Below, piece by piece: positions 1 through 64,000 of a stretch of 64,000 bases of DNA (positions are counted from its first letter, which is position 1; the number at the start of each line of letters is the position of its first letter). Made by a program: the position numbers and the translations under genes. The stretch covers positions 186,001 to 250,000 of the forward strand of contig JAKPDD010000023.1 of assembly GCA_029552945.1 (NCBI GenBank), read 5' to 3'. The notes beneath the pieces were generated by a model. It saw nothing but the letters and a program-made list of their open reading frames with translations. It searched no databases and was not told the origin of the DNA. Source of the stretch: Spirochaetota bacterium (GTDB taxonomy: Bacteria; Spirochaetota; GWB1-36-13; JAKPDD01).

Positions 1-2
1 CA

Positions 3-362
3 CTCTTTGTTATAAATGAAAACAAAAAAGCTATTAACAGAATAAAAAGTTATAATAAAGAATTTTATATAAACAGATACGACAAACTTGATATAAAAGA
101 ATTACTTAGTTTTCTATACACTAATTATCAGATAATAAGTCTCTTTGTAGAAGGAGGGGCTTATACAATATCTGAGTTTATAAAACAAAAATTTTGTGAT
201 CAAATTTTTTGCTTTATAGGAAATAGGATAATAGGGGAGGGTATATCAATAGGGACAAATATATATAAAAAAGATATTAATGAACCCCCATTTTTATCCG
301 ATTTTAAGATAAAAAAAATCGGAGATAATATACTCATATATGATAAAGTTAAATGGCAATAA
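3..362 (+). CDS. ribD: RibD C-terminal reductase domain (5'-truncated by window edge)
   Basis: Frame 3 is open from the window start to TAA at 360-362; translation contains ..LFVEGGAYTISEFIKQKFCDQIFCFIGNRIIGEG.., typical of the RibD/RibG reductase C-terminus. Not in the supplied ORF list because the start lies outside the window. Confidence 0.7.
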   Translation, partial: LFVINENKKAINRIKSYNKEFYINRYDKLDIKELLSFLYTNYQIISLFVEGGAYTISEFIKQKFCDQIFCFIGNRIIGEGISIGTNIYKKDINEPPFLSDFKIKKIGDNILIYDKVKWQ

Positions 363-1557
363 TGCTGGGGAAAAAATATTCCTAGAAGCAAAAAACTTAC
401 TCAAAAAAGGAAATTTTAAAAAAGCAAAAAAACTATTTGAAATCTCACTTTCTTATAAAATGCCACTCCCCAAAGTACTGCTATATATTGGTATAGTTGA
501 TTTTTATAGCCTTAATATAGGCGATGCTTTCAGAAACTTTCAAAATGTTATTGGTTCTGGCAATATAATAGGTGATGTCTATTTTTACTTAGGTAAAATA
601 TTTAGATTGATAAATAATGAAACTGAGTCTATAGAAAACTTTAAAAAGGCAATACTTTTATCTGAATCAGAAATAAATAAATTATTATCTTTTGAAGAAA
701 TTAAAGAAAAGCTTCCTAAAGAAGAGAAAGAATATTATCTAAACAAAGCAAGGAGTTTTTATCTTGTACGAACAACAATACCAAAAGACGAAGACTTATT
801 AGTTAAAGCAATAGATTATAGAATAGAAGGAAATTATGAAAAAACAATAGAAGTTCTCAAAGAATTAATAAACTTATATCCAGGATTTTTTCAGGGATAT
901 ATTGAACTTGCAAAAACTTATGAAATCATTAAAAAACCACATCTATCTTACAAAATATTGAAAGATGTAAAAAAACAGTTTAATGAGATATTAATCTCTA
1001 CAATAATGCCAAAAATAGCATTCAAACTTAGAAAATATAGGGAAAGCCTTTATTATAATATAAAGTTCTTACTTAGGAAAATACCGGAGAATTATAAAAT
1101 TTACCTTAATATTGGTACTTGTTTTGCTTTAATAAATAATGACACTAAAGCACTAAACTTTTTCAAAAAAGCAATAGACTACAATCCATCAGTATTTTAT
1201 CCATATTACAACATAGGTTGTATTTATCAGAAAAATGGTCTTATAGAAGAAGCTTTAGAATATTATAAAGCAGGTTATAACATTTCACCTGAAAACCCTT
1301 TACTCAATTTTAATATAGGTCTTATATATTTTGAAAAGGGTGATTATTTTGAAGCATTATATTTTTTTAATAAAGCTTACGAAAAAGATAATAAGTTTAT
1401 AGAAGCAAAAACAAACTTTGAAGCTGTAAGAATAATAAAAACTGTCGAAAATAATTTTAGCCCTGAGCTTGAGTTTTCACTCCCTTATAAACTTGCAATT
1501 GGATTAAGTATCTTTATGATAGTTTTAAGTTTTATTTATATTATAAAGTGGTTGTAA
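340..1557 (+). CDS. TPR-repeat protein with C-terminal transmembrane segment
   Basis: Repeated TPR-like helices (e.g. PYYNIGCIYQKNGLIEEALEYYKAGYNISPENP), hydrophobic C-terminus; overlaps the upstream RibD-like frame by 23 nt. Confidence 0.8.
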   Translation: MIKLNGNNAGEKIFLEAKNLLKKGNFKKAKKLFEISLSYKMPLPKVLLYIGIVDFYSLNIGDAFRNFQNVIGSGNIIGDVYFYLGKIFRLINNETESIENFKKAILLSESEINKLLSFEEIKEKLPKEEKEYYLNKARSFYLVRTTIPKDEDLLVKAIDYRIEGNYEKTIEVLKELINLYPGFFQGYIELAKTYEIIKKPHLSYKILKDVKKQFNEILISTIMPKIAFKLRKYRESLYYNIKFLLRKIPENYKIYLNIGTCFALINNDTKALNFFKKAIDYNPSVFYPYYNIGCIYQKNGLIEEALEYYKAGYNISPENPLLNFNIGLIYFEKGDYFEALYFFNKAYEKDNKFIEAKTNFEAVRIIKTVENNFSPELEFSLPYKLAIGLSIFMIVLSFIYIIKWL

Positions 1558-1558
1558 A

Positions 1559-2020
1559 ATGGATACTGTACAAAAAGAAAAACTTGAAAAAATAAAAAAA
1601 AATAATGAACTTGAGTTTAAATATCACCTTAGGAACCTTATTAAAAGATGTGAAACAATAGAAGAGTTATGGGAGATTATAATACTATTTAAAATTGAAA
1701 TAAGTCAGGAAAGCTATTTTTATATAGACCAGATAAACAGAATACTGTTTATATATTTATCAGACAATTCTAGAAATATGGATAATGAAAAATATCTTAA
1801 AATAATAAAAATATTAGAGTTTACTGCACCTATTGGCGATAAAGATACAAAAGATATTTTAAATTATATAATAAAAAAATGTCCAAAAGAAAGTAGTTTT
1901 TATCCTTTACTTATGAATCTTTATGCAGAACTTGAACACAGGCTAATGATACTTGAAAAAAAACTCCCAAGTATAAAAATAGCAAAACCAAAAAACATAA
2001 TGGTAGAGTGGTATGAATAA
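1559..2020 (+). CDS. hypothetical protein
   Basis: Intact ORF, tightly spaced between two coding genes on the same strand. Confidence 0.65.
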   Translation: MDTVQKEKLEKIKKNNELEFKYHLRNLIKRCETIEELWEIIILFKIEISQESYFYIDQINRILFIYLSDNSRNMDNEKYLKIIKILEFTAPIGDKDTKDILNYIIKKCPKESSFYPLLMNLYAELEHRLMILEKKLPSIKIAKPKNIMVEWYE

Positions 2021-3545
2021 CAATGTAGAAATACTAAGAACAGAGAACGGTCCCCTAACTTTAAAAATAGATAACAAACTTATACACAGCAGATTTGATC
2101 CGATAAAAGAAGCAGAAAAATTGGTAGAACCAATACTAGGCTATAAAATATACATCGTATTTGGATTAGGTCTTGGTTATCATATAAAAGCACTACTTAA
2201 AAAATCAAATCCCTCTCTGGTTATTGTAATTGAGGATGAAGATTTAATAAAAATATACAAAGAAAAAAATCCAATATACGATGAGAGAATAAAAATTTTT
2301 GGATGTAACGAAAAAGAAAAAATAATAGAGTTTCTTGAAAGTTTTATAACAATAAAGACAATATCAAATATAAAGTTTTTTTACTTAAACAGTCTTTATT
2401 CAATATTTTTTGATAAATACAAAGAAATTGAAAAATATATTAAAATGTTTCTAGACTATTTTTTTCAGAGTATATTTACTGAAGCTGAGTTTTCTGTACT
2501 ATGGTATAGAAACGCAATAAATAATTTAATAAATATTAACAGGTCTTCATCTTACCACATAGAAGGCGATGTAGCTATAATAGGAGCAGGGCCATCCTTA
2601 AAAGACAATCTTGATAATATAAAAAAACTACAGAAAAATATCCCTATAGCATGTGTTGATACTTCTCTTAAACCTTTAATATCATATGGAATTATACCAG
2701 ATATAGTAATCTCTCTTGATTCACAGGTCCATAATTACTATGACTTTATAGGTATAAAAAAAGATTTATTAAAAAATACTATTCTGTGTTTTGATATAAC
2801 AAGTTACTCTTCAATACCTCAATACTTCAATAAAATAATGATTTTTAAAACAGAAAACATACTTACTGAATTCTTTAATATTTTTGAAGAAAGATTAAAA
2901 ATACCAGAAGTTCTGGCCGGTGGTTCCGTATCAGCATCTGCTCTCTCTCTTTTATACAATATGGGAGCAAGTTCAATAGTACTCATAGGGCATGACTTTG
3001 AATATGACATAATAACTCACAGCATAAGTACTCCATCCTATTTGAAACTTCTATTTTCAAGCAATAAACTATTCCCTCTTCATAGTAAGTTCTACAATAT
3101 CATATTGAAAAGAGGAAAAAGAGACCTTTTTATGAAAAATCTAAAAAAATGGTTTGAAGACTTTATTAGTACATACAAAATAAAATTATATCATATTGGT
3201 AGCACAAATAAACTTGTAAATGCTAAATATACTATTGATAATAATCTAAAAGGTAAAATATATAGCTTTAAAAAAATACCAAAAGATAATGATTTTATAA
3301 AACTAAAACTTAAAAAAATACACGATATACTTGATAATTTAAGATGTTCTGAAAATATAGAGGATTTTTTAAAAAAGAAGAATAATTTAGATAATGATAT
3401 GAAAAATTTAATAAATAAAATTTTAATAAAACAGGAACTATACCTTGAAAGAAAAAACTATAATCCTACTTTGTTCCTTGGTGGAGCTTTTGGAGCAATA
3501 GATAGAATAAATAAAGCAATAAAAATCACAATAGGAAAGTTATGA
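2013..3545 (+). CDS. DUF115 / motility-accessory-factor (MAF)-type protein, 6-hydroxymethylpterin pyrophosphokinase MptE-like domain
   Basis: Motif VAIIGAGPSLKDNLDNIKKLQKNIPIACVDTSLKPLISYGIIPDIVISLD and GGSVSASALSLLYNMGASSIVLIGHDF are characteristic of DUF115 proteins. Confidence 0.8.
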   Translation: MNNNVEILRTENGPLTLKIDNKLIHSRFDPIKEAEKLVEPILGYKIYIVFGLGLGYHIKALLKKSNPSLVIVIEDEDLIKIYKEKNPIYDERIKIFGCNEKEKIIEFLESFITIKTISNIKFFYLNSLYSIFFDKYKEIEKYIKMFLDYFFQSIFTEAEFSVLWYRNAINNLININRSSSYHIEGDVAIIGAGPSLKDNLDNIKKLQKNIPIACVDTSLKPLISYGIIPDIVISLDSQVHNYYDFIGIKKDLLKNTILCFDITSYSSIPQYFNKIMIFKTENILTEFFNIFEERLKIPEVLAGGSVSASALSLLYNMGASSIVLIGHDFEYDIITHSISTPSYLKLLFSSNKLFPLHSKFYNIILKRGKRDLFMKNLKKWFEDFISTYKIKLYHIGSTNKLVNAKYTIDNNLKGKIYSFKKIPKDNDFIKLKLKKIHDILDNLRCSENIEDFLKKKNNLDNDMKNLINKILIKQELYLERKNYNPTLFLGGAFGAIDRINKAIKITIGKL

Positions 3546-4495
3546 TAAAATGTGCAGTAGTTGGCCTTGGTAGAATAGGTTGGGAATTAAGTAATGATCC
3601 TAAAAGAGAAAAACCTACAACTCACGTAGAATGTATATTATCCACGGAAGAAACAGAATTAGTAGCTGGATGTGATATAGATTCTGATAAAGTAGAAAAA
3701 TTTCAAAAAAGATTTAAAATCAATACATACAAGAATATAGATGAAATGTTAAATAAAGAAAAGATAGATATACTTCATATAGCAACCCCCACAAAAACTC
3801 ATAAAGAAATATTAATTAAAGCAATAGATAAAAATATACCTGTGATAATATGTGAAAAGCCCCTTACCTCAAACCTTAAAGAAGCAAAAAAAGTACTAAA
3901 AAAGATAAAAAAATCATCATCAAAATTGATAGTAAATTATGAAAGAAGATATTCAAAAGATTACAAATATGTAAAAGAAATTATAGAATCAAAAAAATAT
4001 GGTGAACTATTATCTATAAATGGAAAACTTTATATAAAAACAGGTTCTATAAAAAAAGCTTTATGGCATGATGCAACACATTTGATAGATATAATAATGT
4101 TTTTAACAGGTGAAAATAAAATTAAATTAAAAAATGTTTTAAACAATAATAAAGTTTTAAATCTATTTTTCAAATCAGATACTAAATCAATAACAATAGA
4201 AATTTCCAACTTATCAGATTATTTACTATTTGAAGTTGATCTCTTATTTGAAAAGGGTAGAATATTAGTTGGAAATGGTATATTTAAAGAGTATGCTTCG
4301 GAAGATAGCCCGTTTTATACTGGATTTAAGTCTTTAATAGAAAAAGAAATAGAGTTCAATAAAACAGAATATTTTATAGGTATGTTTAGAGACGCTATAA
4401 AATCTTTTAAAGAAAAAAATTATATTCCTTTAAGCAATATATACACATCTTATGAAAATATAAAGATAATGACAAAAATAATTAAATACTTATAA
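3542..4495 (+). CDS. Gfo/Idh/MocA-family oxidoreductase
   Basis: N-terminal GLGRIGWELS Rossmann motif, D-HIATPTKTHKEI and CEKPLTSNLKEAKK (EKP motif). Confidence 0.85.
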   Translation: MIKCAVVGLGRIGWELSNDPKREKPTTHVECILSTEETELVAGCDIDSDKVEKFQKRFKINTYKNIDEMLNKEKIDILHIATPTKTHKEILIKAIDKNIPVIICEKPLTSNLKEAKKVLKKIKKSSSKLIVNYERRYSKDYKYVKEIIESKKYGELLSINGKLYIKTGSIKKALWHDATHLIDIIMFLTGENKIKLKNVLNNNKVLNLFFKSDTKSITIEISNLSDYLLFEVDLLFEKGRILVGNGIFKEYASEDSPFYTGFKSLIEKEIEFNKTEYFIGMFRDAIKSFKEKNYIPLSNIYTSYENIKIMTKIIKYL

Positions 4496-4548
4496 AATAT
4501 CTTTTTTAACCGAAAAATTTTATGATAAACTTAATATAAGGACCTTTT

Positions 4549-5457
4549 ATGAAAAAAATTACTCTTTTTATTTTTTTAGTATTAGCATATAACATTTTTT
4601 CTGCTGATATAACAGTATTGATATCACCAGAAAAAACTATATTTTACAGAGGAGAAGAAATAAAGTTATATTTTAAAGTTATAAATACATCAGATAAAAT
4701 AATACAGCTCAATATTGCTGACTATAAACCTTTTAATTATTATATAAAAGTATATACACCAGAAAATACACCTGTAAAAGAAAAAGATGATTTTTTTTCA
4801 GAGTACCTTGATAGATACAATGGTCATAAAAAAAATATTATAAAGACAGAGTTTTCAACAACCAAACTCGAACCAAATGGCATAATAGGTATAACAATAG
4901 ATATCAATAAGATATATGACCTTCAGCCTGGAATCTATCTTGTAGTTGCTGAGTTCTATCCACTCTCTATATTAAACAATTCTGTATATTTATATAAAAG
5001 TCCAACAATAAAAATAATAGTGAAAGAAGATATAAAATTGGGGAAAAAAGAAGAAAAATATAAAGAATTACCCAAAACAACAACTCCTGAACAAAGTATT
5101 AGATACTTTTTTGATGGGAAATTAGAAAGAAATTGGGAAAAGTTTTTCTCAGTTTTACACTTAAGAGAACTTATTAAGTATTTTCCTACGTTTAAAGAAG
5201 CTTACGAAAACTCTACAGATGATGAAAAAAACAAAATTTTAAACGATTTTAAAACATTCTTAAAAGACCTTAATTCTGATGAAAAATTTATAAATTATAC
5301 AATAGAAGAGATAGTAATAAGGAAAGATAAAGCGATAGCAAAAGTTATAACAACTTCAAGGTTTCAAGAAATAATAATAAAACGAGAATACAAAATAGGA
5401 CTTATGTTACACGATCAATGGTATATATATGGCTATAGTGTACTTCAAAAAAGGTAA
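4549..5457 (+). CDS. exported hypothetical protein
   Basis: Signal-peptide-like N-terminus MKKITLFIFLVLAYNIFSA; purine-rich RBS (AAGGACC) upstream. Confidence 0.65.
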   Translation: MKKITLFIFLVLAYNIFSADITVLISPEKTIFYRGEEIKLYFKVINTSDKIIQLNIADYKPFNYYIKVYTPENTPVKEKDDFFSEYLDRYNGHKKNIIKTEFSTTKLEPNGIIGITIDINKIYDLQPGIYLVVAEFYPLSILNNSVYLYKSPTIKIIVKEDIKLGKKEEKYKELPKTTTPEQSIRYFFDGKLERNWEKFFSVLHLRELIKYFPTFKEAYENSTDDEKNKILNDFKTFLKDLNSDEKFINYTIEEIVIRKDKAIAKVITTSRFQEIIIKREYKIGLMLHDQWYIYGYSVLQKR

Positions 5458-5553
5458 TACTTTCAACTAAAATTAAATATCAAAAAAATATTTCCAGAAG
5501 TTTTTCCATTTTTGTTATATTTAAGTTTTATATTAAATAAAAGGAGAGAAACA

Positions 5554-6015
5554 ATGATAAAAAAATTTTTTTTTAGTCTTTCGATAATTCTTGTACTAAG
5601 CTTAAAAGTATTTCCTGCAAGCGGTTCTCAATTACAGCTTGAAACAATAGGGGCAACTAGTGCTTCAACTTTATATCTATCATACATGGCAATAGGAGTT
5701 GTCGCTGATTCATACCAGAGTAAAGTATACAATAAAGATACAGCTAAAGGATTTGTAAGAGAAGCTATTGCAGTAATTGGAGTATGTAAAAATTATATGA
5801 ATCAACTAATAGAAAAAGGAGAAATGTCACCCAATGATATTAAAACAGCCAAACTTATTGTTGAAACCTATGATTTTTTAATAAATGAAGGACAAAACTT
5901 TATAAATTATGTTGATACAAATGATAGCAAATATGTACAGTTATTTCATGATTTCAGGAAAAAAGCTTGGAATAATATAAGTAATATTCTTGGGCTTAAT
6001 AAAAAAGGACAATAA
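5554..6015 (+). CDS. exported hypothetical protein (start moved to ATG at 5554 downstream of AAGGAGAG)
   Basis: RBS AAAAGGAGAGAAACAATG; signal peptide MIKKFFFSLSIILVLSLKVFPASG. Confidence 0.65.
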   Translation: MIKKFFFSLSIILVLSLKVFPASGSQLQLETIGATSASTLYLSYMAIGVVADSYQSKVYNKDTAKGFVREAIAVIGVCKNYMNQLIEKGEMSPNDIKTAKLIVETYDFLINEGQNFINYVDTNDSKYVQLFHDFRKKAWNNISNILGLNKKGQ

Positions 6016-6035
6016 TTTTAAATTATAATTAAAAC

Positions 6036-6072
6036 TTATCTGAGTCAATCTAATTAGTTTTGACTCAGATAA
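6036..6072. terminator. hairpin between convergent genes, likely bidirectional terminator
   Basis: TTATCTGAGTCAA (6036-6048) and TTGACTCAGATAA (6060-6072): 13-bp perfect inverted repeat with 11-nt loop. Confidence 0.65.
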
Positions 6073-6157
6073 TATAAAAAAATTTCACATTACCAATATA
6101 GCATATCTTATAAAATCAGCAGTTATAAAATCAAGTATTTAAAATTGTAAGCTTTAT

Positions 6158-6739
6158 TTATGCAACATCTTTTAATTTTATTTCTCCACTTTTCCTTGCA
6201 TTTTTCTCAATTATTATAAATACTATACCACCTGTTATTCCAAGTGCTAGGATAAGAACTAATCTTAAAACCTTTTTACCAGTAACTGAACCTGTAGGTA
6301 AAGTATCAATAATTTCTTTTAATTTCTTTACATCTTCAGAATTATAAGAAGCCTTAACATCTTCTGGCATAGAAGACTCTATTTCGTTTATTATTTTAAG
6401 TATTTTATCAATACCCTCTCTAGCTTTAAAAGTTTTAGTTTCCAATTCTGCCATATCTTTTGTTCTTGCACCGCTTGTTATAAGGTTAGGTTCAATCTCA
6501 CCTATTATCTCAGTAATTTTAGCCACTTTTTCTTTTAACTCTTCAGCATATTTAGTATCCTTTATATTAGGTATAAGTTCATCTGTAAAATATGTATCAA
6601 CATAGATATTTATTTTTTCATGAAAATTAACAAGATTATCTTTGTATTGACTTGTATGAATATCAACTACAAAAGTTATTACTATAGCTACTATAAGAGA
6701 CAAAAATAAGAATAAAAATAACAAATTTTTTTTATTCAT
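6158..6739 (-). CDS. hypothetical membrane protein (N- and C-terminal hydrophobic segments)
   Basis: ORF with RBS (GGAGAAACAG) before ATG; two hydrophobic stretches. Confidence 0.6.
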   Translation of the reverse strand: MNKKNLLFLFLFLSLIVAIVITFVVDIHTSQYKDNLVNFHEKINIYVDTYFTDELIPNIKDTKYAEELKEKVAKITEIIGEIEPNLITSGARTKDMAELETKTFKAREGIDKILKIINEIESSMPEDVKASYNSEDVKKLKEIIDTLPTGSVTGKKVLRLVLILALGITGGIVFIIIEKNARKSGEIKLKDVA

Positions 6740-6767
6740 TCTGTTTCTCCTTGAATTGATTTGAATT

Positions 6768-6803
6768 TTTTATAGTAATAGGGTCCCCCCTATTACTATA
6801 AAA
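6768..6803. terminator. strong 16-bp stem-loop between ppdK and the downstream gene; terminator or mRNA-stability element
   Basis: TTTTATAGTAATAGGG / CCCTATTACTATAAAA perfect arms, 4-nt loop TCCC; no clear U-tract on either strand. Confidence 0.5.
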
Positions 6804-6826
6804 TTATAACTAATTCTGATTTATTG

Positions 6827-9460
6827 TCAAGACTTTTTTGATTCCCTTACAGCAGCCTGTGCAGCGGCAAGTATAGCGATCGGTACTCTATAAGGAGAGC
6901 AAGAAACATAATCAAGTCCTGCTCTATGACAAAAGTTAATACTTTCAGGGTCGCCACCATGTTCCCCACAAATTCCAGTTTTAAGATCAGGTCTTGTCGT
7001 TTTACCCTTTTTAACAGCCATTTCTATAAGCATGCCAACCCCTTCATCTATTGTAACAAATGGATCCTTTTCTATTATTCCCTGTCTTCTATATTCAACT
7101 ATAAAACTTCCAGCATCATCTCTTGAGAAACCAAAAGTCATTTGAGTAAGGTCATTGGTGCCAAAAGAGAAAAACTCAGCCTCTTCTGCTATTTTATCAG
7201 CAATAAGAGCTGCTCTTGGTACTTCTATCATAGTACCTATCTTATAAGTTATATCAGCTTTATTCTCTGATATTATTTTATCAGCTGTTTTTTTAATCAT
7301 ATCTTTCAATACTTTCATTTCATTCAAAGTACCTACCAATGATACCATTATTTCAGGTATAACATTAAAACCCTCTTTTTTACATTCAATAGCAGCTTCT
7401 ATTATTGCTCTTACCTGCATCTGATATATTTCCGGATATGTAATACCCAATCTACATCCTCTATGTCCAAGCATTGGGTTAAACTCTTTTAAAGATTGAT
7501 TTTTTGCTTTCAGTCTTTCTTCTGATACCCCCATCTGTTTTGCTACCTCTTTTATCTCTTCATCTGTATGAGGTAAAAACTCATGTAAAGGTGGATCAAG
7601 AAGTCTTATAGTAACTGGCAAGTTATTCATCTTCTTAAATATCTCTTTGAAGTCACCTTTTTGCATAGGAAGGATTTTATTAAGTGCTCTTTCTCTCTCC
7701 TCTTTTGTTTCTGATAATATCATCTCTCTTACAGCAACAATTCTATCACCTTCAAAGAACATATGCTCAGTTCTAGTAAGACCAACTCCTTCTGCTCCAA
7801 AAGATACCGCAACTTCAGCATCCTTAGGAGTATCAGCATTAGCCCTAACCCTTAATTTTCTATATTTATTTGCCCAGTCCATCACTACTTTAAAGTTACC
7901 AGTTGAAATATCTGGTTTAACAAGGTCAACTTTTCCTTCTATTACCTCTCCTGTAGTACCATTTATAGATATAAAATCTCCCTCTTTAAACACCTTATCG
8001 CCTATCTTACATATTCCTTTATCTTCATCTATACTCAATGCTGAACAACCAACAACACACGGTTTCCCCATGGCTCTTGTAACAACAGCTGCATGAGATG
8101 TCATACCACCTCTTGCTGTCAATATACCCTCAGCAGCATGCATACCCCCAAGGTCTTCTGGTGAAGTCTCAAGTCTAACAAGAACAACCGGCTCACCCTT
8201 AAGACCTATCTCTTCAGCTTTTTTAGAATCAAATATTATTTTACCTACTGCAGCACCAGGTGAAGCATTTAAACCCTTTGCTATAACTTTATATTTTGCC
8301 TTCGGATCAATCATTGGGTGTAACAACTGATTTAACTGTTCTGGGTCAATCTTAAGTAGAGCTTCTTTTTCATCTATAAGACCCTCTTTTACAAGATCTA
8401 TTGCTATTTTTAAGGCAGCATGAGCTGTTCTTTTCCCATTTCTTGTCTGAAGTATATAAAGATTCCCTTTTTCTATTGTAAACTCTATATCCTGCATATC
8501 TTTATAGTGTTTCTCAAGTATATTTCTTACATTAAGTAATTGCTCATAAACTTTTTTATTATCCTCTTTTAACTTTGATATAGGGAATGGCGTCCTTATA
8601 CCTGCAACAACATCTTCACCCTGAGCATTTGGTAAATATTCTCCATAAAACTCATTTTCTCCATTAGACGGATTTCTTGTAAAGCAGACCCCTGTACCAG
8701 AATCATCACCCATATTACCAAAAACCATAGCAACAATATTAACCGCAGTTCCAAGAAGTCCAGAGATTTTATTTAATTCTCTATACTTTATAGCCCTCTC
8801 ATTATTCCATGATCTGAATACAGCATTAATAGCCTCCCACAATTGCTTGTTAACATCTTGTGGAAAATCTTCACCTGTTTCATCCTTATATATTTTTTTA
8901 TATTTTTCAACTATCTTTTTAAGTTTATCAGCCGGTATTTCTCTATCCTCTTTTACTCCTATTTCATCTTTAACCTCTTCAAGAACATTTTCAAATAAAC
9001 TATGGTCAACATTTTTAACCACATTCGAAAACATCTGTATAAATCTCCTATAAGAGTCCCATGCAAACCTTTCATTATTACTAATCTTAGAAAGAGCCTC
9101 AACTGTTTTATCATTAAGACCAAGATTAAGTATAGTATCCATCATACCTGGCATCGATACAGCAGCACCAGACCTTACAGAAACTAGTAAAGGATTGTCC
9201 CCACCAAAATTTTTACCTGTTACTTTTTCAAGTTTTTTAAGGTTTTCATATACCTCTTTTTCTAAAGTTTCAGGATATGATCTGTTGTTTTTATAATAGT
9301 AGTCACAAACCTCAGTAGAAATTGTAAATCCAGGTGGGACAGGTAATCCTATATTAACCATTTCAGCAAGACCTGCTCCTTTACCACCTAAAATATGCTT
9401 CATATCTTTTGAGCCATCAGCCTTGCCATCACCAAAGAAATATACAAACTTTTTGGCCAT
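6827..9460 (-). CDS. ppdK: pyruvate, phosphate dikinase
   Basis: [11 protein letters not shown]-terminus, catalytic His motif [23 protein letters not shown]-terminal [32 protein letters not shown]. Confidence 0.97.
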
Positions 9461-9729
9461 TTTTAAACCCTCTCAATTTTCTTTTTATATACACAAAATT
9501 TGCAAAAAAATATACATTAAAATTAATATCAATCTAATATAAAAAAGATTAGATTTTTCAAAATTTAAAATATAATTTTTGATTCTAAATAAATAAAAAA
9601 CTTTTATATTTGCCCAGTTAACAAAGATGGTATTCACTTCTTAAATTTTATATTCACTACGTATAAAAATAAGTAGTGGTCCCATGATTAAGTATTATGA
9701 AAAAAGTCAATTAAACAGTTCTATATTTA

Positions 9730-9966
9730 TTGAGTATGGTATTAAAGCATTTAGAGATAAATGGGACTAAACTAAAGTTATCCAAACATGAAATACTTTT
9801 AGAATTAATAGAAGAAGAAAATAAAGAAGTTAAAAATAAACTTCTTTTCTTCCCTCTAGTTATTTTAGATAAATATTTAATTAAATTTGTTAGGGGTGGG
9901 TACCATATCGATTTACCCAAAAAAACTTTTACACTTCAAACTATTAATAATAATCAAGTTTATTAA
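9730..9966 (+). CDS. small hypothetical ORF, possibly degenerate
   Basis: 78-aa ORF in an otherwise non-coding gap; tail overlaps the era 3' end; weak start context. Confidence 0.25.
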   Translation: MSMVLKHLEINGTKLKLSKHEILLELIEEENKEVKNKLLFFPLVILDKYLIKFVRGGYHIDLPKKTFTLQTINNNQVY

Positions 9967-10801
9967 GAAAAACCTTATCTTTTCTCCAATCTTCCTTAAC
10001 TTTAACAAAAAGCTCAAGGTAGACTTTTTTATTTATAAAATCCTCAATTCTTTTTCTTGCCTCAATCCCAATCTTTTTTATCATAGCCCCTGACTTTCCT
10101 ATAATTATCTTTTTCTGGCTATCTTTTTCAGAATATATAATAGCTTTTATTATAGTCATATCCTCTCTCTCTTCCATTTCCTCAACATCAATAAATACCT
10201 GATGAGGAATCTCTTCTTTAAGATTTTTTATTATAGCCTCTCTTATATACTCAGAAACAAAAAACCTTATTGTCCTATCAGAGACAATATCTTCAGGATA
10301 ATACTGAATATTATCAGGAAGTAAAGAAACTATCTTTTCAAGTAACTTATCTGTATTAAAACCAGTTAGGGCTGAAATGTGTATTGTATAAAATCCTAAT
10401 GATTTTTCTTCTTCAGAAAACTCTTTCATCTTAATATCAGACTTATTAACAGCAACTACAACTTTGTCTTTATGTAAATTATTTAAAATATTAGAATATT
10501 CGAATAGTGACTCCTCTGGAGTTATAAGCAGTACTATTATATCTATATCTTTCAGGGCATCTTCTATATATTTTATAAGTTTTTCATCTAAAAAATGCTT
10601 AGTATTCTTTATAATCCCGGGGGTATCTTTAAATATTATTTGAAAACCCTTTTCTTTATCAGTTAATATACAGTTTATAATATTTCTAGTAGTCTGAGGA
10701 ATAGGAGAGACAATAGTAAGATTGTCATTTAACAGTCTATTTATAAGAGATGATTTCCCAGCATTTGGTTTACCTATTATTGAGACAAATCCAGATTTCA
10801 T
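9944..10801 (-). CDS. era: GTPase Era
   Basis: GKPNAGKSSLINRL (G1), DTPG (G3), NKSD (G4), C-terminal KH-like region IIGKSGAMIKKIGIEARKRIE. Confidence 0.95.
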   Translation of the reverse strand: MKSGFVSIIGKPNAGKSSLINRLLNDNLTIVSPIPQTTRNIINCILTDKEKGFQIIFKDTPGIIKNTKHFLDEKLIKYIEDALKDIDIIVLLITPEESLFEYSNILNNLHKDKVVVAVNKSDIKMKEFSEEEKSLGFYTIHISALTGFNTDKLLEKIVSLLPDNIQYYPEDIVSDRTIRFFVSEYIREAIIKNLKEEIPHQVFIDVEEMEEREDMTIIKAIIYSEKDSQKKIIIGKSGAMIKKIGIEARKRIEDFINKKVYLELFVKVKEDWRKDKVFLNKLDYY

Positions 10802-10986
10802 ATGTAATCCTTAAAACTATATTATTAACCTTATAGTAGAAATTTAAATATTTACTTAATATAAAATTGAGTAAAAACTAATAAAAAATTTATAATATTT
10901 AAATTAAATTTTATCACTAAAATTCTTTTATTTATTTTAAAAAATTTTTTTAAATAGAGCCTAATAAACAAAACAAGTGAGGAAAA

Positions 10987-12747
10987 ATGCAGAGATATAT
11001 ATTTCCTATTTTTATTATAATATTTTCTATAACTATCAGAGCTAATATCTTAAAAATCGAACAGATAAAACCAGGAATGAAAGGCTACATAGTAACTGCT
11101 GATAAAGACAATAAAATTGAAAAATTTGACTTTGAAGTAATAGACGTAATAAAAAAAGCTTCTGTGAAAAGAGATATAGTGCTTGTTAAGTTTTATGGAG
11201 ATTATATAGAAAAAAAAGGTATTGCTCAGGGCATGAGTGGGAGTCCTGCATATATAGAAGGTGCATTAATAGGTGCATTAGCATACACATGGGGCTATCT
11301 AAAAGAACCTATAGGTGGGATCCAACCTATAGAACAGATGATCCCTGTTATGAAAAATATTGCGTATACACAAAAAACAAAACAAAAGTTTATATCATTG
11401 GATAAAGAATTAGCAGAAAAGATAGATATTGAGTATATAGAAAATATTAAACCTGAAAAAACAGATCTAATCCCAATTTCAACACCACTTGTTATATCAG
11501 GTTTTGCTCCGGAGGTAATAAACCTTTTAAAATCAAAACTCGATCAAAACTATTTTAGTATAATAGATGGTGGCAGCAGTGAAAAAAAGTCTGATAACAA
11601 AACATTAAATCCTGGAGATGCTGTTGCTATCCCATTAGTAACAGGCGATGCTAATGTAGCTGCAATAGGAACTGTAACATACAAAGAAGGGAATAAAGTA
11701 CTTATATTTGGCCATCCTTTTTTAGGTAGGGGCAGCATTAAACTCCCAATGGCTAAAGCCTTTGTTCACTATATTATGCCTACATTAAATGTTTCATGGA
11801 AGTTTGCATCAGCATCTGAAATAATAGGTAGTGTATATAATGACCAGGAAACAGCTGTTGCAGGAATTATAGGTGAAAAACCAGAAATGATCCCATTAAC
11901 ACTTAATATTGAAAAAGACGGTGAAAATTTTAACTACAATTATAATCTTGCCAAAGACCCACTATTTTTCCCAAACCTCCTTAGTGGCATAATAATGTCA
12001 AGTTTTTTTAATATAGACCCTCAAAAGTCGGAAGGGTCTGTAACTTTAGAGATTTCTGTTAATATAAAAAACATTAATACAAATGAGAAAAAAAGTTTTA
12101 AAATAAATGACTTTTTTGTTGGTTTTAACTCTGATACCCTATATCAGTCAACAATGAGGCTTATTTTCCCTTTACAGTATATTGTATATAACTGGTTTGA
12201 TGATTGGGACATAGAAAAAATAGATATAAAAATGAAAAAATTTCCAAAATATCAGGTTGGTTTTATTGAAAAAGCAACACTATTAGATAAATTCGAGTTT
12301 TATCCTGGTGAAATAGTAAAGATAAAACTTTATATAAGAATGTACAAAGATAAATATACAGAAAAAATAGTAAACATTAAAATACCATCAAACATAACAA
12401 CGCCTTCAATTTTAGAAATAAATATAAGCAGTTCAAAAATAGAAAACGCAACATATATGTACCAATACAGACCAGTCTTTATCCCAACTAATATTGACCA
12501 ATTATTATCAATATTCCAGATGGAATCAAGTTTCAGTGATATAGCAGTATGGATTGATATACCTGCAACAAGTTTAATAGTGGATGGGAATTTTATGCCA
12601 AACCTTCCTTTATCCAAAATATATTACTATGGTTATAGACAGGCTGGCAATTATTATTCTTTAACAAAGAGGGAAAAAACTCTAGTTAATACTAATTATT
12701 TTGTCACCGGTTACATAAAACTACCAATAAAAATAGTGCCAAGATAA
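10987..12747 (+). CDS. SpoIVB peptidase S55 domain-containing protein, exported
   Basis: IKPGMKGYIVT..., GIAQGMSGSPAYIEGALIGALAYTWG and FGHPFLGRGSIKLPM motifs; signal-like N-terminus. Confidence 0.75.
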   Translation: MQRYIFPIFIIIFSITIRANILKIEQIKPGMKGYIVTADKDNKIEKFDFEVIDVIKKASVKRDIVLVKFYGDYIEKKGIAQGMSGSPAYIEGALIGALAYTWGYLKEPIGGIQPIEQMIPVMKNIAYTQKTKQKFISLDKELAEKIDIEYIENIKPEKTDLIPISTPLVISGFAPEVINLLKSKLDQNYFSIIDGGSSEKKSDNKTLNPGDAVAIPLVTGDANVAAIGTVTYKEGNKVLIFGHPFLGRGSIKLPMAKAFVHYIMPTLNVSWKFASASEIIGSVYNDQETAVAGIIGEKPEMIPLTLNIEKDGENFNYNYNLAKDPLFFPNLLSGIIMSSFFNIDPQKSEGSVTLEISVNIKNINTNEKKSFKINDFFVGFNSDTLYQSTMRLIFPLQYIVYNWFDDWDIEKIDIKMKKFPKYQVGFIEKATLLDKFEFYPGEIVKIKLYIRMYKDKYTEKIVNIKIPSNITTPSILEINISSSKIENATYMYQYRPVFIPTNIDQLLSIFQMESSFSDIAVWIDIPATSLIVDGNFMPNLPLSKIYYYGYRQAGNYYSLTKREKTLVNTNYFVTGYIKLPIKIVPR

Positions 12748-12756
12748 GGAGATTTT

Positions 12757-14826
12757 ATGAAAAAATTTATTGTTTTATTAATTCTAACCTTTTTAATTCC
12801 AACAGTTTTTGGAATTTCAGTAAATAATATAAAAATTGATAAGAGCCATTTTAAATTAGAAAACACTAAAAATATATCAATAGATAAATCAGGGAAAATA
12901 ATGTTGTCCCCTGAAATAAAAAATATTTTTAATACAGAAAGTCTTATAGTATTTGATATAAAAAAAATTAATAACTATTTATATGTTGCAACAGGGAATA
13001 AATCATTCCTCTATAAAATAGACTTATCAGCAGAAAAAATAGATGAATCAAATATAAAAGTAGTATACAAAGGTAAAGACATAGCAGTAAGTTTATTAGA
13101 ATATGATGGTAAAAATAATCTTTTTTTTGTAGAATCTAATACAATTTATAGTTATAATATAGATACAGAAAAAATCGAGGAATTCGCATCTCTAAAAGAT
13201 GAAAATATAAAATACATATGGGCAATGGTATACCTAAATAATAAATTATACGTTTCTACTGGAGAAAATGCAAAAATAATAATGATTGAGGGTAAAGGTA
13301 AAGTAAAAACTATATTTGAAAACAATAATGAAAATCATTTCTTAACACTAGTCTACAATAATACAGATAACAGCCTATATTTTGGTAGTGAAGGGCTTGG
13401 CATATTGTACCGAATGAGTCTAAAAGATATGAAAACAGAATCATTATACGATACATATGAAGATGAAATAAGCAGTATATATATAGATAAAGATGCTGTG
13501 TATTTTTGCACCTCAAGTCAAGTCAGAAAAAAAGTGGGTCTTGACTTTGACTATACAGATAGTTTTAAGAAACAAGAAAAACCAAAAGAAACCCAGGATA
13601 AAGAATCAGCAAAACAGCCAAAGCTTAAAAACTCTGTATATAAATATGAAAAAGGGAAAATATATAAACTTTTTACATTAGATGAAACAGTATTTTACAC
13701 ATTAACAAAAATAGAAGACAAAATTCTTGTTGGGGCATCTGGTGGTAGCATATATCTTTATAATCTAAAAAACAGTTTTTTATCCCTACATTCAAAAATA
13801 CTGGATGAGCAGATAGTAAAAATTATACCTGATAAAAAAAATATTTATGTTGCAAGTGGTAACTTAGGAAAAATCTATAAAATTGGTTTATCATATTCAA
13901 ACACTGGTGAAGCTATATCAAACATAATTGATCTTGAATCTATTTCAAAAATAGGTAAAGCAATAATAAAGTCATCTATACCAAAGGATTCAAATATAAT
14001 GTTATACATAAGGGGAGGAAATACTGAAGATATAGACAATACATGGTCAGAATGGAAAGGGCCCTATACTTATCAGAATGAAATAAACTTAGGAATAGAG
14101 AAGTCAAGATATATTCAATATAAAATTATATTTAATACAAAAAACTTAGAAGTAACACCAATAATTGAATACATAATTCAGATATACTCACCTCAGAATA
14201 GATCCCCCTCTATATCATATTTTAATATAAAAACAACTAAAACACTTGACAAGAATCAGAGAGGACAAAAATCAGAATTAACATTAGAATGGAATGCATA
14301 TGATGCAGACAGAGATACTTTAGAATATAAAATATTCTTCAAAAAAGAGGGCAATAATCAATGGCTACCATTAGTAGAAAATATTTATAATACTAATTCA
14401 TTTACTTTCGACTCAAGTTTATTGCCAGATGGTTATTACAATTTTAAATTAGTAGTTTCAGATTCGCCTACAAATACTTATGAAGAAGCTGAAATCTCAG
14501 AAGAGACAACACCTTTATATCTTATTGATAACACACCGCCAATAATAGAAATTACAAAATACCAGGAAGTTGGAGGAAACATAAGATTAGAAGGTATAAT
14601 AGAGGATAATGCAGGTATAGTCTCAAAAGCATTTTACTCTATTAATGCAAAAGAGTGGATATTTTTTAAACCTTCTGACGAAATATTTGATTCAAGTAAG
14701 GAAACTTTTATCATTACAATACCAAAAAAAGAACTTGAAAAAATTAATGAAAACAATATTATATTTATAAGAGCACTAGATGAAAGAGATAATGCCAAAA
14801 CAATAGAATACAAAATAAAAAAGTAA
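12757..14826 (+). CDS. exported protein with beta-propeller-like N-terminal and Ig-like C-terminal regions
   Basis: Signal peptide MKKFIVLLILTFLIPTVFG; repeated blade-like patterns (LYVATGNKSFLYKID, LYVSTGENAKIIMI, LYFGSEGLGILYRM, IYVASGNLGKIYKI). Confidence 0.6.
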   Translation: MKKFIVLLILTFLIPTVFGISVNNIKIDKSHFKLENTKNISIDKSGKIMLSPEIKNIFNTESLIVFDIKKINNYLYVATGNKSFLYKIDLSAEKIDESNIKVVYKGKDIAVSLLEYDGKNNLFFVESNTIYSYNIDTEKIEEFASLKDENIKYIWAMVYLNNKLYVSTGENAKIIMIEGKGKVKTIFENNNENHFLTLVYNNTDNSLYFGSEGLGILYRMSLKDMKTESLYDTYEDEISSIYIDKDAVYFCTSSQVRKKVGLDFDYTDSFKKQEKPKETQDKESAKQPKLKNSVYKYEKGKIYKLFTLDETVFYTLTKIEDKILVGASGGSIYLYNLKNSFLSLHSKILDEQIVKIIPDKKNIYVASGNLGKIYKIGLSYSNTGEAISNIIDLESISKIGKAIIKSSIPKDSNIMLYIRGGNTEDIDNTWSEWKGPYTYQNEINLGIEKSRYIQYKIIFNTKNLEVTPIIEYIIQIYSPQNRSPSISYFNIKTTKTLDKNQRGQKSELTLEWNAYDADRDTLEYKIFFKKEGNNQWLPLVENIYNTNSFTFDSSLLPDGYYNFKLVVSDSPTNTYEEAEISEETTPLYLIDNTPPIIEITKYQEVGGNIRLEGIIEDNAGIVSKAFYSINAKEWIFFKPSDEIFDSSKETFIITIPKKELEKINENNIIFIRALDERDNAKTIEYKIKK

Positions 14827-14883
14827 TTAATATGATTTAAAAATAAAATTAAATTGAAATTAAAATTTTAAAGAGGTCCAGAT

Positions 14884-16674
14884 TTGTCCAAGAAAAAAGA
14901 GATGTATATATATAATGACTTTATCTATTCCTACGAAGGAATAGCAACAGGGAAAGCAGTTAAGATAATAAGAAATATAAACGAAAACGATATAGACAAA
15001 AGGAAAATAGATAATAAAGATATAAAAAAAGAGATAGAAAAGTTAAAACATGCAATAAAAACCCTGATAGAAAAAGAAGAAAAATCTATTAAAACAATAA
15101 TAACAAATACTGATAATGAAATAAAAACAATAGGCACAACATATCTTACATTAATATCAGACCTGGAATATAGGATAATAAATAAGATAGAAAATGAACT
15201 TCTAAATGCAGAGCATGCTGTTTATGAAGTTACAAATGAAATAAGACAAAACTTCCTTAATCTTGAAGAAGAGTATTTTAGAGAGAGAGCTCATGACTTT
15301 GAAATAATAAGAAATCAAATTATTATAAAACTAAAAGGTAATTTTAATCTATCATTAGAAGATATTCTAAACTCTTATTACTCGGATAATAAAATAATAC
15401 TGGTAATAGATGAAATAACTCCCAGTGAGTTTTCATATTTAAAAAAAGATAAAAGAATAAAAGGGTTAATACTCGGGAAAGGTGGCAGAACTTCTCATAT
15501 GGCAATAATGGCAAGGAATTTAGAATTACCAACAATATTAGGTGCAGCACAAATAATAAACAATATAGATAAAGATGACTTAATTATAATAGATACCTAT
15601 TATAGAAAAGCGATCATAATAAATCCTGATAAATATACTCAGGATGAATATGTATATATAAAATCTAACAAAGATAAAAAGGAACAAAAATTAAAAGATA
15701 CAACTTCGAAAACAATTACCACGACTAAAGACAATATAAGAATAAAAATGATGGTAAATATTGAGATAGACAATGACATAAAGAAGGTTAATGAACTAAA
15801 AACTGATGGTATAGGCTTATATAGAACAGAGTTTATTTTCTTATCAGATAATGATAAAAAAATATCAAGGTCTATAAATGACGAAGAAGTACAGTTTAAT
15901 ATATATAAAAAAGTTATAGAAAATATAGGCTCATACACTCCCTTCATAATAAGAACTTTAGATATTGAAAAAGGGCAAATAGATGAAGAAGAACCAGATA
16001 AAAATCCAGCATTGGGGATGAGATCAATAAGATACTGTATAAAAAAATTAGATATTTTTAAAACCCAGTTAAGAGCAATACTAAGAGCAAGCCATTATGG
16101 GTATATTAAAATACTATTTCCAATGATAACAAATGTAGAAGAGTTAAAAATGATAAAAACTTTCCTAGAAAGTGTAAAAAAAGACCTTGAAAGTAGTGAT
16201 GAATATTTTGACAATAAAATAGAAATAGGTATAATGTTAGAAATACCATCATTAACCTTTTCATTAGACCTGATAAAACCAGAAGTTGACTTTATAGCAC
16301 TAGGAACAAATGATCTTCTTCAATACTTTTTTGCTGTTGACAGGAGCAATGTTGAGCTTAATTATCTTTACAACCCTTATTCCATATCTTTTTTAAGATT
16401 TTTAAAATTTATATCCTCCGGGACAACAGATAAAGAAATATACTTATGCGGTGAAATAACATCTGACCCATTTTTTATAATATTCTCAATTGGTATTGGA
16501 TTCAGGGCTTTCTCAGTTCCATTATCAGACATAGTAAAAATAAAGCATATAATCACTAACCTTACAATAAAAGAATGTGAAAATTTTGCGGATACAATTC
16601 TTAGTTTGACAAACTCTGACGATATTATGTCTGAGTTTGAAAAATTTTATAATAAAATTTTTAAAGAAAAGTAA
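14884..16674 (+). CDS. ptsI: phosphoenolpyruvate-protein phosphotransferase (PTS enzyme I family), TTG start
   Basis: GKGGRTSHMAIMARNLELPTILGA (active-site His), GLYRTEFIFL, NPALGMRSIR, ALGTNDLLQYFFAVDRSN, LCGE. Confidence 0.88.
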   Translation: MSKKKEMYIYNDFIYSYEGIATGKAVKIIRNINENDIDKRKIDNKDIKKEIEKLKHAIKTLIEKEEKSIKTIITNTDNEIKTIGTTYLTLISDLEYRIINKIENELLNAEHAVYEVTNEIRQNFLNLEEEYFRERAHDFEIIRNQIIIKLKGNFNLSLEDILNSYYSDNKIILVIDEITPSEFSYLKKDKRIKGLILGKGGRTSHMAIMARNLELPTILGAAQIINNIDKDDLIIIDTYYRKAIIINPDKYTQDEYVYIKSNKDKKEQKLKDTTSKTITTTKDNIRIKMMVNIEIDNDIKKVNELKTDGIGLYRTEFIFLSDNDKKISRSINDEEVQFNIYKKVIENIGSYTPFIIRTLDIEKGQIDEEEPDKNPALGMRSIRYCIKKLDIFKTQLRAILRASHYGYIKILFPMITNVEELKMIKTFLESVKKDLESSDEYFDNKIEIGIMLEIPSLTFSLDLIKPEVDFIALGTNDLLQYFFAVDRSNVELNYLYNPYSISFLRFLKFISSGTTDKEIYLCGEITSDPFFIIFSIGIGFRAFSVPLSDIVKIKHIITNLTIKECENFADTILSLTNSDDIMSEFEKFYNKIFKEK

Positions 16675-16682
16675 AATAAACT

Positions 16683-17876
16683 ATGCTAAAGAAAATTAAT
16701 ATTAATGAACTGAAAGAAGGAATGATTTTAGGGGAAGACTTCTACAGCCATGATCTTAAAGTACTTATTTCAAAAGGTAAAACACTTGATCAACACCTGG
16801 TAAACTATATAAAAGAAAAATCAAAAAAAAACTATATAGTAATATATATTAAAGACCCTACTTTCAATAACATAAATAAAATAGAAATTAAAGAGAACAA
16901 TAAAAAAGAAGAAATAAGAATAAATGATGTAGTTTCAGTATTTAAAGATAAAGACATATTCCAAAAAGTAAGAGAAAATTATAATAAGATAAAAAAAGGT
17001 ATAAAAGAAGCTTTTGACTTTCTTGAGACAAATAATGAAATAAATGATGAGAAATTCATAAATATTGCAAAATATGTTATAGAAAATCTATCTGCATTAG
17101 AGATAGACCATATACCTGAGTTCATATATCTTATAGAACTTGAAAAATGGCACCCTGATACTTTTAACCATTCAATAGATGTTGCATTTTTTACTCTTTA
17201 TATTGCTTCTCAAATAACAACAGATAAAGAAGAACTTATGTCAATATTCCTCGGTGGACTCTTACATGATATAGGTAAATACATAAGATATAAAGAGGGA
17301 GACAAAAGGTTTTATGAAATAATAACTAAAAATTCACAACTTACTGATGAAGAGCATGAGATATTAAAAAAACATGTTGATGTTGAAAAATTTTTTGAAA
17401 ACAAATTTTCATTTTTCTCAAAAAAACAGAAAGAAAATATAGTCTACGGTGCACTAGATCACCACGAAAAACTTGATGGGTCAGGTTATATAAAAGGCAA
17501 AAAAGGATATCAAATAAGTCTTGCTGGAAGAATAGTAGCAATCGCTGATATTTACGACGCTCTTATAAGAAAAAGAGAATATAAGTCCATGGTAAAACCA
17601 GATATAGCGATGAAACATATTGTTGAATTATCAGAAAAAGGAAAATTGGATAAAACTCTTGTAAATATATTTAAAAAACTAATGGGAAGATATCCAACAG
17701 GTACAGTTATATCCACAAATAAAGGTTTTGCTGTAGTAACAAAACAGAGTGATAACCCAGAAAGACCTTTTATACTCCTAATCGATTACCATGAGTTAGG
17801 TGAAATAGACTTATCAAAAGATAACAGTATTATAATAAATGATAGTATAGATAATGATTTAAATATCAATATCTAA
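16683..17876 (+). CDS. HD-GYP domain protein (putative c-di-GMP phosphodiesterase)
   Basis: GGLLHDIGKY, DHHEKLDGSGYIKGKKG, RIVAIADIYDAL. Confidence 0.85.
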   Translation: MLKKININELKEGMILGEDFYSHDLKVLISKGKTLDQHLVNYIKEKSKKNYIVIYIKDPTFNNINKIEIKENNKKEEIRINDVVSVFKDKDIFQKVRENYNKIKKGIKEAFDFLETNNEINDEKFINIAKYVIENLSALEIDHIPEFIYLIELEKWHPDTFNHSIDVAFFTLYIASQITTDKEELMSIFLGGLLHDIGKYIRYKEGDKRFYEIITKNSQLTDEEHEILKKHVDVEKFFENKFSFFSKKQKENIVYGALDHHEKLDGSGYIKGKKGYQISLAGRIVAIADIYDALIRKREYKSMVKPDIAMKHIVELSEKGKLDKTLVNIFKKLMGRYPTGTVISTNKGFAVVTKQSDNPERPFILLIDYHELGEIDLSKDNSIIINDSIDNDLNINI

Positions 17877-18062
17877 AATATTCCCTTTTTTCTTATAAAA
17901 ACCAAAGTTTATTTTCTCTTTTATCCCATCAATATGTTTTTTAATAGGGTTCTCTTTTTCTTCATTATACTTTAAATATTCCTTATATTTTTCCTGTAAC
18001 TCAGAAAGGAGCCCTTTTGAATTTTTAATCTTAAACTCTATATATGTTTTTAAGTCAAGCAT
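17859..18062 (-). CDS. small coiled-coil hypothetical protein
   Basis: 67-aa ORF filling the gap between convergent genes; overlaps the HD-GYP 3' end by 18 nt; no clear RBS. Confidence 0.4.
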   Translation of the reverse strand: MLDLKTYIEFKIKNSKGLLSELQEKYKEYLKYNEEKENPIKKHIDGIKEKINFGFYKKKGNILDIDI

Positions 18063-18105
18063 TTTTTAATCTTAAAATTTTTGTTTATAAAATAATAACA
18101 AAAAA

Positions 18106-18753
18106 TCATAGTTTATTCAAAAAAATCTGAGCAGTTTTAATATCTATAATAGCAAATCTGCCATTTTGAAAAGGGCCAGGGTTTACAACTACTGTTTTGC
18201 CTATAATATCACTAGCAATACCCTCATGTATATGCCCTGTAAGACAATAATCAGGCAAATAATTTTCTATAAACTCTCTTACCTTCTTAGAACCAACACT
18301 ATTACCACTTAGGACCTTATCACACTTAGTATTAAAAGGTGGGTTATGTGATACCATTACTTTAATACCAGCTTCTTTTATAGAATTATATCCAGTTACC
18401 AAACATCTATATATATCATTTGAATCTTTTTCATTAGGAGTATCAAAAGGTGTCTTCTCAGAACCTCCACATCCAAAAAAACCAATATCCTCTATTATAA
18501 CACCTGAACACTCTATATTTATATTATAATCTATTAAAACATCAAGGACCTCTTTTTTATCCATATTACCAGGAACTGCCAGAATTTTACCTTTAAAAAT
18601 TTTTATAATATTATCTAAAATCTTTTTAACGTCATCCCTACCGCCCCTTATAGTAAAATCCCCTCCTATTATAATAACATCTATATTGTTTAAAAGTAAT
18701 TTTTCTATATCTTTATAATTATTATGTATATCCGTAATAAACATTATTTTCAT
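18106..18753 (-). CDS. metallophosphoesterase
   Basis: FITDIHNN, IIGGDFTIRGG, VPGNMD, VSHNPPFN, TGHIHEG. Confidence 0.85.
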   Translation of the reverse strand: MKIMFITDIHNNYKDIEKLLLNNIDVIIIGGDFTIRGGRDDVKKILDNIIKIFKGKILAVPGNMDKKEVLDVLIDYNINIECSGVIIEDIGFFGCGGSEKTPFDTPNEKDSNDIYRCLVTGYNSIKEAGIKVMVSHNPPFNTKCDKVLSGNSVGSKKVREFIENYLPDYCLTGHIHEGIASDIIGKTVVVNPGPFQNGRFAIIDIKTAQIFLNKL

Positions 18754-19943
18754 TGTTTAAACTCCTTACTAATAAATACTTTATTTGCAATATAATTTTT
18801 TGTTTCAATAACTCTAAATAAATGGCCTTTATAAACAAACTCATCACCCTTTATAGGTAGTCTATTAAGATAATAAGAAATAAATCCAGCTAATGTATTA
18901 AATTCATTACCTTCTATCCCAAGTCCATACTTTTTATTTAAATATGATATCTCTTTATTTCCTGAGAGTATAATATAATTTTTTTCTTTAATTTCAATAT
19001 CTTCTTCATTATTATTTTCATCTTCTATTCCACCAACTATTTTTTTCAATATATCATTCTTTATTACAACACCTGAGATAGCCCCATGTTCATCTATAAC
19101 AATACCTAATGTTTTACACGACTCCTGTAACTCAAACAATGTTTTATCTAATGTTTTTGTCTCAGGGAATAAAAGTGTTTTTTTCAATATATCGCTTACC
19201 TTATTTAAACCAGAAAAAATAACATCTTTTGATGTTATATACCCAACAATATTATTAGGATAGTTTTCATAAACTGGTATTTTATTGAAATAATTATCTA
19301 TAAACTTTTGTTTAACTCTATCAAGAGATTCATCAATACTGACAGAAAAAACTTTATTTATAGGAATCATTACATCTTTTATTCTAAACTTAGAAAGTTC
19401 AAGAACATTCTGAATAAGATGTTCTCTTTCAATTTCTTTATTCTCATCTTCCTTATTACCCGAAAGTATATATTCTACTTCTCTTCTTGAGAGATAATCT
19501 GTATGGTTACTTTTTTTGAAAAATGATAATATATTTAATAAAAATAAAATAGGATAAAAAATCCTGTTAAAAACATATAATATTGGATAAAATATTTTAA
19601 TAAAAAACTCTGGATTTTTTATAGCAAATGTTTTTGGAATAACTTCACTAAAAATCAAAAATACAAAAGTTAAAGAAAAGCCTGAAATTAAGACAGACTC
19701 ATTAAAACTATACCAATTCGTAAGGTAATTAGTAGTTATTATTGAACAAGCAACAATAGAAAAATTAATACCAACAAGCGTTGTGTTTATGAGAAAATTA
19801 AGGTTTGAATACATTTTTTTTATTATTTTGTTTTTATTATAATATTTTGCCTGAATATTAATAGGATTACTTGTTATAAAAGCAGTCTCCATAAGTGAGA
19901 AAAAACCAGCCAGTAATATAAAAAAAATAATTACTATAACCAT
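18750..19943 (-). CDS. CNNM/CorC (HlyC/DUF21)-family transporter-like protein with CBS pair
   Basis: FFSLMETAFITSNP DUF21 start; RIKDVMIPINKVFSVS CBS region; IVIDEHGAISGVV. Confidence 0.85.
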   Translation of the reverse strand: MVIVIIFFILLAGFFSLMETAFITSNPINIQAKYYNKNKIIKKMYSNLNFLINTTLVGINFSIVACSIITTNYLTNWYSFNESVLISGFSLTFVFLIFSEVIPKTFAIKNPEFFIKIFYPILYVFNRIFYPILFLLNILSFFKKSNHTDYLSRREVEYILSGNKEDENKEIEREHLIQNVLELSKFRIKDVMIPINKVFSVSIDESLDRVKQKFIDNYFNKIPVYENYPNNIVGYITSKDVIFSGLNKVSDILKKTLLFPETKTLDKTLFELQESCKTLGIVIDEHGAISGVVIKNDILKKIVGGIEDENNNEEDIEIKEKNYIILSGNKEISYLNKKYGLGIEGNEFNTLAGFISYYLNRLPIKGDEFVYKGHLFRVIETKNYIANKVFISKEFKQ

Positions 19944-19950
19944 TTTAATT

Positions 19951-21141
19951 CTAAACCTTTTTTATAATTATCTTTTCTATTTTATTATTAAAGACTCTCT
20001 CTATTTCCCATTTATATCCATATGCAATAAAATAATCAAACTGTTTGGGTATTTTCTGGAGTTTATTATTAATAAAATAAGCAACACTCTCATCTTCATC
20101 CTCCCATTCATCATCAACTCCAAGTAAAGCCTTAACTTCGCCTAATGAAATCTTAGAAGTATTAAGTATTAGTTTATTGCCTTTGAAACTATATAACTTA
20201 TTTTCTATTTCAATACCTGATATTTTATCAAGCATTTTATTAATAGTTATTAAACCTAACGTTCCCCCAAACTCATCTATTATAACACCAAAGCTTATTC
20301 TATTTTTTTTCAAAATAGACAAAACCTCTATACAATTTTTTGTACTTGGGATATAAATCATCTTTCTTATTATCTCCTTATGTTCACCAAGTTTATCATC
20401 AGGATTTTTTATCTTTATAACATCCTTAATATGTACAAAACCTATTATATCATCCACATTATTACATACCAATAATTTTCCAAATCTCTTAGATGACATT
20501 ATATTAATACAATCCTGAATAGTATTATCAAGAGTACTATATATTATATCTTGTCGTGGTATTATTAAAGTTTTTATATCCATATGAGAAAAGTTTATAA
20601 CTCTTTCTATTAAAGAGGTCTCTTTATATTTTAAAACACCTATATTATGACTATACTTTAATATTGCAAGAAGGTCATGTTTTGTTATTTCTTTGTCTTT
20701 TAAGTTTTTAACAAAAATATGGGTAAACTTTTTCAGAAAATAGGTAAAAGGGTATAAAAAAAACATTAAAGGATATAAAATAAAAGAGGTAAAACGAACT
20801 ATTGTTGTCGGAAATGTAATCCCAATAGTTTTAGGAAGTGATTCACCAAAAATCAAAAGTATCACAGTAGAGAAAACTATAGACAAAAAGGTTTTTATTT
20901 CCTCCGAATGTATATTAAAAAACAAATATTTTATTGCAAGTTCCTCTGATAATGGAGAAAAAATTATATTAACCACTGTATTTGAGAGAAGTATAGTGTT
21001 TAAGAGTATTACACTATCACTTATTAATTTTTGTTGAATACCCCTAAACTCATGCCCCTTTGATTTTAGAATTAAAAATGCTGATTCTGATGATGAAAAG
21101 ATCCCAGATAATAAAAGAAATATAATCAGAAGAGGATCCAT
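19951..21141 (-). CDS. CNNM/CorC-family protein, tandem paralogue
   Basis: IFSSSESAFLILKSKG; DIKTLIIPRQDI; GVIIDEFGGTLGLIT. Confidence 0.85.
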   Translation of the reverse strand: MDPLLIIFLLLSGIFSSSESAFLILKSKGHEFRGIQQKLISDSVILLNTILLSNTVVNIIFSPLSEELAIKYLFFNIHSEEIKTFLSIVFSTVILLIFGESLPKTIGITFPTTIVRFTSFILYPLMFFLYPFTYFLKKFTHIFVKNLKDKEITKHDLLAILKYSHNIGVLKYKETSLIERVINFSHMDIKTLIIPRQDIIYSTLDNTIQDCINIMSSKRFGKLLVCNNVDDIIGFVHIKDVIKIKNPDDKLGEHKEIIRKMIYIPSTKNCIEVLSILKKNRISFGVIIDEFGGTLGLITINKMLDKISGIEIENKLYSFKGNKLILNTSKISLGEVKALLGVDDEWEDEDESVAYFINNKLQKIPKQFDYFIAYGYKWEIERVFNNKIEKIIIKKV

Positions 21142-21657
21142 CTATATTTCCATATAAGATATAATTTTATCTTTTACTTCTTTTATATACTTATCAATCT
21201 TTTCTATAAAGAAATTATAAAAAACTATAGCAGGTATTGCTATTACAAGTCCCATTGCAGTTGTAATAAGAGCATTAGCTATACCTTTTAGTAAAAGATC
21301 ATTATCTATTGTTAAAATACCACGAGTAGACTCTATCATCCCAAGTACAGTACCCAAAAGACCTAAAAGTGGGGATATAGAAGATATTGTCGCTAAAATA
21401 CTCAGGTATTTTTCAAGTTCTTTCCTTCTAGTCTCAAGTTTTTCATCCATAATTTTAAAAAAATCATCACTTCTATTTTTATTTTTGATTTGTATTTCTA
21501 AAATATTTTTTATCTCATTTATCAGATCTCTCTTTAAATCAGGCCATAATCTATTAAAGAAATAAAACTTATAAAATATTATTCCAGTCGCAATTAATAA
21601 GTTAAAAATAAGTATTATACCCACTAACCCTGTATTTACTAATATATAGTTTAACAC
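21142..21657 (-). CDS. MotA/TolQ/ExbB-family proton-channel protein
   Basis: [26 protein letters not shown] and [26 protein letters not shown]. Confidence 0.85.
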
Positions 21658-22373
21658 TATTCTACCTTTTCATATGCTTCTATAAGTGTTTTAAATAGTT
21701 TAAGATTATATTTTCTAATAACAACTTCAGCAAGATTATAGAAATTAGTATCTTCAACAGCAAAGAACTTATCTTTAAACTTTAAAAGATTGCAATAATC
21801 TATAATGTTTCTTACAACAGAAACTTCAACCTCAGTAATATCATGAAAAAAGAATATAATAAACTTTTTAGTTTCTAGACTATTCGTTATTTTTTGAATA
21901 CCAGAATATGTTATTTCATTAATAGGGCCATGAATATCTACTATATATGCTTTTTCAGTAATTTCAAGAAGAACATTGTCAGTTTTATTAGTCTTTTCTT
22001 TTTTAACATCAAGATATTTCTGAATTTTATTTAAAATAAGATCAAGTTTAATAGGTTTTATAATATAATCATTTGCACCATAGGCAATAGCCTTTTTAAC
22101 ATTTTCAAGGTTGTTAAGTGCAGACATTATAATAATAGGAGTTTTAGCACTCTCATCTTCCATATCTCGAATCTTTGAACAAACCTCATATCCATCCATT
22201 CTTGGCATCATTATATCAAGAATTATAAGATCTGGTTTAAATTCTTTAATTTTTTTTAATGCAAAGTAGCCATTATCTACTGTTTCAACTTTAAGTCCTT
22301 TAATTTCAAAAAAGTTTTTCAACAAAAGACATATACTATTATCATCATCAACAATAAGAACTTTATCTTTCAT
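21657..22373 (-). CDS. response regulator with C-terminal STAS-like region
   Basis: Receiver domain [22 protein letters not shown]...[19 protein letters not shown]...[10 protein letters not shown]-terminal ~100 aa STAS-like pattern. Confidence 0.8.
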
Positions 22374-22376
22374 ATA

Positions 22377-23723
22377 TTACTTCCCTTTAAGGCTGTCAAT
22401 AAACCTCGTAGTATGTGTTCCTTCAATAAAAACAGGATTATCCATAACCTTCATATGAAAAGGTATTGTTGTTTTAATTCCCTCTATAATAAACTCTGAT
22501 AATGCTCTTTTCATTCTTTTTATCGCCTCTTCTCTGGTAGGTCCCCATACAATAAGTTTTGCTAGCATAGAATCATAAAAAGAAGGCAGGGTATAACCAC
22601 TATATATGTGAGTATCAACTCTTATACCAAAACCACCAGGAATAAAAAGGAAGTCTATTTTACCAGGATTTGGCAAAAAGTCTTTATCAGGATCTTCTGC
22701 ATTTATTCTACATTCTATAGCATGACCCTGAATTTTTATTTCCTCCTGTTTTAATGGCAATTTCTCGCCTATTGCAGCAATTATCTGATTCTTAACAAGG
22801 TCTATTTTTGTTATCTCTTCAGATATAGGATGTTCAACCTGTATTCTCGTATTCATCTCTATAAAATAGAACTCTTTTGTATCCTGGTCATAAATAAACT
22901 CCATAGTCCCTGCACCAACATAACCTATATTTTTTATACCCTTTATAGCAGCATCTGTTAATTTTTTTCTTTTTTCATCATCTAATGCAGGAGAAGTAGC
23001 TTCTTCTATAAGTTTCTGGTGTCTTCTCTGAATAGAACACTCCCTCTCAAAAAGGTGAAAAGCCTGCCCATGAGAATCACCTAAAACTTGAACTTCAATA
23101 TGTTTTGGATTCCTTATAAACTTTTCCATATAAACATCTGGGTTCCCAAAAGCTTGTTTAGCCTCCTGCCTTGCCTGGTTATAATTAGTAATAAGTTCTT
23201 TTTCATTCTCGCAGACTCTCATTCCTCGTCCACCACCGCCTGCTGTTGCTTTTATTAAAACAGGATATCCTATTCTATTAGCAGCCTCTATAGCATCTTT
23301 CTCAGTCGCAAGTATTCCAGAGCCAGGTACTATAGGTACACCTGCTTTTTGCATAGTTTCTCTTGCGGTTGCCTTATCACCCATCATATCTATAACTTCT
23401 TTTGAAGGCCCAATAAAAGTTATATTATGAGACTTACATATTTCACTGAAGGTAGCATTTTCAGATAAAAATCCATACCCAGGATAAATAGCATCAGAAC
23501 CAGTAACTTCAGCTGCAGCAATTATTTGTGATATATTAAGGTAAGACTCAACTGACTTTGGCCCACCTATACAGATTTTTTCATCCGCAAGTTTAACTGG
23601 CATCGATTCTTTATCAGCAGTAGAATAAACAATAACTGTTTTTATTCCTAACTCTCTACACGCTCTTATTGCCCTTAAAGCTATCTCACCCCTGTTTGCT
23701 ATTAGTACTTTTTTGAATGGCAT
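22377..23723 (-). CDS. accC: acetyl-CoA carboxylase biotin carboxylase subunit
   Basis: KVLIANRGEIALRAIRACRELGI, ATAGGGGRGMRV, FIEMNTRIQVEHPISEEI. Confidence 0.96.
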   Translation of the reverse strand: MPFKKVLIANRGEIALRAIRACRELGIKTVIVYSTADKESMPVKLADEKICIGGPKSVESYLNISQIIAAAEVTGSDAIYPGYGFLSENATFSEICKSHNITFIGPSKEVIDMMGDKATARETMQKAGVPIVPGSGILATEKDAIEAANRIGYPVLIKATAGGGGRGMRVCENEKELITNYNQARQEAKQAFGNPDVYMEKFIRNPKHIEVQVLGDSHGQAFHLFERECSIQRRHQKLIEEATSPALDDEKRKKLTDAAIKGIKNIGYVGAGTMEFIYDQDTKEFYFIEMNTRIQVEHPISEEITKIDLVKNQIIAAIGEKLPLKQEEIKIQGHAIECRINAEDPDKDFLPNPGKIDFLFIPGGFGIRVDTHIYSGYTLPSFYDSMLAKLIVWGPTREEAIKRMKRALSEFIIEGIKTTIPFHMKVMDNPVFIEGTHTTRFIDSLKGK

Positions 23724-23725
23724 CT

Positions 23726-24115
23726 TTATTTTACCTCCGATATTAAAAATAATTTCTGACCATATTCTATTATATCTTTATCTTTAACATAAACTTCCTC
23801 TAAAATCCCATCAACCGGGCATATAACTTCATGAGAAATTCCAACAGACTCTATACTACCTAAAAGTTGCCCTTTTTTAACATTTTTGTCTTTTTTTACA
23901 TCTAGATTTGATTTAAAACTCCCTACATAGTAAGAAACTATTTCAATTTTACTTTGAGTCTCTTCTTTTGCTATTTTTTTCTCTGCTATCTTAACATTTT
24001 TTCCCTGTTCTGTTTTTTCTATCTCTATATACTTTCGCCAACCAAGATCTATTTTTAAAAACTTTGCTCTACTGTTAATAAATCTTTTAATTATAGTATC
24101 TAAGTACTTATCCAT
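23726..24115 (-). CDS. AccB-like biotinyl/lipoyl-domain protein lacking the canonical acceptor lysine
   Basis: VKKGQLLGSIESVGISHEVICPVDGILEEVYVKDKDIIEYGQKLFLI aligns with BCCP C-terminal domains, but AMK(M/L) reads SVG(I). Confidence 0.8.
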   Translation of the reverse strand: MDKYLDTIIKRFINSRAKFLKIDLGWRKYIEIEKTEQGKNVKIAEKKIAKEETQSKIEIVSYYVGSFKSNLDVKKDKNVKKGQLLGSIESVGISHEVICPVDGILEEVYVKDKDIIEYGQKLFLISEVK

Positions 24116-24117
24116 AA

Positions 24118-24675
24118 CTAAACCCTCTCAACATATTCCCCGGTTCTTGTATCAACCTTAATCTTGTCGCCAATATTAACAAAAAGAGGAGCCTGTATTT
24201 CTAATCCTGTCTCAAGTTTAATATTTTTAGTAGCAGAGGTAACAGTATCACCTCTAACCCCTGGTTCAGTATATACAACCTCAAGAATAACATGTGGAGG
24301 AAGATCAATAGTCATTATTCTCTCACCATGAAGTTTTAATGTTATTTCATCCCCCTCTTTTATATAGTTTAAAGAATCACCAAACACTTCTAACGGTATA
24401 TTACTCTGTTCAAAAGTATTAAGGTCCATTATAACAGCATTATCGTTTTCTTTATAAAGATACTGAACTTTTTTATTTTCCAGTTCAACATCTTCAAGTT
24501 TTTCCCCTGCTTTAAGATTTTTCTCAATAATCTTGTGTGTATCAAGATTCCTTAATTTTGTTTTGACTATGGCCTGTCTCTGTCCAACTTTATAATGTTG
24601 ATACTCTAGAACTTCATAAAGTGTATCTTCTAATTTTATTATTATTCCTCTTTTTAAATTGTTACTATTTATCAT
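24118..24675 (-). CDS. efp: elongation factor P
   Basis: YEVLEYQHYKVGQRQAIVKTKLRNL; PGVRGDTVTSATKNIKLETGLEIQAPLFVNIGDKIKVDTRTGEYVERV. Confidence 0.95.
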   Translation of the reverse strand: MINSNNLKRGIIIKLEDTLYEVLEYQHYKVGQRQAIVKTKLRNLDTHKIIEKNLKAGEKLEDVELENKKVQYLYKENDNAVIMDLNTFEQSNIPLEVFGDSLNYIKEGDEITLKLHGERIMTIDLPPHVILEVVYTEPGVRGDTVTSATKNIKLETGLEIQAPLFVNIGDKIKVDTRTGEYVERV

Positions 24676-24751
24676 TCTTTATCCTTAATCTTTATTTTTG
24701 AAAAACAAGTTCAAGCAAATTAAAATTTAACTAAAAAATTTTAAATCTTTC

Positions 24752-25333
24752 TTACAAAAGCCCCATCTCTTTTTCAGAAAAAACTATTCCTTTATATGTC
24801 TTAAATCTTACATCATGCCTTTTAAAACAATTCCTATCAAGCCCAGTCTTTAAACAAAGAGAAGACAAAAACTCCTCTTTATCTGGCAATTGCTCCCAGA
24901 CCTGGGGTAAATAAGTTGCTGACCTTAATCCTAAAGATAAAACAACACCCATGCCTGGTTTAATATCTTCAATATCAGTATCTTCTGGTTCAGATAAAAT
25001 AGTTATTTCTATATCTATATCTTTATACTCCTCCTTATTTAAAGGTAAAAATCTTGGGTCCTTAAAAGCAGATTCTATTGCAAGTCTTTTTACAGCTTCT
25101 TTAAGAGGTAAATACCCAAATATATTGCCGATACATCCTCTAAGCATACCTTTTTTATGAATTGTTACAAAAACACCTGATATCGTATCAAGCTCTTTAT
25201 TTACATTTTCATCTATATTTATTTCAGACCTACCAAAAAGTTTTTCCTCTATTGTTTTTCTTGCAATTTTTAAGAGTAATATTTTAGATTCTTTTGATAT
25301 ATCCATAGAATTATCCATTTTTAAGTTGTGCAA
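24752..25333 (-). CDS. AMMECR1-domain protein (AmmeMemoRadiSam system protein A-like)
   Basis: GMLRGCIGNIFGYLPLKEAVKRLAIESAFKDPRF; LRSATYLPQVWEQLPDKEEFLSSLCLKTGL. Confidence 0.85.
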   Translation of the reverse strand: MHNLKMDNSMDISKESKILLLKIARKTIEEKLFGRSEINIDENVNKELDTISGVFVTIHKKGMLRGCIGNIFGYLPLKEAVKRLAIESAFKDPRFLPLNKEEYKDIDIEITILSEPEDTDIEDIKPGMGVVLSLGLRSATYLPQVWEQLPDKEEFLSSLCLKTGLDRNCFKRHDVRFKTYKGIVFSEKEMGLL

Positions 25334-26309
25334 AAATCATTCTTCCAGCTGGTGTTTGTAAAATACTTGTTACAACAACGTCAACTTCTTGTCCCAAATA
25401 ATTTTTACCATTTTCAACCACTACCATAGTCCCATCTGGAAGATATCCAACTCCTTGAGACCTCTCTTTCCCTTCCTTAATTAAAGTTATTCTAAGTTCC
25501 TCATTTGCCATAACAATTGGTTTTAATGCGTTCGCAAGTTCATTAACATTAAGTACTCTTATACCTTCAAGAGATGCAAGTTTATTAAGATTATAATCAG
25601 TAGTAATCAATGTTCCCTGTATCTCTTTTGCCAGTCTAATAAGCTTATCATCTACTTCTCTTAGTTCAGAAAAATCTTTTTCTATTATTTTAACTTTTAC
25701 ATTTTTAACCTTTTTTAATCTACTAAGTTCAGTAAGTCCTTTTCTCCCTCTGCTCCTCTTGTTTGGATCTGTCGAATCAGCAACCATTTGAAGTTCATTT
25801 AAAACAAACTTTGGGATAAGAACTACTCCTTCTATAAAACCTGTTTCACATATATCTATTATTCTGCTATCTATTATTGAAGATGTATCTAAAATTTTAA
25901 TACTTGCTGATACGACCTCTTCTAAATTATCAGCCTTTTCTTTTTTGCCAACTTCAGGGACTATTATTTCTAATTTAGAACTACCTCTGAATCCAAGATA
26001 AAAACCTAATAAAGAGAGAATAAAAAAGATTAAAAACGGAGAATTTTTTAAAAACTCTATTTTGTAAAAATCCATCAATTTAATAATATTAAGCCCAACC
26101 CAGATAGAAAATCCAAATCCTATAAAACCTATAAAGATTGGATAAATCAGTTTTGGATTAATAAAATAGTCTATATTTAATATAGCGAAGGTAATAACTA
26201 AAGCCAGAATACTATATAATATCTTTAAATCAGCAGAAGTAAAAAAAGATAATACCCCTATACCAATTGATATAAATAATCTAAATATTAACAACATATA
26301 AAGCCTCAC
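25311..26309 (-). CDS. PIN/TRAM-domain membrane protein (YacL-like)
   Basis: N-terminal TM helices, ILDTSSIIDSRIIDICETGFIEGVVLIPKFVLNELQ PIN domain, EGKERSQGVGYLPDGTMVVVENG TRAM-like end. Confidence 0.85.
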   Translation of the reverse strand: MRLYMLLIFRLFISIGIGVLSFFTSADLKILYSILALVITFAILNIDYFINPKLIYPIFIGFIGFGFSIWVGLNIIKLMDFYKIEFLKNSPFLIFFILSLLGFYLGFRGSSKLEIIVPEVGKKEKADNLEEVVSASIKILDTSSIIDSRIIDICETGFIEGVVLIPKFVLNELQMVADSTDPNKRSRGRKGLTELSRLKKVKNVKVKIIEKDFSELREVDDKLIRLAKEIQGTLITTDYNLNKLASLEGIRVLNVNELANALKPIVMANEELRITLIKEGKERSQGVGYLPDGTMVVVENGKNYLGQEVDVVVTSILQTPAGRMIFAQLKNG

Positions 26310-26453
26310 AAAATTTATTTTTATTAACTATGTTTATTTTAGATAATATCAATTTCTTAAAAACAAAATATCAATTCTTTTTATAAGATAAATCTTAAAT
26401 AATGTTAAATTTAAATATAATAATCATAAAACAATTTAAAAATTTCTAATAAA

Positions 26454-27743
26454 ATGAAGATTTTAATAAAAAATGCTCATATTATTGACCCTTTCCTTAA
26501 AATAGAGATTGATAAAACCTCTATACTAGTTGAAAATGGTAAAATCTTGAAAATAAGTAATACAATTGATGAAACTCCAGATTATACAATAGAAGAAGAT
26601 AATTTAGTATTTCCTGCTTTTATAGATATGCACACACACCTTAGAGAGCCGGGGTTCGAATATAAAGAAGATATAGAAAGTGGAACACTCGCAGGAATCC
26701 ATGGAGGATTTACAACAATTACAGCATTTCCTAATACTAATCCAATATTAGATTCAGTAGATAAAATCCAATTAGTAAAAGAAAGAATTGAAAAAAAAGC
26801 AAAAATAAGGGTTTTGCCAATAGCTTCAATAACAAAAAATCAGGAAGGGAAAGAATTAGTTGACTTTAAATTACTAAAAGATCATGTCTATGGTTTTACA
26901 GATGATGGGAAAGGAATCCAAGACTTTAATATAGCAAGAAAAGCAATGATAGAAGCCAAAAAATATAATATACTACTAATGTTGCATGAAGAGGATGAAA
27001 GGTTCGGTAAAGGAGTAGTTAATTATGGTTATCTTTCAAAAAAGTTAGGTCTTGAAGGAATAAAATCAGAAGCTGAAGAATCAATGATAGCCAGAGATAT
27101 AGTATTAGCTAAAGAAACCGGGGCAAGAATTCATTTTTGTCATATAAGTACAAAACTGGGTGCAAAACTTATAAAAATAGGTAAAGAGGAAGGACTTAAC
27201 ATAACCGCAGAAGTTACTCCACATCACTTATGTTTTGATGAAACAACATTTGAAGATTTTGTTCCTAATATGAAAATGTCACCACCTTTAAGAACAAGAG
27301 AAGACAGACTTTTTTTGATAGACGCCTTTAAAAACGGAATTATTGATTGCATTGCAACAGATCACGCACCACATGCAGATCATGAAAAAAAAGATATAAA
27401 AACAGCAAGCTTTGGAATAACAGGTCTTGAAACTGCATTTGTAATTATTTATAATTATCTTGTAAAAAAGGGATACCTTAATTTATATGACACAATAAAA
27501 GGACTTACTGTAAATCCAGCTAAGACTTTAGGACTTGAACCCAATCCTATAAAAGAAGGTAATTTTGCAAATTTTGTAATATTTAACAAAAAAGAAAAGA
27601 CTTTAATAAACGATGAGTTTTTCTTTTCAAGATCAAAAAACTTTCCTCTAAGAGGTGAACTTGAAGGGAAAATAACTTACCTTTTTTATAACAAAAAATT
27701 TTTTAAATTTATTAACAATACAATAGAAGAGGTAGAATTTTAA
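26454..27743 (+). CDS. pyrC: dihydroorotase
   Basis: FIDMHTHLREPGFEYKEDIESGT; HFCHIST; ITAEVTPHHLCFDE; IATDHAPHADHEK. Confidence 0.94.
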   Translation: MKILIKNAHIIDPFLKIEIDKTSILVENGKILKISNTIDETPDYTIEEDNLVFPAFIDMHTHLREPGFEYKEDIESGTLAGIHGGFTTITAFPNTNPILDSVDKIQLVKERIEKKAKIRVLPIASITKNQEGKELVDFKLLKDHVYGFTDDGKGIQDFNIARKAMIEAKKYNILLMLHEEDERFGKGVVNYGYLSKKLGLEGIKSEAEESMIARDIVLAKETGARIHFCHISTKLGAKLIKIGKEEGLNITAEVTPHHLCFDETTFEDFVPNMKMSPPLRTREDRLFLIDAFKNGIIDCIATDHAPHADHEKKDIKTASFGITGLETAFVIIYNYLVKKGYLNLYDTIKGLTVNPAKTLGLEPNPIKEGNFANFVIFNKKEKTLINDEFFFSRSKNFPLRGELEGKITYLFYNKKFFKFINNTIEEVEF

Positions 27744-28831
27744 TGATAGGAAGATTAATATTGGAAGATGGTTCTGTATTTTATGGAAAAGGTTTTGGAT
27801 ACAACAGTAGTGTTGTAGGAGAAGTGGTTTTTAATACATCAATGACCGGTTATCAAGAGATTCTTACTGATCCTTCATACTATTATCAAATAGTATGTAT
27901 GACATATCCAATGATAGGGAATTATGGTGTAAATGATGAAGATATAGAGTCAGATTCCCCTAAAGTATCAGGTTTTTTAGTAAAAGAGTTTTCAAAAACA
28001 TACTCTAATTATAGAGCCAATTCTTCATTAGATGAATATTTAAAAAAGCACAAAATACCGGCACTTGAAGGACTCGATACAAGGGCATTAACAAGAAAAC
28101 TTAGAAATTTCGGTAGTATGTTAGGAATAATCTCTTTTGACTCAAAAAAAAGCAATGAGGAGCTATTAAAGGAACTTAAAAAAAGTCCATCAATGAAAGG
28201 GCTTGAACTTGCAAGTAAAGTAAGTACAAAAACAATAAAAGAGTTTAAACCAGAAGGAGAAAAAAAATATAAGGTAATAGCATACGATTATGGCATAAAA
28301 TATAACATAATAAGACATTTTAACAATAGAGGCGTTTATGTTAAGTTAGTACCATACGATACCCCAGCAGAAGAGGTACTAAAAGAGGAATCCGATGGTA
28401 TTTTTCTTTCAAATGGGCCTGGGGATCCATCAGTTGTTAAAATAGGTATAGAAAATGCAAAAAAGATAATAGGGAAAAAACCAGTATTTGGTATATGTTT
28501 GGGTCATCAGATAATAGGGCTTGCATTGGGTGCAAAAACATACAAACTTAAGTTTGGTCACAGAGGTGGTAACCAGCCAATAAAAGACATAGAAAATGGG
28601 AATATAATAATAGCAGCTGAAAATCATGGTTTTGCAGTTATGCCTGATTCTTTACCAAAAGAAGTTAAAAAAACTCATATTAATCTTAATGATAATACAT
28701 TGGAAGGTATTGAATGGAAAGAAAAAATGCTTCTATCTGTTCAGTTCCATCCTGAAAGTAGTCCAGGGCCTAACGATGCAAATTATCTTTTTGATAAGTT
28801 TATAGAAATAATGGAGAAAAGAAGTAAATGA
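27743..28831 (+). CDS. carA: carbamoyl-phosphate synthase small subunit
   Basis: VGEVVFNTSMTGYQEILTDPSY; LSNGPGDPS; FGICLGHQIIGLALGAKTYKLKFGHRGGNQP; QFHPESSPGP. Confidence 0.96.
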   Translation: MIGRLILEDGSVFYGKGFGYNSSVVGEVVFNTSMTGYQEILTDPSYYYQIVCMTYPMIGNYGVNDEDIESDSPKVSGFLVKEFSKTYSNYRANSSLDEYLKKHKIPALEGLDTRALTRKLRNFGSMLGIISFDSKKSNEELLKELKKSPSMKGLELASKVSTKTIKEFKPEGEKKYKVIAYDYGIKYNIIRHFNNRGVYVKLVPYDTPAEEVLKEESDGIFLSNGPGDPSVVKIGIENAKKIIGKKPVFGICLGHQIIGLALGAKTYKLKFGHRGGNQPIKDIENGNIIIAAENHGFAVMPDSLPKEVKKTHINLNDNTLEGIEWKEKMLLSVQFHPESSPGPNDANYLFDKFIEIMEKRSK

Positions 28832-29775
28832 ACAAAAAATTAATAGTGTACATTATAATACTAATTTCATTTATATCCTGTTCATCCAATAAAACAATAA
28901 AGAAAAATATTTCTATTTCAGAAATAAACAACTATTCAATAACAGGGCTTCAAGAAGATAAACTAAGACAGGCTAATGATCTTTTTTATAAAGGTGGTTT
29001 TTACTCAGCAATAGAAATATATAATTCACTATTGGAATCTTTCATGGCATCAGATAATCAAATCGCAGTAATAAATCTTATCTTATTAATTGCTGAAACA
29101 TACATAGAAGCCATGAATTATGAAAAAGCTCTAGAAACTCTGGAGATTGCTAAAAATAGATTAAACTTTATAATAGTAAAAACAGCAAATAAAGATAAAT
29201 ATACAGCACTTTACATGAATACACTTTCAAAACTTATGTTATACTATGATAAACCATCTTTTAAAGAAATAAAAGAAGGTCTATTAAACCACTCATTAAT
29301 ACTTGCAAAAATGATTAAAGATTCAAATATATTGATGAAATCATATATTAACTTAGGGCAATATTATATGAATCAAAAAGAGTTTGACCTTGCATTAGAA
29401 AATTTTGAAAAAGCCCTATATCTTGCAAATTATACAGGTAAAAAGTATTCTTATGCAATATTATGTGAGATAATAGGTAAAATATATGTAGAGAAACAAG
29501 ACTTTAAAAAAGCAGAAAAGTATTTTATTACTGCTTATAATATATTATCAAATAATAATTACAATTTTTCATTAGGCAGATTATTAATAACAATAGGTGA
29601 CTTTCTAATAAAAGCAAACAATGTAGATTTGGCAATCTCTTTTTATAATAGAGGCTATGAAATAATATCTTCTAATGAAGAAACAGATAAAAATATTAAG
29701 GACTATTATTTAAAATCAATAGAGAATAAATTAAATAATTTAAATATCAAAGTTTTAAATCTTAGACTTAAATAA
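28828..29775 (+). CDS. TPR-repeat lipoprotein
   Basis: Lipobox-like IISFISCSS N-terminus; TPR-like repeats. Confidence 0.75.
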   Translation: MNKKLIVYIIILISFISCSSNKTIKKNISISEINNYSITGLQEDKLRQANDLFYKGGFYSAIEIYNSLLESFMASDNQIAVINLILLIAETYIEAMNYEKALETLEIAKNRLNFIIVKTANKDKYTALYMNTLSKLMLYYDKPSFKEIKEGLLNHSLILAKMIKDSNILMKSYINLGQYYMNQKEFDLALENFEKALYLANYTGKKYSYAILCEIIGKIYVEKQDFKKAEKYFITAYNILSNNNYNFSLGRLLITIGDFLIKANNVDLAISFYNRGYEIISSNEETDKNIKDYYLKSIENKLNNLNIKVLNLRLK

Positions 29776-29837
29776 GATTTATTAAAATATTACAATTTTA
29801 TATTAAATTTTTAGAATCATTCTAAAATATAAAAGAG

Positions 29838-31889
29838 ATGGGGGAATTCTTGGTTACTCATATAATAAAAAGAAATGGTGATATCGTAAAATTCGATAAA
29901 GAAAAGATATTCAATGCTATATGGAAGGCTGTACAAAGCGTAGGAGGAAATAATCCTCAACCAGTAACAGAAATAACCAATTTAGTGGTAAGAGAAATTG
30001 AAAAAAATTTTATCGATAGAATCCCAACTGTCGAAGAAGTTCAGGATATTGTAGAAAAAATGTTAATCGAAAAAGGGCATGCAAAAGTTGCTAAATCATA
30101 TATACTATACAGAGAAAAAAGAGCAGAAGCAAGGCAAGCTGATGCTATAATAAAAGAAACAATATCATTGATAGATGATTATTTGAAAGAAAAAGATTGG
30201 CGTGTAAATGAAAACTCAAATACATCATACTCTTTACAAGGACTTAATAATCATATTTCATCATCATTTACATCTCACTACTGGCTATATAAAATATATC
30301 CTAAAGAAATAAGAGAAGCTCATATAAATGGAGATTTCCATATACATGACCTTGGAATTTTAGGAACATATTGCGTAGGATGGGACCTTAAGGACTTCTT
30401 AATTAAAGGCTTTAGAGGAGTATTTGGGAAAGTAGCAAGCAATCCCCCAAAACATTTTAGAACAGCTTTAGGCCAGTTAGTTAATCTTTTATACACTTTG
30501 CAGGGAGAGAGTGCAGGTGCACAAGCAGTATCTAACTTTGACACACTTCTTGCTCCTTTTGTAAGATACGATAAATTATCATATGCAGAAGTAAAGCAGT
30601 CTATTCAAGAGTTTATTTTTAATATGAATGTTCCCACAAGAGTTGGATTTCAAAGTCCTTTTTCAAATATAACAATGGACCTTGTTGTTCCTGATAATTT
30701 TAAAGATAAAAATGTGATAATTGGCGGCAAAGAGATGCCAGAAAAATATTCTGAATTTCAAAAAGAGATGTACATGATAAATAAAGCTTTTTGTGAAGTA
30801 ATGCTTGAGGGTGATGCTGATGGAAGGCCTTTTTCATTTCCAATCCCAACATACAATATAACAAAAGACTTTGATTGGGATAATCCAGAACTGGAAAAAT
30901 TATGGTTTATGACAAGTAAATATGGGACTCCATATTTTGCAAACTTTATAAACTCTGATATGGAACCTGAAGATGCAAGAAGTATGTGTTGTAGATTAAG
31001 ACTTGATAACAGAGAATTAAAAAAGAGGGGTGGGGGATTATTTGGAGCAAATCCTCTTACTGGTTCAATTGGAGTAGTGACAATAAATATGCCTTCAATT
31101 GCTTATATAACAAAAAATGAAAATAAGTTCTTCGAAGAATTAGACAAAAGAATGATTATGGCAAAAAACTCTCTTGAAATAAAAAGAAAAGTTATTGAAA
31201 GTCTTACTGAGAAAGGCCTATACCCATATTCCAGATACTATCTTTCAGAAATTAAAAAGATAAGTGGAGCATACTGGAACAATCATTTTTCAACAATTGG
31301 TCTTGTAGGAATGAACGAAGCATGCTTAAACCTTTTTGGTAAAGACTTAACAGACAGTTATTCTTATCAATTTGCATTAAAAGTAATGGAATTCATGAGA
31401 AAGAGGATAAGTGACTTTCAGGAAGAAACTGGACACCTTTATAACCTTGAAGCTACTCCTGCAGAAGGAACATCATATAACCTTGCATTAAAGGATAAAA
31501 AAAGATATCATGACATAATAACATCAGGCAAAGATGAGCCATATTATACTAATTCAACACAACTACCAGTTTCTTTTACAGACGATATATTTGAAGCACT
31601 GGAACATCAGGATAAACTTCAGAGTATGTATACCGGGGGCACTGTACTCCACATATTTATAGGAGAAAAAATCAAACATACAAATACTGTAAAGTTTTTA
31701 ATAAAAAAAATATTTGAAAACTACACACTCCCATATATATCAATAACACCAACATTTTCTATATGCCCAGTGCATGGATATATACCAGGTACACATCATT
31801 TATGCCCTTATGAAAATTATGAAGAAAACAAAAAAGAAGAAAAAGATAAAACAACAGAAAATAAAGTTTTATTTTTAGGCTTAAAATAA
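29838..31889 (+). CDS. nrdD: anaerobic ribonucleoside-triphosphate reductase (NrdD-like) lacking a C-terminal glycyl-radical domain
   Basis: N-terminal ATP-cone, NGDFHIHDLGILGTYCVGWDL, NMNVPTRVGFQSPFSNITMD, SMCCRLRLD; ends ..CPVHGYIPGTHHLCPYENYEENKKEEKDKTTENKVLFLGLK* without an RVxGY motif. Confidence 0.9.
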   Translation: MGEFLVTHIIKRNGDIVKFDKEKIFNAIWKAVQSVGGNNPQPVTEITNLVVREIEKNFIDRIPTVEEVQDIVEKMLIEKGHAKVAKSYILYREKRAEARQADAIIKETISLIDDYLKEKDWRVNENSNTSYSLQGLNNHISSSFTSHYWLYKIYPKEIREAHINGDFHIHDLGILGTYCVGWDLKDFLIKGFRGVFGKVASNPPKHFRTALGQLVNLLYTLQGESAGAQAVSNFDTLLAPFVRYDKLSYAEVKQSIQEFIFNMNVPTRVGFQSPFSNITMDLVVPDNFKDKNVIIGGKEMPEKYSEFQKEMYMINKAFCEVMLEGDADGRPFSFPIPTYNITKDFDWDNPELEKLWFMTSKYGTPYFANFINSDMEPEDARSMCCRLRLDNRELKKRGGGLFGANPLTGSIGVVTINMPSIAYITKNENKFFEELDKRMIMAKNSLEIKRKVIESLTEKGLYPYSRYYLSEIKKISGAYWNNHFSTIGLVGMNEACLNLFGKDLTDSYSYQFALKVMEFMRKRISDFQEETGHLYNLEATPAEGTSYNLALKDKKRYHDIITSGKDEPYYTNSTQLPVSFTDDIFEALEHQDKLQSMYTGGTVLHIFIGEKIKHTNTVKFLIKKIFENYTLPYISITPTFSICPVHGYIPGTHHLCPYENYEENKKEEKDKTTENKVLFLGLK

Positions 31890-32193
31890 TATACTAAAAA
31901 ATAAATATTTAAAGGTATTGGATATCTTTTATTTATAACTTTAATATTTGACTCCCTAAAAATTTAGAATATTAATAAGTAATTATTTCATATCTAATTA
32001 TAATCTATAATTTAACTATAAGATAATAATTGTTAAGTTGTAGAAAAACTTTTTCGAGTCTAAAAATTACAAAAGAATAGTATTATACTGAAATTTCTAA
32101 GTTTGTTTTAAAAAAAATCTAGATTTATAAAAATAAAATACAGAAAATAGATAATTAGAAAAAAAATAAAAAGTACGAATAAAAGAAATAATA

Positions 32194-32220
32194 AAAAGGA
32201 AGCTATAAAGCTTCCTTTTT
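32194..32220 (-). terminator. intrinsic terminator of the flaA-like gene
   Basis: AAAAAGGAAGCTATAAAGCTTCCTTTTT hairpin immediately 3' of the minus-strand gene. Confidence 0.8.
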
Positions 32221-32230
32221 ACTTGAAAAA

Positions 32231-33229
32231 TTACTTAGGATTATCTACTTTAGTGTCTGTTGTAGTTCCCTTTGTTGAAGTACTATCTGATGCACTCTTT
32301 GTTTGAGCAGCATGCATTTTAGCAAGTTCTCTTCTTCTTAAGTCAAGAAGTTCAGCATTAAGCTTTCTTTCTTTTTCTGCTTTTTCTTCAGCTTTTTGTC
32401 TTATTATTCCCCATTCTTTTTCATCGTCAATATCTTCTTCTTCTTCTAATATAGCAAGGTCATAAGTTATTTTAACATTTGCAATATAAACTACAAAGTC
32501 TCCACCCCACTGATCACCATGTCTGTATATTACAAATGAATCTAATTTTTTGTATGGTATTGATTTAGGATATAAAGGCAGTCTTATGATTTCTCTTAAG
32601 TCAACATTTGTTATATAGTTAGGGTTTTTCCATATAAGTCTTCTCCAACCTTGGAAGAAAAGATAGCCCATAAAGTATTCTTCTATCTGCTCATATTCAT
32701 TTTTGAGTCTTAAAATAAATGCATTTTTGTAATTTCTACCATTAACTTCAACTGATATCTGATAAATAGAACCACTATTTTTTACAAGACCATTGTTAAC
32801 ATTAGCAAAATCACCTGCTTTGTTGTATGTAGGGAAATCAAAAGGTGGTGCTATTCTTGCCCACGCAGCAAAAGGCCATTCTGGGAATCTTATTCTTGCT
32901 CCTAACACAATCCTCTTACCACCTACCAGCCCTTTAGTTTCAACTGGTTTTGTCATTGAGTAAAGCTTTGATTGGATACTGCTTGCACTTGAGTTTAGAG
33001 TAACAACCCACTTACTTATCTTCATATCTTCTACTGAAATATCAACTTTTGGAACAAGTGTTTCATCCAATTCTTTTCCTGTTGAAGGTTCCTTTGCATA
33101 TACTCCACTTTCTGTTAATTTCTGTTCATACTGATTAAAGTCAATAAGTGTTTCCTCTACAGCGAAAACAGAAGAGAAAGTTAATGTTAGTACAACCCAA
33201 AAAAGGGTTTTAATCCTTTTAAAACTCAT
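32231..33229 (-). CDS. flaA: periplasmic flagellar filament sheath protein FlaA-like (ATG start at 33229 preferred over TTG at 33235)
   Basis: Signal peptide; FlaA-like region RIRFPEWPFAAWARIAPPF, GYLFFQGWRRLIWKNPNYITNVDLREIIRLPLYPKSIPYKKLDSFVIYR; AAAGGAG 8 nt before the ATG at 33229. Confidence 0.85.
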   Translation of the reverse strand: MSFKRIKTLFWVVLTLTFSSVFAVEETLIDFNQYEQKLTESGVYAKEPSTGKELDETLVPKVDISVEDMKISKWVVTLNSSASSIQSKLYSMTKPVETKGLVGGKRIVLGARIRFPEWPFAAWARIAPPFDFPTYNKAGDFANVNNGLVKNSGSIYQISVEVNGRNYKNAFILRLKNEYEQIEEYFMGYLFFQGWRRLIWKNPNYITNVDLREIIRLPLYPKSIPYKKLDSFVIYRHGDQWGGDFVVYIANVKITYDLAILEEEEDIDDEKEWGIIRQKAEEKAEKERKLNAELLDLRRRELAKMHAAQTKSASDSTSTKGTTTDTKVDNPK

Positions 33230-33315
33230 GGTCAAAACTCCTTTTATAAATTTTTTTTCTTTTTTAGTTAATAAAATTTAAAGAATTTTAAGCCCTAAAA
33301 TATTAACTAAATAAA

Positions 33316-33343
33316 ATAATATAAAAATTTAAACCTTTGTCAA
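33316..33343 (-). promoter_or_regulatory. sigma70-type promoter for flaA
   Basis: On the minus strand TTGACA (33338-33343), 16-nt spacer, TATTAT (33316-33321). Confidence 0.6.
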
Positions 33344-33369
33344 GTTTTATTTAAAAAAATTTTATTAAA

Positions 33370-34083
33370 TCAAAAAAATTTATTTTCTTTATAGAAATTT
33401 AATATACCAATAACAATTCCTGTAGAAATATCAAAAAGATATGAATCTTTTTTTATACTATATTCATTTATAAAACCTATTTCAATTAAAACAGATGGAT
33501 TTAAAACATAAGATGACACAAAAAAATTAGCAGGTTTAACAAACCTTATATTCATACCAGGCAAACTATTTAAAGCATAACTAATATTATTAGCTAGTCT
33601 CTTTGAGTCGATTGTTAGTTTAGAATTTACAAGCCTGTTTAAAATATTTCTTATTTTATCCTTATAACCAATATTTATTTTTTGATCTATTAAATCAATT
33701 CTCTCTTTTAATATTTTTTCAGAGCTATTATCAAAATAATATATTTCTATACCTTTGGCATCCTCATTTTTATCATGAGAATTAGTATGAATACTTATAA
33801 AAATAGCATTATTATTACTATAATTATTAGCAATATCAACTCTTTCTTGCAAACTAAGATATGTATCTGTATCTCTTGTTAAGATAACTCTGACTTTTGG
33901 GATCTTATCTTTTATTATTTTTTTTAATAAAAGTGCTACTTTAAGGTTTATTTCCTTCTCCTTTATCCCGTTCTTTATAGCTCCTGGGTCTTTCCCACCA
34001 TGCCCAGGATCTATTACTATAGTTAAAGGATATAAAAACTCAAAAGAAAGCAAAAAAATGATAACTTTTATAAAAAACTTCAT
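33370..34083 (-). CDS. N-acetylmuramoyl-L-alanine amidase
   Basis: IVIDPGHGGKDPGAIKNGIKEKEINLKVALLLKK; SIHTNSH; VLIEIGFINE. Confidence 0.9.
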   Translation of the reverse strand: MKFFIKVIIFLLSFEFLYPLTIVIDPGHGGKDPGAIKNGIKEKEINLKVALLLKKIIKDKIPKVRVILTRDTDTYLSLQERVDIANNYSNNNAIFISIHTNSHDKNEDAKGIEIYYFDNSSEKILKERIDLIDQKINIGYKDKIRNILNRLVNSKLTIDSKRLANNISYALNSLPGMNIRFVKPANFFVSSYVLNPSVLIEIGFINEYSIKKDSYLFDISTGIVIGILNFYKENKFF

Positions 34084-34120
34084 AGATATGAATTTCGAAT
34101 AAACAAGAGTTTTTCTTTAA

Positions 34121-34214
34121 ATAAAAAAAGAAGGTAAGGCCAGTTATTGATAGCCTACCTTCCTTTCACATAAGGCAGATGGCTATAAGCTTACAGGGAG
34201 GGAAGCTTAATAGC
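34121..34214 (-). ncRNA. candidate structured RNA or leader attenuator ending in an intrinsic terminator
   Basis: On the minus strand: hairpin GCTATTAAGCTT...AAGCTTATAGC (34182-34214), then GGAAGGTAGGC...GCCTTACCTTC + TTTTTTTAT (34121-34162). Confidence 0.45.
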
Positions 34215-34331
34215 AGTTTTATTTTCGGAATAGTTTTAAAAACTCTTAAATATTAATTTTGAAAGAATAAACAGTTTTAAAACTAAAATTTTATATTATT
34301 TTTGTCGATTTTTATACATAAGGTGATAAAG

Positions 34332-34553
34332 ATGGAAATCCATTTAAAAAATGATTATAATGACTTTACTATAAAACCACAGGAAAGTAATTATATTATT
34401 TCTGTTAAGCCTCTTAATAGAGAATTGATAGAAAAACACATAGAAAAATTAAATGAGGTAGTTAAAAATCTACTTTTATTGATAACCCCCAGGGGAAACC
34501 TAAAAATGACTCAAGAAGAAAAAAAAGGGTTATTAATAGACATTAAACAATAA
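34332..34553 (+). CDS. small hypothetical protein (start likely ATG 34332)
   Basis: RBS AAGGTGATAAAGATG; the ORF track start at 34302 has no RBS. Confidence 0.55.
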   Translation: MEIHLKNDYNDFTIKPQESNYIISVKPLNRELIEKHIEKLNEVVKNLLLLITPRGNLKMTQEEKKGLLIDIKQ

Positions 34554-34585
34554 AAATTTCTTAGAGATACCTAAAAAATGTATTT

Positions 34586-35617
34586 TTATACAATACTGAA
34601 TTTTCTAGTTTTATCTGCATTTTTTACTACAATAAACCCTCTTTTAATTTTTTCTTCTTTTAAAATCTTTACTCTTTTAAAATTTTTATATAGAAAATTT
34701 TTATTTTCCTTCCTGTAACCTATAAAAAAATTATATTCTTTAGGATTTATAATTATCTGTATTTCATCACTTTTAAAACTCTCATTTATTTTATAAACAA
34801 CATCTAAGCATAGTTTTGACATAACCAATTCTCTGAAAGATGGGTGAAAGGGCCCTATAAATTTTTTTATTTGTAAGTCTTCTGAAGGATGAAGACCGAT
34901 TCTAATTATATTTGTCTTTTTATAAACTATCTTAACAAATTCTTTTGTCCTTAAAATAGCCTCTTCCAGTGATAATGGTTTATAAACCTTATTATTATAC
35001 ATCTCTTCAAGTTCTGTTCCTTCAAGTACTAACAAAGGATATATTCTTAAGTCATCAACACCAATTTTTATAATCTCCTTTGCAGTTTCTATTTCAGTAT
35101 TAATATCACTATATGGCAAGCCTATCATAACCTGATGCCCTAATCTAAAACCCATGTCCTTTATTTTTTTAGAAGCTATTATAACATCTTTCTTTTCATA
35201 TCCTCTCTTAGAAACTTTAAGTACATTATCATTCAAAGACTGGACACCAAGTTCAATTGTAGTTACCCCATATTTTTTAAGTAAATATAATTTATTATCA
35301 TTTATATAATCTGGTCTTGTTGATACTCTTATCCCATTTATTTTAGAATATTTAACATATTTATTTGCTATTGCAAGATATCTTTCCATAAGTCCTTCTG
35401 GTATACCAGTAAAGTTCCCTCCAAAAAAACCTATCTCAATAAAACTATTTTTTTTTATTGTTGAAAGATATGTTTCTATTATATTTGTTATTTCATCCGG
35501 TAAAGGATACTCTTTTTTACCAGTTATAGACCTTTGATTACAAAAAACACACCTAAATGGACACCCCAATTCCGGGATAAAAATTGGGATATTAAAGTGT
35601 CTCGTTAAATATGACAA
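34586..35617 (-). CDS. radical SAM protein (Elp3-like subgroup)
   Basis: PELGCPFRCVFCNQ (CxxxCxxC); FFGGNFTGIP; GVQSLND; VMIGLPYSD. Confidence 0.88.
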   Translation of the reverse strand: MSYLTRHFNIPIFIPELGCPFRCVFCNQRSITGKKEYPLPDEITNIIETYLSTIKKNSFIEIGFFGGNFTGIPEGLMERYLAIANKYVKYSKINGIRVSTRPDYINDNKLYLLKKYGVTTIELGVQSLNDNVLKVSKRGYEKKDVIIASKKIKDMGFRLGHQVMIGLPYSDINTEIETAKEIIKIGVDDLRIYPLLVLEGTELEEMYNNKVYKPLSLEEAILRTKEFVKIVYKKTNIIRIGLHPSEDLQIKKFIGPFHPSFRELVMSKLCLDVVYKINESFKSDEIQIIINPKEYNFFIGYRKENKNFLYKNFKRVKILKEEKIKRGFIVVKNADKTRKFSIV

Positions 35618-35678
35618 AAGTTAATATTCCTTCCAAAATTATAAATATAGTAGGGTAGTTTATAATACTTTATATTTT

Positions 35679-35897
35679 TTAATTTATTCTGAAAATATTT
35701 TTCTTTATAGAATTTATTTTCTCTGTGTTTATAAAATTAGCTGTTCTTCTCATATCAAGCGACTTTATTTTTATATCAGCACATCTTGGACATGTATAAA
35801 ATGGATAATTTTTTATTGTTATCCTCTCCCCATACATGTAAAAGTCAAAATTAGATATTTTTTTCACCATAATCTCGCCACATATTTTACACTTCAT
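35679..35897 (-). CDS. small YgiT-type zinc-finger-like protein
   Basis: MKCKICGEIMVKK...YPFYTCPRCADI (two CxxC pairs). Confidence 0.65.
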   Translation of the reverse strand: MKCKICGEIMVKKISNFDFYMYGERITIKNYPFYTCPRCADIKIKSLDMRRTANFINTEKINSIKKNIFRIN

Positions 35898-35898
35898 A

Positions 35899-35907
35899 CC
35901 CCCCCCC
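35899..35907 (-). repeat. poly(G)9 homopolymer tract (poly-C on + strand)
   Basis: Nine consecutive C on + strand between the stop of the STAS gene (35908-35910) and the start codon of the zinc-finger gene (35895-35897). Confidence 0.95.
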
Positions 35908-36216
35908 TTATTCTTTTAATAAAAGATCTGCAACTTCAGCTATTTTGAAAATACTTTTAACATCATCTGAAACATTTATTATTTTAAGGTCCTTATTATC
36001 TTTTTGTAATTTTCTCTTGAGCATTACCAATCTACCCATACCCATAGAATCAATAAACTCAAGTTTTGAAAAGTCAAATACTATTTCGTTAAACTCATAT
36101 TTAGGAAGTTCATTTTCTATAAATTTATCGTAATCAACAGTTTCTGTGCAATCAAAAAATCCTTCTATTACTAGAAACAAACTTCCCTCTTTTTTTTCTT
36201 TGACTTTTATTATCAT
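35908..36216 (-). CDS. STAS-domain protein (anti-sigma factor antagonist-like)
   Basis: NEIVFDFSKLEFIDSMGMGRLVMLKRKLQKDNKDLKIINVSDDVKSIFKIAEVADLL. Confidence 0.85.
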   Translation of the reverse strand: MIIKVKEKKEGSLFLVIEGFFDCTETVDYDKFIENELPKYEFNEIVFDFSKLEFIDSMGMGRLVMLKRKLQKDNKDLKIINVSDDVKSIFKIAEVADLLLKE

Positions 36217-36657
36217 TTAAAACCCCTCTGTTTTTTTCATAATAAACTTATAAGGTTTAAAACCTAAACTTTTCCAAAACTTAACAGCAACTGTATTTTT
36301 TATAACCGCCTCTAATCTAATCTCACTTAAATCAAATTTACTTAAAATATTGTTTAAAACAAATGTCCCTATCCCTCTCCTTCTATATTCTTTTAAAACA
36401 TAAAACTCTGATACATGAAGGCCTTTTTTCCCTTTATAAAGGTCATAAATATACCATATAAAAAACCCTGCTTTATTTTCATTTACTAATATCCAATTAA
36501 CTTTATACTTATTATTAATAATAACAAGTTTACAATATTTGTCAATAAGATGTTTTTTATTTTCAAACTCAGGGTCTACCTCTTCTAAATATGCCCTAAA
36601 AAAATTAATAAACTCATTATATTCTTTTTCGTCAACATTTAGTGATCTAATATCCAT
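36217..36657 (-). CDS. GNAT-family N-acetyltransferase
   Basis: VSEFYVLKEYRRRGIGTFVLNNILSKF; EAVIKNTVAVKFWKSLGFKPYKF. Confidence 0.88.
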   Translation of the reverse strand: MDIRSLNVDEKEYNEFINFFRAYLEEVDPEFENKKHLIDKYCKLVIINNKYKVNWILVNENKAGFFIWYIYDLYKGKKGLHVSEFYVLKEYRRRGIGTFVLNNILSKFDLSEIRLEAVIKNTVAVKFWKSLGFKPYKFIMKKTEGF

Positions 36658-36683
36658 ATTATTAAAAATAATAAAATAAAGTT

Positions 36684-37967
36684 TTATTCATTTCTTAAAA
36701 GACTCGAGGTATTTACAAGTTTTATTTTTCTATAAGTTAAAAGAGAAGAAGTTACGCCAACCAAAATAGCAGTACAACCTATTATTAAAAAATCTTCTAA
36801 CAAAAACTTGTAAGGGAGTGATGTTAAATAAAACTTATCTTCTGGCATTAAAGAATATCTATAATAATGAGGGAATATATTTATTCCTAACAAATTAAGA
36901 TATGTTAGTATATTATTTATAAAAGTCTCAAATACAACTATGATTTTTTCTATATTTTTTGTTATAAATCCACCAAATATAAACCCTAATATGGAACCTA
37001 TAGTTATTATTATAACGCTCTGAAATAAAAATATTTTAATTATTGAATCTTCTCTTAATCCAATTACATTCAATAATGCTATATCAAACTTTTTATCAAC
37101 AATTAATACATTTATAGTAATGAAAATCACTACAAAGGATATAAACAGTATTATAAGCATTGAGATTGTAAGCAAGGTCTTTTCTTCTTTAAAGTCTTCA
37201 AATATTTTATTTTCATACATAGACTTCAATTTATAATTACCAAGCCTATCTTTCAATTTTATAAAAATATTTTTTACTGATTCTTCGGTTGACTTTTTTA
37301 ATTTTAATCCTATCCTATTAATAACATTTTGTTCTATGTAAAATATTTTTGGCATCTCTGTATTTAATATAAAAGAAGAAAAAATATCTGCATCAGCATA
37401 TCCATGACTTACAATCCCACTTATTCTTAATTTTTTTATAGAAAAGTTTTTATATCCTAAAGATGAATCAACTGATAATATCTGAACCTCATCACCTATA
37501 CCTACACCAAGATTTATTGCTAGATTTTCTGCTATAACTATCCCACCCTCAGAAGGGTAATAATCACCAGCTAAAACCTTGTATGTTTTAAACATTGAAA
37601 GACTTTTATATTCCTCACTACTAAATGCTCTTATATTACTTATCCTACTTAAACCTAAATTAGACCTGATTATCACCTTATCCTCATAAAATCCAGCTTT
37701 AACAACTTCTTCCGTATCTACATCAATATTATTTACATCCTCTTTGTATAATAAACCTCTTGCAAAACCTATTATATCAAAATTATAGTTTTCTATTTTT
37801 TCCTTAAGCGTGTTCTGGAAACCGTTTGTTATTGAAATTACAAGTAGTGGTACTGCAACCCCAATACTAACTATTACAAGAGAAAAAAATGATAATTTTG
37901 ATACATCATTATTCTTATTTTTACTTGATAACAAAAACTTCTTTATAATAAAAAGTATTATATTCAT
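36684..37967 (-). CDS. FtsX/LolC-LolE-type ABC transporter permease
   Basis: Four TM pattern, SIGVAVPLLVISITNGFQNTLKEKIENYNFDI; IALLNVIGLREDSIIKIFLFQSVIIITIGSILGFIFG. Confidence 0.85.
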   Translation of the reverse strand: MNIILFIIKKFLLSSKNKNNDVSKLSFFSLVIVSIGVAVPLLVISITNGFQNTLKEKIENYNFDIIGFARGLLYKEDVNNIDVDTEEVVKAGFYEDKVIIRSNLGLSRISNIRAFSSEEYKSLSMFKTYKVLAGDYYPSEGGIVIAENLAINLGVGIGDEVQILSVDSSLGYKNFSIKKLRISGIVSHGYADADIFSSFILNTEMPKIFYIEQNVINRIGLKLKKSTEESVKNIFIKLKDRLGNYKLKSMYENKIFEDFKEEKTLLTISMLIILFISFVVIFITINVLIVDKKFDIALLNVIGLREDSIIKIFLFQSVIIITIGSILGFIFGGFITKNIEKIIVVFETFINNILTYLNLLGINIFPHYYRYSLMPEDKFYLTSLPYKFLLEDFLIIGCTAILVGVTSSLLTYRKIKLVNTSSLLRNE

Positions 37968-37968
37968 T

Positions 37969-38832
37969 TTATTTTTTTACCTTTTTAGGATCTATAATTA
38001 TATAAAAATTACCTTCGGATAATTTTTTTAAAGAGATTGGAGACGAAAAAAACTTTATATAATCTTCTCTACTTATAACAACATCTGTGCTTTTTGTACC
38101 TTGAGTCTTTATTGCAGCACAATAATAAAACATATCTTTTTCTATTTGATCTTCTTTTAAATCTGTTCTAAAATGAACATAGCCATTTTTAACTATCTCC
38201 TGTTTATTACTATGATTTATTGAATATATAAGGACCATATTGCCTTTTTCATCATAGGAATATATATTAGGGAAAAGAGAAGGGGTTATCTCCTGATGCC
38301 TTGCTTCTATTATAATCCCATTATGTGGATATGCCGTATAATCAGAAGTAATGGACTTTATTTTTAAATCTTCAAAAAAATATCTACTTTTTAATATAAG
38401 GTCTATTATATTGTTATTTCCAGTAAAAAATATGTTAGATATCATTTTTATTTTATCACCTATTTGCCCTGAAAAGACTATTATATCGTTAGAATAGAAC
38501 CTTTTGGTAAACTCATTTAAAAAATATTCATTACTTTCCATAAGGTCTTTTACTGTTATTTCATAGTTTATGTTTATACTAAGTAAATCTTTTAGTACTT
38601 TAGATCTTATTTTACTTACAAATTCCTCTGACTTAAAAAGCGATTCCTGAATAAAGTTCTGAGTTTCTTCTATATCTACATAAGTAAAAAACTCTCCAAA
38701 ATAAGCTAAAGAACCCCAATCTATAATTGCCTCACTATCTATTCTTTGTCTATAGTTCAATCCAGAAAAATCAGCAATTAATGCTTTACTAAACATTAGA
38801 AATAATACAATAAGTAAATACTTAGTTTTCAT
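37969..38832 (-). CDS. exported hypothetical protein
   Basis: Signal peptide MKTKYLLIVLFLMFSKALIA. Confidence 0.65.
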   Translation of the reverse strand: MKTKYLLIVLFLMFSKALIADFSGLNYRQRIDSEAIIDWGSLAYFGEFFTYVDIEETQNFIQESLFKSEEFVSKIRSKVLKDLLSININYEITVKDLMESNEYFLNEFTKRFYSNDIIVFSGQIGDKIKMISNIFFTGNNNIIDLILKSRYFFEDLKIKSITSDYTAYPHNGIIIEARHQEITPSLFPNIYSYDEKGNMVLIYSINHSNKQEIVKNGYVHFRTDLKEDQIEKDMFYYCAAIKTQGTKSTDVVISREDYIKFFSSPISLKKLSEGNFYIIIDPKKVKK

Positions 38833-41257
38833 TTATTATTTTAAACCTTATCATTTCATTTTCTATTATTGCCTCTAATTTGACACTATTTTCATATTGT
38901 TTTATAAGAATTTCCTCTGATAAGGGGTCTTCAAGATACTTTTGTATTGTTCTTCTAAGTGGTCTTGCACCATATTTTTTATCATAACCTTTTTCTGCTA
39001 AAAACTCTACTACATTTTTTGAAATCTCAAGTTTTATTTTTCTCTCACTCAGCCTCTGGTCAAGCTCTTTAAGCATTATTTCTACTATATTTTTTATATT
39101 TTCTTTTGTTAAAGGCTCAAATATTATTATATCGTCAACTCTGTTCAAAAACTCTGGATTAAAAAATTTTTTTAATTCCTCCATTATATTTTCTTTATTT
39201 TTTTTATCTTCCTCTTCCTGAAGACCAAAACCTAAAGATGATTTATCTTTTATTAAAAGTCTTGTTCCTATATTCGACGTCATTATTATTATTGTATTCC
39301 TGAAATTAACTTTATGCCCAAGATTATCTGACAATTCCCCTTCTTCCATAACCTGTAAAAGTATATTAAAAACATCAGGATGTGCCTTTTCTATTTCATC
39401 AAATAAAACAACAGCGTATGGCTTTCTCCTTATTGTCTCTGTTAACAGCCCCCCCTCTTCATATCCTACATATCCTGGTGGAGCACCTATAAGTCTGGAA
39501 ACAGTGTGTTTTTCCATAAACTCACTCATATCAAATCTTACAAGTGCATCCTCTCTATCAAAAAGTACTTCGGAGAGAGCTTTCGCAAGCTCTGTTTTAC
39601 CCACTCCTGTAGGACCTACAAATATAAATGATCCTGTTGGTCTTTTATGTGACTTTATACCAGCTCTTGCTCTTTTTATTGCTCTTGATATAGCACTTAT
39701 TGCATTATCCTGACCTATTATTCTTTTTTTAAGTTCTTCTTCCATTTTTAATATTTTCTCACTATCATCCCTGCTTATTTTAGAAAGAGGTATTCCAGTA
39801 GCCATTGATATAACATCAGCAATATCTTTTTCGGTTACCTCTTCATAATTACTCTCCTGTTCTTTTCTCCATTTTTCCTTCTCAAACTCCAAAAGTCTAG
39901 TTACCTCTTTTATTTTATCTCTAAATAGGGCTGCTTTTTCATAATCCTGATTTTTTACACATTCATCTTTTTTATTATTAAGTTCTCTTACTTTATTTTC
40001 AAGTTCTGTTATTATTGGGGGAGTAGCAAGGTTTTTTAATTTTTTTCTTGAACCTGCTTCGTCTATTACATCTATAGCCTTATCTGGTAAAAATCTTCCA
40101 TTTATGTATCTATATGATAAAAGAACAGCACTTTTTATAGCCTCTTTTGTATACCTTACTTTGTGATGTTCTTCATATTTTACTTTTATTCCTTCAAGTA
40201 TCTTTATAGCTTCATCTATAGAAGGTTCTTCTACTATTACTGGCTGAAATCTTCTTTCCAGAGCTGCGTCTTTTTCTATATATTTTTTATATTCTCCAAG
40301 TGTAGTTGCTCCTATAACCCTCAAATTCCCTCTTGCAAGCTCAGGTTTAAGAATATTTGCAGCATCAAGTGCACCCTCAGCAGCTCCTGCACCTATTATT
40401 GTATGCAATTCATCAATAAAAAGAATTACATTGCCTTCTTCTTTAACCTCTTCTATTATCTTTTTTATTCTATCTTCAAACTCCCCCCTATATTTAGTAC
40501 CTGCTACTATTCCAAGCATATCTATCATTAATATTCTTTTATCTGATAATATTTCGGGTACTTCTCCATTCGCTATCCTTTGAGCAAGTCCTTCTACAAT
40601 AGCTGTCTTACCAACCCCAGGTTCTCCTATTATTACTGGATTATTTTTTTGTCTCCTTGACAATATCTGAATAACCCTTTCTATCTCTCTATCTCTTCCT
40701 ATAACTGGATCAAGTTTCCCCATATGTGCATATACTGTAAGGTCTTTTGAAAACTCTGGTAATAAAAATGGTTTCTTTTTTGCCTGAAAATTTATTCTTG
40801 GTTTTGTTTTTTCAACACCTACTTCCATAGGGCCAAGTATTTTCAATATTTCCTGTTTTACAGCTTCAAATGTTATCCCATGGCCCTCAAGCAAAGCTTT
40901 TATAGGACCTTTGTAAGATACAAGAGCAAGCAATAAATGTTCCGTACCTATAAGAGAATACCCCATATTTTCTGACTCTTTAGCCGCAATCTGAAATATT
41001 CTTTCAAGTTTAGGACTCTGAAAAGGACCATCCGAAACCTCTGGAATATCTCTACCATCAAGAATAAATTCAACCTCTTGTCTTATCTGGTTTATATTCA
41101 AGCCAAGTTCTTTTAGTGCCTGTATTCCTGTACCCTCTCCTTCTCTTAATATTGCAAGAAAAAGGTGCTCAGGATATATTTCATTATGATTAAGTCTTCT
41201 TGCTTCCTCTGGTGCTATTATATTTACTATTCTGTATGCTCTTGGTGTAAATTCCAT
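38822..41257 (-). CDS. clpC: ATP-dependent Clp protease ATP-binding subunit ClpC
   Basis: Clp N-domain, two Walker A motifs (GEPGVGKTAIVEG, GPTGVGKTELAKA), UVR-like linker KKDECVKNQDYEKAALFRDKI. Confidence 0.96.
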   Translation of the reverse strand: MEFTPRAYRIVNIIAPEEARRLNHNEIYPEHLFLAILREGEGTGIQALKELGLNINQIRQEVEFILDGRDIPEVSDGPFQSPKLERIFQIAAKESENMGYSLIGTEHLLLALVSYKGPIKALLEGHGITFEAVKQEILKILGPMEVGVEKTKPRINFQAKKKPFLLPEFSKDLTVYAHMGKLDPVIGRDREIERVIQILSRRQKNNPVIIGEPGVGKTAIVEGLAQRIANGEVPEILSDKRILMIDMLGIVAGTKYRGEFEDRIKKIIEEVKEEGNVILFIDELHTIIGAGAAEGALDAANILKPELARGNLRVIGATTLGEYKKYIEKDAALERRFQPVIVEEPSIDEAIKILEGIKVKYEEHHKVRYTKEAIKSAVLLSYRYINGRFLPDKAIDVIDEAGSRKKLKNLATPPIITELENKVRELNNKKDECVKNQDYEKAALFRDKIKEVTRLLEFEKEKWRKEQESNYEEVTEKDIADVISMATGIPLSKISRDDSEKILKMEEELKKRIIGQDNAISAISRAIKRARAGIKSHKRPTGSFIFVGPTGVGKTELAKALSEVLFDREDALVRFDMSEFMEKHTVSRLIGAPPGYVGYEEGGLLTETIRRKPYAVVLFDEIEKAHPDVFNILLQVMEEGELSDNLGHKVNFRNTIIIMTSNIGTRLLIKDKSSLGFGLQEEEDKKNKENIMEELKKFFNPEFLNRVDDIIIFEPLTKENIKNIVEIMLKELDQRLSERKIKLEISKNVVEFLAEKGYDKKYGARPLRRTIQKYLEDPLSEEILIKQYENSVKLEAIIENEMIRFKIINEN

Positions 41258-41268
41258 TAAGATACCTC

Positions 41269-42435
41269 TTATTTTTTAGAATTGAAAATTTTTAATAAAA
41301 CCTTTTCTGCTATATCTTCCTTTCTACCTTCTATCTCTAAAATATCCCCTCTTTTATCTATTAATTTTATTAATCCCTTTTCACTTTCAAAGTTTTCAGG
41401 TGAGTTTGCTATTATATAATCAAGTTTTTTTCTTTCAAGTTTTGATATAGCATTTTTTATAAGGTCATCTGTTTCTAAAGAAAAACCAATAAAAATTTGT
41501 TCCTCTTTTTTTATTGTTGATAACTCTTTTAATATATCCGGATTCATAACAAGCTCTAATTTTATTGTCTCTTCTTTCTCTTTTTTTATTTTTTTATCAG
41601 AAACACTCTTTACTCTAAAGTCAGCAACAGCAGCAGCCATTATTAGAACATCATAAGAACTTATCAAATTTTTAAGTCTATCAAGCATATCATTACAGGA
41701 CCTTATTTTAATAGCTTCAATATCATAAGGAATAGAACAATTTATATTACCATAAATTAAAGTTACATCTGCCCCCATTTCTTTTGCTTTTTTAGCAAAA
41801 GATACACCCATCAATCCCGAAGACCTATTTGTTATATATCTTACAGGATCTATATCTTCTATAGTCCCACCTGTCGTAACTAAAACCTTTTTCCCTTTCA
41901 GTATTTTAGGCATATTATAACTTAAAACCCTCTCCACTATATATTCTGGTGGTGCCAATTTGCCCTTGCCTTCATATCCACATGCAAGATTCCCATAAAC
42001 AGGTTCAATAAACTCTATATTATCAAGTTTTTGTAATTTTTTAATATTCTCTTGAACAATAGGATGATTATACATTTTTACATTCATTGCAGGGGCAATA
42101 AGAACTTTTTTATTAAAAGATATAAATGTAGTTGACAATAAATCATCAGCAATACCATTGGCAAACTTACCAATTATGTTCGCAGTAGCAGGAGCGATTA
42201 ACATTATATCAGCCCAATCTGATAAACTTATGTGAGGTATATAGTCTTTTTCTCCAAATTGATCATTTAATACTATATTTGAAGAAAGAGTAAAAAATGG
42301 AATTTTTGAAACCATTCTCATAGCATTATCTGTCATTATTACTTTTACTTCAGCCCCTTTTTTTCTTAAAAGACTTGTTATCTCAAGTGCTTTATATATC
42401 GAAATACTGCTTGTAACACCTAAAATTATTTTCAT
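41269..42435 (-). CDS. coaBC: bifunctional phosphopantothenoylcysteine decarboxylase/phosphopantothenate-cysteine ligase
   Basis: GVTSSISIYKALEITSLLRKKGAEVKVIMT; PAMNVKMYNHPIVQENI; TTGGTIEDIDPVRYITNRSSGLMG. Confidence 0.95.
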   Translation of the reverse strand: MKIILGVTSSISIYKALEITSLLRKKGAEVKVIMTDNAMRMVSKIPFFTLSSNIVLNDQFGEKDYIPHISLSDWADIMLIAPATANIIGKFANGIADDLLSTTFISFNKKVLIAPAMNVKMYNHPIVQENIKKLQKLDNIEFIEPVYGNLACGYEGKGKLAPPEYIVERVLSYNMPKILKGKKVLVTTGGTIEDIDPVRYITNRSSGLMGVSFAKKAKEMGADVTLIYGNINCSIPYDIEAIKIRSCNDMLDRLKNLISSYDVLIMAAAVADFRVKSVSDKKIKKEKEETIKLELVMNPDILKELSTIKKEEQIFIGFSLETDDLIKNAISKLERKKLDYIIANSPENFESEKGLIKLIDKRGDILEIEGRKEDIAEKVLLKIFNSKK

Positions 42436-43584
42436 TTATTTTATCTCTTTTATTGAAGTTACTGATTTAATACTTTTTAGTGCTTCTACCAGTCTTTGGT
42501 CCGTATTTTTTATTAACTCAACTCTCTCGTATATCTTATGTATTATACCTTTTTTATAAAGGTCTTCAAATATTTTTACAACCTGTGGGTCAAATTGAGT
42601 CCCAGAATTTTTCACTATTTCAGTTATTGCATCATCAATAGACTTTGGCTCTTTATATGGTCTTTTTGATACAATAACATCAAAAACATCTGCAACTGCT
42701 ATTATTCTTGCATATAAAGGAATTTTATCTTCTGAAAGACCATCAGGATACCCTTTACCATCCCATCTCTCATGATGATGCCTTATCCCATCTATTATTT
42801 CTGAAAAATATTTTATAGGTTTTATTATCTCTGCTCCTATCTGAGAATGTTTTTTTATTATACTAAATTCGTTTTCATCTAGTCTACCTGGTTTTTGTAA
42901 TATATTATCAGGAATTGCAATTTTACCTATATCATGAAAAAACCCTGCATATTTTAACATCTCTGCCTTATCTTCATTAAGCCCAAGTTCAACTCCTATT
43001 GCCTCTGATATATATCCTACTCTTAATACGTGTGAGCCTGTTGTAAGGTCCTTATATTCAATAGCTTCTGAAAGACTTACTGCCATCTGTTCTATTACTT
43101 CTGAAAGTTTATTTATTAGCTTTTCATTTATAAGATTTATCTCAACCAGATGGTCATAAAGTTTTATATTCTCTTTCAATAATTTTGTTTTTTCTTCAAA
43201 CATGTTTATAGTTCTTATACCAACCTTTACTCTTGAAAGAAAAACATCCATGTCCATAGGTTTTGTTATGAAGTCATCAACAACATCAAGAGATTCAAGC
43301 TCAGTCTCTCTTTGAGACTTTGCGGTAACCATTATAATATATATTAAAATTGACTTATCTTTTGCCCAATTTCTTATCTCTTTTGATGCAGCAAGTCCAC
43401 TCATTTCAGGCATCATATAATCCATTAAAATTATATCAGGTATAAACTCTCCAGTTGTAACAATGTTTACCGCCTCAATCCCATTATTTGCAATTTTTAT
43501 TTCATCTTGAGGAAAATTTTTCTTGAGAGTTATTTCAAGCATCTTTTGTATAAAAGGATCATCATCAACAATTAAAAACTTCAT
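42436..43584 (-). CDS. response regulator with HD-GYP output domain
   Basis: Receiver [14 protein letters not shown]...MDYMMPEMSG; AGFFHDIGKIAIPDNIL; HHHERWDGKGYPDGLS. Confidence 0.93.
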   Translation of the reverse strand: MKFLIVDDDPFIQKMLEITLKKNFPQDEIKIANNGIEAVNIVTTGEFIPDIILMDYMMPEMSGLAASKEIRNWAKDKSILIYIIMVTAKSQRETELESLDVVDDFITKPMDMDVFLSRVKVGIRTINMFEEKTKLLKENIKLYDHLVEINLINEKLINKLSEVIEQMAVSLSEAIEYKDLTTGSHVLRVGYISEAIGVELGLNEDKAEMLKYAGFFHDIGKIAIPDNILQKPGRLDENEFSIIKKHSQIGAEIIKPIKYFSEIIDGIRHHHERWDGKGYPDGLSEDKIPLYARIIAVADVFDVIVSKRPYKEPKSIDDAITEIVKNSGTQFDPQVVKIFEDLYKKGIIHKIYERVELIKNTDQRLVEALKSIKSVTSIKEIK

Positions 43585-44134
43585 TCTCTCTCTCCATCAA
43601 AATATCAATATAATACCTCTTTTCAATTTCTTTTTCTCTTATACCAATTTCTTTAAAAAAAGAGTCAATAACACTAACTGCCTCTTCAATAACTTCTTTA
43701 TTATCAAGAATTATTTCAACTTCTACAAACCTTCCTATACCTTCTATTTCATTACACTCTATATTAAGGTAAAATCCTTTGTAATTTTCAATTGTGTATA
43801 AACTTATTTTTTTCGTTTTTTCTATAATCTTATATATCCCCATATATTTAAAAAAGTCTTTTATCTTATCTATATCAACAGATGTTATATCAATTTCAAA
43901 TTCTTTATTTACTTCTGTGTCCTGGTTAAAACTTTTATCTTTGTAAGATAATATTTTTTTACCATTCTCTTCTCTTATCCTAAAAATAGGATCAGTATAA
44001 ATATTAACCTTTCTCCCAGCTACATTAGTGAAATAAACATCTTTTTTTTCAACATAGTATTTAAAATTAGCAATATTTTTTATTTTATCTAAGACTTCAT
44101 CTCTAAGATATGCTTTTTTCTCAATTTCATACAT
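43565..44134 (-). CDS. CYTH-domain protein (class IV adenylate cyclase-like)
   Basis: N-terminal [10 protein letters not shown] (ExExK-like), [16 protein letters not shown]. Confidence 0.75.
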
Positions 44135-44600
44135 TATCTAATTCTCTATAAAGGTTTATCATTTCCAACAATGATAAAGCAGCTTCAAAACCCTTATTGC
44201 CAGCCTTTGTACCAGCTCTTTCTATAGCTTGTTCAATATTATCTGTTGTCAACACCCCAAAAGTTATTGGTATATCTGATTTCATTGATATTGTGGCTAT
44301 ACCTTTAGATACCTCGGCTGCAACATAATCAAAGTGTGGTGTTGCACCACGTATAACAGCACCCAAACATATTATACCATCATATTTTGATTTTCTTATA
44401 ACTTTATTTAATACAGAAGGTATTTCAAATGCTCCCGGAGTCATTATTATTTCTATATTTTTCTCTTCAACCCCATGTCTTAGAAGTGAATCAACCGCAC
44501 CTTCTATCAGTCTTTCTACTATAAAAGAATTGAACCTGGATGCTATTATCCCTATTTTAAGGTCCTCTCCTTTTAATTTACCCTCTATTCTTTTCGGCAA
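44127..44600 (-). CDS. ribH: 6,7-dimethyl-8-ribityllumazine synthase
   Basis: [65 protein letters not shown]. Confidence 0.95.
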
Positions 44601-44708
44601 ATTAACCCCCTTACAAATATTTAATATAAATTAAAATGCTTAAACAAAATTTTTTTTAATTGTTATTATTTTAAATATAATATACAATTAACAGTTTGAG
44701 GTTATTTT

Positions 44709-45182
44709 ATGCAGATATTAATAATTTCTGACTTACACAATAACATATCCATTTTTAACGATTTTATTGAAAAAAATAAATTTAAGACTATAATATTCCT
44801 GGGTGATGGATTGTCCAATTTTTTCAAAGTTGTTCAGAAAAATAAAATAGATTTTTTCTATATAGAAGGAAACTGTGACTCTTTTTTCCCAAGAACAGAT
44901 TATAAGATAATAGAAATTAATAATCTAAAAATAATGATAACCCATGGAGATGCTTTTAAAGTTAAATCAGGGATTTTTCTCCTTGAGTCTTTTGTAAGTT
45001 CTTTAAAAAATAGACCTGATATAGTTCTTTTTGGGCATACTCACGAACCTTTTCATATTTTAAAAGAAGAAATAGAATATTTTAACCCTGGTGCATTTGC
45101 TGATGGTTTTTATGGTATCTTAAACATAGAAAATGAATATTTTTATATAGAAAGTAATATATTTAATAAAGTAAAAAAGTAA
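44709..45182 (+). CDS. YfcE/MJ0936-type metallophosphoesterase
   Basis: IISDLHNN; FLGDGLSN; EGNCDSF; THGD; FGHTHEP. Confidence 0.88.
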   Translation: MQILIISDLHNNISIFNDFIEKNKFKTIIFLGDGLSNFFKVVQKNKIDFFYIEGNCDSFFPRTDYKIIEINNLKIMITHGDAFKVKSGIFLLESFVSSLKNRPDIVLFGHTHEPFHILKEEIEYFNPGAFADGFYGILNIENEYFYIESNIFNKVKK

Positions 45183-45201
45183 ATAAAATAAGGATAATCA
45201 A

Positions 45202-46158
45202 ATGAAAAAAATTTTAAAGAAAAGTTTGTTATTCTCTACAGTATCTATTATTTTAATTTTTGTAATTCTTTTTCTATTTTATAGGTTTGCCCCTGGTCAA
45301 TTCTTAAAGGCTAGAACTTCATACTATAAGTTAAAAGTAGGGTTAAAAGAATCTGTAGTAAATATTGATAAATATAATTGGACTTACTATCATAATGATA
45401 ATAAAGGAGAAACAATAGTTTTTGTACATGGTTTTACTGCAAGCAAGTTATTCTGGCTAGAGTTTGCGTCATATTTTAAAGACTATAATATAATTATACC
45501 AGATATGCCAGGGCATGGTAAAAATAGTTTTTATGATGAAGATAACTACTCTGTTAGAGAAAATGTAAAGAGGCTTAACTCTTTCATAAGAAAACTTGGA
45601 TTAAAAGAGTTTTATCTTGTTGGCATTTCTTTAGGTGGTGCTATATCTGCTTACTATACATATCTTTATCCTGAAGATGTCAAAAAACTTGTATTAATAG
45701 ATTCAGCTGGTGCAAAAGCTGATAGATTAAGTCCATATTTTAATTACATACTGACAACTGGGGAAAACTTATTGATATACAAAGACAAAGAGGATTTTAA
45801 AAAAATGTTCTCCTTTTTAATGGTAAAACCAGTAAACATACCTGAGCATATAATAGATTATTATCTTGAAGAAAAAGAAAAAATGAACCCAAGGTATGAA
45901 AAAATATTCTCTGACCTTTTAAATGAAACAAATGAAGTAAAGGTTTTACTTAATGAAAACGTTTTAAAAAGTATAAAATGCCCAACCCTTATAATATGGG
46001 GGAAAGAAGATAAAATAATTGATGTATCTTCTGCTTATTACTTAAATAAAGAAATAATTAATTCACAACTTATAGTAATTGATAATGTTGGGCATGTTCC
46101 CCCCGTTGAAAAAAAAGAATTTACAGCAGAAAAAATAAGAGAGTTCTTAAAAGATTAA
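45202..46158 (+). CDS. alpha/beta hydrolase
   Basis: FVHGFTASKLFW; LVGISLGGAISAYY (GxSxG); GHVPPVEK. Confidence 0.9.
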   Translation: MKKILKKSLLFSTVSIILIFVILFLFYRFAPGQFLKARTSYYKLKVGLKESVVNIDKYNWTYYHNDNKGETIVFVHGFTASKLFWLEFASYFKDYNIIIPDMPGHGKNSFYDEDNYSVRENVKRLNSFIRKLGLKEFYLVGISLGGAISAYYTYLYPEDVKKLVLIDSAGAKADRLSPYFNYILTTGENLLIYKDKEDFKKMFSFLMVKPVNIPEHIIDYYLEEKEKMNPRYEKIFSDLLNETNEVKVLLNENVLKSIKCPTLIIWGKEDKIIDVSSAYYLNKEIINSQLIVIDNVGHVPPVEKKEFTAEKIREFLKD

Positions 46159-46184
46159 AATCCATAATATAAGGAGTTTAAACA

Positions 46185-46787
46185 ATGTCTAGAATAAGGT
46201 TTATAACTTTTTTACTATTTATTATTTCTGTTTATACTATAACTTCAAGTTATAAATTAGAAGTAAGCGAATACAGTGACGAAAATAACCTTGCTCTTAA
46301 TAAAGATAAAAAAGGTTACCCATCTCCATTAGGGACTGATAAGGGATGGGGTGGTGGAAGTTTTGTTTGGGAAATAGTGGATGGATTAAGAACTTATGAT
46401 AATTGGGCCCATGGTCTTGCTTTTTGTGGGGGAATAAAAAATTGGTGTTCTGAACCATGTGGTTGGAGAGAAGTTCTTATTGACTTTGGTAGAATGATTG
46501 AAATAAGTAAAGTTGTAGTCTGGCACCATGGTCTTGAACATGTGCCCAATACTTACAAAATCCAGGTATTAGATATAAATACTGGTGAATATAAAACTGT
46601 TTTTGAAACTAAAAAAGGTAAAAATTATCTTAAGTTCCAAGTTAACCCCAATCCAAAAAATTGGTGGGAAAACTTTTCAACACCTACAGAAAACAATTTT
46701 AAGCCGGTCATTACAAATCGCCTAAGATATGTTATAAATAATTGTGATATTGAACATGGTTGGATATATGAAATTGAGGTTTATTAA
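46185..46787 (+). CDS. exported protein with F5/8 type C (discoidin)-like domain
   Basis: Signal peptide, NLALNKDKKGYPSP...VDGLRTYDNWAHG...WREVLIDFGRMIEISKVVVWHHG...YKIQVLD. Confidence 0.6.
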   Translation: MSRIRFITFLLFIISVYTITSSYKLEVSEYSDENNLALNKDKKGYPSPLGTDKGWGGGSFVWEIVDGLRTYDNWAHGLAFCGGIKNWCSEPCGWREVLIDFGRMIEISKVVVWHHGLEHVPNTYKIQVLDINTGEYKTVFETKKGKNYLKFQVNPNPKNWWENFSTPTENNFKPVITNRLRYVINNCDIEHGWIYEIEVY

Positions 46788-46943
46788 AAAATTTATAGCA
46801 ATATTAAAAAATAACTTAGTGAACTAAAACTTCTCTGTTAAATTCTAAAAAGAATTAGATAAATCTTAAATAATAAATAATTTTTTTAATTATTTGTTAT
46901 TATTTACTTAAAAGTATTTTAAAATTTGAAAAAAGGAGGTATC

Positions 46944-47375
46944 ATGGATCTAAAACAAAATGCAAGAGCAATTATTAAAAGGTTCTGTGATGAAAAGGGA
47001 ATCATAGAATCAGATGCGAAGGTAAACGATGAATTATGGGCAATAAGATTTGGCTCATTTTCAATGCAAGTTTACTTCTTCCAATATACTCATTTTAACG
47101 AAGTAAGAGATGGTATAGCAATTGAAGGTGTTTTAACCCCACTTCCCTCAAATCTTGGTTTTGAAAAAGAGGCTGAACTTTTTAAAAAACTTTTAAGAAT
47201 CCATAGAGCCCTAGTAGGGGTAAAGTTTGCTATTGATGAAGGAAATAACCTTATTTTTTCAATAACAAGGGGGCTTAATAAACTTGATTATGATGAGTTC
47301 AACGAAATAATGGAAACAATAGCAAGTCAGGGTGATTACTATGATGATACTTTAAAAAATGAACTAAATTTATAA
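46944..47375 (+). CDS. YbjN/secretion-chaperone-like hypothetical protein (start at ATG 46944 after AAGGAGG)
   Basis: Strong RBS AAAAAGGAGGTATCATG; compact alpha/beta sequence. Confidence 0.6.
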   Translation: MDLKQNARAIIKRFCDEKGIIESDAKVNDELWAIRFGSFSMQVYFFQYTHFNEVRDGIAIEGVLTPLPSNLGFEKEAELFKKLLRIHRALVGVKFAIDEGNNLIFSITRGLNKLDYDEFNEIMETIASQGDYYDDTLKNELNL

Positions 47376-47401
47376 AAATAATTAAAAAATGGAGGTAAAC
47401 T

Positions 47402-47611
47402 ATGGCATCTGATAAAGACCTTGTTTCAAAAGAAGAACATGAATTAAATTATGTTTTAAAAAAGTATAACAAAAGGCAAACAAAAGAAAACAGGGAAAAA
47501 CTAGTAGAATCTCTAGATAACTTTAATAAAGACAGTAATTACAAACCACATAATAGAGAAAACTTTTACAAATACATTGAAGAAAAAGGTATACTGTCTA
47601 CTTTAGAATAA
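47402..47611 (+). CDS. small hypothetical protein
   Basis: RBS GGAGGTAAACT before ATG; co-directional. Confidence 0.6.
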   Translation: MASDKDLVSKEEHELNYVLKKYNKRQTKENREKLVESLDNFNKDSNYKPHNRENFYKYIEEKGILSTLE

Positions 47612-47623
47612 CAAAATATTTAA

Positions 47624-47663
47624 AGAGAAGAGTTTATTTAAATTCAAAAATATTCTCTTCTCT
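47624..47663 (+). terminator. possible terminator or leader hairpin upstream of trpE
   Basis: AGAGAAGAG (47624-47632) / CTCTTCTCT (47655-47663), 22-nt loop. Confidence 0.4.
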
Positions 47664-47730
47664 CCCAATTCTGCTATTTATCTAGTTTATAAAACATATA
47701 AAAATCAAAAGATATAATTTTAGCACCCAT

Positions 47731-47778
47731 AAAAAATTTTAGATTCTTATTAAAAAAATTTTTTTTCTAAAATTTTTT
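47731..47778. repeat. 13-bp perfect inverted repeat in the trp leader
   Basis: AAAAAATTTTAGA (47731-47743) / TCTAAAATTTTTT (47766-47778). Confidence 0.6.
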
Positions 47779-47789
47779 AGTTAAATTTT

Positions 47790-47825
47790 GTTTCTATAAA
47801 TAGAAACGTTTCTACATATAGAAAC
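47790..47825. promoter_or_regulatory. tandem 18-bp palindromes abutting the trpE RBS, candidate operator
   Basis: GTTTCTATAAATAGAAAC (47790-47807) directly followed by GTTTCTACATATAGAAAC (47808-47825), then AAGGAG and the ATG at 47837. Confidence 0.65.
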
Positions 47826-47836
47826 AAGGAGTTAAA

Positions 47837-49306
47837 ATGATACCAGAAATAGATCTATTAAAGAAAAATTTTGAAAGATATGAATCCTTCCTTTTTCAAC
47901 AAGAGATAGCAGGAGATATTGTAAATCCTATTATCCTTTTAAAAAGGATATCTTCCAGAAAATATTCGTTTCTACTTGAGAGTGCAAAAACTGATGATAA
48001 AATTCTGGCAAGATACTCTTTTTTAGGTTACAATCCTTCTGAAATAATAACTTATGAAAATAATACACTTATAATAGAAAAAGATAAAGTACAAGAAAAA
48101 TATATTACAGAAAATCCTTTCAGTCTATTAAAGAGAAAACTAAATAAAAAAGTTTTTTCAAATAATATCGGTGACTTTATAGGAGGGTACATAGGTATTA
48201 TATCATATGAATCAGTTAATTATATGGATAACTTAAGAGAAAAAATAAAAGAAAATACTTTTCCAATTTTTATACTTCTTAAAATAGACAAGTTTTTTGT
48301 TTACGATAACTATACAGGAAAGCTTTATGCAAGTTTTTATATTGAAAAAAAGAATACTCCAGAAGAAACATACAAAGTTGCTGAAGAACAGATAAAGTTC
48401 ATGAGAGAGGAAATATTTAAAATTGAAGAGACAAAAGAGAGTAGTGGGAAAATTATAGATATAAAAGATGACTTAAAAAGAGATGAGTATATTAAAGTTG
48501 TTGAAAATATTAAAAAAGAAATAGAAAATGGAGAGGCTATCCAGGTTGTCATTTCAAAAAAGTACGATATATATTTTGATAAAATAAATCCTGTAAGTTT
48601 TTATAGATCACTTAGAAATCTAAATCCCTCACCTTACATGTTTTATTTAAAACTTGATAAATACACAGTCTTAGGTTCTTCACCTGAAACACACCTTAAG
48701 GTAAAAAACAGAATAGCGTATATAAAACCAATAGCAGGAACATACCCTATAAAAAGAGAAACATTAGAAAATGATAAGAAAAAACTTTTAACAGACCCAA
48801 AAGAGGTTTCAGAACACCTTATGTTACTTGATCTTGCAAGAAACGATCTTTATACTTGTTGTGATCATAGCAGTGTTGTTGTTGAAAAATCATTTATTGC
48901 TGAAGAGTATTCTCATGTTTTACATATAGTTTCCTCTGTAAAAGGGAAAATAAAGGATGATTATCACCCCCTTGACCTTTTTGAAAAAACATTCCCAGCA
49001 GGTACAGTAAGCGGAGCACCCAAGGTAAGGGCAATTGAACTTATAAACCAATATGAGAACTCAGTACGTGGTTTCTATGCTGGCTGTGTTGGATATTTTA
49101 GTTATAACTCTGATATAGACACCTGCATAACAATAAGATCAGCACTGATAAAAGACAATGTAGTAACTTTGAGGGCAGGGGCAGGTATTGTATACGATAG
49201 TATTCCTGAAAAGGAGGCTGATGAGGTTGAAAATAAACTTAAAGCACTTTTTAAAGCACTTGAAAGAATAAATGAACTGGAGGATAATTATGTTTTTACT
49301 CGTTGA
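47837..49306 (+). CDS. trpE: anthranilate synthase component I
   Basis: LGSSPETHLKV; PIAGTYPI; FPAGTVSGAPKVRAIELI; CVGYFSYNSDIDTCITIRS. Confidence 0.95.
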   Translation: MIPEIDLLKKNFERYESFLFQQEIAGDIVNPIILLKRISSRKYSFLLESAKTDDKILARYSFLGYNPSEIITYENNTLIIEKDKVQEKYITENPFSLLKRKLNKKVFSNNIGDFIGGYIGIISYESVNYMDNLREKIKENTFPIFILLKIDKFFVYDNYTGKLYASFYIEKKNTPEETYKVAEEQIKFMREEIFKIEETKESSGKIIDIKDDLKRDEYIKVVENIKKEIENGEAIQVVISKKYDIYFDKINPVSFYRSLRNLNPSPYMFYLKLDKYTVLGSSPETHLKVKNRIAYIKPIAGTYPIKRETLENDKKKLLTDPKEVSEHLMLLDLARNDLYTCCDHSSVVVEKSFIAEEYSHVLHIVSSVKGKIKDDYHPLDLFEKTFPAGTVSGAPKVRAIELINQYENSVRGFYAGCVGYFSYNSDIDTCITIRSALIKDNVVTLRAGAGIVYDSIPEKEADEVENKLKALFKALERINELEDNYVFTR

Positions 49307-49841
49307 TAATTATGATTCTTTTACTTATAACTTGTATGCTCTTTTTAAAAGTTTAAATATTGAAGTAAAAGTAGTAAAAAACAGAGAGTTTATAAAAAAT
49401 GGTTTTGAAGGAATTATAATATCCCCTGGCCCCTCTCATCCAAAAAACAGTGGGCTTACTCTTGATTACATTGACTACTATAAAGGGAAAATACCAATAT
49501 TTGGTGTATGCCTCGGAATGCAGGCAATATGTCATTACCTTGGTTATAAAGTAGATAAAGCTTCCACTATACAACATGGTAAAAAAGATACAATAATAAT
49601 AAAAAAAGGAAATATCTTATTAAAAGACTTACCAAAAAAGTTTTATGCTGTAAGATACCATTCCCTATCAGTAAAAGGAATAGATCCAATAGCAGTATCA
49701 GAAACTGATAATGAAGCAATGGCATTTGAAGATAGTAAAAACTATCTTTTTGGAGTACAATTCCATCCAGAATCTTTTTTAAGTGAGTATGGAATTGAGA
49801 TAGCTACTAATTTTATTAAAATATGCAAAAAGGGGGTTTAA
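49272..49841 (+). CDS. trpG: anthranilate synthase component II (glutamine amidotransferase)
   Basis: LLVDNYDSFTYNLY; SPGPSHP; FGVCLGMQAICHYLG; QFHPES. ATG at 49290 is the more likely start. Confidence 0.95.
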   Translation: MNWRIIMFLLVDNYDSFTYNLYALFKSLNIEVKVVKNREFIKNGFEGIIISPGPSHPKNSGLTLDYIDYYKGKIPIFGVCLGMQAICHYLGYKVDKASTIQHGKKDTIIIKKGNILLKDLPKKFYAVRYHSLSVKGIDPIAVSETDNEAMAFEDSKNYLFGVQFHPESFLSEYGIEIATNFIKICKKGV

Positions 49842-50821
49842 AAATGTTAATGGAGATAATTGAAAAAGAAGATTTAAATTATGAAGAGGCAATAAAAATA
49901 TTTGACAATATGGCAAACGGAAAATATTCTGAGGCACAAATTGCTTCAATATTAACCTCTATTAAACTTAGAGGAGAAAATCCCGAGATTATAAGGGCTG
50001 CTATCAATGTGTTCAACAGTTATAAGATAAAACTTGAATTGGGTGATGATCTTATAGATACATGCGGAACAGGAGGGGATGGAAAACACTCTGTTAATGT
50101 ATCATCAGCTGTAGCACCTACCCTTGCTGCCCTAGGTAAAAAGGTTGTAAAACATGGTAATAAAGCTCAAACAGGTAAAGTAGGGTCAGCTGATATTTTT
50201 GAAATGGTCGGAATTCCCACAGAACTAAAAAAAGATGAGGCTATTTCATATTTTAATAAACACAACTTTGTATTTATCTTTGCACCCCTTTACCATCCTG
50301 CTTTTAAATATGTAGCCCCAGTAAGAAAACAGCTTGGATTTCCCACAATATTTAATTATTTAGGCCCATTTCTTAATCCAGCAACTCCATCCTACCAGAT
50401 GGTAGGTATGAATAAACTCGATAAACTTGGGCTTATTAAAGACTCAGTTATAGGAAATCAATACTACAAAAAAGTTATAATATATTCATCTTATGATGGT
50501 TATGATGAAATCTCTACATCTGATATAACAGTAGGGTATGAGATAGAAGGAAATTATTTTAAAGAATTTAAAGTGGACCCTAAAGAGCTTTTCAATCCTT
50601 TTCTTATCCCCTCAGTTGTAGATAAAAATGATGCTTTTAAACTATTTATGGATGGATTAAGTGGAGAAAATGAAAAGATTGCATCACTAATTTCAATAAA
50701 TACAGCTGTAGGTCTTTATCTTACAGGAGATGTAAAAAGTATAAAAGAGGGCTATAATTTAGCATACAAAGCAATTAAAAAAGGTGATGTAGTAAAAAAA
50801 ATAAATGAACTTAAAAGGTAG
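49823..50821 (+). CDS. trpD: anthranilate phosphoribosyltransferase
   Basis: DTCGTGGDGKHSVNVSSAVAPTLAALGKKVVKHGNKAQTGKVGSAD. Confidence 0.93.
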   Translation: MQKGGLKMLMEIIEKEDLNYEEAIKIFDNMANGKYSEAQIASILTSIKLRGENPEIIRAAINVFNSYKIKLELGDDLIDTCGTGGDGKHSVNVSSAVAPTLAALGKKVVKHGNKAQTGKVGSADIFEMVGIPTELKKDEAISYFNKHNFVFIFAPLYHPAFKYVAPVRKQLGFPTIFNYLGPFLNPATPSYQMVGMNKLDKLGLIKDSVIGNQYYKKVIIYSSYDGYDEISTSDITVGYEIEGNYFKEFKVDPKELFNPFLIPSVVDKNDAFKLFMDGLSGENEKIASLISINTAVGLYLTGDVKSIKEGYNLAYKAIKKGDVVKKINELKR

Positions 50822-50831
50822 TCTTTAATCT

Positions 50832-51386
50832 ATGTTTATTAAAGTGTGTGGAATAAAACATAAGACTGAGATAGACTGGGCAATTGAACTGGGTTATACT
50901 GCAATAGGTGTAGTATTATATCCTTTAAGCAAAAGGTTTGTGGATAAAGAAAAAGCTAAAGAACTTGCATTATATTGCAAAGACAAAATAAAATCAGTTG
51001 CTGTTGGAATAGAATATAAAGATGTAAAAGATGTTGAGGATTTCTTTGATTATATCCAGATAAGTGAGGACGTGAATAAAGATAATGTTATTCTTTCAAT
51101 AGAAGAAGAGTTTGATGATAGAACAAATAGATTATTAATATTTGATAAGAGTAGGGGAAAAGGTAATTTTAGTACTATCCCTGAATGGCTTGATAAATAC
51201 AAAAATAGAATAATAATAGCAGGTGGATTAAATCAAGAAAATGTAAAAAACATAATTGAAAAATATAAGCCATTTGGTGTTGATGTATCAAGTGGTGTGG
51301 AAGATGATGCTAAAAAGTCATACCAAAAAATGAAAAAATTTATAGAAGAGGTTTTTGATGGATATAAAAAAAATGTTTTATGGTGA
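50832..51386 (+). CDS. trpF: phosphoribosylanthranilate isomerase
   Basis: [53 protein letters not shown]. Confidence 0.93.
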
Positions 51387-52518
51387 GTATGGAGGGCAAT
51401 TTGTACCAGAGACACTTATACCAGCTCTAGATGAACTTGATCATGCTTTTGAAAATGCAATAAAAAATGAAAATTTTATAGAAAAATTCAATTCTTTACT
51501 ACGCAACTATGCAGGAAGACCAACACCCATATACTTTGCAGAAAGATTTTCAAGAAAGTATGGACTAAAATTATATCTTAAAAGAGAAGACTTACTACAC
51601 ACAGGTGCTCATAAAATAAATAACACTATAGGGCAGGGACTTCTTACAAGTTTTATGGGTAAAAAGAGGATAATAGCAGAAACAGGGGCAGGGCAACATG
51701 GGGTTGCAACAGCAACAGTCGCAGCACTACTTGGTCTTGAATGTATAATATATATGGGAAAACTTGATGCAAAAAGACAGGAACCAAATGTAAAAAGAAT
51801 GAAAATATTAGGAGCAGAGGTTGTTGAGGTCGAAAATGGGTCAATGACACTAAAAGATGCAATGAATGAAGCTTTAAGAGACTGGGTAAAAAATGTTAAA
51901 AATACACATTATATTATAGGAAGTACTGCAGGTCCATATCCTTTTCCAAAAATAGTTGCCTATTTTCAATCAGTAATAGGTAAAGAGGCAAGAGATTTTT
52001 TTGATAAAAATTGTATTTTACCAGACTATGTTATAGCATGTGTTGGTGGTGGAAGTAATGCAATGGGAATTTTTCAGGGGTTTCTTGATACAAACGTTAG
52101 ACTTATTGGTGTTGAGGCAGGTGGAAAATCAAACAAAATAGGGGAACATGCAATGACTTTAAACCTTGGCAAAAAAGGAATTTTACATGGAAGTCTAAGT
52201 TATCTCTTATGTGATGATGATGGTCAGGTTGCACCAGTTCACTCAATATCTGCAGGTCTTGATTATCCTGGCGTCGGCCCTCAACACGCATATTTTAAAG
52301 ACTCCGGAAAGATAAAGTATGATTTTGTAAGAGATAATGATGCATTACAAGGCTTTTTTGAACTTTCAAGGCTTGAAGGAATTATTCCAGCACTGGAATC
52401 ATCACATGCTATAGGTTACGTTATAAAAAACCAAGAATTATTTAAAGACAAAGTAGTTCTTTTAAACCTTTCAGGGAGGGGTGACAAAGATATGAAAATA
52501 ATAGAAAAGAAGATTTAA
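51358..52518 (+). CDS. trpB: tryptophan synthase beta chain
   Basis: [69 protein letters not shown]. Confidence 0.97.
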
Positions 52519-52529
52519 AAGGAGATAAA

Positions 52530-53222
52530 ATGAGAGGAATTTATATTGTAGGGGGATATCCTGATAAAGAAAGTTTTTTAAAAATAGCGGATATTGTGCT
52601 TAATAAAATGGATTTTATAGAGATCGGAATACCTTTTTCAGATCCTGTTGCTGATGGACCTATAATTTCATCCGCTATAAATAATATTTTAGGCAAAATA
52701 AATGTAAAGGAGATAATTGATATCACAAAACTTCTTGGAAAAGAAAAAAATATATTTTATATGACATATTCAAATATTATCTACTCCTATGGAATAAAAA
52801 AATTCTCAGATGAAGTTAAAAACTATATAAAAGGCATAATAATTGCTGATCTGCCTAACAGATTACATGATTTTTTTTATCAAAGAGGGCTTGAAATACC
52901 AATAATACCATTCATAACACCTGAATCAAGAGAAAGCGATATAAAAGAAATTATTAAATACAGACCACCTTTCATTTACTTCATAGGAATAAGAGGGATA
53001 ACAGGTTCAAAAGCTGACCTTGATAACAGTGAAATAATAGATAAAATAAAAGTCATAAAAAAATTAACAGATATTCCCGTCATAATAGGATTTGGGATAA
53101 AAGGAAAAAAGGATGCAAAAAAAGCTATCTCTATTGCAGATGGGTTTGTCATTGGTACTGAGGCTGTAAAAGTACAGAACAACCTTCAACTTTTTATTGA
53201 TTTTGTTAATTCTTTACAGTAA
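52530..53222 (+). CDS. trpA: tryptophan synthase alpha chain
   Basis: DFIEIGIPFSDPVADGPIISSA; GIRGITG; GFGIKGKKDA. Confidence 0.93.
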   Translation: MRGIYIVGGYPDKESFLKIADIVLNKMDFIEIGIPFSDPVADGPIISSAINNILGKINVKEIIDITKLLGKEKNIFYMTYSNIIYSYGIKKFSDEVKNYIKGIIIADLPNRLHDFFYQRGLEIPIIPFITPESRESDIKEIIKYRPPFIYFIGIRGITGSKADLDNSEIIDKIKVIKKLTDIPVIIGFGIKGKKDAKKAISIADGFVIGTEAVKVQNNLQLFIDFVNSLQ

Positions 53223-53251
53223 TTAAAACTTTCTTATAAGATGTTTAAATA

Positions 53252-53698
53252 TTATTCTACGTAATATTTTTTATAATTATCTATAAACCATAATATTTTT
53301 TCTTTTATCTTATCCCTCACTTCTCTTGTGAAAGCAAGTTTATCCTCATCACTGCCTTGAAAAGTTGAAGGGTCCTCAAATGACCAATGAATTGTATTTA
53401 TTACTCCTGGGAATAGGGGGCATTTTTCAGCTGTTTTTTCATCACAAACAGTTATAACAAAATTATAGCTTTTTCCTAACTTGAAAATTTCAAATACTGA
53501 TTTTGGTTTTTGTTCTGATATATCAAAACCTATTTCAGCCATTACCCTCACTGCAAACTGATTTAAGTTACCAGGTTTTAATCCTGCCGATTCTGCTATA
53601 AAATATTCTTTCCCCAGTTCATTTAAAAACTTCTCTGCCATCTGGCTCCTTGCAGAATTATGCACGCAGACAAAAAGTACTTTTAATTTCTTGTCCAT
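53252..53698 (-). CDS. arsC: arsenate reductase / low-MW phosphatase family protein
   Basis: KVLFVCVHNSARSQMAEKFLN (CX5R), ESAGLKPG. Confidence 0.88.
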   Translation of the reverse strand: MDKKLKVLFVCVHNSARSQMAEKFLNELGKEYFIAESAGLKPGNLNQFAVRVMAEIGFDISEQKPKSVFEIFKLGKSYNFVITVCDEKTAEKCPLFPGVINTIHWSFEDPSTFQGSDEDKLAFTREVRDKIKEKILWFIDNYKKYYVE

Positions 53699-54494
53699 CT
53701 ATTTTTCCTTTTTCAAGTTTTAATTTTTTCAATAAGTTGTATTTATATGATACTTTTTCATATGCTATTTGACTCAACTCTTTTCTATCTTTTAAATCTT
53801 TTATTGGTTCAAGAAAATCAACTCTTATTTTTATGTTTTTCACAAAAAGAAGCTTAAAAAAATGAGAAAAAAACTTCATGTTGCCATAGTAGAAAACTTT
53901 ATCTCTATTAGATTCATTAATATCTTTATTATTTATCTTATCATAGAATATACATACTGGTAAAATGTTTACACTAGATTCCGCTGCTGATTCAAAAAAT
54001 GAAGACTTAAAACCTTTTATTTTATCTCCATTTGTTGTTGTGCCTTCTGGAAAAAATGCAACATTAAATCCATCTTTTAACTTCTTAGTTATTTTTTCAA
54101 TCTCTTTTTTTATATCCTTTCTTGACCTCCTCTCTATAAAAATAGCCCCCCCTAATTTTACTATATAACCCAATAAGAATGTTTTCTCAACCTCAACACT
54201 TGATATAAAAATTGAAGGAACCTCAGAAATTAATACTAATATATCTATATACGATAGATGATTTGCCACAATCAGTCCATTTTCAAAAACTTTAAAATTT
54301 TCTATACCATTTACATTTATTTTTATTCCAATCAATTTATTCAATACCTTGCAAAAAAAACTTGTTGTAGCCAGTTGTTTTCTTATTTTACTCTTCTTGT
54401 TACTTATAAAAATGTTCATTAAAATAGAATACAAAATAAATAATGCAACCCAAAAAACTATAAATGGCACTTTTAATATTTTTATTATTATCAT
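53658..54494 (-). CDS. PlsC-family 1-acylglycerol-3-phosphate acyltransferase (OlsA-like context)
   Basis: VANHLSYIDILVL (HX4D); FPEGTTTNGDKIKGFKSSF. Confidence 0.87.
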   Translation of the reverse strand: MIIIKILKVPFIVFWVALFILYSILMNIFISNKKSKIRKQLATTSFFCKVLNKLIGIKINVNGIENFKVFENGLIVANHLSYIDILVLISEVPSIFISSVEVEKTFLLGYIVKLGGAIFIERRSRKDIKKEIEKITKKLKDGFNVAFFPEGTTTNGDKIKGFKSSFFESAAESSVNILPVCIFYDKINNKDINESNRDKVFYYGNMKFFSHFFKLLFVKNIKIRVDFLEPIKDLKDRKELSQIAYEKVSYKYNLLKKLKLEKGKIDGQEIKSTFCLRA

Positions 54495-55354
54495 AATTCA
54501 AACTTCCTCTCAACTCTTTTATTCATACTACTTACATCAAGTAAAGTAAAATAATCTATGCAGTTAAAAGAATTATCAAGTGCAGGTTCCCCACAGACAA
54601 CTGCTCCAGCTTTAAAATAAGACTTTAATAATGATGGTATTTTATTTCTAATCTCTTTGTAATCTATATTTTCTACCTTTGAGACTCTTTTTTCCAGATC
54701 TTTTATTTTATATTTACCAGATGGGGTTACTTTCAAATCCTCATTAGAATAATGATTATCTCTAATATATTTCTCTATTTTTGTTATCTCTTCTAAGTCA
54801 GTTACCTTTATAGATGAACACCCAAACAGATATTTTGTATTTGTCTCTCTTATATATTCAGCAAGCCCCATCCATAATAATGCTATAGTTATTCCATTTC
54901 TATATTCTTTATCTATACATGCACGGCCAAGTTCTAATTTTATGCCATCCAGGTTTTTTATTTTTTCTATGTCAAACTCAGATTCAGAATAAAAATAATC
55001 ACTATAAAGTGAAGAGATAAGTCTGTAAGTACCTATTATTCTACCATTATTTTTATCTTTTATAATGAGGTGGTCTGATAAAAAATCAAACTTATCAACA
55101 TCCATTTTGGTAATAAGCTTTTTTCCTATATATTCTGAATAAAAAACTCTATATCTTAATTCAAGTATCTGTTGTAACTCTTCACCATTTGATGCAGTCT
55201 TTATCAAAAAATCCCCTTTTTCTAATTTAAATCTTATATGAGGAGTATAATTCCTTATTTTATTACCAAATGGATTAAGTAATAAAAGTATCTGTGAAAT
55301 AATTTTTTTTGTTTTTAGAGGTTTAACAAACTCTAATGTGTTTTCTAGTTTCAT
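54491..55354 (-). CDS. OlsB-like GNAT N-acyltransferase
   Basis: ELRYRVFYSEYIGKK; DHLIIKDKNNGRIIGTYRLIS; LELGRACIDKEYRNG; YLFGCSSI. Confidence 0.8.
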   Translation of the reverse strand: MKLENTLEFVKPLKTKKIISQILLLLNPFGNKIRNYTPHIRFKLEKGDFLIKTASNGEELQQILELRYRVFYSEYIGKKLITKMDVDKFDFLSDHLIIKDKNNGRIIGTYRLISSLYSDYFYSESEFDIEKIKNLDGIKLELGRACIDKEYRNGITIALLWMGLAEYIRETNTKYLFGCSSIKVTDLEEITKIEKYIRDNHYSNEDLKVTPSGKYKIKDLEKRVSKVENIDYKEIRNKIPSLLKSYFKAGAVVCGEPALDNSFNCIDYFTLLDVSSMNKRVERKFEL

Positions 55355-55549
55355 TATTTTCTCCTGAAAATATTTTAGTTATAAATAATTTTAGCTTAAA
55401 ATTGATAAGAAATAGTTAAGAAAAGATTAAGGTTTTATTAAGAATATTGATAATAGAAAATTAAAATAATCATTAATTTCTAAGATAGATGACATCAAAA
55501 ATAATGAATGTAAGTATATTAAAAAAATAGAAAATACAATTTTATATTT

Positions 55550-56434
55550 TTATTTTCTGGCATATATTACCATTGAACTAGTTAAAGAAAAATTTTTAAA
55601 ATGTATATAACCTTTTAAATGATAAAACGTTATTCTAAACCATTTAAAATAGTCTTTCCATGATTTAAAATCTCTTCTTGACTTAAGTAGTTTAGGCAAA
55701 AGTCCAAACTCAACAGGTCTAAAAATTTTTACATTACTAAAACCTATTTCTTTTAATTTTTCTGTAAGTGTAGCAGCTGGGAAAAAATGCAGGTGATAAG
55801 GAATAAAATAGTGGTAATTTATACCCTCTCTTTTTGCCTGAAGACCATTCATGTCAGCTGTTTGAATAACCAGTATCCCATTTTTCTTTAAAACTTTATA
55901 ACATTCTATAATATATTTTTTAGGATCATCTAAATGTTCTATAAGCTCAATCATAGTTATTACATCAAAAAACTCTGATTCAAATTTGCCTAAAAAATTT
56001 TTAAAAATCCTGTCTTCTCCCAAAAGTTTAGTGGAATAGTTTCTAGAATAATCTGATATTTCAATACCATAAGGATCAAATCCATATTCTTTTGCAATTG
56101 ATAAAAAACCACCAAAAGATGAACCTATATCAAGGATCTTTGGCTTTTCTGTTTTATTAATATATCTCTTTATCTTTTTTATTCTTGCTTTCCAAACATA
56201 TGAATTGAATTTGAAACTTTTTCTCTCATCCTCATAACTTAAAACCTTAGCCCCACCATAATATTCTTTATCGTACATTTTTTCTATTTGCTCTATAGAC
56301 GGAATAGGATACTGAAACATAAGCCCACAATTGTTACACTTGTATATGTTCATAAAATAATAATCACCAAATTTTTTTTCATAAACTTTATAAGACTTAC
56401 TTTTACAAAAATTACATAAAGGAGAATCTGTCAT
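55550..56434 (-). CDS. class I SAM-dependent methyltransferase with N-terminal zinc ribbon
   Basis: CNFCKSKSYK...YKCNNCGLMFQYP; ILDIGSSFGGFLSIAKEYGFDPYGIEIS. Confidence 0.87.
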   Translation of the reverse strand: MTDSPLCNFCKSKSYKVYEKKFGDYYFMNIYKCNNCGLMFQYPIPSIEQIEKMYDKEYYGGAKVLSYEDERKSFKFNSYVWKARIKKIKRYINKTEKPKILDIGSSFGGFLSIAKEYGFDPYGIEISDYSRNYSTKLLGEDRIFKNFLGKFESEFFDVITMIELIEHLDDPKKYIIECYKVLKKNGILVIQTADMNGLQAKREGINYHYFIPYHLHFFPAATLTEKLKEIGFSNVKIFRPVEFGLLPKLLKSRRDFKSWKDYFKWFRITFYHLKGYIHFKNFSLTSSMVIYARK

Positions 56435-56437
56435 AGA

Positions 56438-58714
56438 TTAAAATCCTTCCTCTTTTTCTGTTTGTAATGTTCTCATTATTACTCTTTTTTTATGCTCTTC
56501 TTCTGAAAGATCACAGTAGTCGCCTGGTTCTGTACCCTCTATAAAAAGTGCATCTTTATCAATATATTCATCACATATACCGCTTTTAGGAACTTTTCCA
56601 GACAAAATGCAAACAGGTTGATTAACAAGTTTGGATGAATCAAGATCAATATAAAACTTTCCTGGAGAATTATTTTCAATAAATTTTTTAAAAATCTGAG
56701 CAAAGATAGGAGCAGCTCCTGCACCACCTGTTATAGTTTTTGAAAATCTTTTATTAGAATCTTCTCCGATCCAGACAGTTCCTACAATTTCAGGATTAAG
56801 ACCATTAAACCATATATCTTTATTATCCTGAGAAGTACCTGTCTTTCCTGCAATATCAACACCTATAAGCCCGTAAGCTGATGAAATCCACCCTGCAGTA
56901 CCTCCCTCTTTTAATACTTCTCTCATCATTCTTAATACAAGATAGGCAGCCTCTTTTGAGACAATTCTTTTTGTTGGTGGCTTCTGGTACTCATATATAA
57001 CCCTTCCCTTGGAATCTACTATTTTATAGATAAAAAATGGTTCCACAGACTCTCCCATATTAGCAAGCATTAAGTAAAGTTTATTAAGTTCAAAAGTACT
57101 CATATCAACTGCACCAAGAGCAAGAGAAAACTGGTATGATGGCATTCTTAAATCTTTCTCATCAGATGAAAGACCTAAAGTATCCGCAATAATATTAATC
57201 ATTTTTTCAACCCCTATTTTTGAGGCAACCTGTGCAGCAATTACATTTGACGAATATTTTATAGCCTCTGTTGTATTTAAATAACCTCTATATTTATCTC
57301 TATAATTTTTTACTTCCCAGTATCTGTATTTTTTTGGTGCACCTTCTATTTCTATTGTTATCTCTTTATCTTCAAATACATCATAAGGAGTTATTATCCT
57401 GTTTTCTATACCTGATAAATATAAAAATGGTTTTAATGCACTCCCAACATGTCTTTTTGCCTGAAATACTCTATTTAATTGATTTTCTTTGGTAAATCCA
57501 TCTCCACCAATCATAACTCTTATTTCTCCACTATATGGTACAGTAAATATGATTGAACCCTGAATACTATTTTTTTGTTTTTGTGATAAAATACTTTCAT
57601 TTCTTATCCAAGAAAGATTATTTTTTAAAACATTTAACGAGTATAATTGTAAGTCTTTATCAAATGTTGTATAAATTTTTGCTCCTTCATTGCTTATAAA
57701 AAAATCCTCTCCGATTTTATCAACAATAAATCTCCTTACCTCCTCCATTGAATAGGGGCAAAAGTTTGTTTTTATTATATTTTTCCTTACATACATATCT
57801 TTTTGATTAAAAGTATGCGAATTCCAAAAATTGGTGTATATTTTATCAACATCTTTCTCTTTTAAATACCCAACATCAGCCATTCTCTTTAGTACAAGAT
57901 AATGTTTTGATTTAGAATTATCAATACTTACAAAAGGTGAATATTTATAAGGATTTGAAATAAGAGAAACTAATAATGCTGCTTCACCAATATCAATGTC
58001 TTTACTCCTTTTGTTAAAGTAGAAAAGAGAAGCATTTTCTACACCATAAACTCCATGTCCAAAAAATATAAGATTTACATACATAAGGAGTATATCTTTT
58101 TTTGTGAAAATTTTTTCTATTTCTTTTGCACAAAGAAACTCGTAAATTTTTCTTTTAATACTTCTTTCTCTTGTTGTAAAAAGTATTTTAGAAAGTTGTT
58201 GAGTAATAGTACTCCCACCCTCTGCAATTCTTAATTTAACTATATTTTTAATAAAAGCTCTTAGTATAGCTTTATAATTAACTCCATCATGATAATAAAA
58301 CTCATCATCTTCTGTAGCAAATAGTGCAAATATAAAATTTCTTGACACATATTTAAGTTCAACATAATTTCTTTTTTCTGTTGTAAATTCACCTAATATT
58401 CTACCTTTATAATCATAAACTGTTATTGGTATTTTTACGTTTCTTAAGTTTTGTTCTTTATTACCTATATTTTTATATAGAAAATTGGATTCTGTTTCTT
58501 TTTTAATTGTGTTAAAAAACATTTCTGCTTGCTTTATTATATCTTTTTTTTCTATATTCCACTCAATAAAAACATATGTTCCATATAGCCCTATTATAAT
58601 TAATACTGATAAAATGGTAATAAATGATATAAAGAGAAATTTTTTAAATTTTCTTGTATGTTTTATCTCTTTTAATTTTTCTATACTTTTTTTTATCTTT
58701 TTAATTTTAAACAT
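56438..58714 (-). CDS. penicillin-binding protein 1A-type transglycosylase/transpeptidase
   Basis: ATEDDEFYYHDGVN, EGGSTITQQLSKILF; SALKPFLY, SSNV, KTGTSQDNKDIWFNG. Confidence 0.94.
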   Translation of the reverse strand: MFKIKKIKKSIEKLKEIKHTRKFKKFLFISFITILSVLIIIGLYGTYVFIEWNIEKKDIIKQAEMFFNTIKKETESNFLYKNIGNKEQNLRNVKIPITVYDYKGRILGEFTTEKRNYVELKYVSRNFIFALFATEDDEFYYHDGVNYKAILRAFIKNIVKLRIAEGGSTITQQLSKILFTTRERSIKRKIYEFLCAKEIEKIFTKKDILLMYVNLIFFGHGVYGVENASLFYFNKRSKDIDIGEAALLVSLISNPYKYSPFVSIDNSKSKHYLVLKRMADVGYLKEKDVDKIYTNFWNSHTFNQKDMYVRKNIIKTNFCPYSMEEVRRFIVDKIGEDFFISNEGAKIYTTFDKDLQLYSLNVLKNNLSWIRNESILSQKQKNSIQGSIIFTVPYSGEIRVMIGGDGFTKENQLNRVFQAKRHVGSALKPFLYLSGIENRIITPYDVFEDKEITIEIEGAPKKYRYWEVKNYRDKYRGYLNTTEAIKYSSNVIAAQVASKIGVEKMINIIADTLGLSSDEKDLRMPSYQFSLALGAVDMSTFELNKLYLMLANMGESVEPFFIYKIVDSKGRVIYEYQKPPTKRIVSKEAAYLVLRMMREVLKEGGTAGWISSAYGLIGVDIAGKTGTSQDNKDIWFNGLNPEIVGTVWIGEDSNKRFSKTITGGAGAAPIFAQIFKKFIENNSPGKFYIDLDSSKLVNQPVCILSGKVPKSGICDEYIDKDALFIEGTEPGDYCDLSEEEHKKRVIMRTLQTEKEEGF

Positions 58715-58863
58715 AGTTTTTTACCTTTTTATAAAAATGTTTATAAATACTATTTAGTATAAATCTTAAAAATATATTATTAACTATTACTATAACATAC
58801 ATAAAATGTTAAAAACTTTGAATTTACCTCATTTCAACAAGTATTTTAAGTGTTTAAAAAATG

Positions 58864-60246
58864 TTAATTTTCTGATAATCTTTTTAACAATTCCTCATAA
58901 TCGTTTCTTATAGATGGGTTTTTCTGTATTTCTTTTTCTATTTTCTTACAAGATAAGACAACTGTTGAATGGTCTCTACCTCCAAACTCTTTTCCTATTT
59001 GGTTAAAAGTTGTTTTTAAAAGTTTCTGACATATAAACATTGCCATCTGTCTTGGCAGTGACACAAACTTATTTCTATTAGGTGAAACAAGGTCGTTTAG
59101 GTTTATATTATAATATTTTGCTATTTCTTTTTTTATATCTTCTATAGAAAGATATTTTCCTTTTGCTCTTGTTGTTGTCAAAATATCTCTCATCTCATTT
59201 TCTATTAGTTCTATATTAATATTTTTTGATGTTATTTTTATAATTGAATCTATTTTATTTACAGCAGATTCTATATCTCTTACATTTGTAGTAATATTTT
59301 CTGCTAAAAAATCTATAACTTCAATACTTACTTTATCAAGTATTCCAGCGTCTTTCATTTTTTCCTGTATTATTTTTTTTCTTGTTTCTAAATCTGGCTG
59401 TTTTATGTCTACTACAAGGCCCCAACTAAACCTATTAATAAGTCTTTCTTCTATTTTTTTCAGGTCTTTTGGTGGTTTATCACATGCAAAAACTATTTGT
59501 TTATTATTTAGATGTAACATATTGAATGTATTAAATAATTCTTCCTGTGTTTTTTCCTTATTATCTTTTTCTAAAAATTGGACATCATCAAGTAATAAAA
59601 GATCTGAACTTCGATATTTTGCTCGAAAACTATCAACCTTTTTTTTATTTATAGAGTTAACAAAGTCATTTAGATAATTTTCAGCTGTTACATATATTAC
59701 TTTTAATTCTGGCTTATTTTTTATTACATAGTTTGCTATTGCCTGTAATAAGTGTGTTTTTCCAAGACCAACACCACCATATATAAAGAATGGATTGTAT
59801 TTTTGCCCGGGATTTTGTGCTATTATTAAAGATGCAGAATAAGCAAGTTCATTATTTGGACTCTTTATAAATTTTTCGAATACAAATTTTGGATTTATGT
59901 CTAATATATAAGCTCTGTTTGATTGAATTTTTTTTACATTTGAGTAATCATCATTTTTCGGAATCTCATTTTTATGAACAAAAATATTATTGTCGTTTTC
60001 TCTTAATAATATCTCTATTTTTATATCTTCATTACTTATCTGTTTTAAAATATTTTCTAATTTTGACTTAAAACTCTTATTTATTTTATCAAGAATAACT
60101 TTATTTGTAACGCTTAGAATTATTTTTTTCTCGTTTTCTTTGTAATCAACATATTCAATATTTATTAACCAGAGATTGTAATCTTCTGGTGATTCTTGTT
60201 GAAAAATGTTTAAAGTTTTAAACCAATTTTTAGCAATTTTATCCAT
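58864..60246 (-). CDS. dnaA: chromosomal replication initiator protein DnaA
   Basis: NPFFIYGGVGLGKTHLLQAIANYV; LLLDDVQFLEKD; FNQIGKEFGGRDHSTVVLSCKKIE. Confidence 0.97.
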   Translation of the reverse strand: MDKIAKNWFKTLNIFQQESPEDYNLWLINIEYVDYKENEKKIILSVTNKVILDKINKSFKSKLENILKQISNEDIKIEILLRENDNNIFVHKNEIPKNDDYSNVKKIQSNRAYILDINPKFVFEKFIKSPNNELAYSASLIIAQNPGQKYNPFFIYGGVGLGKTHLLQAIANYVIKNKPELKVIYVTAENYLNDFVNSINKKKVDSFRAKYRSSDLLLLDDVQFLEKDNKEKTQEELFNTFNMLHLNNKQIVFACDKPPKDLKKIEERLINRFSWGLVVDIKQPDLETRKKIIQEKMKDAGILDKVSIEVIDFLAENITTNVRDIESAVNKIDSIIKITSKNINIELIENEMRDILTTTRAKGKYLSIEDIKKEIAKYYNINLNDLVSPNRNKFVSLPRQMAMFICQKLLKTTFNQIGKEFGGRDHSTVVLSCKKIEKEIQKNPSIRNDYEELLKRLSEN

Positions 60247-60366
60247 ACTTTTTAAACAACCTTATAAAAATTTTTAAACAAGTTTTAAATAAAATTTAAT
60301 TTAAAAATTTTAAAAAACTTTCTAAATAGCAGAGAATTAAAATAAAAGTAATAGTTTTTTATAATT

Positions 60367-60406
60367 AGTTTTTTACTAAAAAGTAAGTTATTTTACTTAA
60401 AAAACT
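60367..60406. repeat. 40-bp imperfect palindrome upstream of dnaA
   Basis: AGTTTTTTACTAAAAAGTAAGTTATTTTACTTAAAAAACT. Confidence 0.45.
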
Positions 60407-60458
60407 AAGAATTTTTTATTTTAGTTAATTCTTTTAATTTTTTTGGAATTTTGACTTT

Positions 60459-61331
60459 TTATATTCTGATAGTTTTTCTTTTATTATAAACTTTATTTAC
60501 TTCCCCTTTTATTATTATTCCACTATTATAGAATGCAACCTGTTTTAATTCTTCATTTATTTCAGTTTCTTTTCCATCTATCGTTATTTTTGCTGGTGGA
60601 TATAACAAATTATTAACTATTATTACTCTATTATATTTTATTTCTTCAGGATCAGATATCAAAAGTCTTCTTGTTTCTTCTTTTATAAAAGATAAGTACT
60701 CTTTTGTCTTCTTATATTCCTCTATTTTATTTTTTATCTCTTTTCTTTTATCATCAGGAAGTGTCTCTATTTTTTCTTTTATTATTGTTAAAACTTTTAT
60801 ATATCTTTCCAACTCTTTAAGTTTTATCTCAAGATCATTTATTTTTTGTTTATGCACAAAAACTACTTCAAATATATTGTTTGAGTTTTTTTTAATTACT
60901 TTTAAGTTTGAATTGCTGTTTTTACCTGCTTTTCCAACATTATAAAGATTTATTTCCATACCAGATATGAGTTCTGATTTTATAATATTTCCTTTCTGGT
61001 TCTCTATTATTGAAAATGCCTTTACAGTGGAATTATAAAGATAATTTTCTATTCTACAAGAACTGAAAGTTGATTCTATTATACTGTTTTCAGCCGCAAA
61101 TATCTTTACTAAAGAGAACCCTTTTATTTCTGATTTTATTACTTTTCCTATTATTGATATTCTTGCACTGTTTGAAACTATTTTTGAGTTCAGTACATTT
61201 CCATATATTTCTATATTGTTTATAGAAAATATAGAGGAGTCTACTACATCTCCTATTATTTTAATATCTTTTGATAATTCCCTTATATTAAGGGATTTAA
61301 TAGGTCCCTTTATAACTTTCTTTTCAGCCAT
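60459..61331 (-). CDS. FapA (DUF342)-family protein
   Basis: IKIIGDVVDSSIFSINNIEIYGNVLNSKIVSNSARISIIGKVI beta-helix-like; C-terminal NNLLYPPAKITIDGKE. Confidence 0.75.
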   Translation of the reverse strand: MAEKKVIKGPIKSLNIRELSKDIKIIGDVVDSSIFSINNIEIYGNVLNSKIVSNSARISIIGKVIKSEIKGFSLVKIFAAENSIIESTFSSCRIENYLYNSTVKAFSIIENQKGNIIKSELISGMEINLYNVGKAGKNSNSNLKVIKKNSNNIFEVVFVHKQKINDLEIKLKELERYIKVLTIIKEKIETLPDDKRKEIKNKIEEYKKTKEYLSFIKEETRRLLISDPEEIKYNRVIIVNNLLYPPAKITIDGKETEINEELKQVAFYNSGIIIKGEVNKVYNKRKTIRI

Positions 61332-61339
61332 TTTTATAA

Positions 61340-62422
61340 TTAAATTAGTAATAATATTATTGTTGCAACAATTATTGAGCTTATTATACTGGATATTATT
61401 ATTAGTTTTGTGTTACTTTTATCTTTTCCCTGTTTTTTCTTACCTTTTGTTTTTTCTGTGGGCGTCTGAGTAAAACATTCTATTTTTACCTCTTCTTCTT
61501 CTGTTATTTCTAGTATTATAAGAGGTGCTATCCTAACCAGTAATGTATATCCTTTTTCTGTTTTTTTAAGAAAAATTATTTTTCCTTTAACTTTTTTTAT
61601 TTTTCCATCTTCTGTAATAAGGTTTAATTGTTTTATTATATTTATTGCCTTTTGTGAGGTGTCATTTATTTTAACCCCAATTATGTCCCCGACAGATAAT
61701 TCTGATATAAACTTGCCTTTTATCGGAGATAAACTTAGTTCCCCATTTAAAATAATATTACCTTCATTTATAAGACTATTTTTTGTTTCAGTTACTTCAT
61801 CTTTTAAAGATTCTTCTGATTCAACTTTTTTTATTGTTTCATCAATTCTTGTTTTTTCTAATTCTCTGTTATGAATTAATTCTCTTACATTTTCTTCATA
61901 CTCAAGCGATGTTATATCTTCTGGTTCTATTTGTACAAATACACCTGCATCCCTTCCAAAAATATAAGAAAATATATTTTCTATCTGTATTGTTACGGAA
62001 GTAATATCTCTATTTTCAATTTTTCCTATCATTTGAGATATAATAGCAGGAGAAAACTCTTTTTCAAATTGAATATTTATTTTTGACACCTTCTCTTTTT
62101 GATATTCCTGATTTGATATTATATTATCTATTTCTTTGAAAAATAATAACCAACTGTCTTTTATCTCAAGTGTAGATAATATTTTTTGCCCTGTTTGTAT
62201 AGCAGAAAACTTATCAACAAGATAGTGTTTATATTTATGAAAAAAAAGTATAAAAAGGCCAGATTCATTTTGATTTTCAATATTTATTTTTCCTTTTATT
62301 ACAAGAAAGTCTTTTAATATCCCTTGAACAATTTGTTTTGCTCTATTTATATCATTGTCAGTATACTTCATTACTTTATCTAATTTTTCTGTATATGCTT
62401 TAAGTTCTTTTTTTTCTTCCAT
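61340..62422 (-). CDS. hypothetical protein with C-terminal TM anchor
   Basis: Intact ORF; C-terminal KLIIISSIISSIIVATIILLLI. Confidence 0.65.
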   Translation of the reverse strand: MEEKKELKAYTEKLDKVMKYTDNDINRAKQIVQGILKDFLVIKGKINIENQNESGLFILFFHKYKHYLVDKFSAIQTGQKILSTLEIKDSWLLFFKEIDNIISNQEYQKEKVSKINIQFEKEFSPAIISQMIGKIENRDITSVTIQIENIFSYIFGRDAGVFVQIEPEDITSLEYEENVRELIHNRELEKTRIDETIKKVESEESLKDEVTETKNSLINEGNIILNGELSLSPIKGKFISELSVGDIIGVKINDTSQKAINIIKQLNLITEDGKIKKVKGKIIFLKKTEKGYTLLVRIAPLIILEITEEEEVKIECFTQTPTEKTKGKKKQGKDKSNTKLIIISSIISSIIVATIILLLI

Positions 62423-62529
62423 TTTTATCTCCCTATTATCAAGCTATAACTATTAATGTTATTAAATTTACTTTAAAAATTTTAAATATTTTTAGTTTTT
62501 CTAACTATTTTAAGCAAGAGGGTATAAGG

Positions 62530-63936
62530 TTGAGAGAACTTGTTATATATAATACTTTAACTAAAAAAAAAGAGATTTTTAAAACTATAAATCCAGGAAA
62601 GGTTGGAATTTATACATGTGGACCTACCGTTTATAATTTTGTTCACATAGGCAATTTAAGAACATTTATTTTTGAAGACCTTTTTGTAAGATTTTTAAGG
62701 TATATAGGATATGATGTTACACATGTTATGAATATAACAGATGTTGATGATAAAACTATAAGAGGCTCGAAAAATGAAAATATTAAACTTAGTGACTATA
62801 CTTATAAGTACAAGAAAGCTTTTTTTGAAGATATTGAGACATTGAATATAGTTAAAGCTAATTATTACCCTGAGGCAACAAAACATATAAAGGAGATGGT
62901 TAATATTATAAAAACACTTCTGGAAAAAGGGATTGCATACAAAACAGAAGATGGTTCAATATATTTTTCTATATCAAAGTTTAAAGAATATGGGAAACTT
63001 TCAGGTTTTAACCCTGATGAACTTAAAGATGGAGCAAGTGGCAGAGTAAAACTTGATGAATATTCAAAAGATCAACCAGTAGACTTTGTTTTGTGGAAAT
63101 CATATAATGAAGATGATGGAGATGTTTTCTGGGAAACAGAAGTAGGGAAGGGAAGACCTGGATGGCACATAGAGTGTTCTGCTATGAGCATGAAATATCT
63201 GGGAGATACTTTTGATATACACTGTGGAGGAATAGATAATATATTTCCTCACCATGAAAATGAGATAGCACAGAGTAAAGCATATAGTGGAAAAGATCTT
63301 GCAAATTATTGGGTACATTCTGCTTTTCTTAATGTAAATAATGAAAAAATGGCAAAGTCAAAAGGTAATTTTTATACGTTAAGAGATCTATTGGATAAAG
63401 GTTATCATCCAATGGCTATAAGATATTCTTTAATATCAACACATTATAGACAGCCACTTAATTTTTCAGAAGAACTTATAAAACAGAGTCAGTCAACACT
63501 TAATAGAATAAAAGAGTTTATTGTAAGAATTAAGTCTATAAAAAAAGATAAAACAGAGATTAATGTTGATGATATTATAATAAAATCGAAAAATGCTTTT
63601 GTGGAAAATTTATTGGATGATCTTAATATATCCCCGGCTTTAGCAGCTTTTTTTGAGTTTATAAGAAAAATTAACTCTAAATACGATGACCTGGGAAAAG
63701 ATAGTATAGAAAAAATATTGGGCTTTATAAAGGAAGTTGATAAAGTTATTGGCTGTTTTGATCATCTTTTTAAAGATGAAAACCTTGATAAAGAAATAGA
63801 GCAACTTATAAAAGAAAGAGAGGAAGCAAGAAGAAATAAAGACTTTAAAAAAGCCGATGAAATAAGAAATAAACTACTTTCAAAAGGTATTATTTTAAAA
63901 GATACAAAAGAAGGTACTATATGGGAAAAGATATAA
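62530..63936 (+). CDS. cysS: cysteinyl-tRNA synthetase (TTG start)
   Basis: CGPTVYNFVHIGNLRTF (HIGH); GWHIECSAMSMKYLG; KMAKSKGNF (KMSKS). Confidence 0.97.
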   Translation: MRELVIYNTLTKKKEIFKTINPGKVGIYTCGPTVYNFVHIGNLRTFIFEDLFVRFLRYIGYDVTHVMNITDVDDKTIRGSKNENIKLSDYTYKYKKAFFEDIETLNIVKANYYPEATKHIKEMVNIIKTLLEKGIAYKTEDGSIYFSISKFKEYGKLSGFNPDELKDGASGRVKLDEYSKDQPVDFVLWKSYNEDDGDVFWETEVGKGRPGWHIECSAMSMKYLGDTFDIHCGGIDNIFPHHENEIAQSKAYSGKDLANYWVHSAFLNVNNEKMAKSKGNFYTLRDLLDKGYHPMAIRYSLISTHYRQPLNFSEELIKQSQSTLNRIKEFIVRIKSIKKDKTEINVDDIIIKSKNAFVENLLDDLNISPALAAFFEFIRKINSKYDDLGKDSIEKILGFIKEVDKVIGCFDHLFKDENLDKEIEQLIKEREEARRNKDFKKADEIRNKLLSKGIILKDTKEGTIWEKI

Positions 63937-64000
63937 ATGAAGAATTAAAAGAAAAGATAAAAAAAGATTATGATGATTTTGTAAAATACTTAGATGAAAT
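63921..64000 (+). CDS. 5' end of an unidentified CDS (truncated by window edge)
   Basis: ATG at 63921 overlapping the cysS stop; open to the window end (MGKDINEELKEKIKKDYDDFVKYLDE..). Confidence 0.5.
   Translation, partial: MGKDINEELKEKIKKDYDDFVKYLDE

What the first reader, a model, noticed from the sequence alone, without database searches (positions are those of the whole stretch)
29838..31889. NrdD-like anaerobic ribonucleotide reductase with no glycyl-radical domain
Seen: the ORF keeps the ATP-cone and the conserved active-site region (SMCCRLRLD), but it ends ..CPVHGYIPGTHHLCPYENYEENKKEEKDKTTENKVLFLGLK*. The second half of the usual four-Cys zinc site and the RVxGY-type glycyl-radical loop are missing. 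The other two forward frames just past the last conserved residues do not encode them either, so a simple frameshift does not explain it. No NrdG-like activase lies beside it. Established: class III RNRs use a C-terminal glycyl radical, and in pyruvate formate-lyase a separate small protein (YfiD/GrcA) can replace a damaged glycyl-radical domain. Inference: the radical domain may be supplied in trans, or the protein may be inactive or regulatory.
Basis: partly seen in the sequence, partly recalled or inferred. Interest (0 to 1): 0.7.

Follow-up and report, generated by a model that had tools for sequence, protein, structure and literature searches.

The report
DNA-building enzyme with detached radical part
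The enzyme that makes DNA building blocks without oxygen is here encoded as two separate proteins: a large body in this window, and a 57-residue piece elsewhere in the same genome that carries the essential glycyl radical, an arrangement also found in many other microbes and matched by radical pieces carried alone by phages.

Summary
In detail: the NrdD at 29838-31889 keeps ATP-cone, barrel and MCCR active site, but stops inside the second zinc knuckle and lacks the glycyl-radical domain (GRD). It is neither an assembly error nor, most likely, inactive. The same genome holds one other NRDD match: a 57-aa gene on another contig with its own ribosome-binding site, covering the missing profile positions 525-562. 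An NrdG2 activase lies at a third place. No class I/II RNR was found (99% complete genome), so the two-piece enzyme should supply the dNTPs. Of 32 spirochaete-phylum genomes with a clear NrdD of this kind, 25 are split; 18 of 18 sampled genomes from other lineages with a truncated NrdD have a separate GRD. In some the GRD is fused to a redoxin-like domain; one clade has it back in the NrdD chain. The fourth zinc ligand lies on exactly one of the two chains in 43 of 44 pairs; in the window it is on the GRD. 47 of 48 viral records searched carry a lone GRD without NrdD body. Best reading: a two-subunit class III RNR with the radical supplied in trans. I found no report of this in the held literature. 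Biochemistry is untested.

The parts
29838..31889 (+). nrdD body: class III RNR catalytic chain without glycyl-radical domain (683 aa; TTG at 29850 is an alternative start). Its partner GRD lies outside the window at G000:C3:116851-117021 (-), the activase NrdG2 at G000:C3:36431-37003 (+).
29859..30125 (+). ATP-cone (aa 8-96)
   Evidence: Pfam PF03477, 1.1e-24
30210..31808 (+). NRDD catalytic domain, profile positions 1-525 of 562 (aa 125-657)
   Evidence: Pfam PF13597, 8.7e-181; AF2 model matches class III RNR structures, Foldseek 7e-31
30981..30995 (+). SMCCR motif (aa 382-386), the MCCR variant described for the NrdDh subclass
   Evidence: sequence; invariant C384, C385 in 17 split NrdDs; subclass motif in PMC4493059
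31764..31805 (+). Three zinc ligands left in the body: C643, H646, C656 (CPVHGYIPGTHHLC)
   Evidence: sequence; invariant in 17 split NrdDs; fourth ligand absent (CPYENY)
31806..31886 (+). Body-specific charged tail in place of the GRD (aa 657-683), ends KVLFLGLK; the relative in the same order ends KKLIFLKPNALV
   Evidence: low-confidence region of the model
29811..29825 (+). PerR/Fur-box-like palindrome TTAGAATCATTCTAA, ends 12 bases before the nrdD ATG
   Evidence: only match to TTANAATNATTNTAA in the window, 0.33 expected; TTAGAATNATTCTAA occurs at 2 places in the genome

Best explanation
This is the catalytic body of a two-subunit class III ribonucleotide reductase. The missing glycyl-radical domain is made by a separate 57-aa gene (G000:C3:116851-117021, minus strand). 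The small protein docks where the C-terminal domain normally sits. Its Cys4 completes a zinc site whose other three ligands (C643, H646, C656) are on the body. NrdG2 (G000:C3:36431-37003) abstracts H from its Gly16 (RVVGF), and the radical passes to the active-site cysteine of the body. Shown: both genes, their homology, no other RNR found, conservation, complementarity of the zinc ligands. Inferred: physical complex, shared zinc, activation by NrdG2, catalysis.
For: The genome holds exactly two NRDD matches, profile 1-525 and 525-562, which together make one full profile. The small ORF has AGGAGG just before its ATG. A profile of such GRDs aligns to the radical loop of T. maritima NrdD in solved structures. 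No class I/II RNR was found in this 99.17% complete genome, nor in seven other split genomes. NrdG2 is present in all 31 NrdD genomes tested. The usual layout is nrdD-GRD-nrdG2 with a separate ATG for the GRD. Unlinked layouts occur in two single-contig genomes (G019, G030), so fragmentation is not the cause. 18 of 18 sampled truncated NrdDs from other lineages have a separate GRD gene. The fourth zinc ligand is on exactly one chain in 43 of 44 pairs. dN/dS is 0.02-0.16 for GRDs and 0.02-0.07 for bodies in pairs where it could be computed. One clade nested among split NrdDs has the GRD in the same chain after a linker (L066, L070, L071), which shows that the two pieces belong together.
Against: No complex was modelled or measured. 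The zinc complementarity rests on only 2-3 independent changes on the tree. The window genome's GRD lacks a good copy of the operator found before nrdD (2 mismatches). The genome is in 50 contigs, so a missed class I/II RNR cannot be fully excluded.
Confidence: 0.9

Rival explanations
1. The truncated NrdD is inactive or regulatory and under relaxed selection; another RNR makes the dNTPs.
For: The chain alone lacks the radical glycine.
Against: No other RNR was found in the genome. Active-site motifs are invariant among 17 split NrdDs. Strong purifying selection in split pairs. A matching GRD gene exists.
Confidence: 0.03
2. Assembly or sequencing error, or a recent rearrangement, broke a normal gene.
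For: The genome is in 50 contigs.
Against: The same truncation in the other genome of the order and in 25 of 32 spirochaete-phylum genomes, including single-contig ones. The GRD has its own RBS and start. The body has its own tail.
Confidence: 0.01
3. A YfiD/GrcA-like spare part: the GRD gene only repairs oxygen-cleaved NrdD, and the enzyme's own domain is elsewhere.
For: Same logic as YfiD/Y06I (PMC8683613); stand-alone GRDs in phages; PerR-like box before nrdD.
Against: The window genome has no intact NrdD to repair, so the part is obligate. A repair role after O2 damage may come on top.
Confidence: 0.04
4. The two halves are joined after translation by a split intein or by trans-splicing.
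For: Two genes, one profile.
Against: The body has only 27 extra residues and the GRD only 3 before its Cys; no intein domain was detected by Pfam in either.
Confidence: 0.02

Closest known systems
Class III RNR NrdD, NrdDh subclass (T. maritima, N. bacilliformis NrdD; PMC4493059)
   Same: Barrel fold, MCCR/SCCR motif, zinc ribbon plus RVxGY loop, NrdG-type activase in the genome.
   Different: Radical loop and fourth zinc ligand are on a separate 57-aa protein from another locus; the described enzymes carry them in one chain.
YfiD/GrcA of E. coli and Y06I of phage T4 (spare parts of pyruvate formate-lyase; PMC8683613)
   Same: A small free glycyl-radical protein that works with a separate catalytic body; a phage-borne version exists.
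   Different: Belongs to NrdD, not PFL (matches PF13597 only). Much smaller, zinc-knuckle type, and obligate because no intact parent enzyme exists.
Split class II RNR NrdJa/NrdJb (P. aeruginosa; PMC4520616, PMC9669993)
   Same: An RNR encoded as two chains, with the C-terminal zinc-finger region on the second.
   Different: Class II makes its radical with B12; here the second chain holds the radical itself.
Fragmented phage nrdD genes (Aeromonas phage phiAS4, Lactococcus phage 949; PMC3653736)
   Same: nrdD in more than one piece.
   Different: Those are isolated cases with adjacent fragments, some caused by introns or inteins. Here the split is recurrent, conserved and at one site.
Class I RNR (NrdA/NrdB)
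   Same: Radical stored on a second subunit.
   Different: Unrelated radical carrier (metal/tyrosyl); resemblance of principle only, from general knowledge.

Membership tests
Class III RNR (NrdD) | NRDD catalytic domain / ten-stranded barrel | tested here: met
   Pfam 8.7e-181; Foldseek to class III RNR structures 7e-31, TM about 0.7
Class III RNR (NrdD) | Active-site cysteines (MCCR motif; YCVGW) | tested here: met
   C384, C385 and C179 invariant in 17 sequences
Class III RNR (NrdD) | Glycyl-radical loop in the same chain | tested here: not met
   Profile ends at 525 of 562; loop found only in the separate 57-aa ORF
Class III RNR (NrdD) | Four-ligand zinc site in the same chain | tested here: not met
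   Three ligands in the body, fourth only on the GRD
Class III RNR (NrdD) | NrdG-type activase in the genome | tested here: met
   NrdG2 at G000:C3:36431-37003, 8e-65, over cut-off
Class III RNR (NrdD) | Glycyl radical and NTP reduction | not testable with these tools
   needs EPR and an activity assay
YfiD/GrcA spare-part protein | PFL-type glycine radical domain | tested here: not met
   The small ORF matches only the NRDD model in Pfam
YfiD/GrcA spare-part protein | An intact parent enzyme in the same genome | tested here: not met
   No other NRDD match in the genome
Split intein | Intein halves at the break | tested here: not met
   27 extra residues on one side, 3 on the other; no such domain in Pfam scans

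The most novel reading that the evidence does not exclude
The glycyl-radical domain of anaerobic RNR is an exchangeable radical cartridge: a dedicated small subunit, repeatedly split off in evolution, replaced when oxygen cleaves it, and carried alone by many phages to arm or re-arm the host's NrdD. In the window's order the subunit also completes a zinc site shared by the two chains.
Probability: 0.45. Interest if true: 0.9.

Novelty: new variant of a known kind. Interest (0 to 1): 0.82.

Why it matters
In the class III RNRs described in the papers I read, the radical glycine is part of the catalytic chain, which oxygen cleaves at that residue. A natural two-chain version separates radical storage from catalysis. 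It would allow radical installation, docking and transfer to be studied with separately made parts, and suggests that oxygen damage could be mended by changing a 50-residue subunit. It also corrects genome annotation: such NrdDs look truncated, the small gene is easily missed, and in NCBIfam 20.0 the small protein matches only full-length NrdD models, far below their cut-offs. The lone phage GRDs suggest a very cheap way for a phage to raise the host's dNTP supply.

Tried and rejected
1) Assembly error or frameshift: rejected by the relatives. 2) Selenocysteine or stop read-through in relatives where nrdD and GRD share a frame: the stops there are nearly all TAA, an RBS and ATG lie in between, and frames differ in others. 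3) The radical-SAM gene next to the window genome's GRD as a dedicated activase: homologues occur in 20 of 22 genomes whether NrdD is split or not, away from the GRD except in G000 and G001, so NrdG2 is the likely activase. 4) Inteins: none detected. 5) A GRD tree to test phage origin of the window's GRD: 40 columns, mostly unresolved; nearest are the same-order copies, then a phage GRD. 6) A complex prediction was not possible (single unchanged chains only). The body alone gives pLDDT 77.7, with the finger loop 382-406 and the C-terminus of low confidence, which fits a missing partner but proves nothing. 7) Literature searches for split NrdD or a trans GRD: nothing found; one search failed on a format error. 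Subscription papers and preprints were not searchable.

Full report
OBSERVATION. The ORF at 29838-31889 is a class III RNR catalytic chain (NrdD) with an ATP-cone and an NRDD domain that ends at profile position 525 of 562. It ends CPVHGYIPGTHHLCP|YENYEENKKEEKDKTTENKVLFLGLK, so it stops inside the second zinc knuckle, and the fourth zinc ligand and the radical loop are absent.

THE MISSING PART. A search of the whole genome with the NRDD profile gives two matches: this ORF (1-525) and a 61-codon open frame on another contig (C3:116908-117018, minus) that matches 525-562 at 3e-10. From its ATG, which follows AGGAGGTAAGT, it encodes MSKCGKETEVYSRVVGFYRPTKLWNKGKKEEFKERKTFGLEKISKLDSVKKSEKKVV. Pfam and NCBIfam match it only to NrdD C-termini. 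A profile of such GRDs aligns to residues 612-646 of T. maritima NrdD, which hold the radical Gly621 (residue from PMC4493059). It is single-copy. The activase NrdG2 is at C3:36431-37003. No class I or II RNR large chain was found; the same search rings in 11 of 14 control genomes. The three parts of the enzyme are therefore at three places.

A REAL AND COMMON ARCHITECTURE. Among 61 genomes of the phylum, 34 have an NRDD match; two of these (G051, G052) are weak or of another kind. Of the other 32, I read 25 as split: G000-G003, G007, G008, G014, G015, G019, G020, G025, G026, G030, G031, G036, G037, G041, G042, G045, G046, G049, G050, G053, G057, G060. Usually the GRD is the next gene, with its own RBS and ATG and in any frame, commonly followed by nrdG2. 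In a group that includes G002, G007, G015, G026, G037, G041, G046, G049, G053 and G060 the GRD carries a C-terminal redoxin-like domain with a CxxC motif; Pfam gives weak glutaredoxin/thioredoxin matches below cut-off. This fits the thioredoxin-type reductant reported for some NrdDh enzymes (PMC4493059). In G019 and G030, each one contig, GRD+nrdG2 lie about 530 and 95 kb from nrdD. In G001, the other genome seen from the window's order, nrdD and GRD are on separate contigs. Three genomes (G018, G029, G040) have the GRD in the same chain after a linker, nested among split ones on the tree: a likely re-fusion.

OTHER LINEAGES. The 80 closest NrdDs kept from GTDB genomes include about 19 truncated ones, from Thermodesulfobacteriota, Elusimicrobiota, Muiribacteriota, Acetothermia, TA06, Patescibacteria-type and archaeal records. 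All 18 of these whose genomes I searched have a separate GRD, in every case next to nrdD, with extra copies in three Elusimicrobia. A tree of bodies, cut before the zinc region, needs 11 changes between split and contiguous, at least 9 of them forced by well supported branches (quick method), so the trait changed many times; the tree does not fix the direction of each change.

ZINC. In 37 of 44 split pairs the body keeps a fourth ligand (CxxC or CxxxH) and the GRD has no Cys five residues before E-V-Y-S-R. In six the body lacks it and the GRD has it; these include the window (CPYENY / SKCGKETEV) and G001 (CPYLDV / RKCNRETEV). One (L077) has both; none lacks both. Row-wise Fisher p is 1e-6, but there are only 2-3 independent changes on the tree, so this is suggestive, not a statistical proof. 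It is what a zinc site shared between two chains would give.

SELECTION. In close pairs the GRDs have dN/dS 0.02-0.16 and the bodies 0.02-0.07 where it could be computed. Eight split genomes, the window's included, show no class I/II RNR.

PHAGES. A scan of viral contigs with the GRD profile gave 80 kept loci, at least 66 of them stand-alone small ORFs. Of 48 such records searched whole, 47 hold no NrdD body and one has a split body plus GRD. Several lie among phage genes, for example terminase and SSB (the G001 prophage, L034), Mu Gam (L180) and thymidylate synthase (L192). Most stand-alone ones (57 of 68) have the zinc Cys, as the window's GRD does; 11 do not. Records may be fragments, so absence of a body is not proof for each virus. 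Validated spare parts are known for PFL only, and the authors of PMC8683613 speculated that others exist.

REGULATION. A palindrome of the PerR/Fur-box type (TTAGAATCATTCTAA; the consensus TTANAATNATTNTAA is from my own knowledge) ends 12 bases before nrdD. The form TTAGAATNATTCTAA occurs only twice in the genome. The other site, with a second box beside it, precedes a flavin reductase-rubredoxin gene and a ferritin gene. In G001 boxes precede both nrdD (1 mismatch) and the unlinked GRD (perfect). The window genome's GRD has only a 2-mismatch copy, which chance would give. One Fur-family gene is present. This suggests, weakly, that the unlinked halves answer to an oxidative-stress regulator.

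MECHANISM AND LIMITS. The best reading is a two-subunit class III RNR with the glycyl radical in trans. Presence, homology, absence of alternatives and conservation are shown. Docking, shared zinc, activation by NrdG2 and catalysis are inferred. It works like YfiD with cleaved PFL, but is not a member of that family and is obligate. By the strict single-chain definition it fails two NrdD features, which the second gene supplies; I therefore call it a new variant of class III RNR. I found no description in the held open-licence papers; subscription papers and databases such as RNRdb could not be checked, so prior notice elsewhere is possible.

Noticed in passing
window 29811-29825; G000:C25:8799-8813 (L240 1484-1515); L033 5000-5014; L035 6391-6405: PerR/Fur-box-like palindromes before nrdD, before a ferritin/flavin reductase-rubredoxin operon, and before both nrdD and the unlinked GRD in G001.
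   Followed up: partly
L156-L235 (viral contigs), e.g. L180, L192, L218: Many phages carry a lone NrdD glycyl-radical domain gene of about 45-70 codons and no NrdD body; PHROGs matches are weak or absent.
   Followed up: partly
L034 5047-5241 (G001:C140), same sequence as L156: A second GRD copy in the same-order genome G001 lies in a prophage (terminase, SSB).
   Followed up: partly
L049 5729-6262, L051 5519-6000, L063 1573-2112, L065 446-991: GRD fused to a thioredoxin/glutaredoxin-like CxxC domain: radical carrier and possible reductant in one small protein.
   Followed up: partly
G041:C85:35062-35160 (L048): A second, different NrdD in G041 also has a separate adjacent GRD (RRITGYLVGTLDRFNDAKRAEE type), so another kind of NrdD may be split too.
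   Followed up: no
L032 4014-4940; L033 5227-6201: A radical-SAM gene (PF04055, FGPVNSRRLG type) directly follows the GRD in both genomes of the window's order; homologues elsewhere are unlinked. Function unknown.
   Followed up: partly
L109 (Deltaproteobacteria MAG): A NrdD whose in-chain radical loop is degenerate (EIHTGVIPYGRPIRQW), with no GRD found within about 1.5 kb downstream.
   Followed up: no
L055 (G024:C449), L041 (G020:C65), L043 (G042:C9), L068 (G014:C55): Extra stand-alone GRD copies in genomes that already have a complete NrdD system; G024 has a contiguous NrdD, so its copy could be a true spare part.
   Followed up: no
L236 2710-3144 (ANMV-1 virus KP703175.1): A 144-aa viral gene annotated as anaerobic ribonucleoside triphosphate reductase is far too short for NrdD and contains a GRD-like end.
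   Followed up: no
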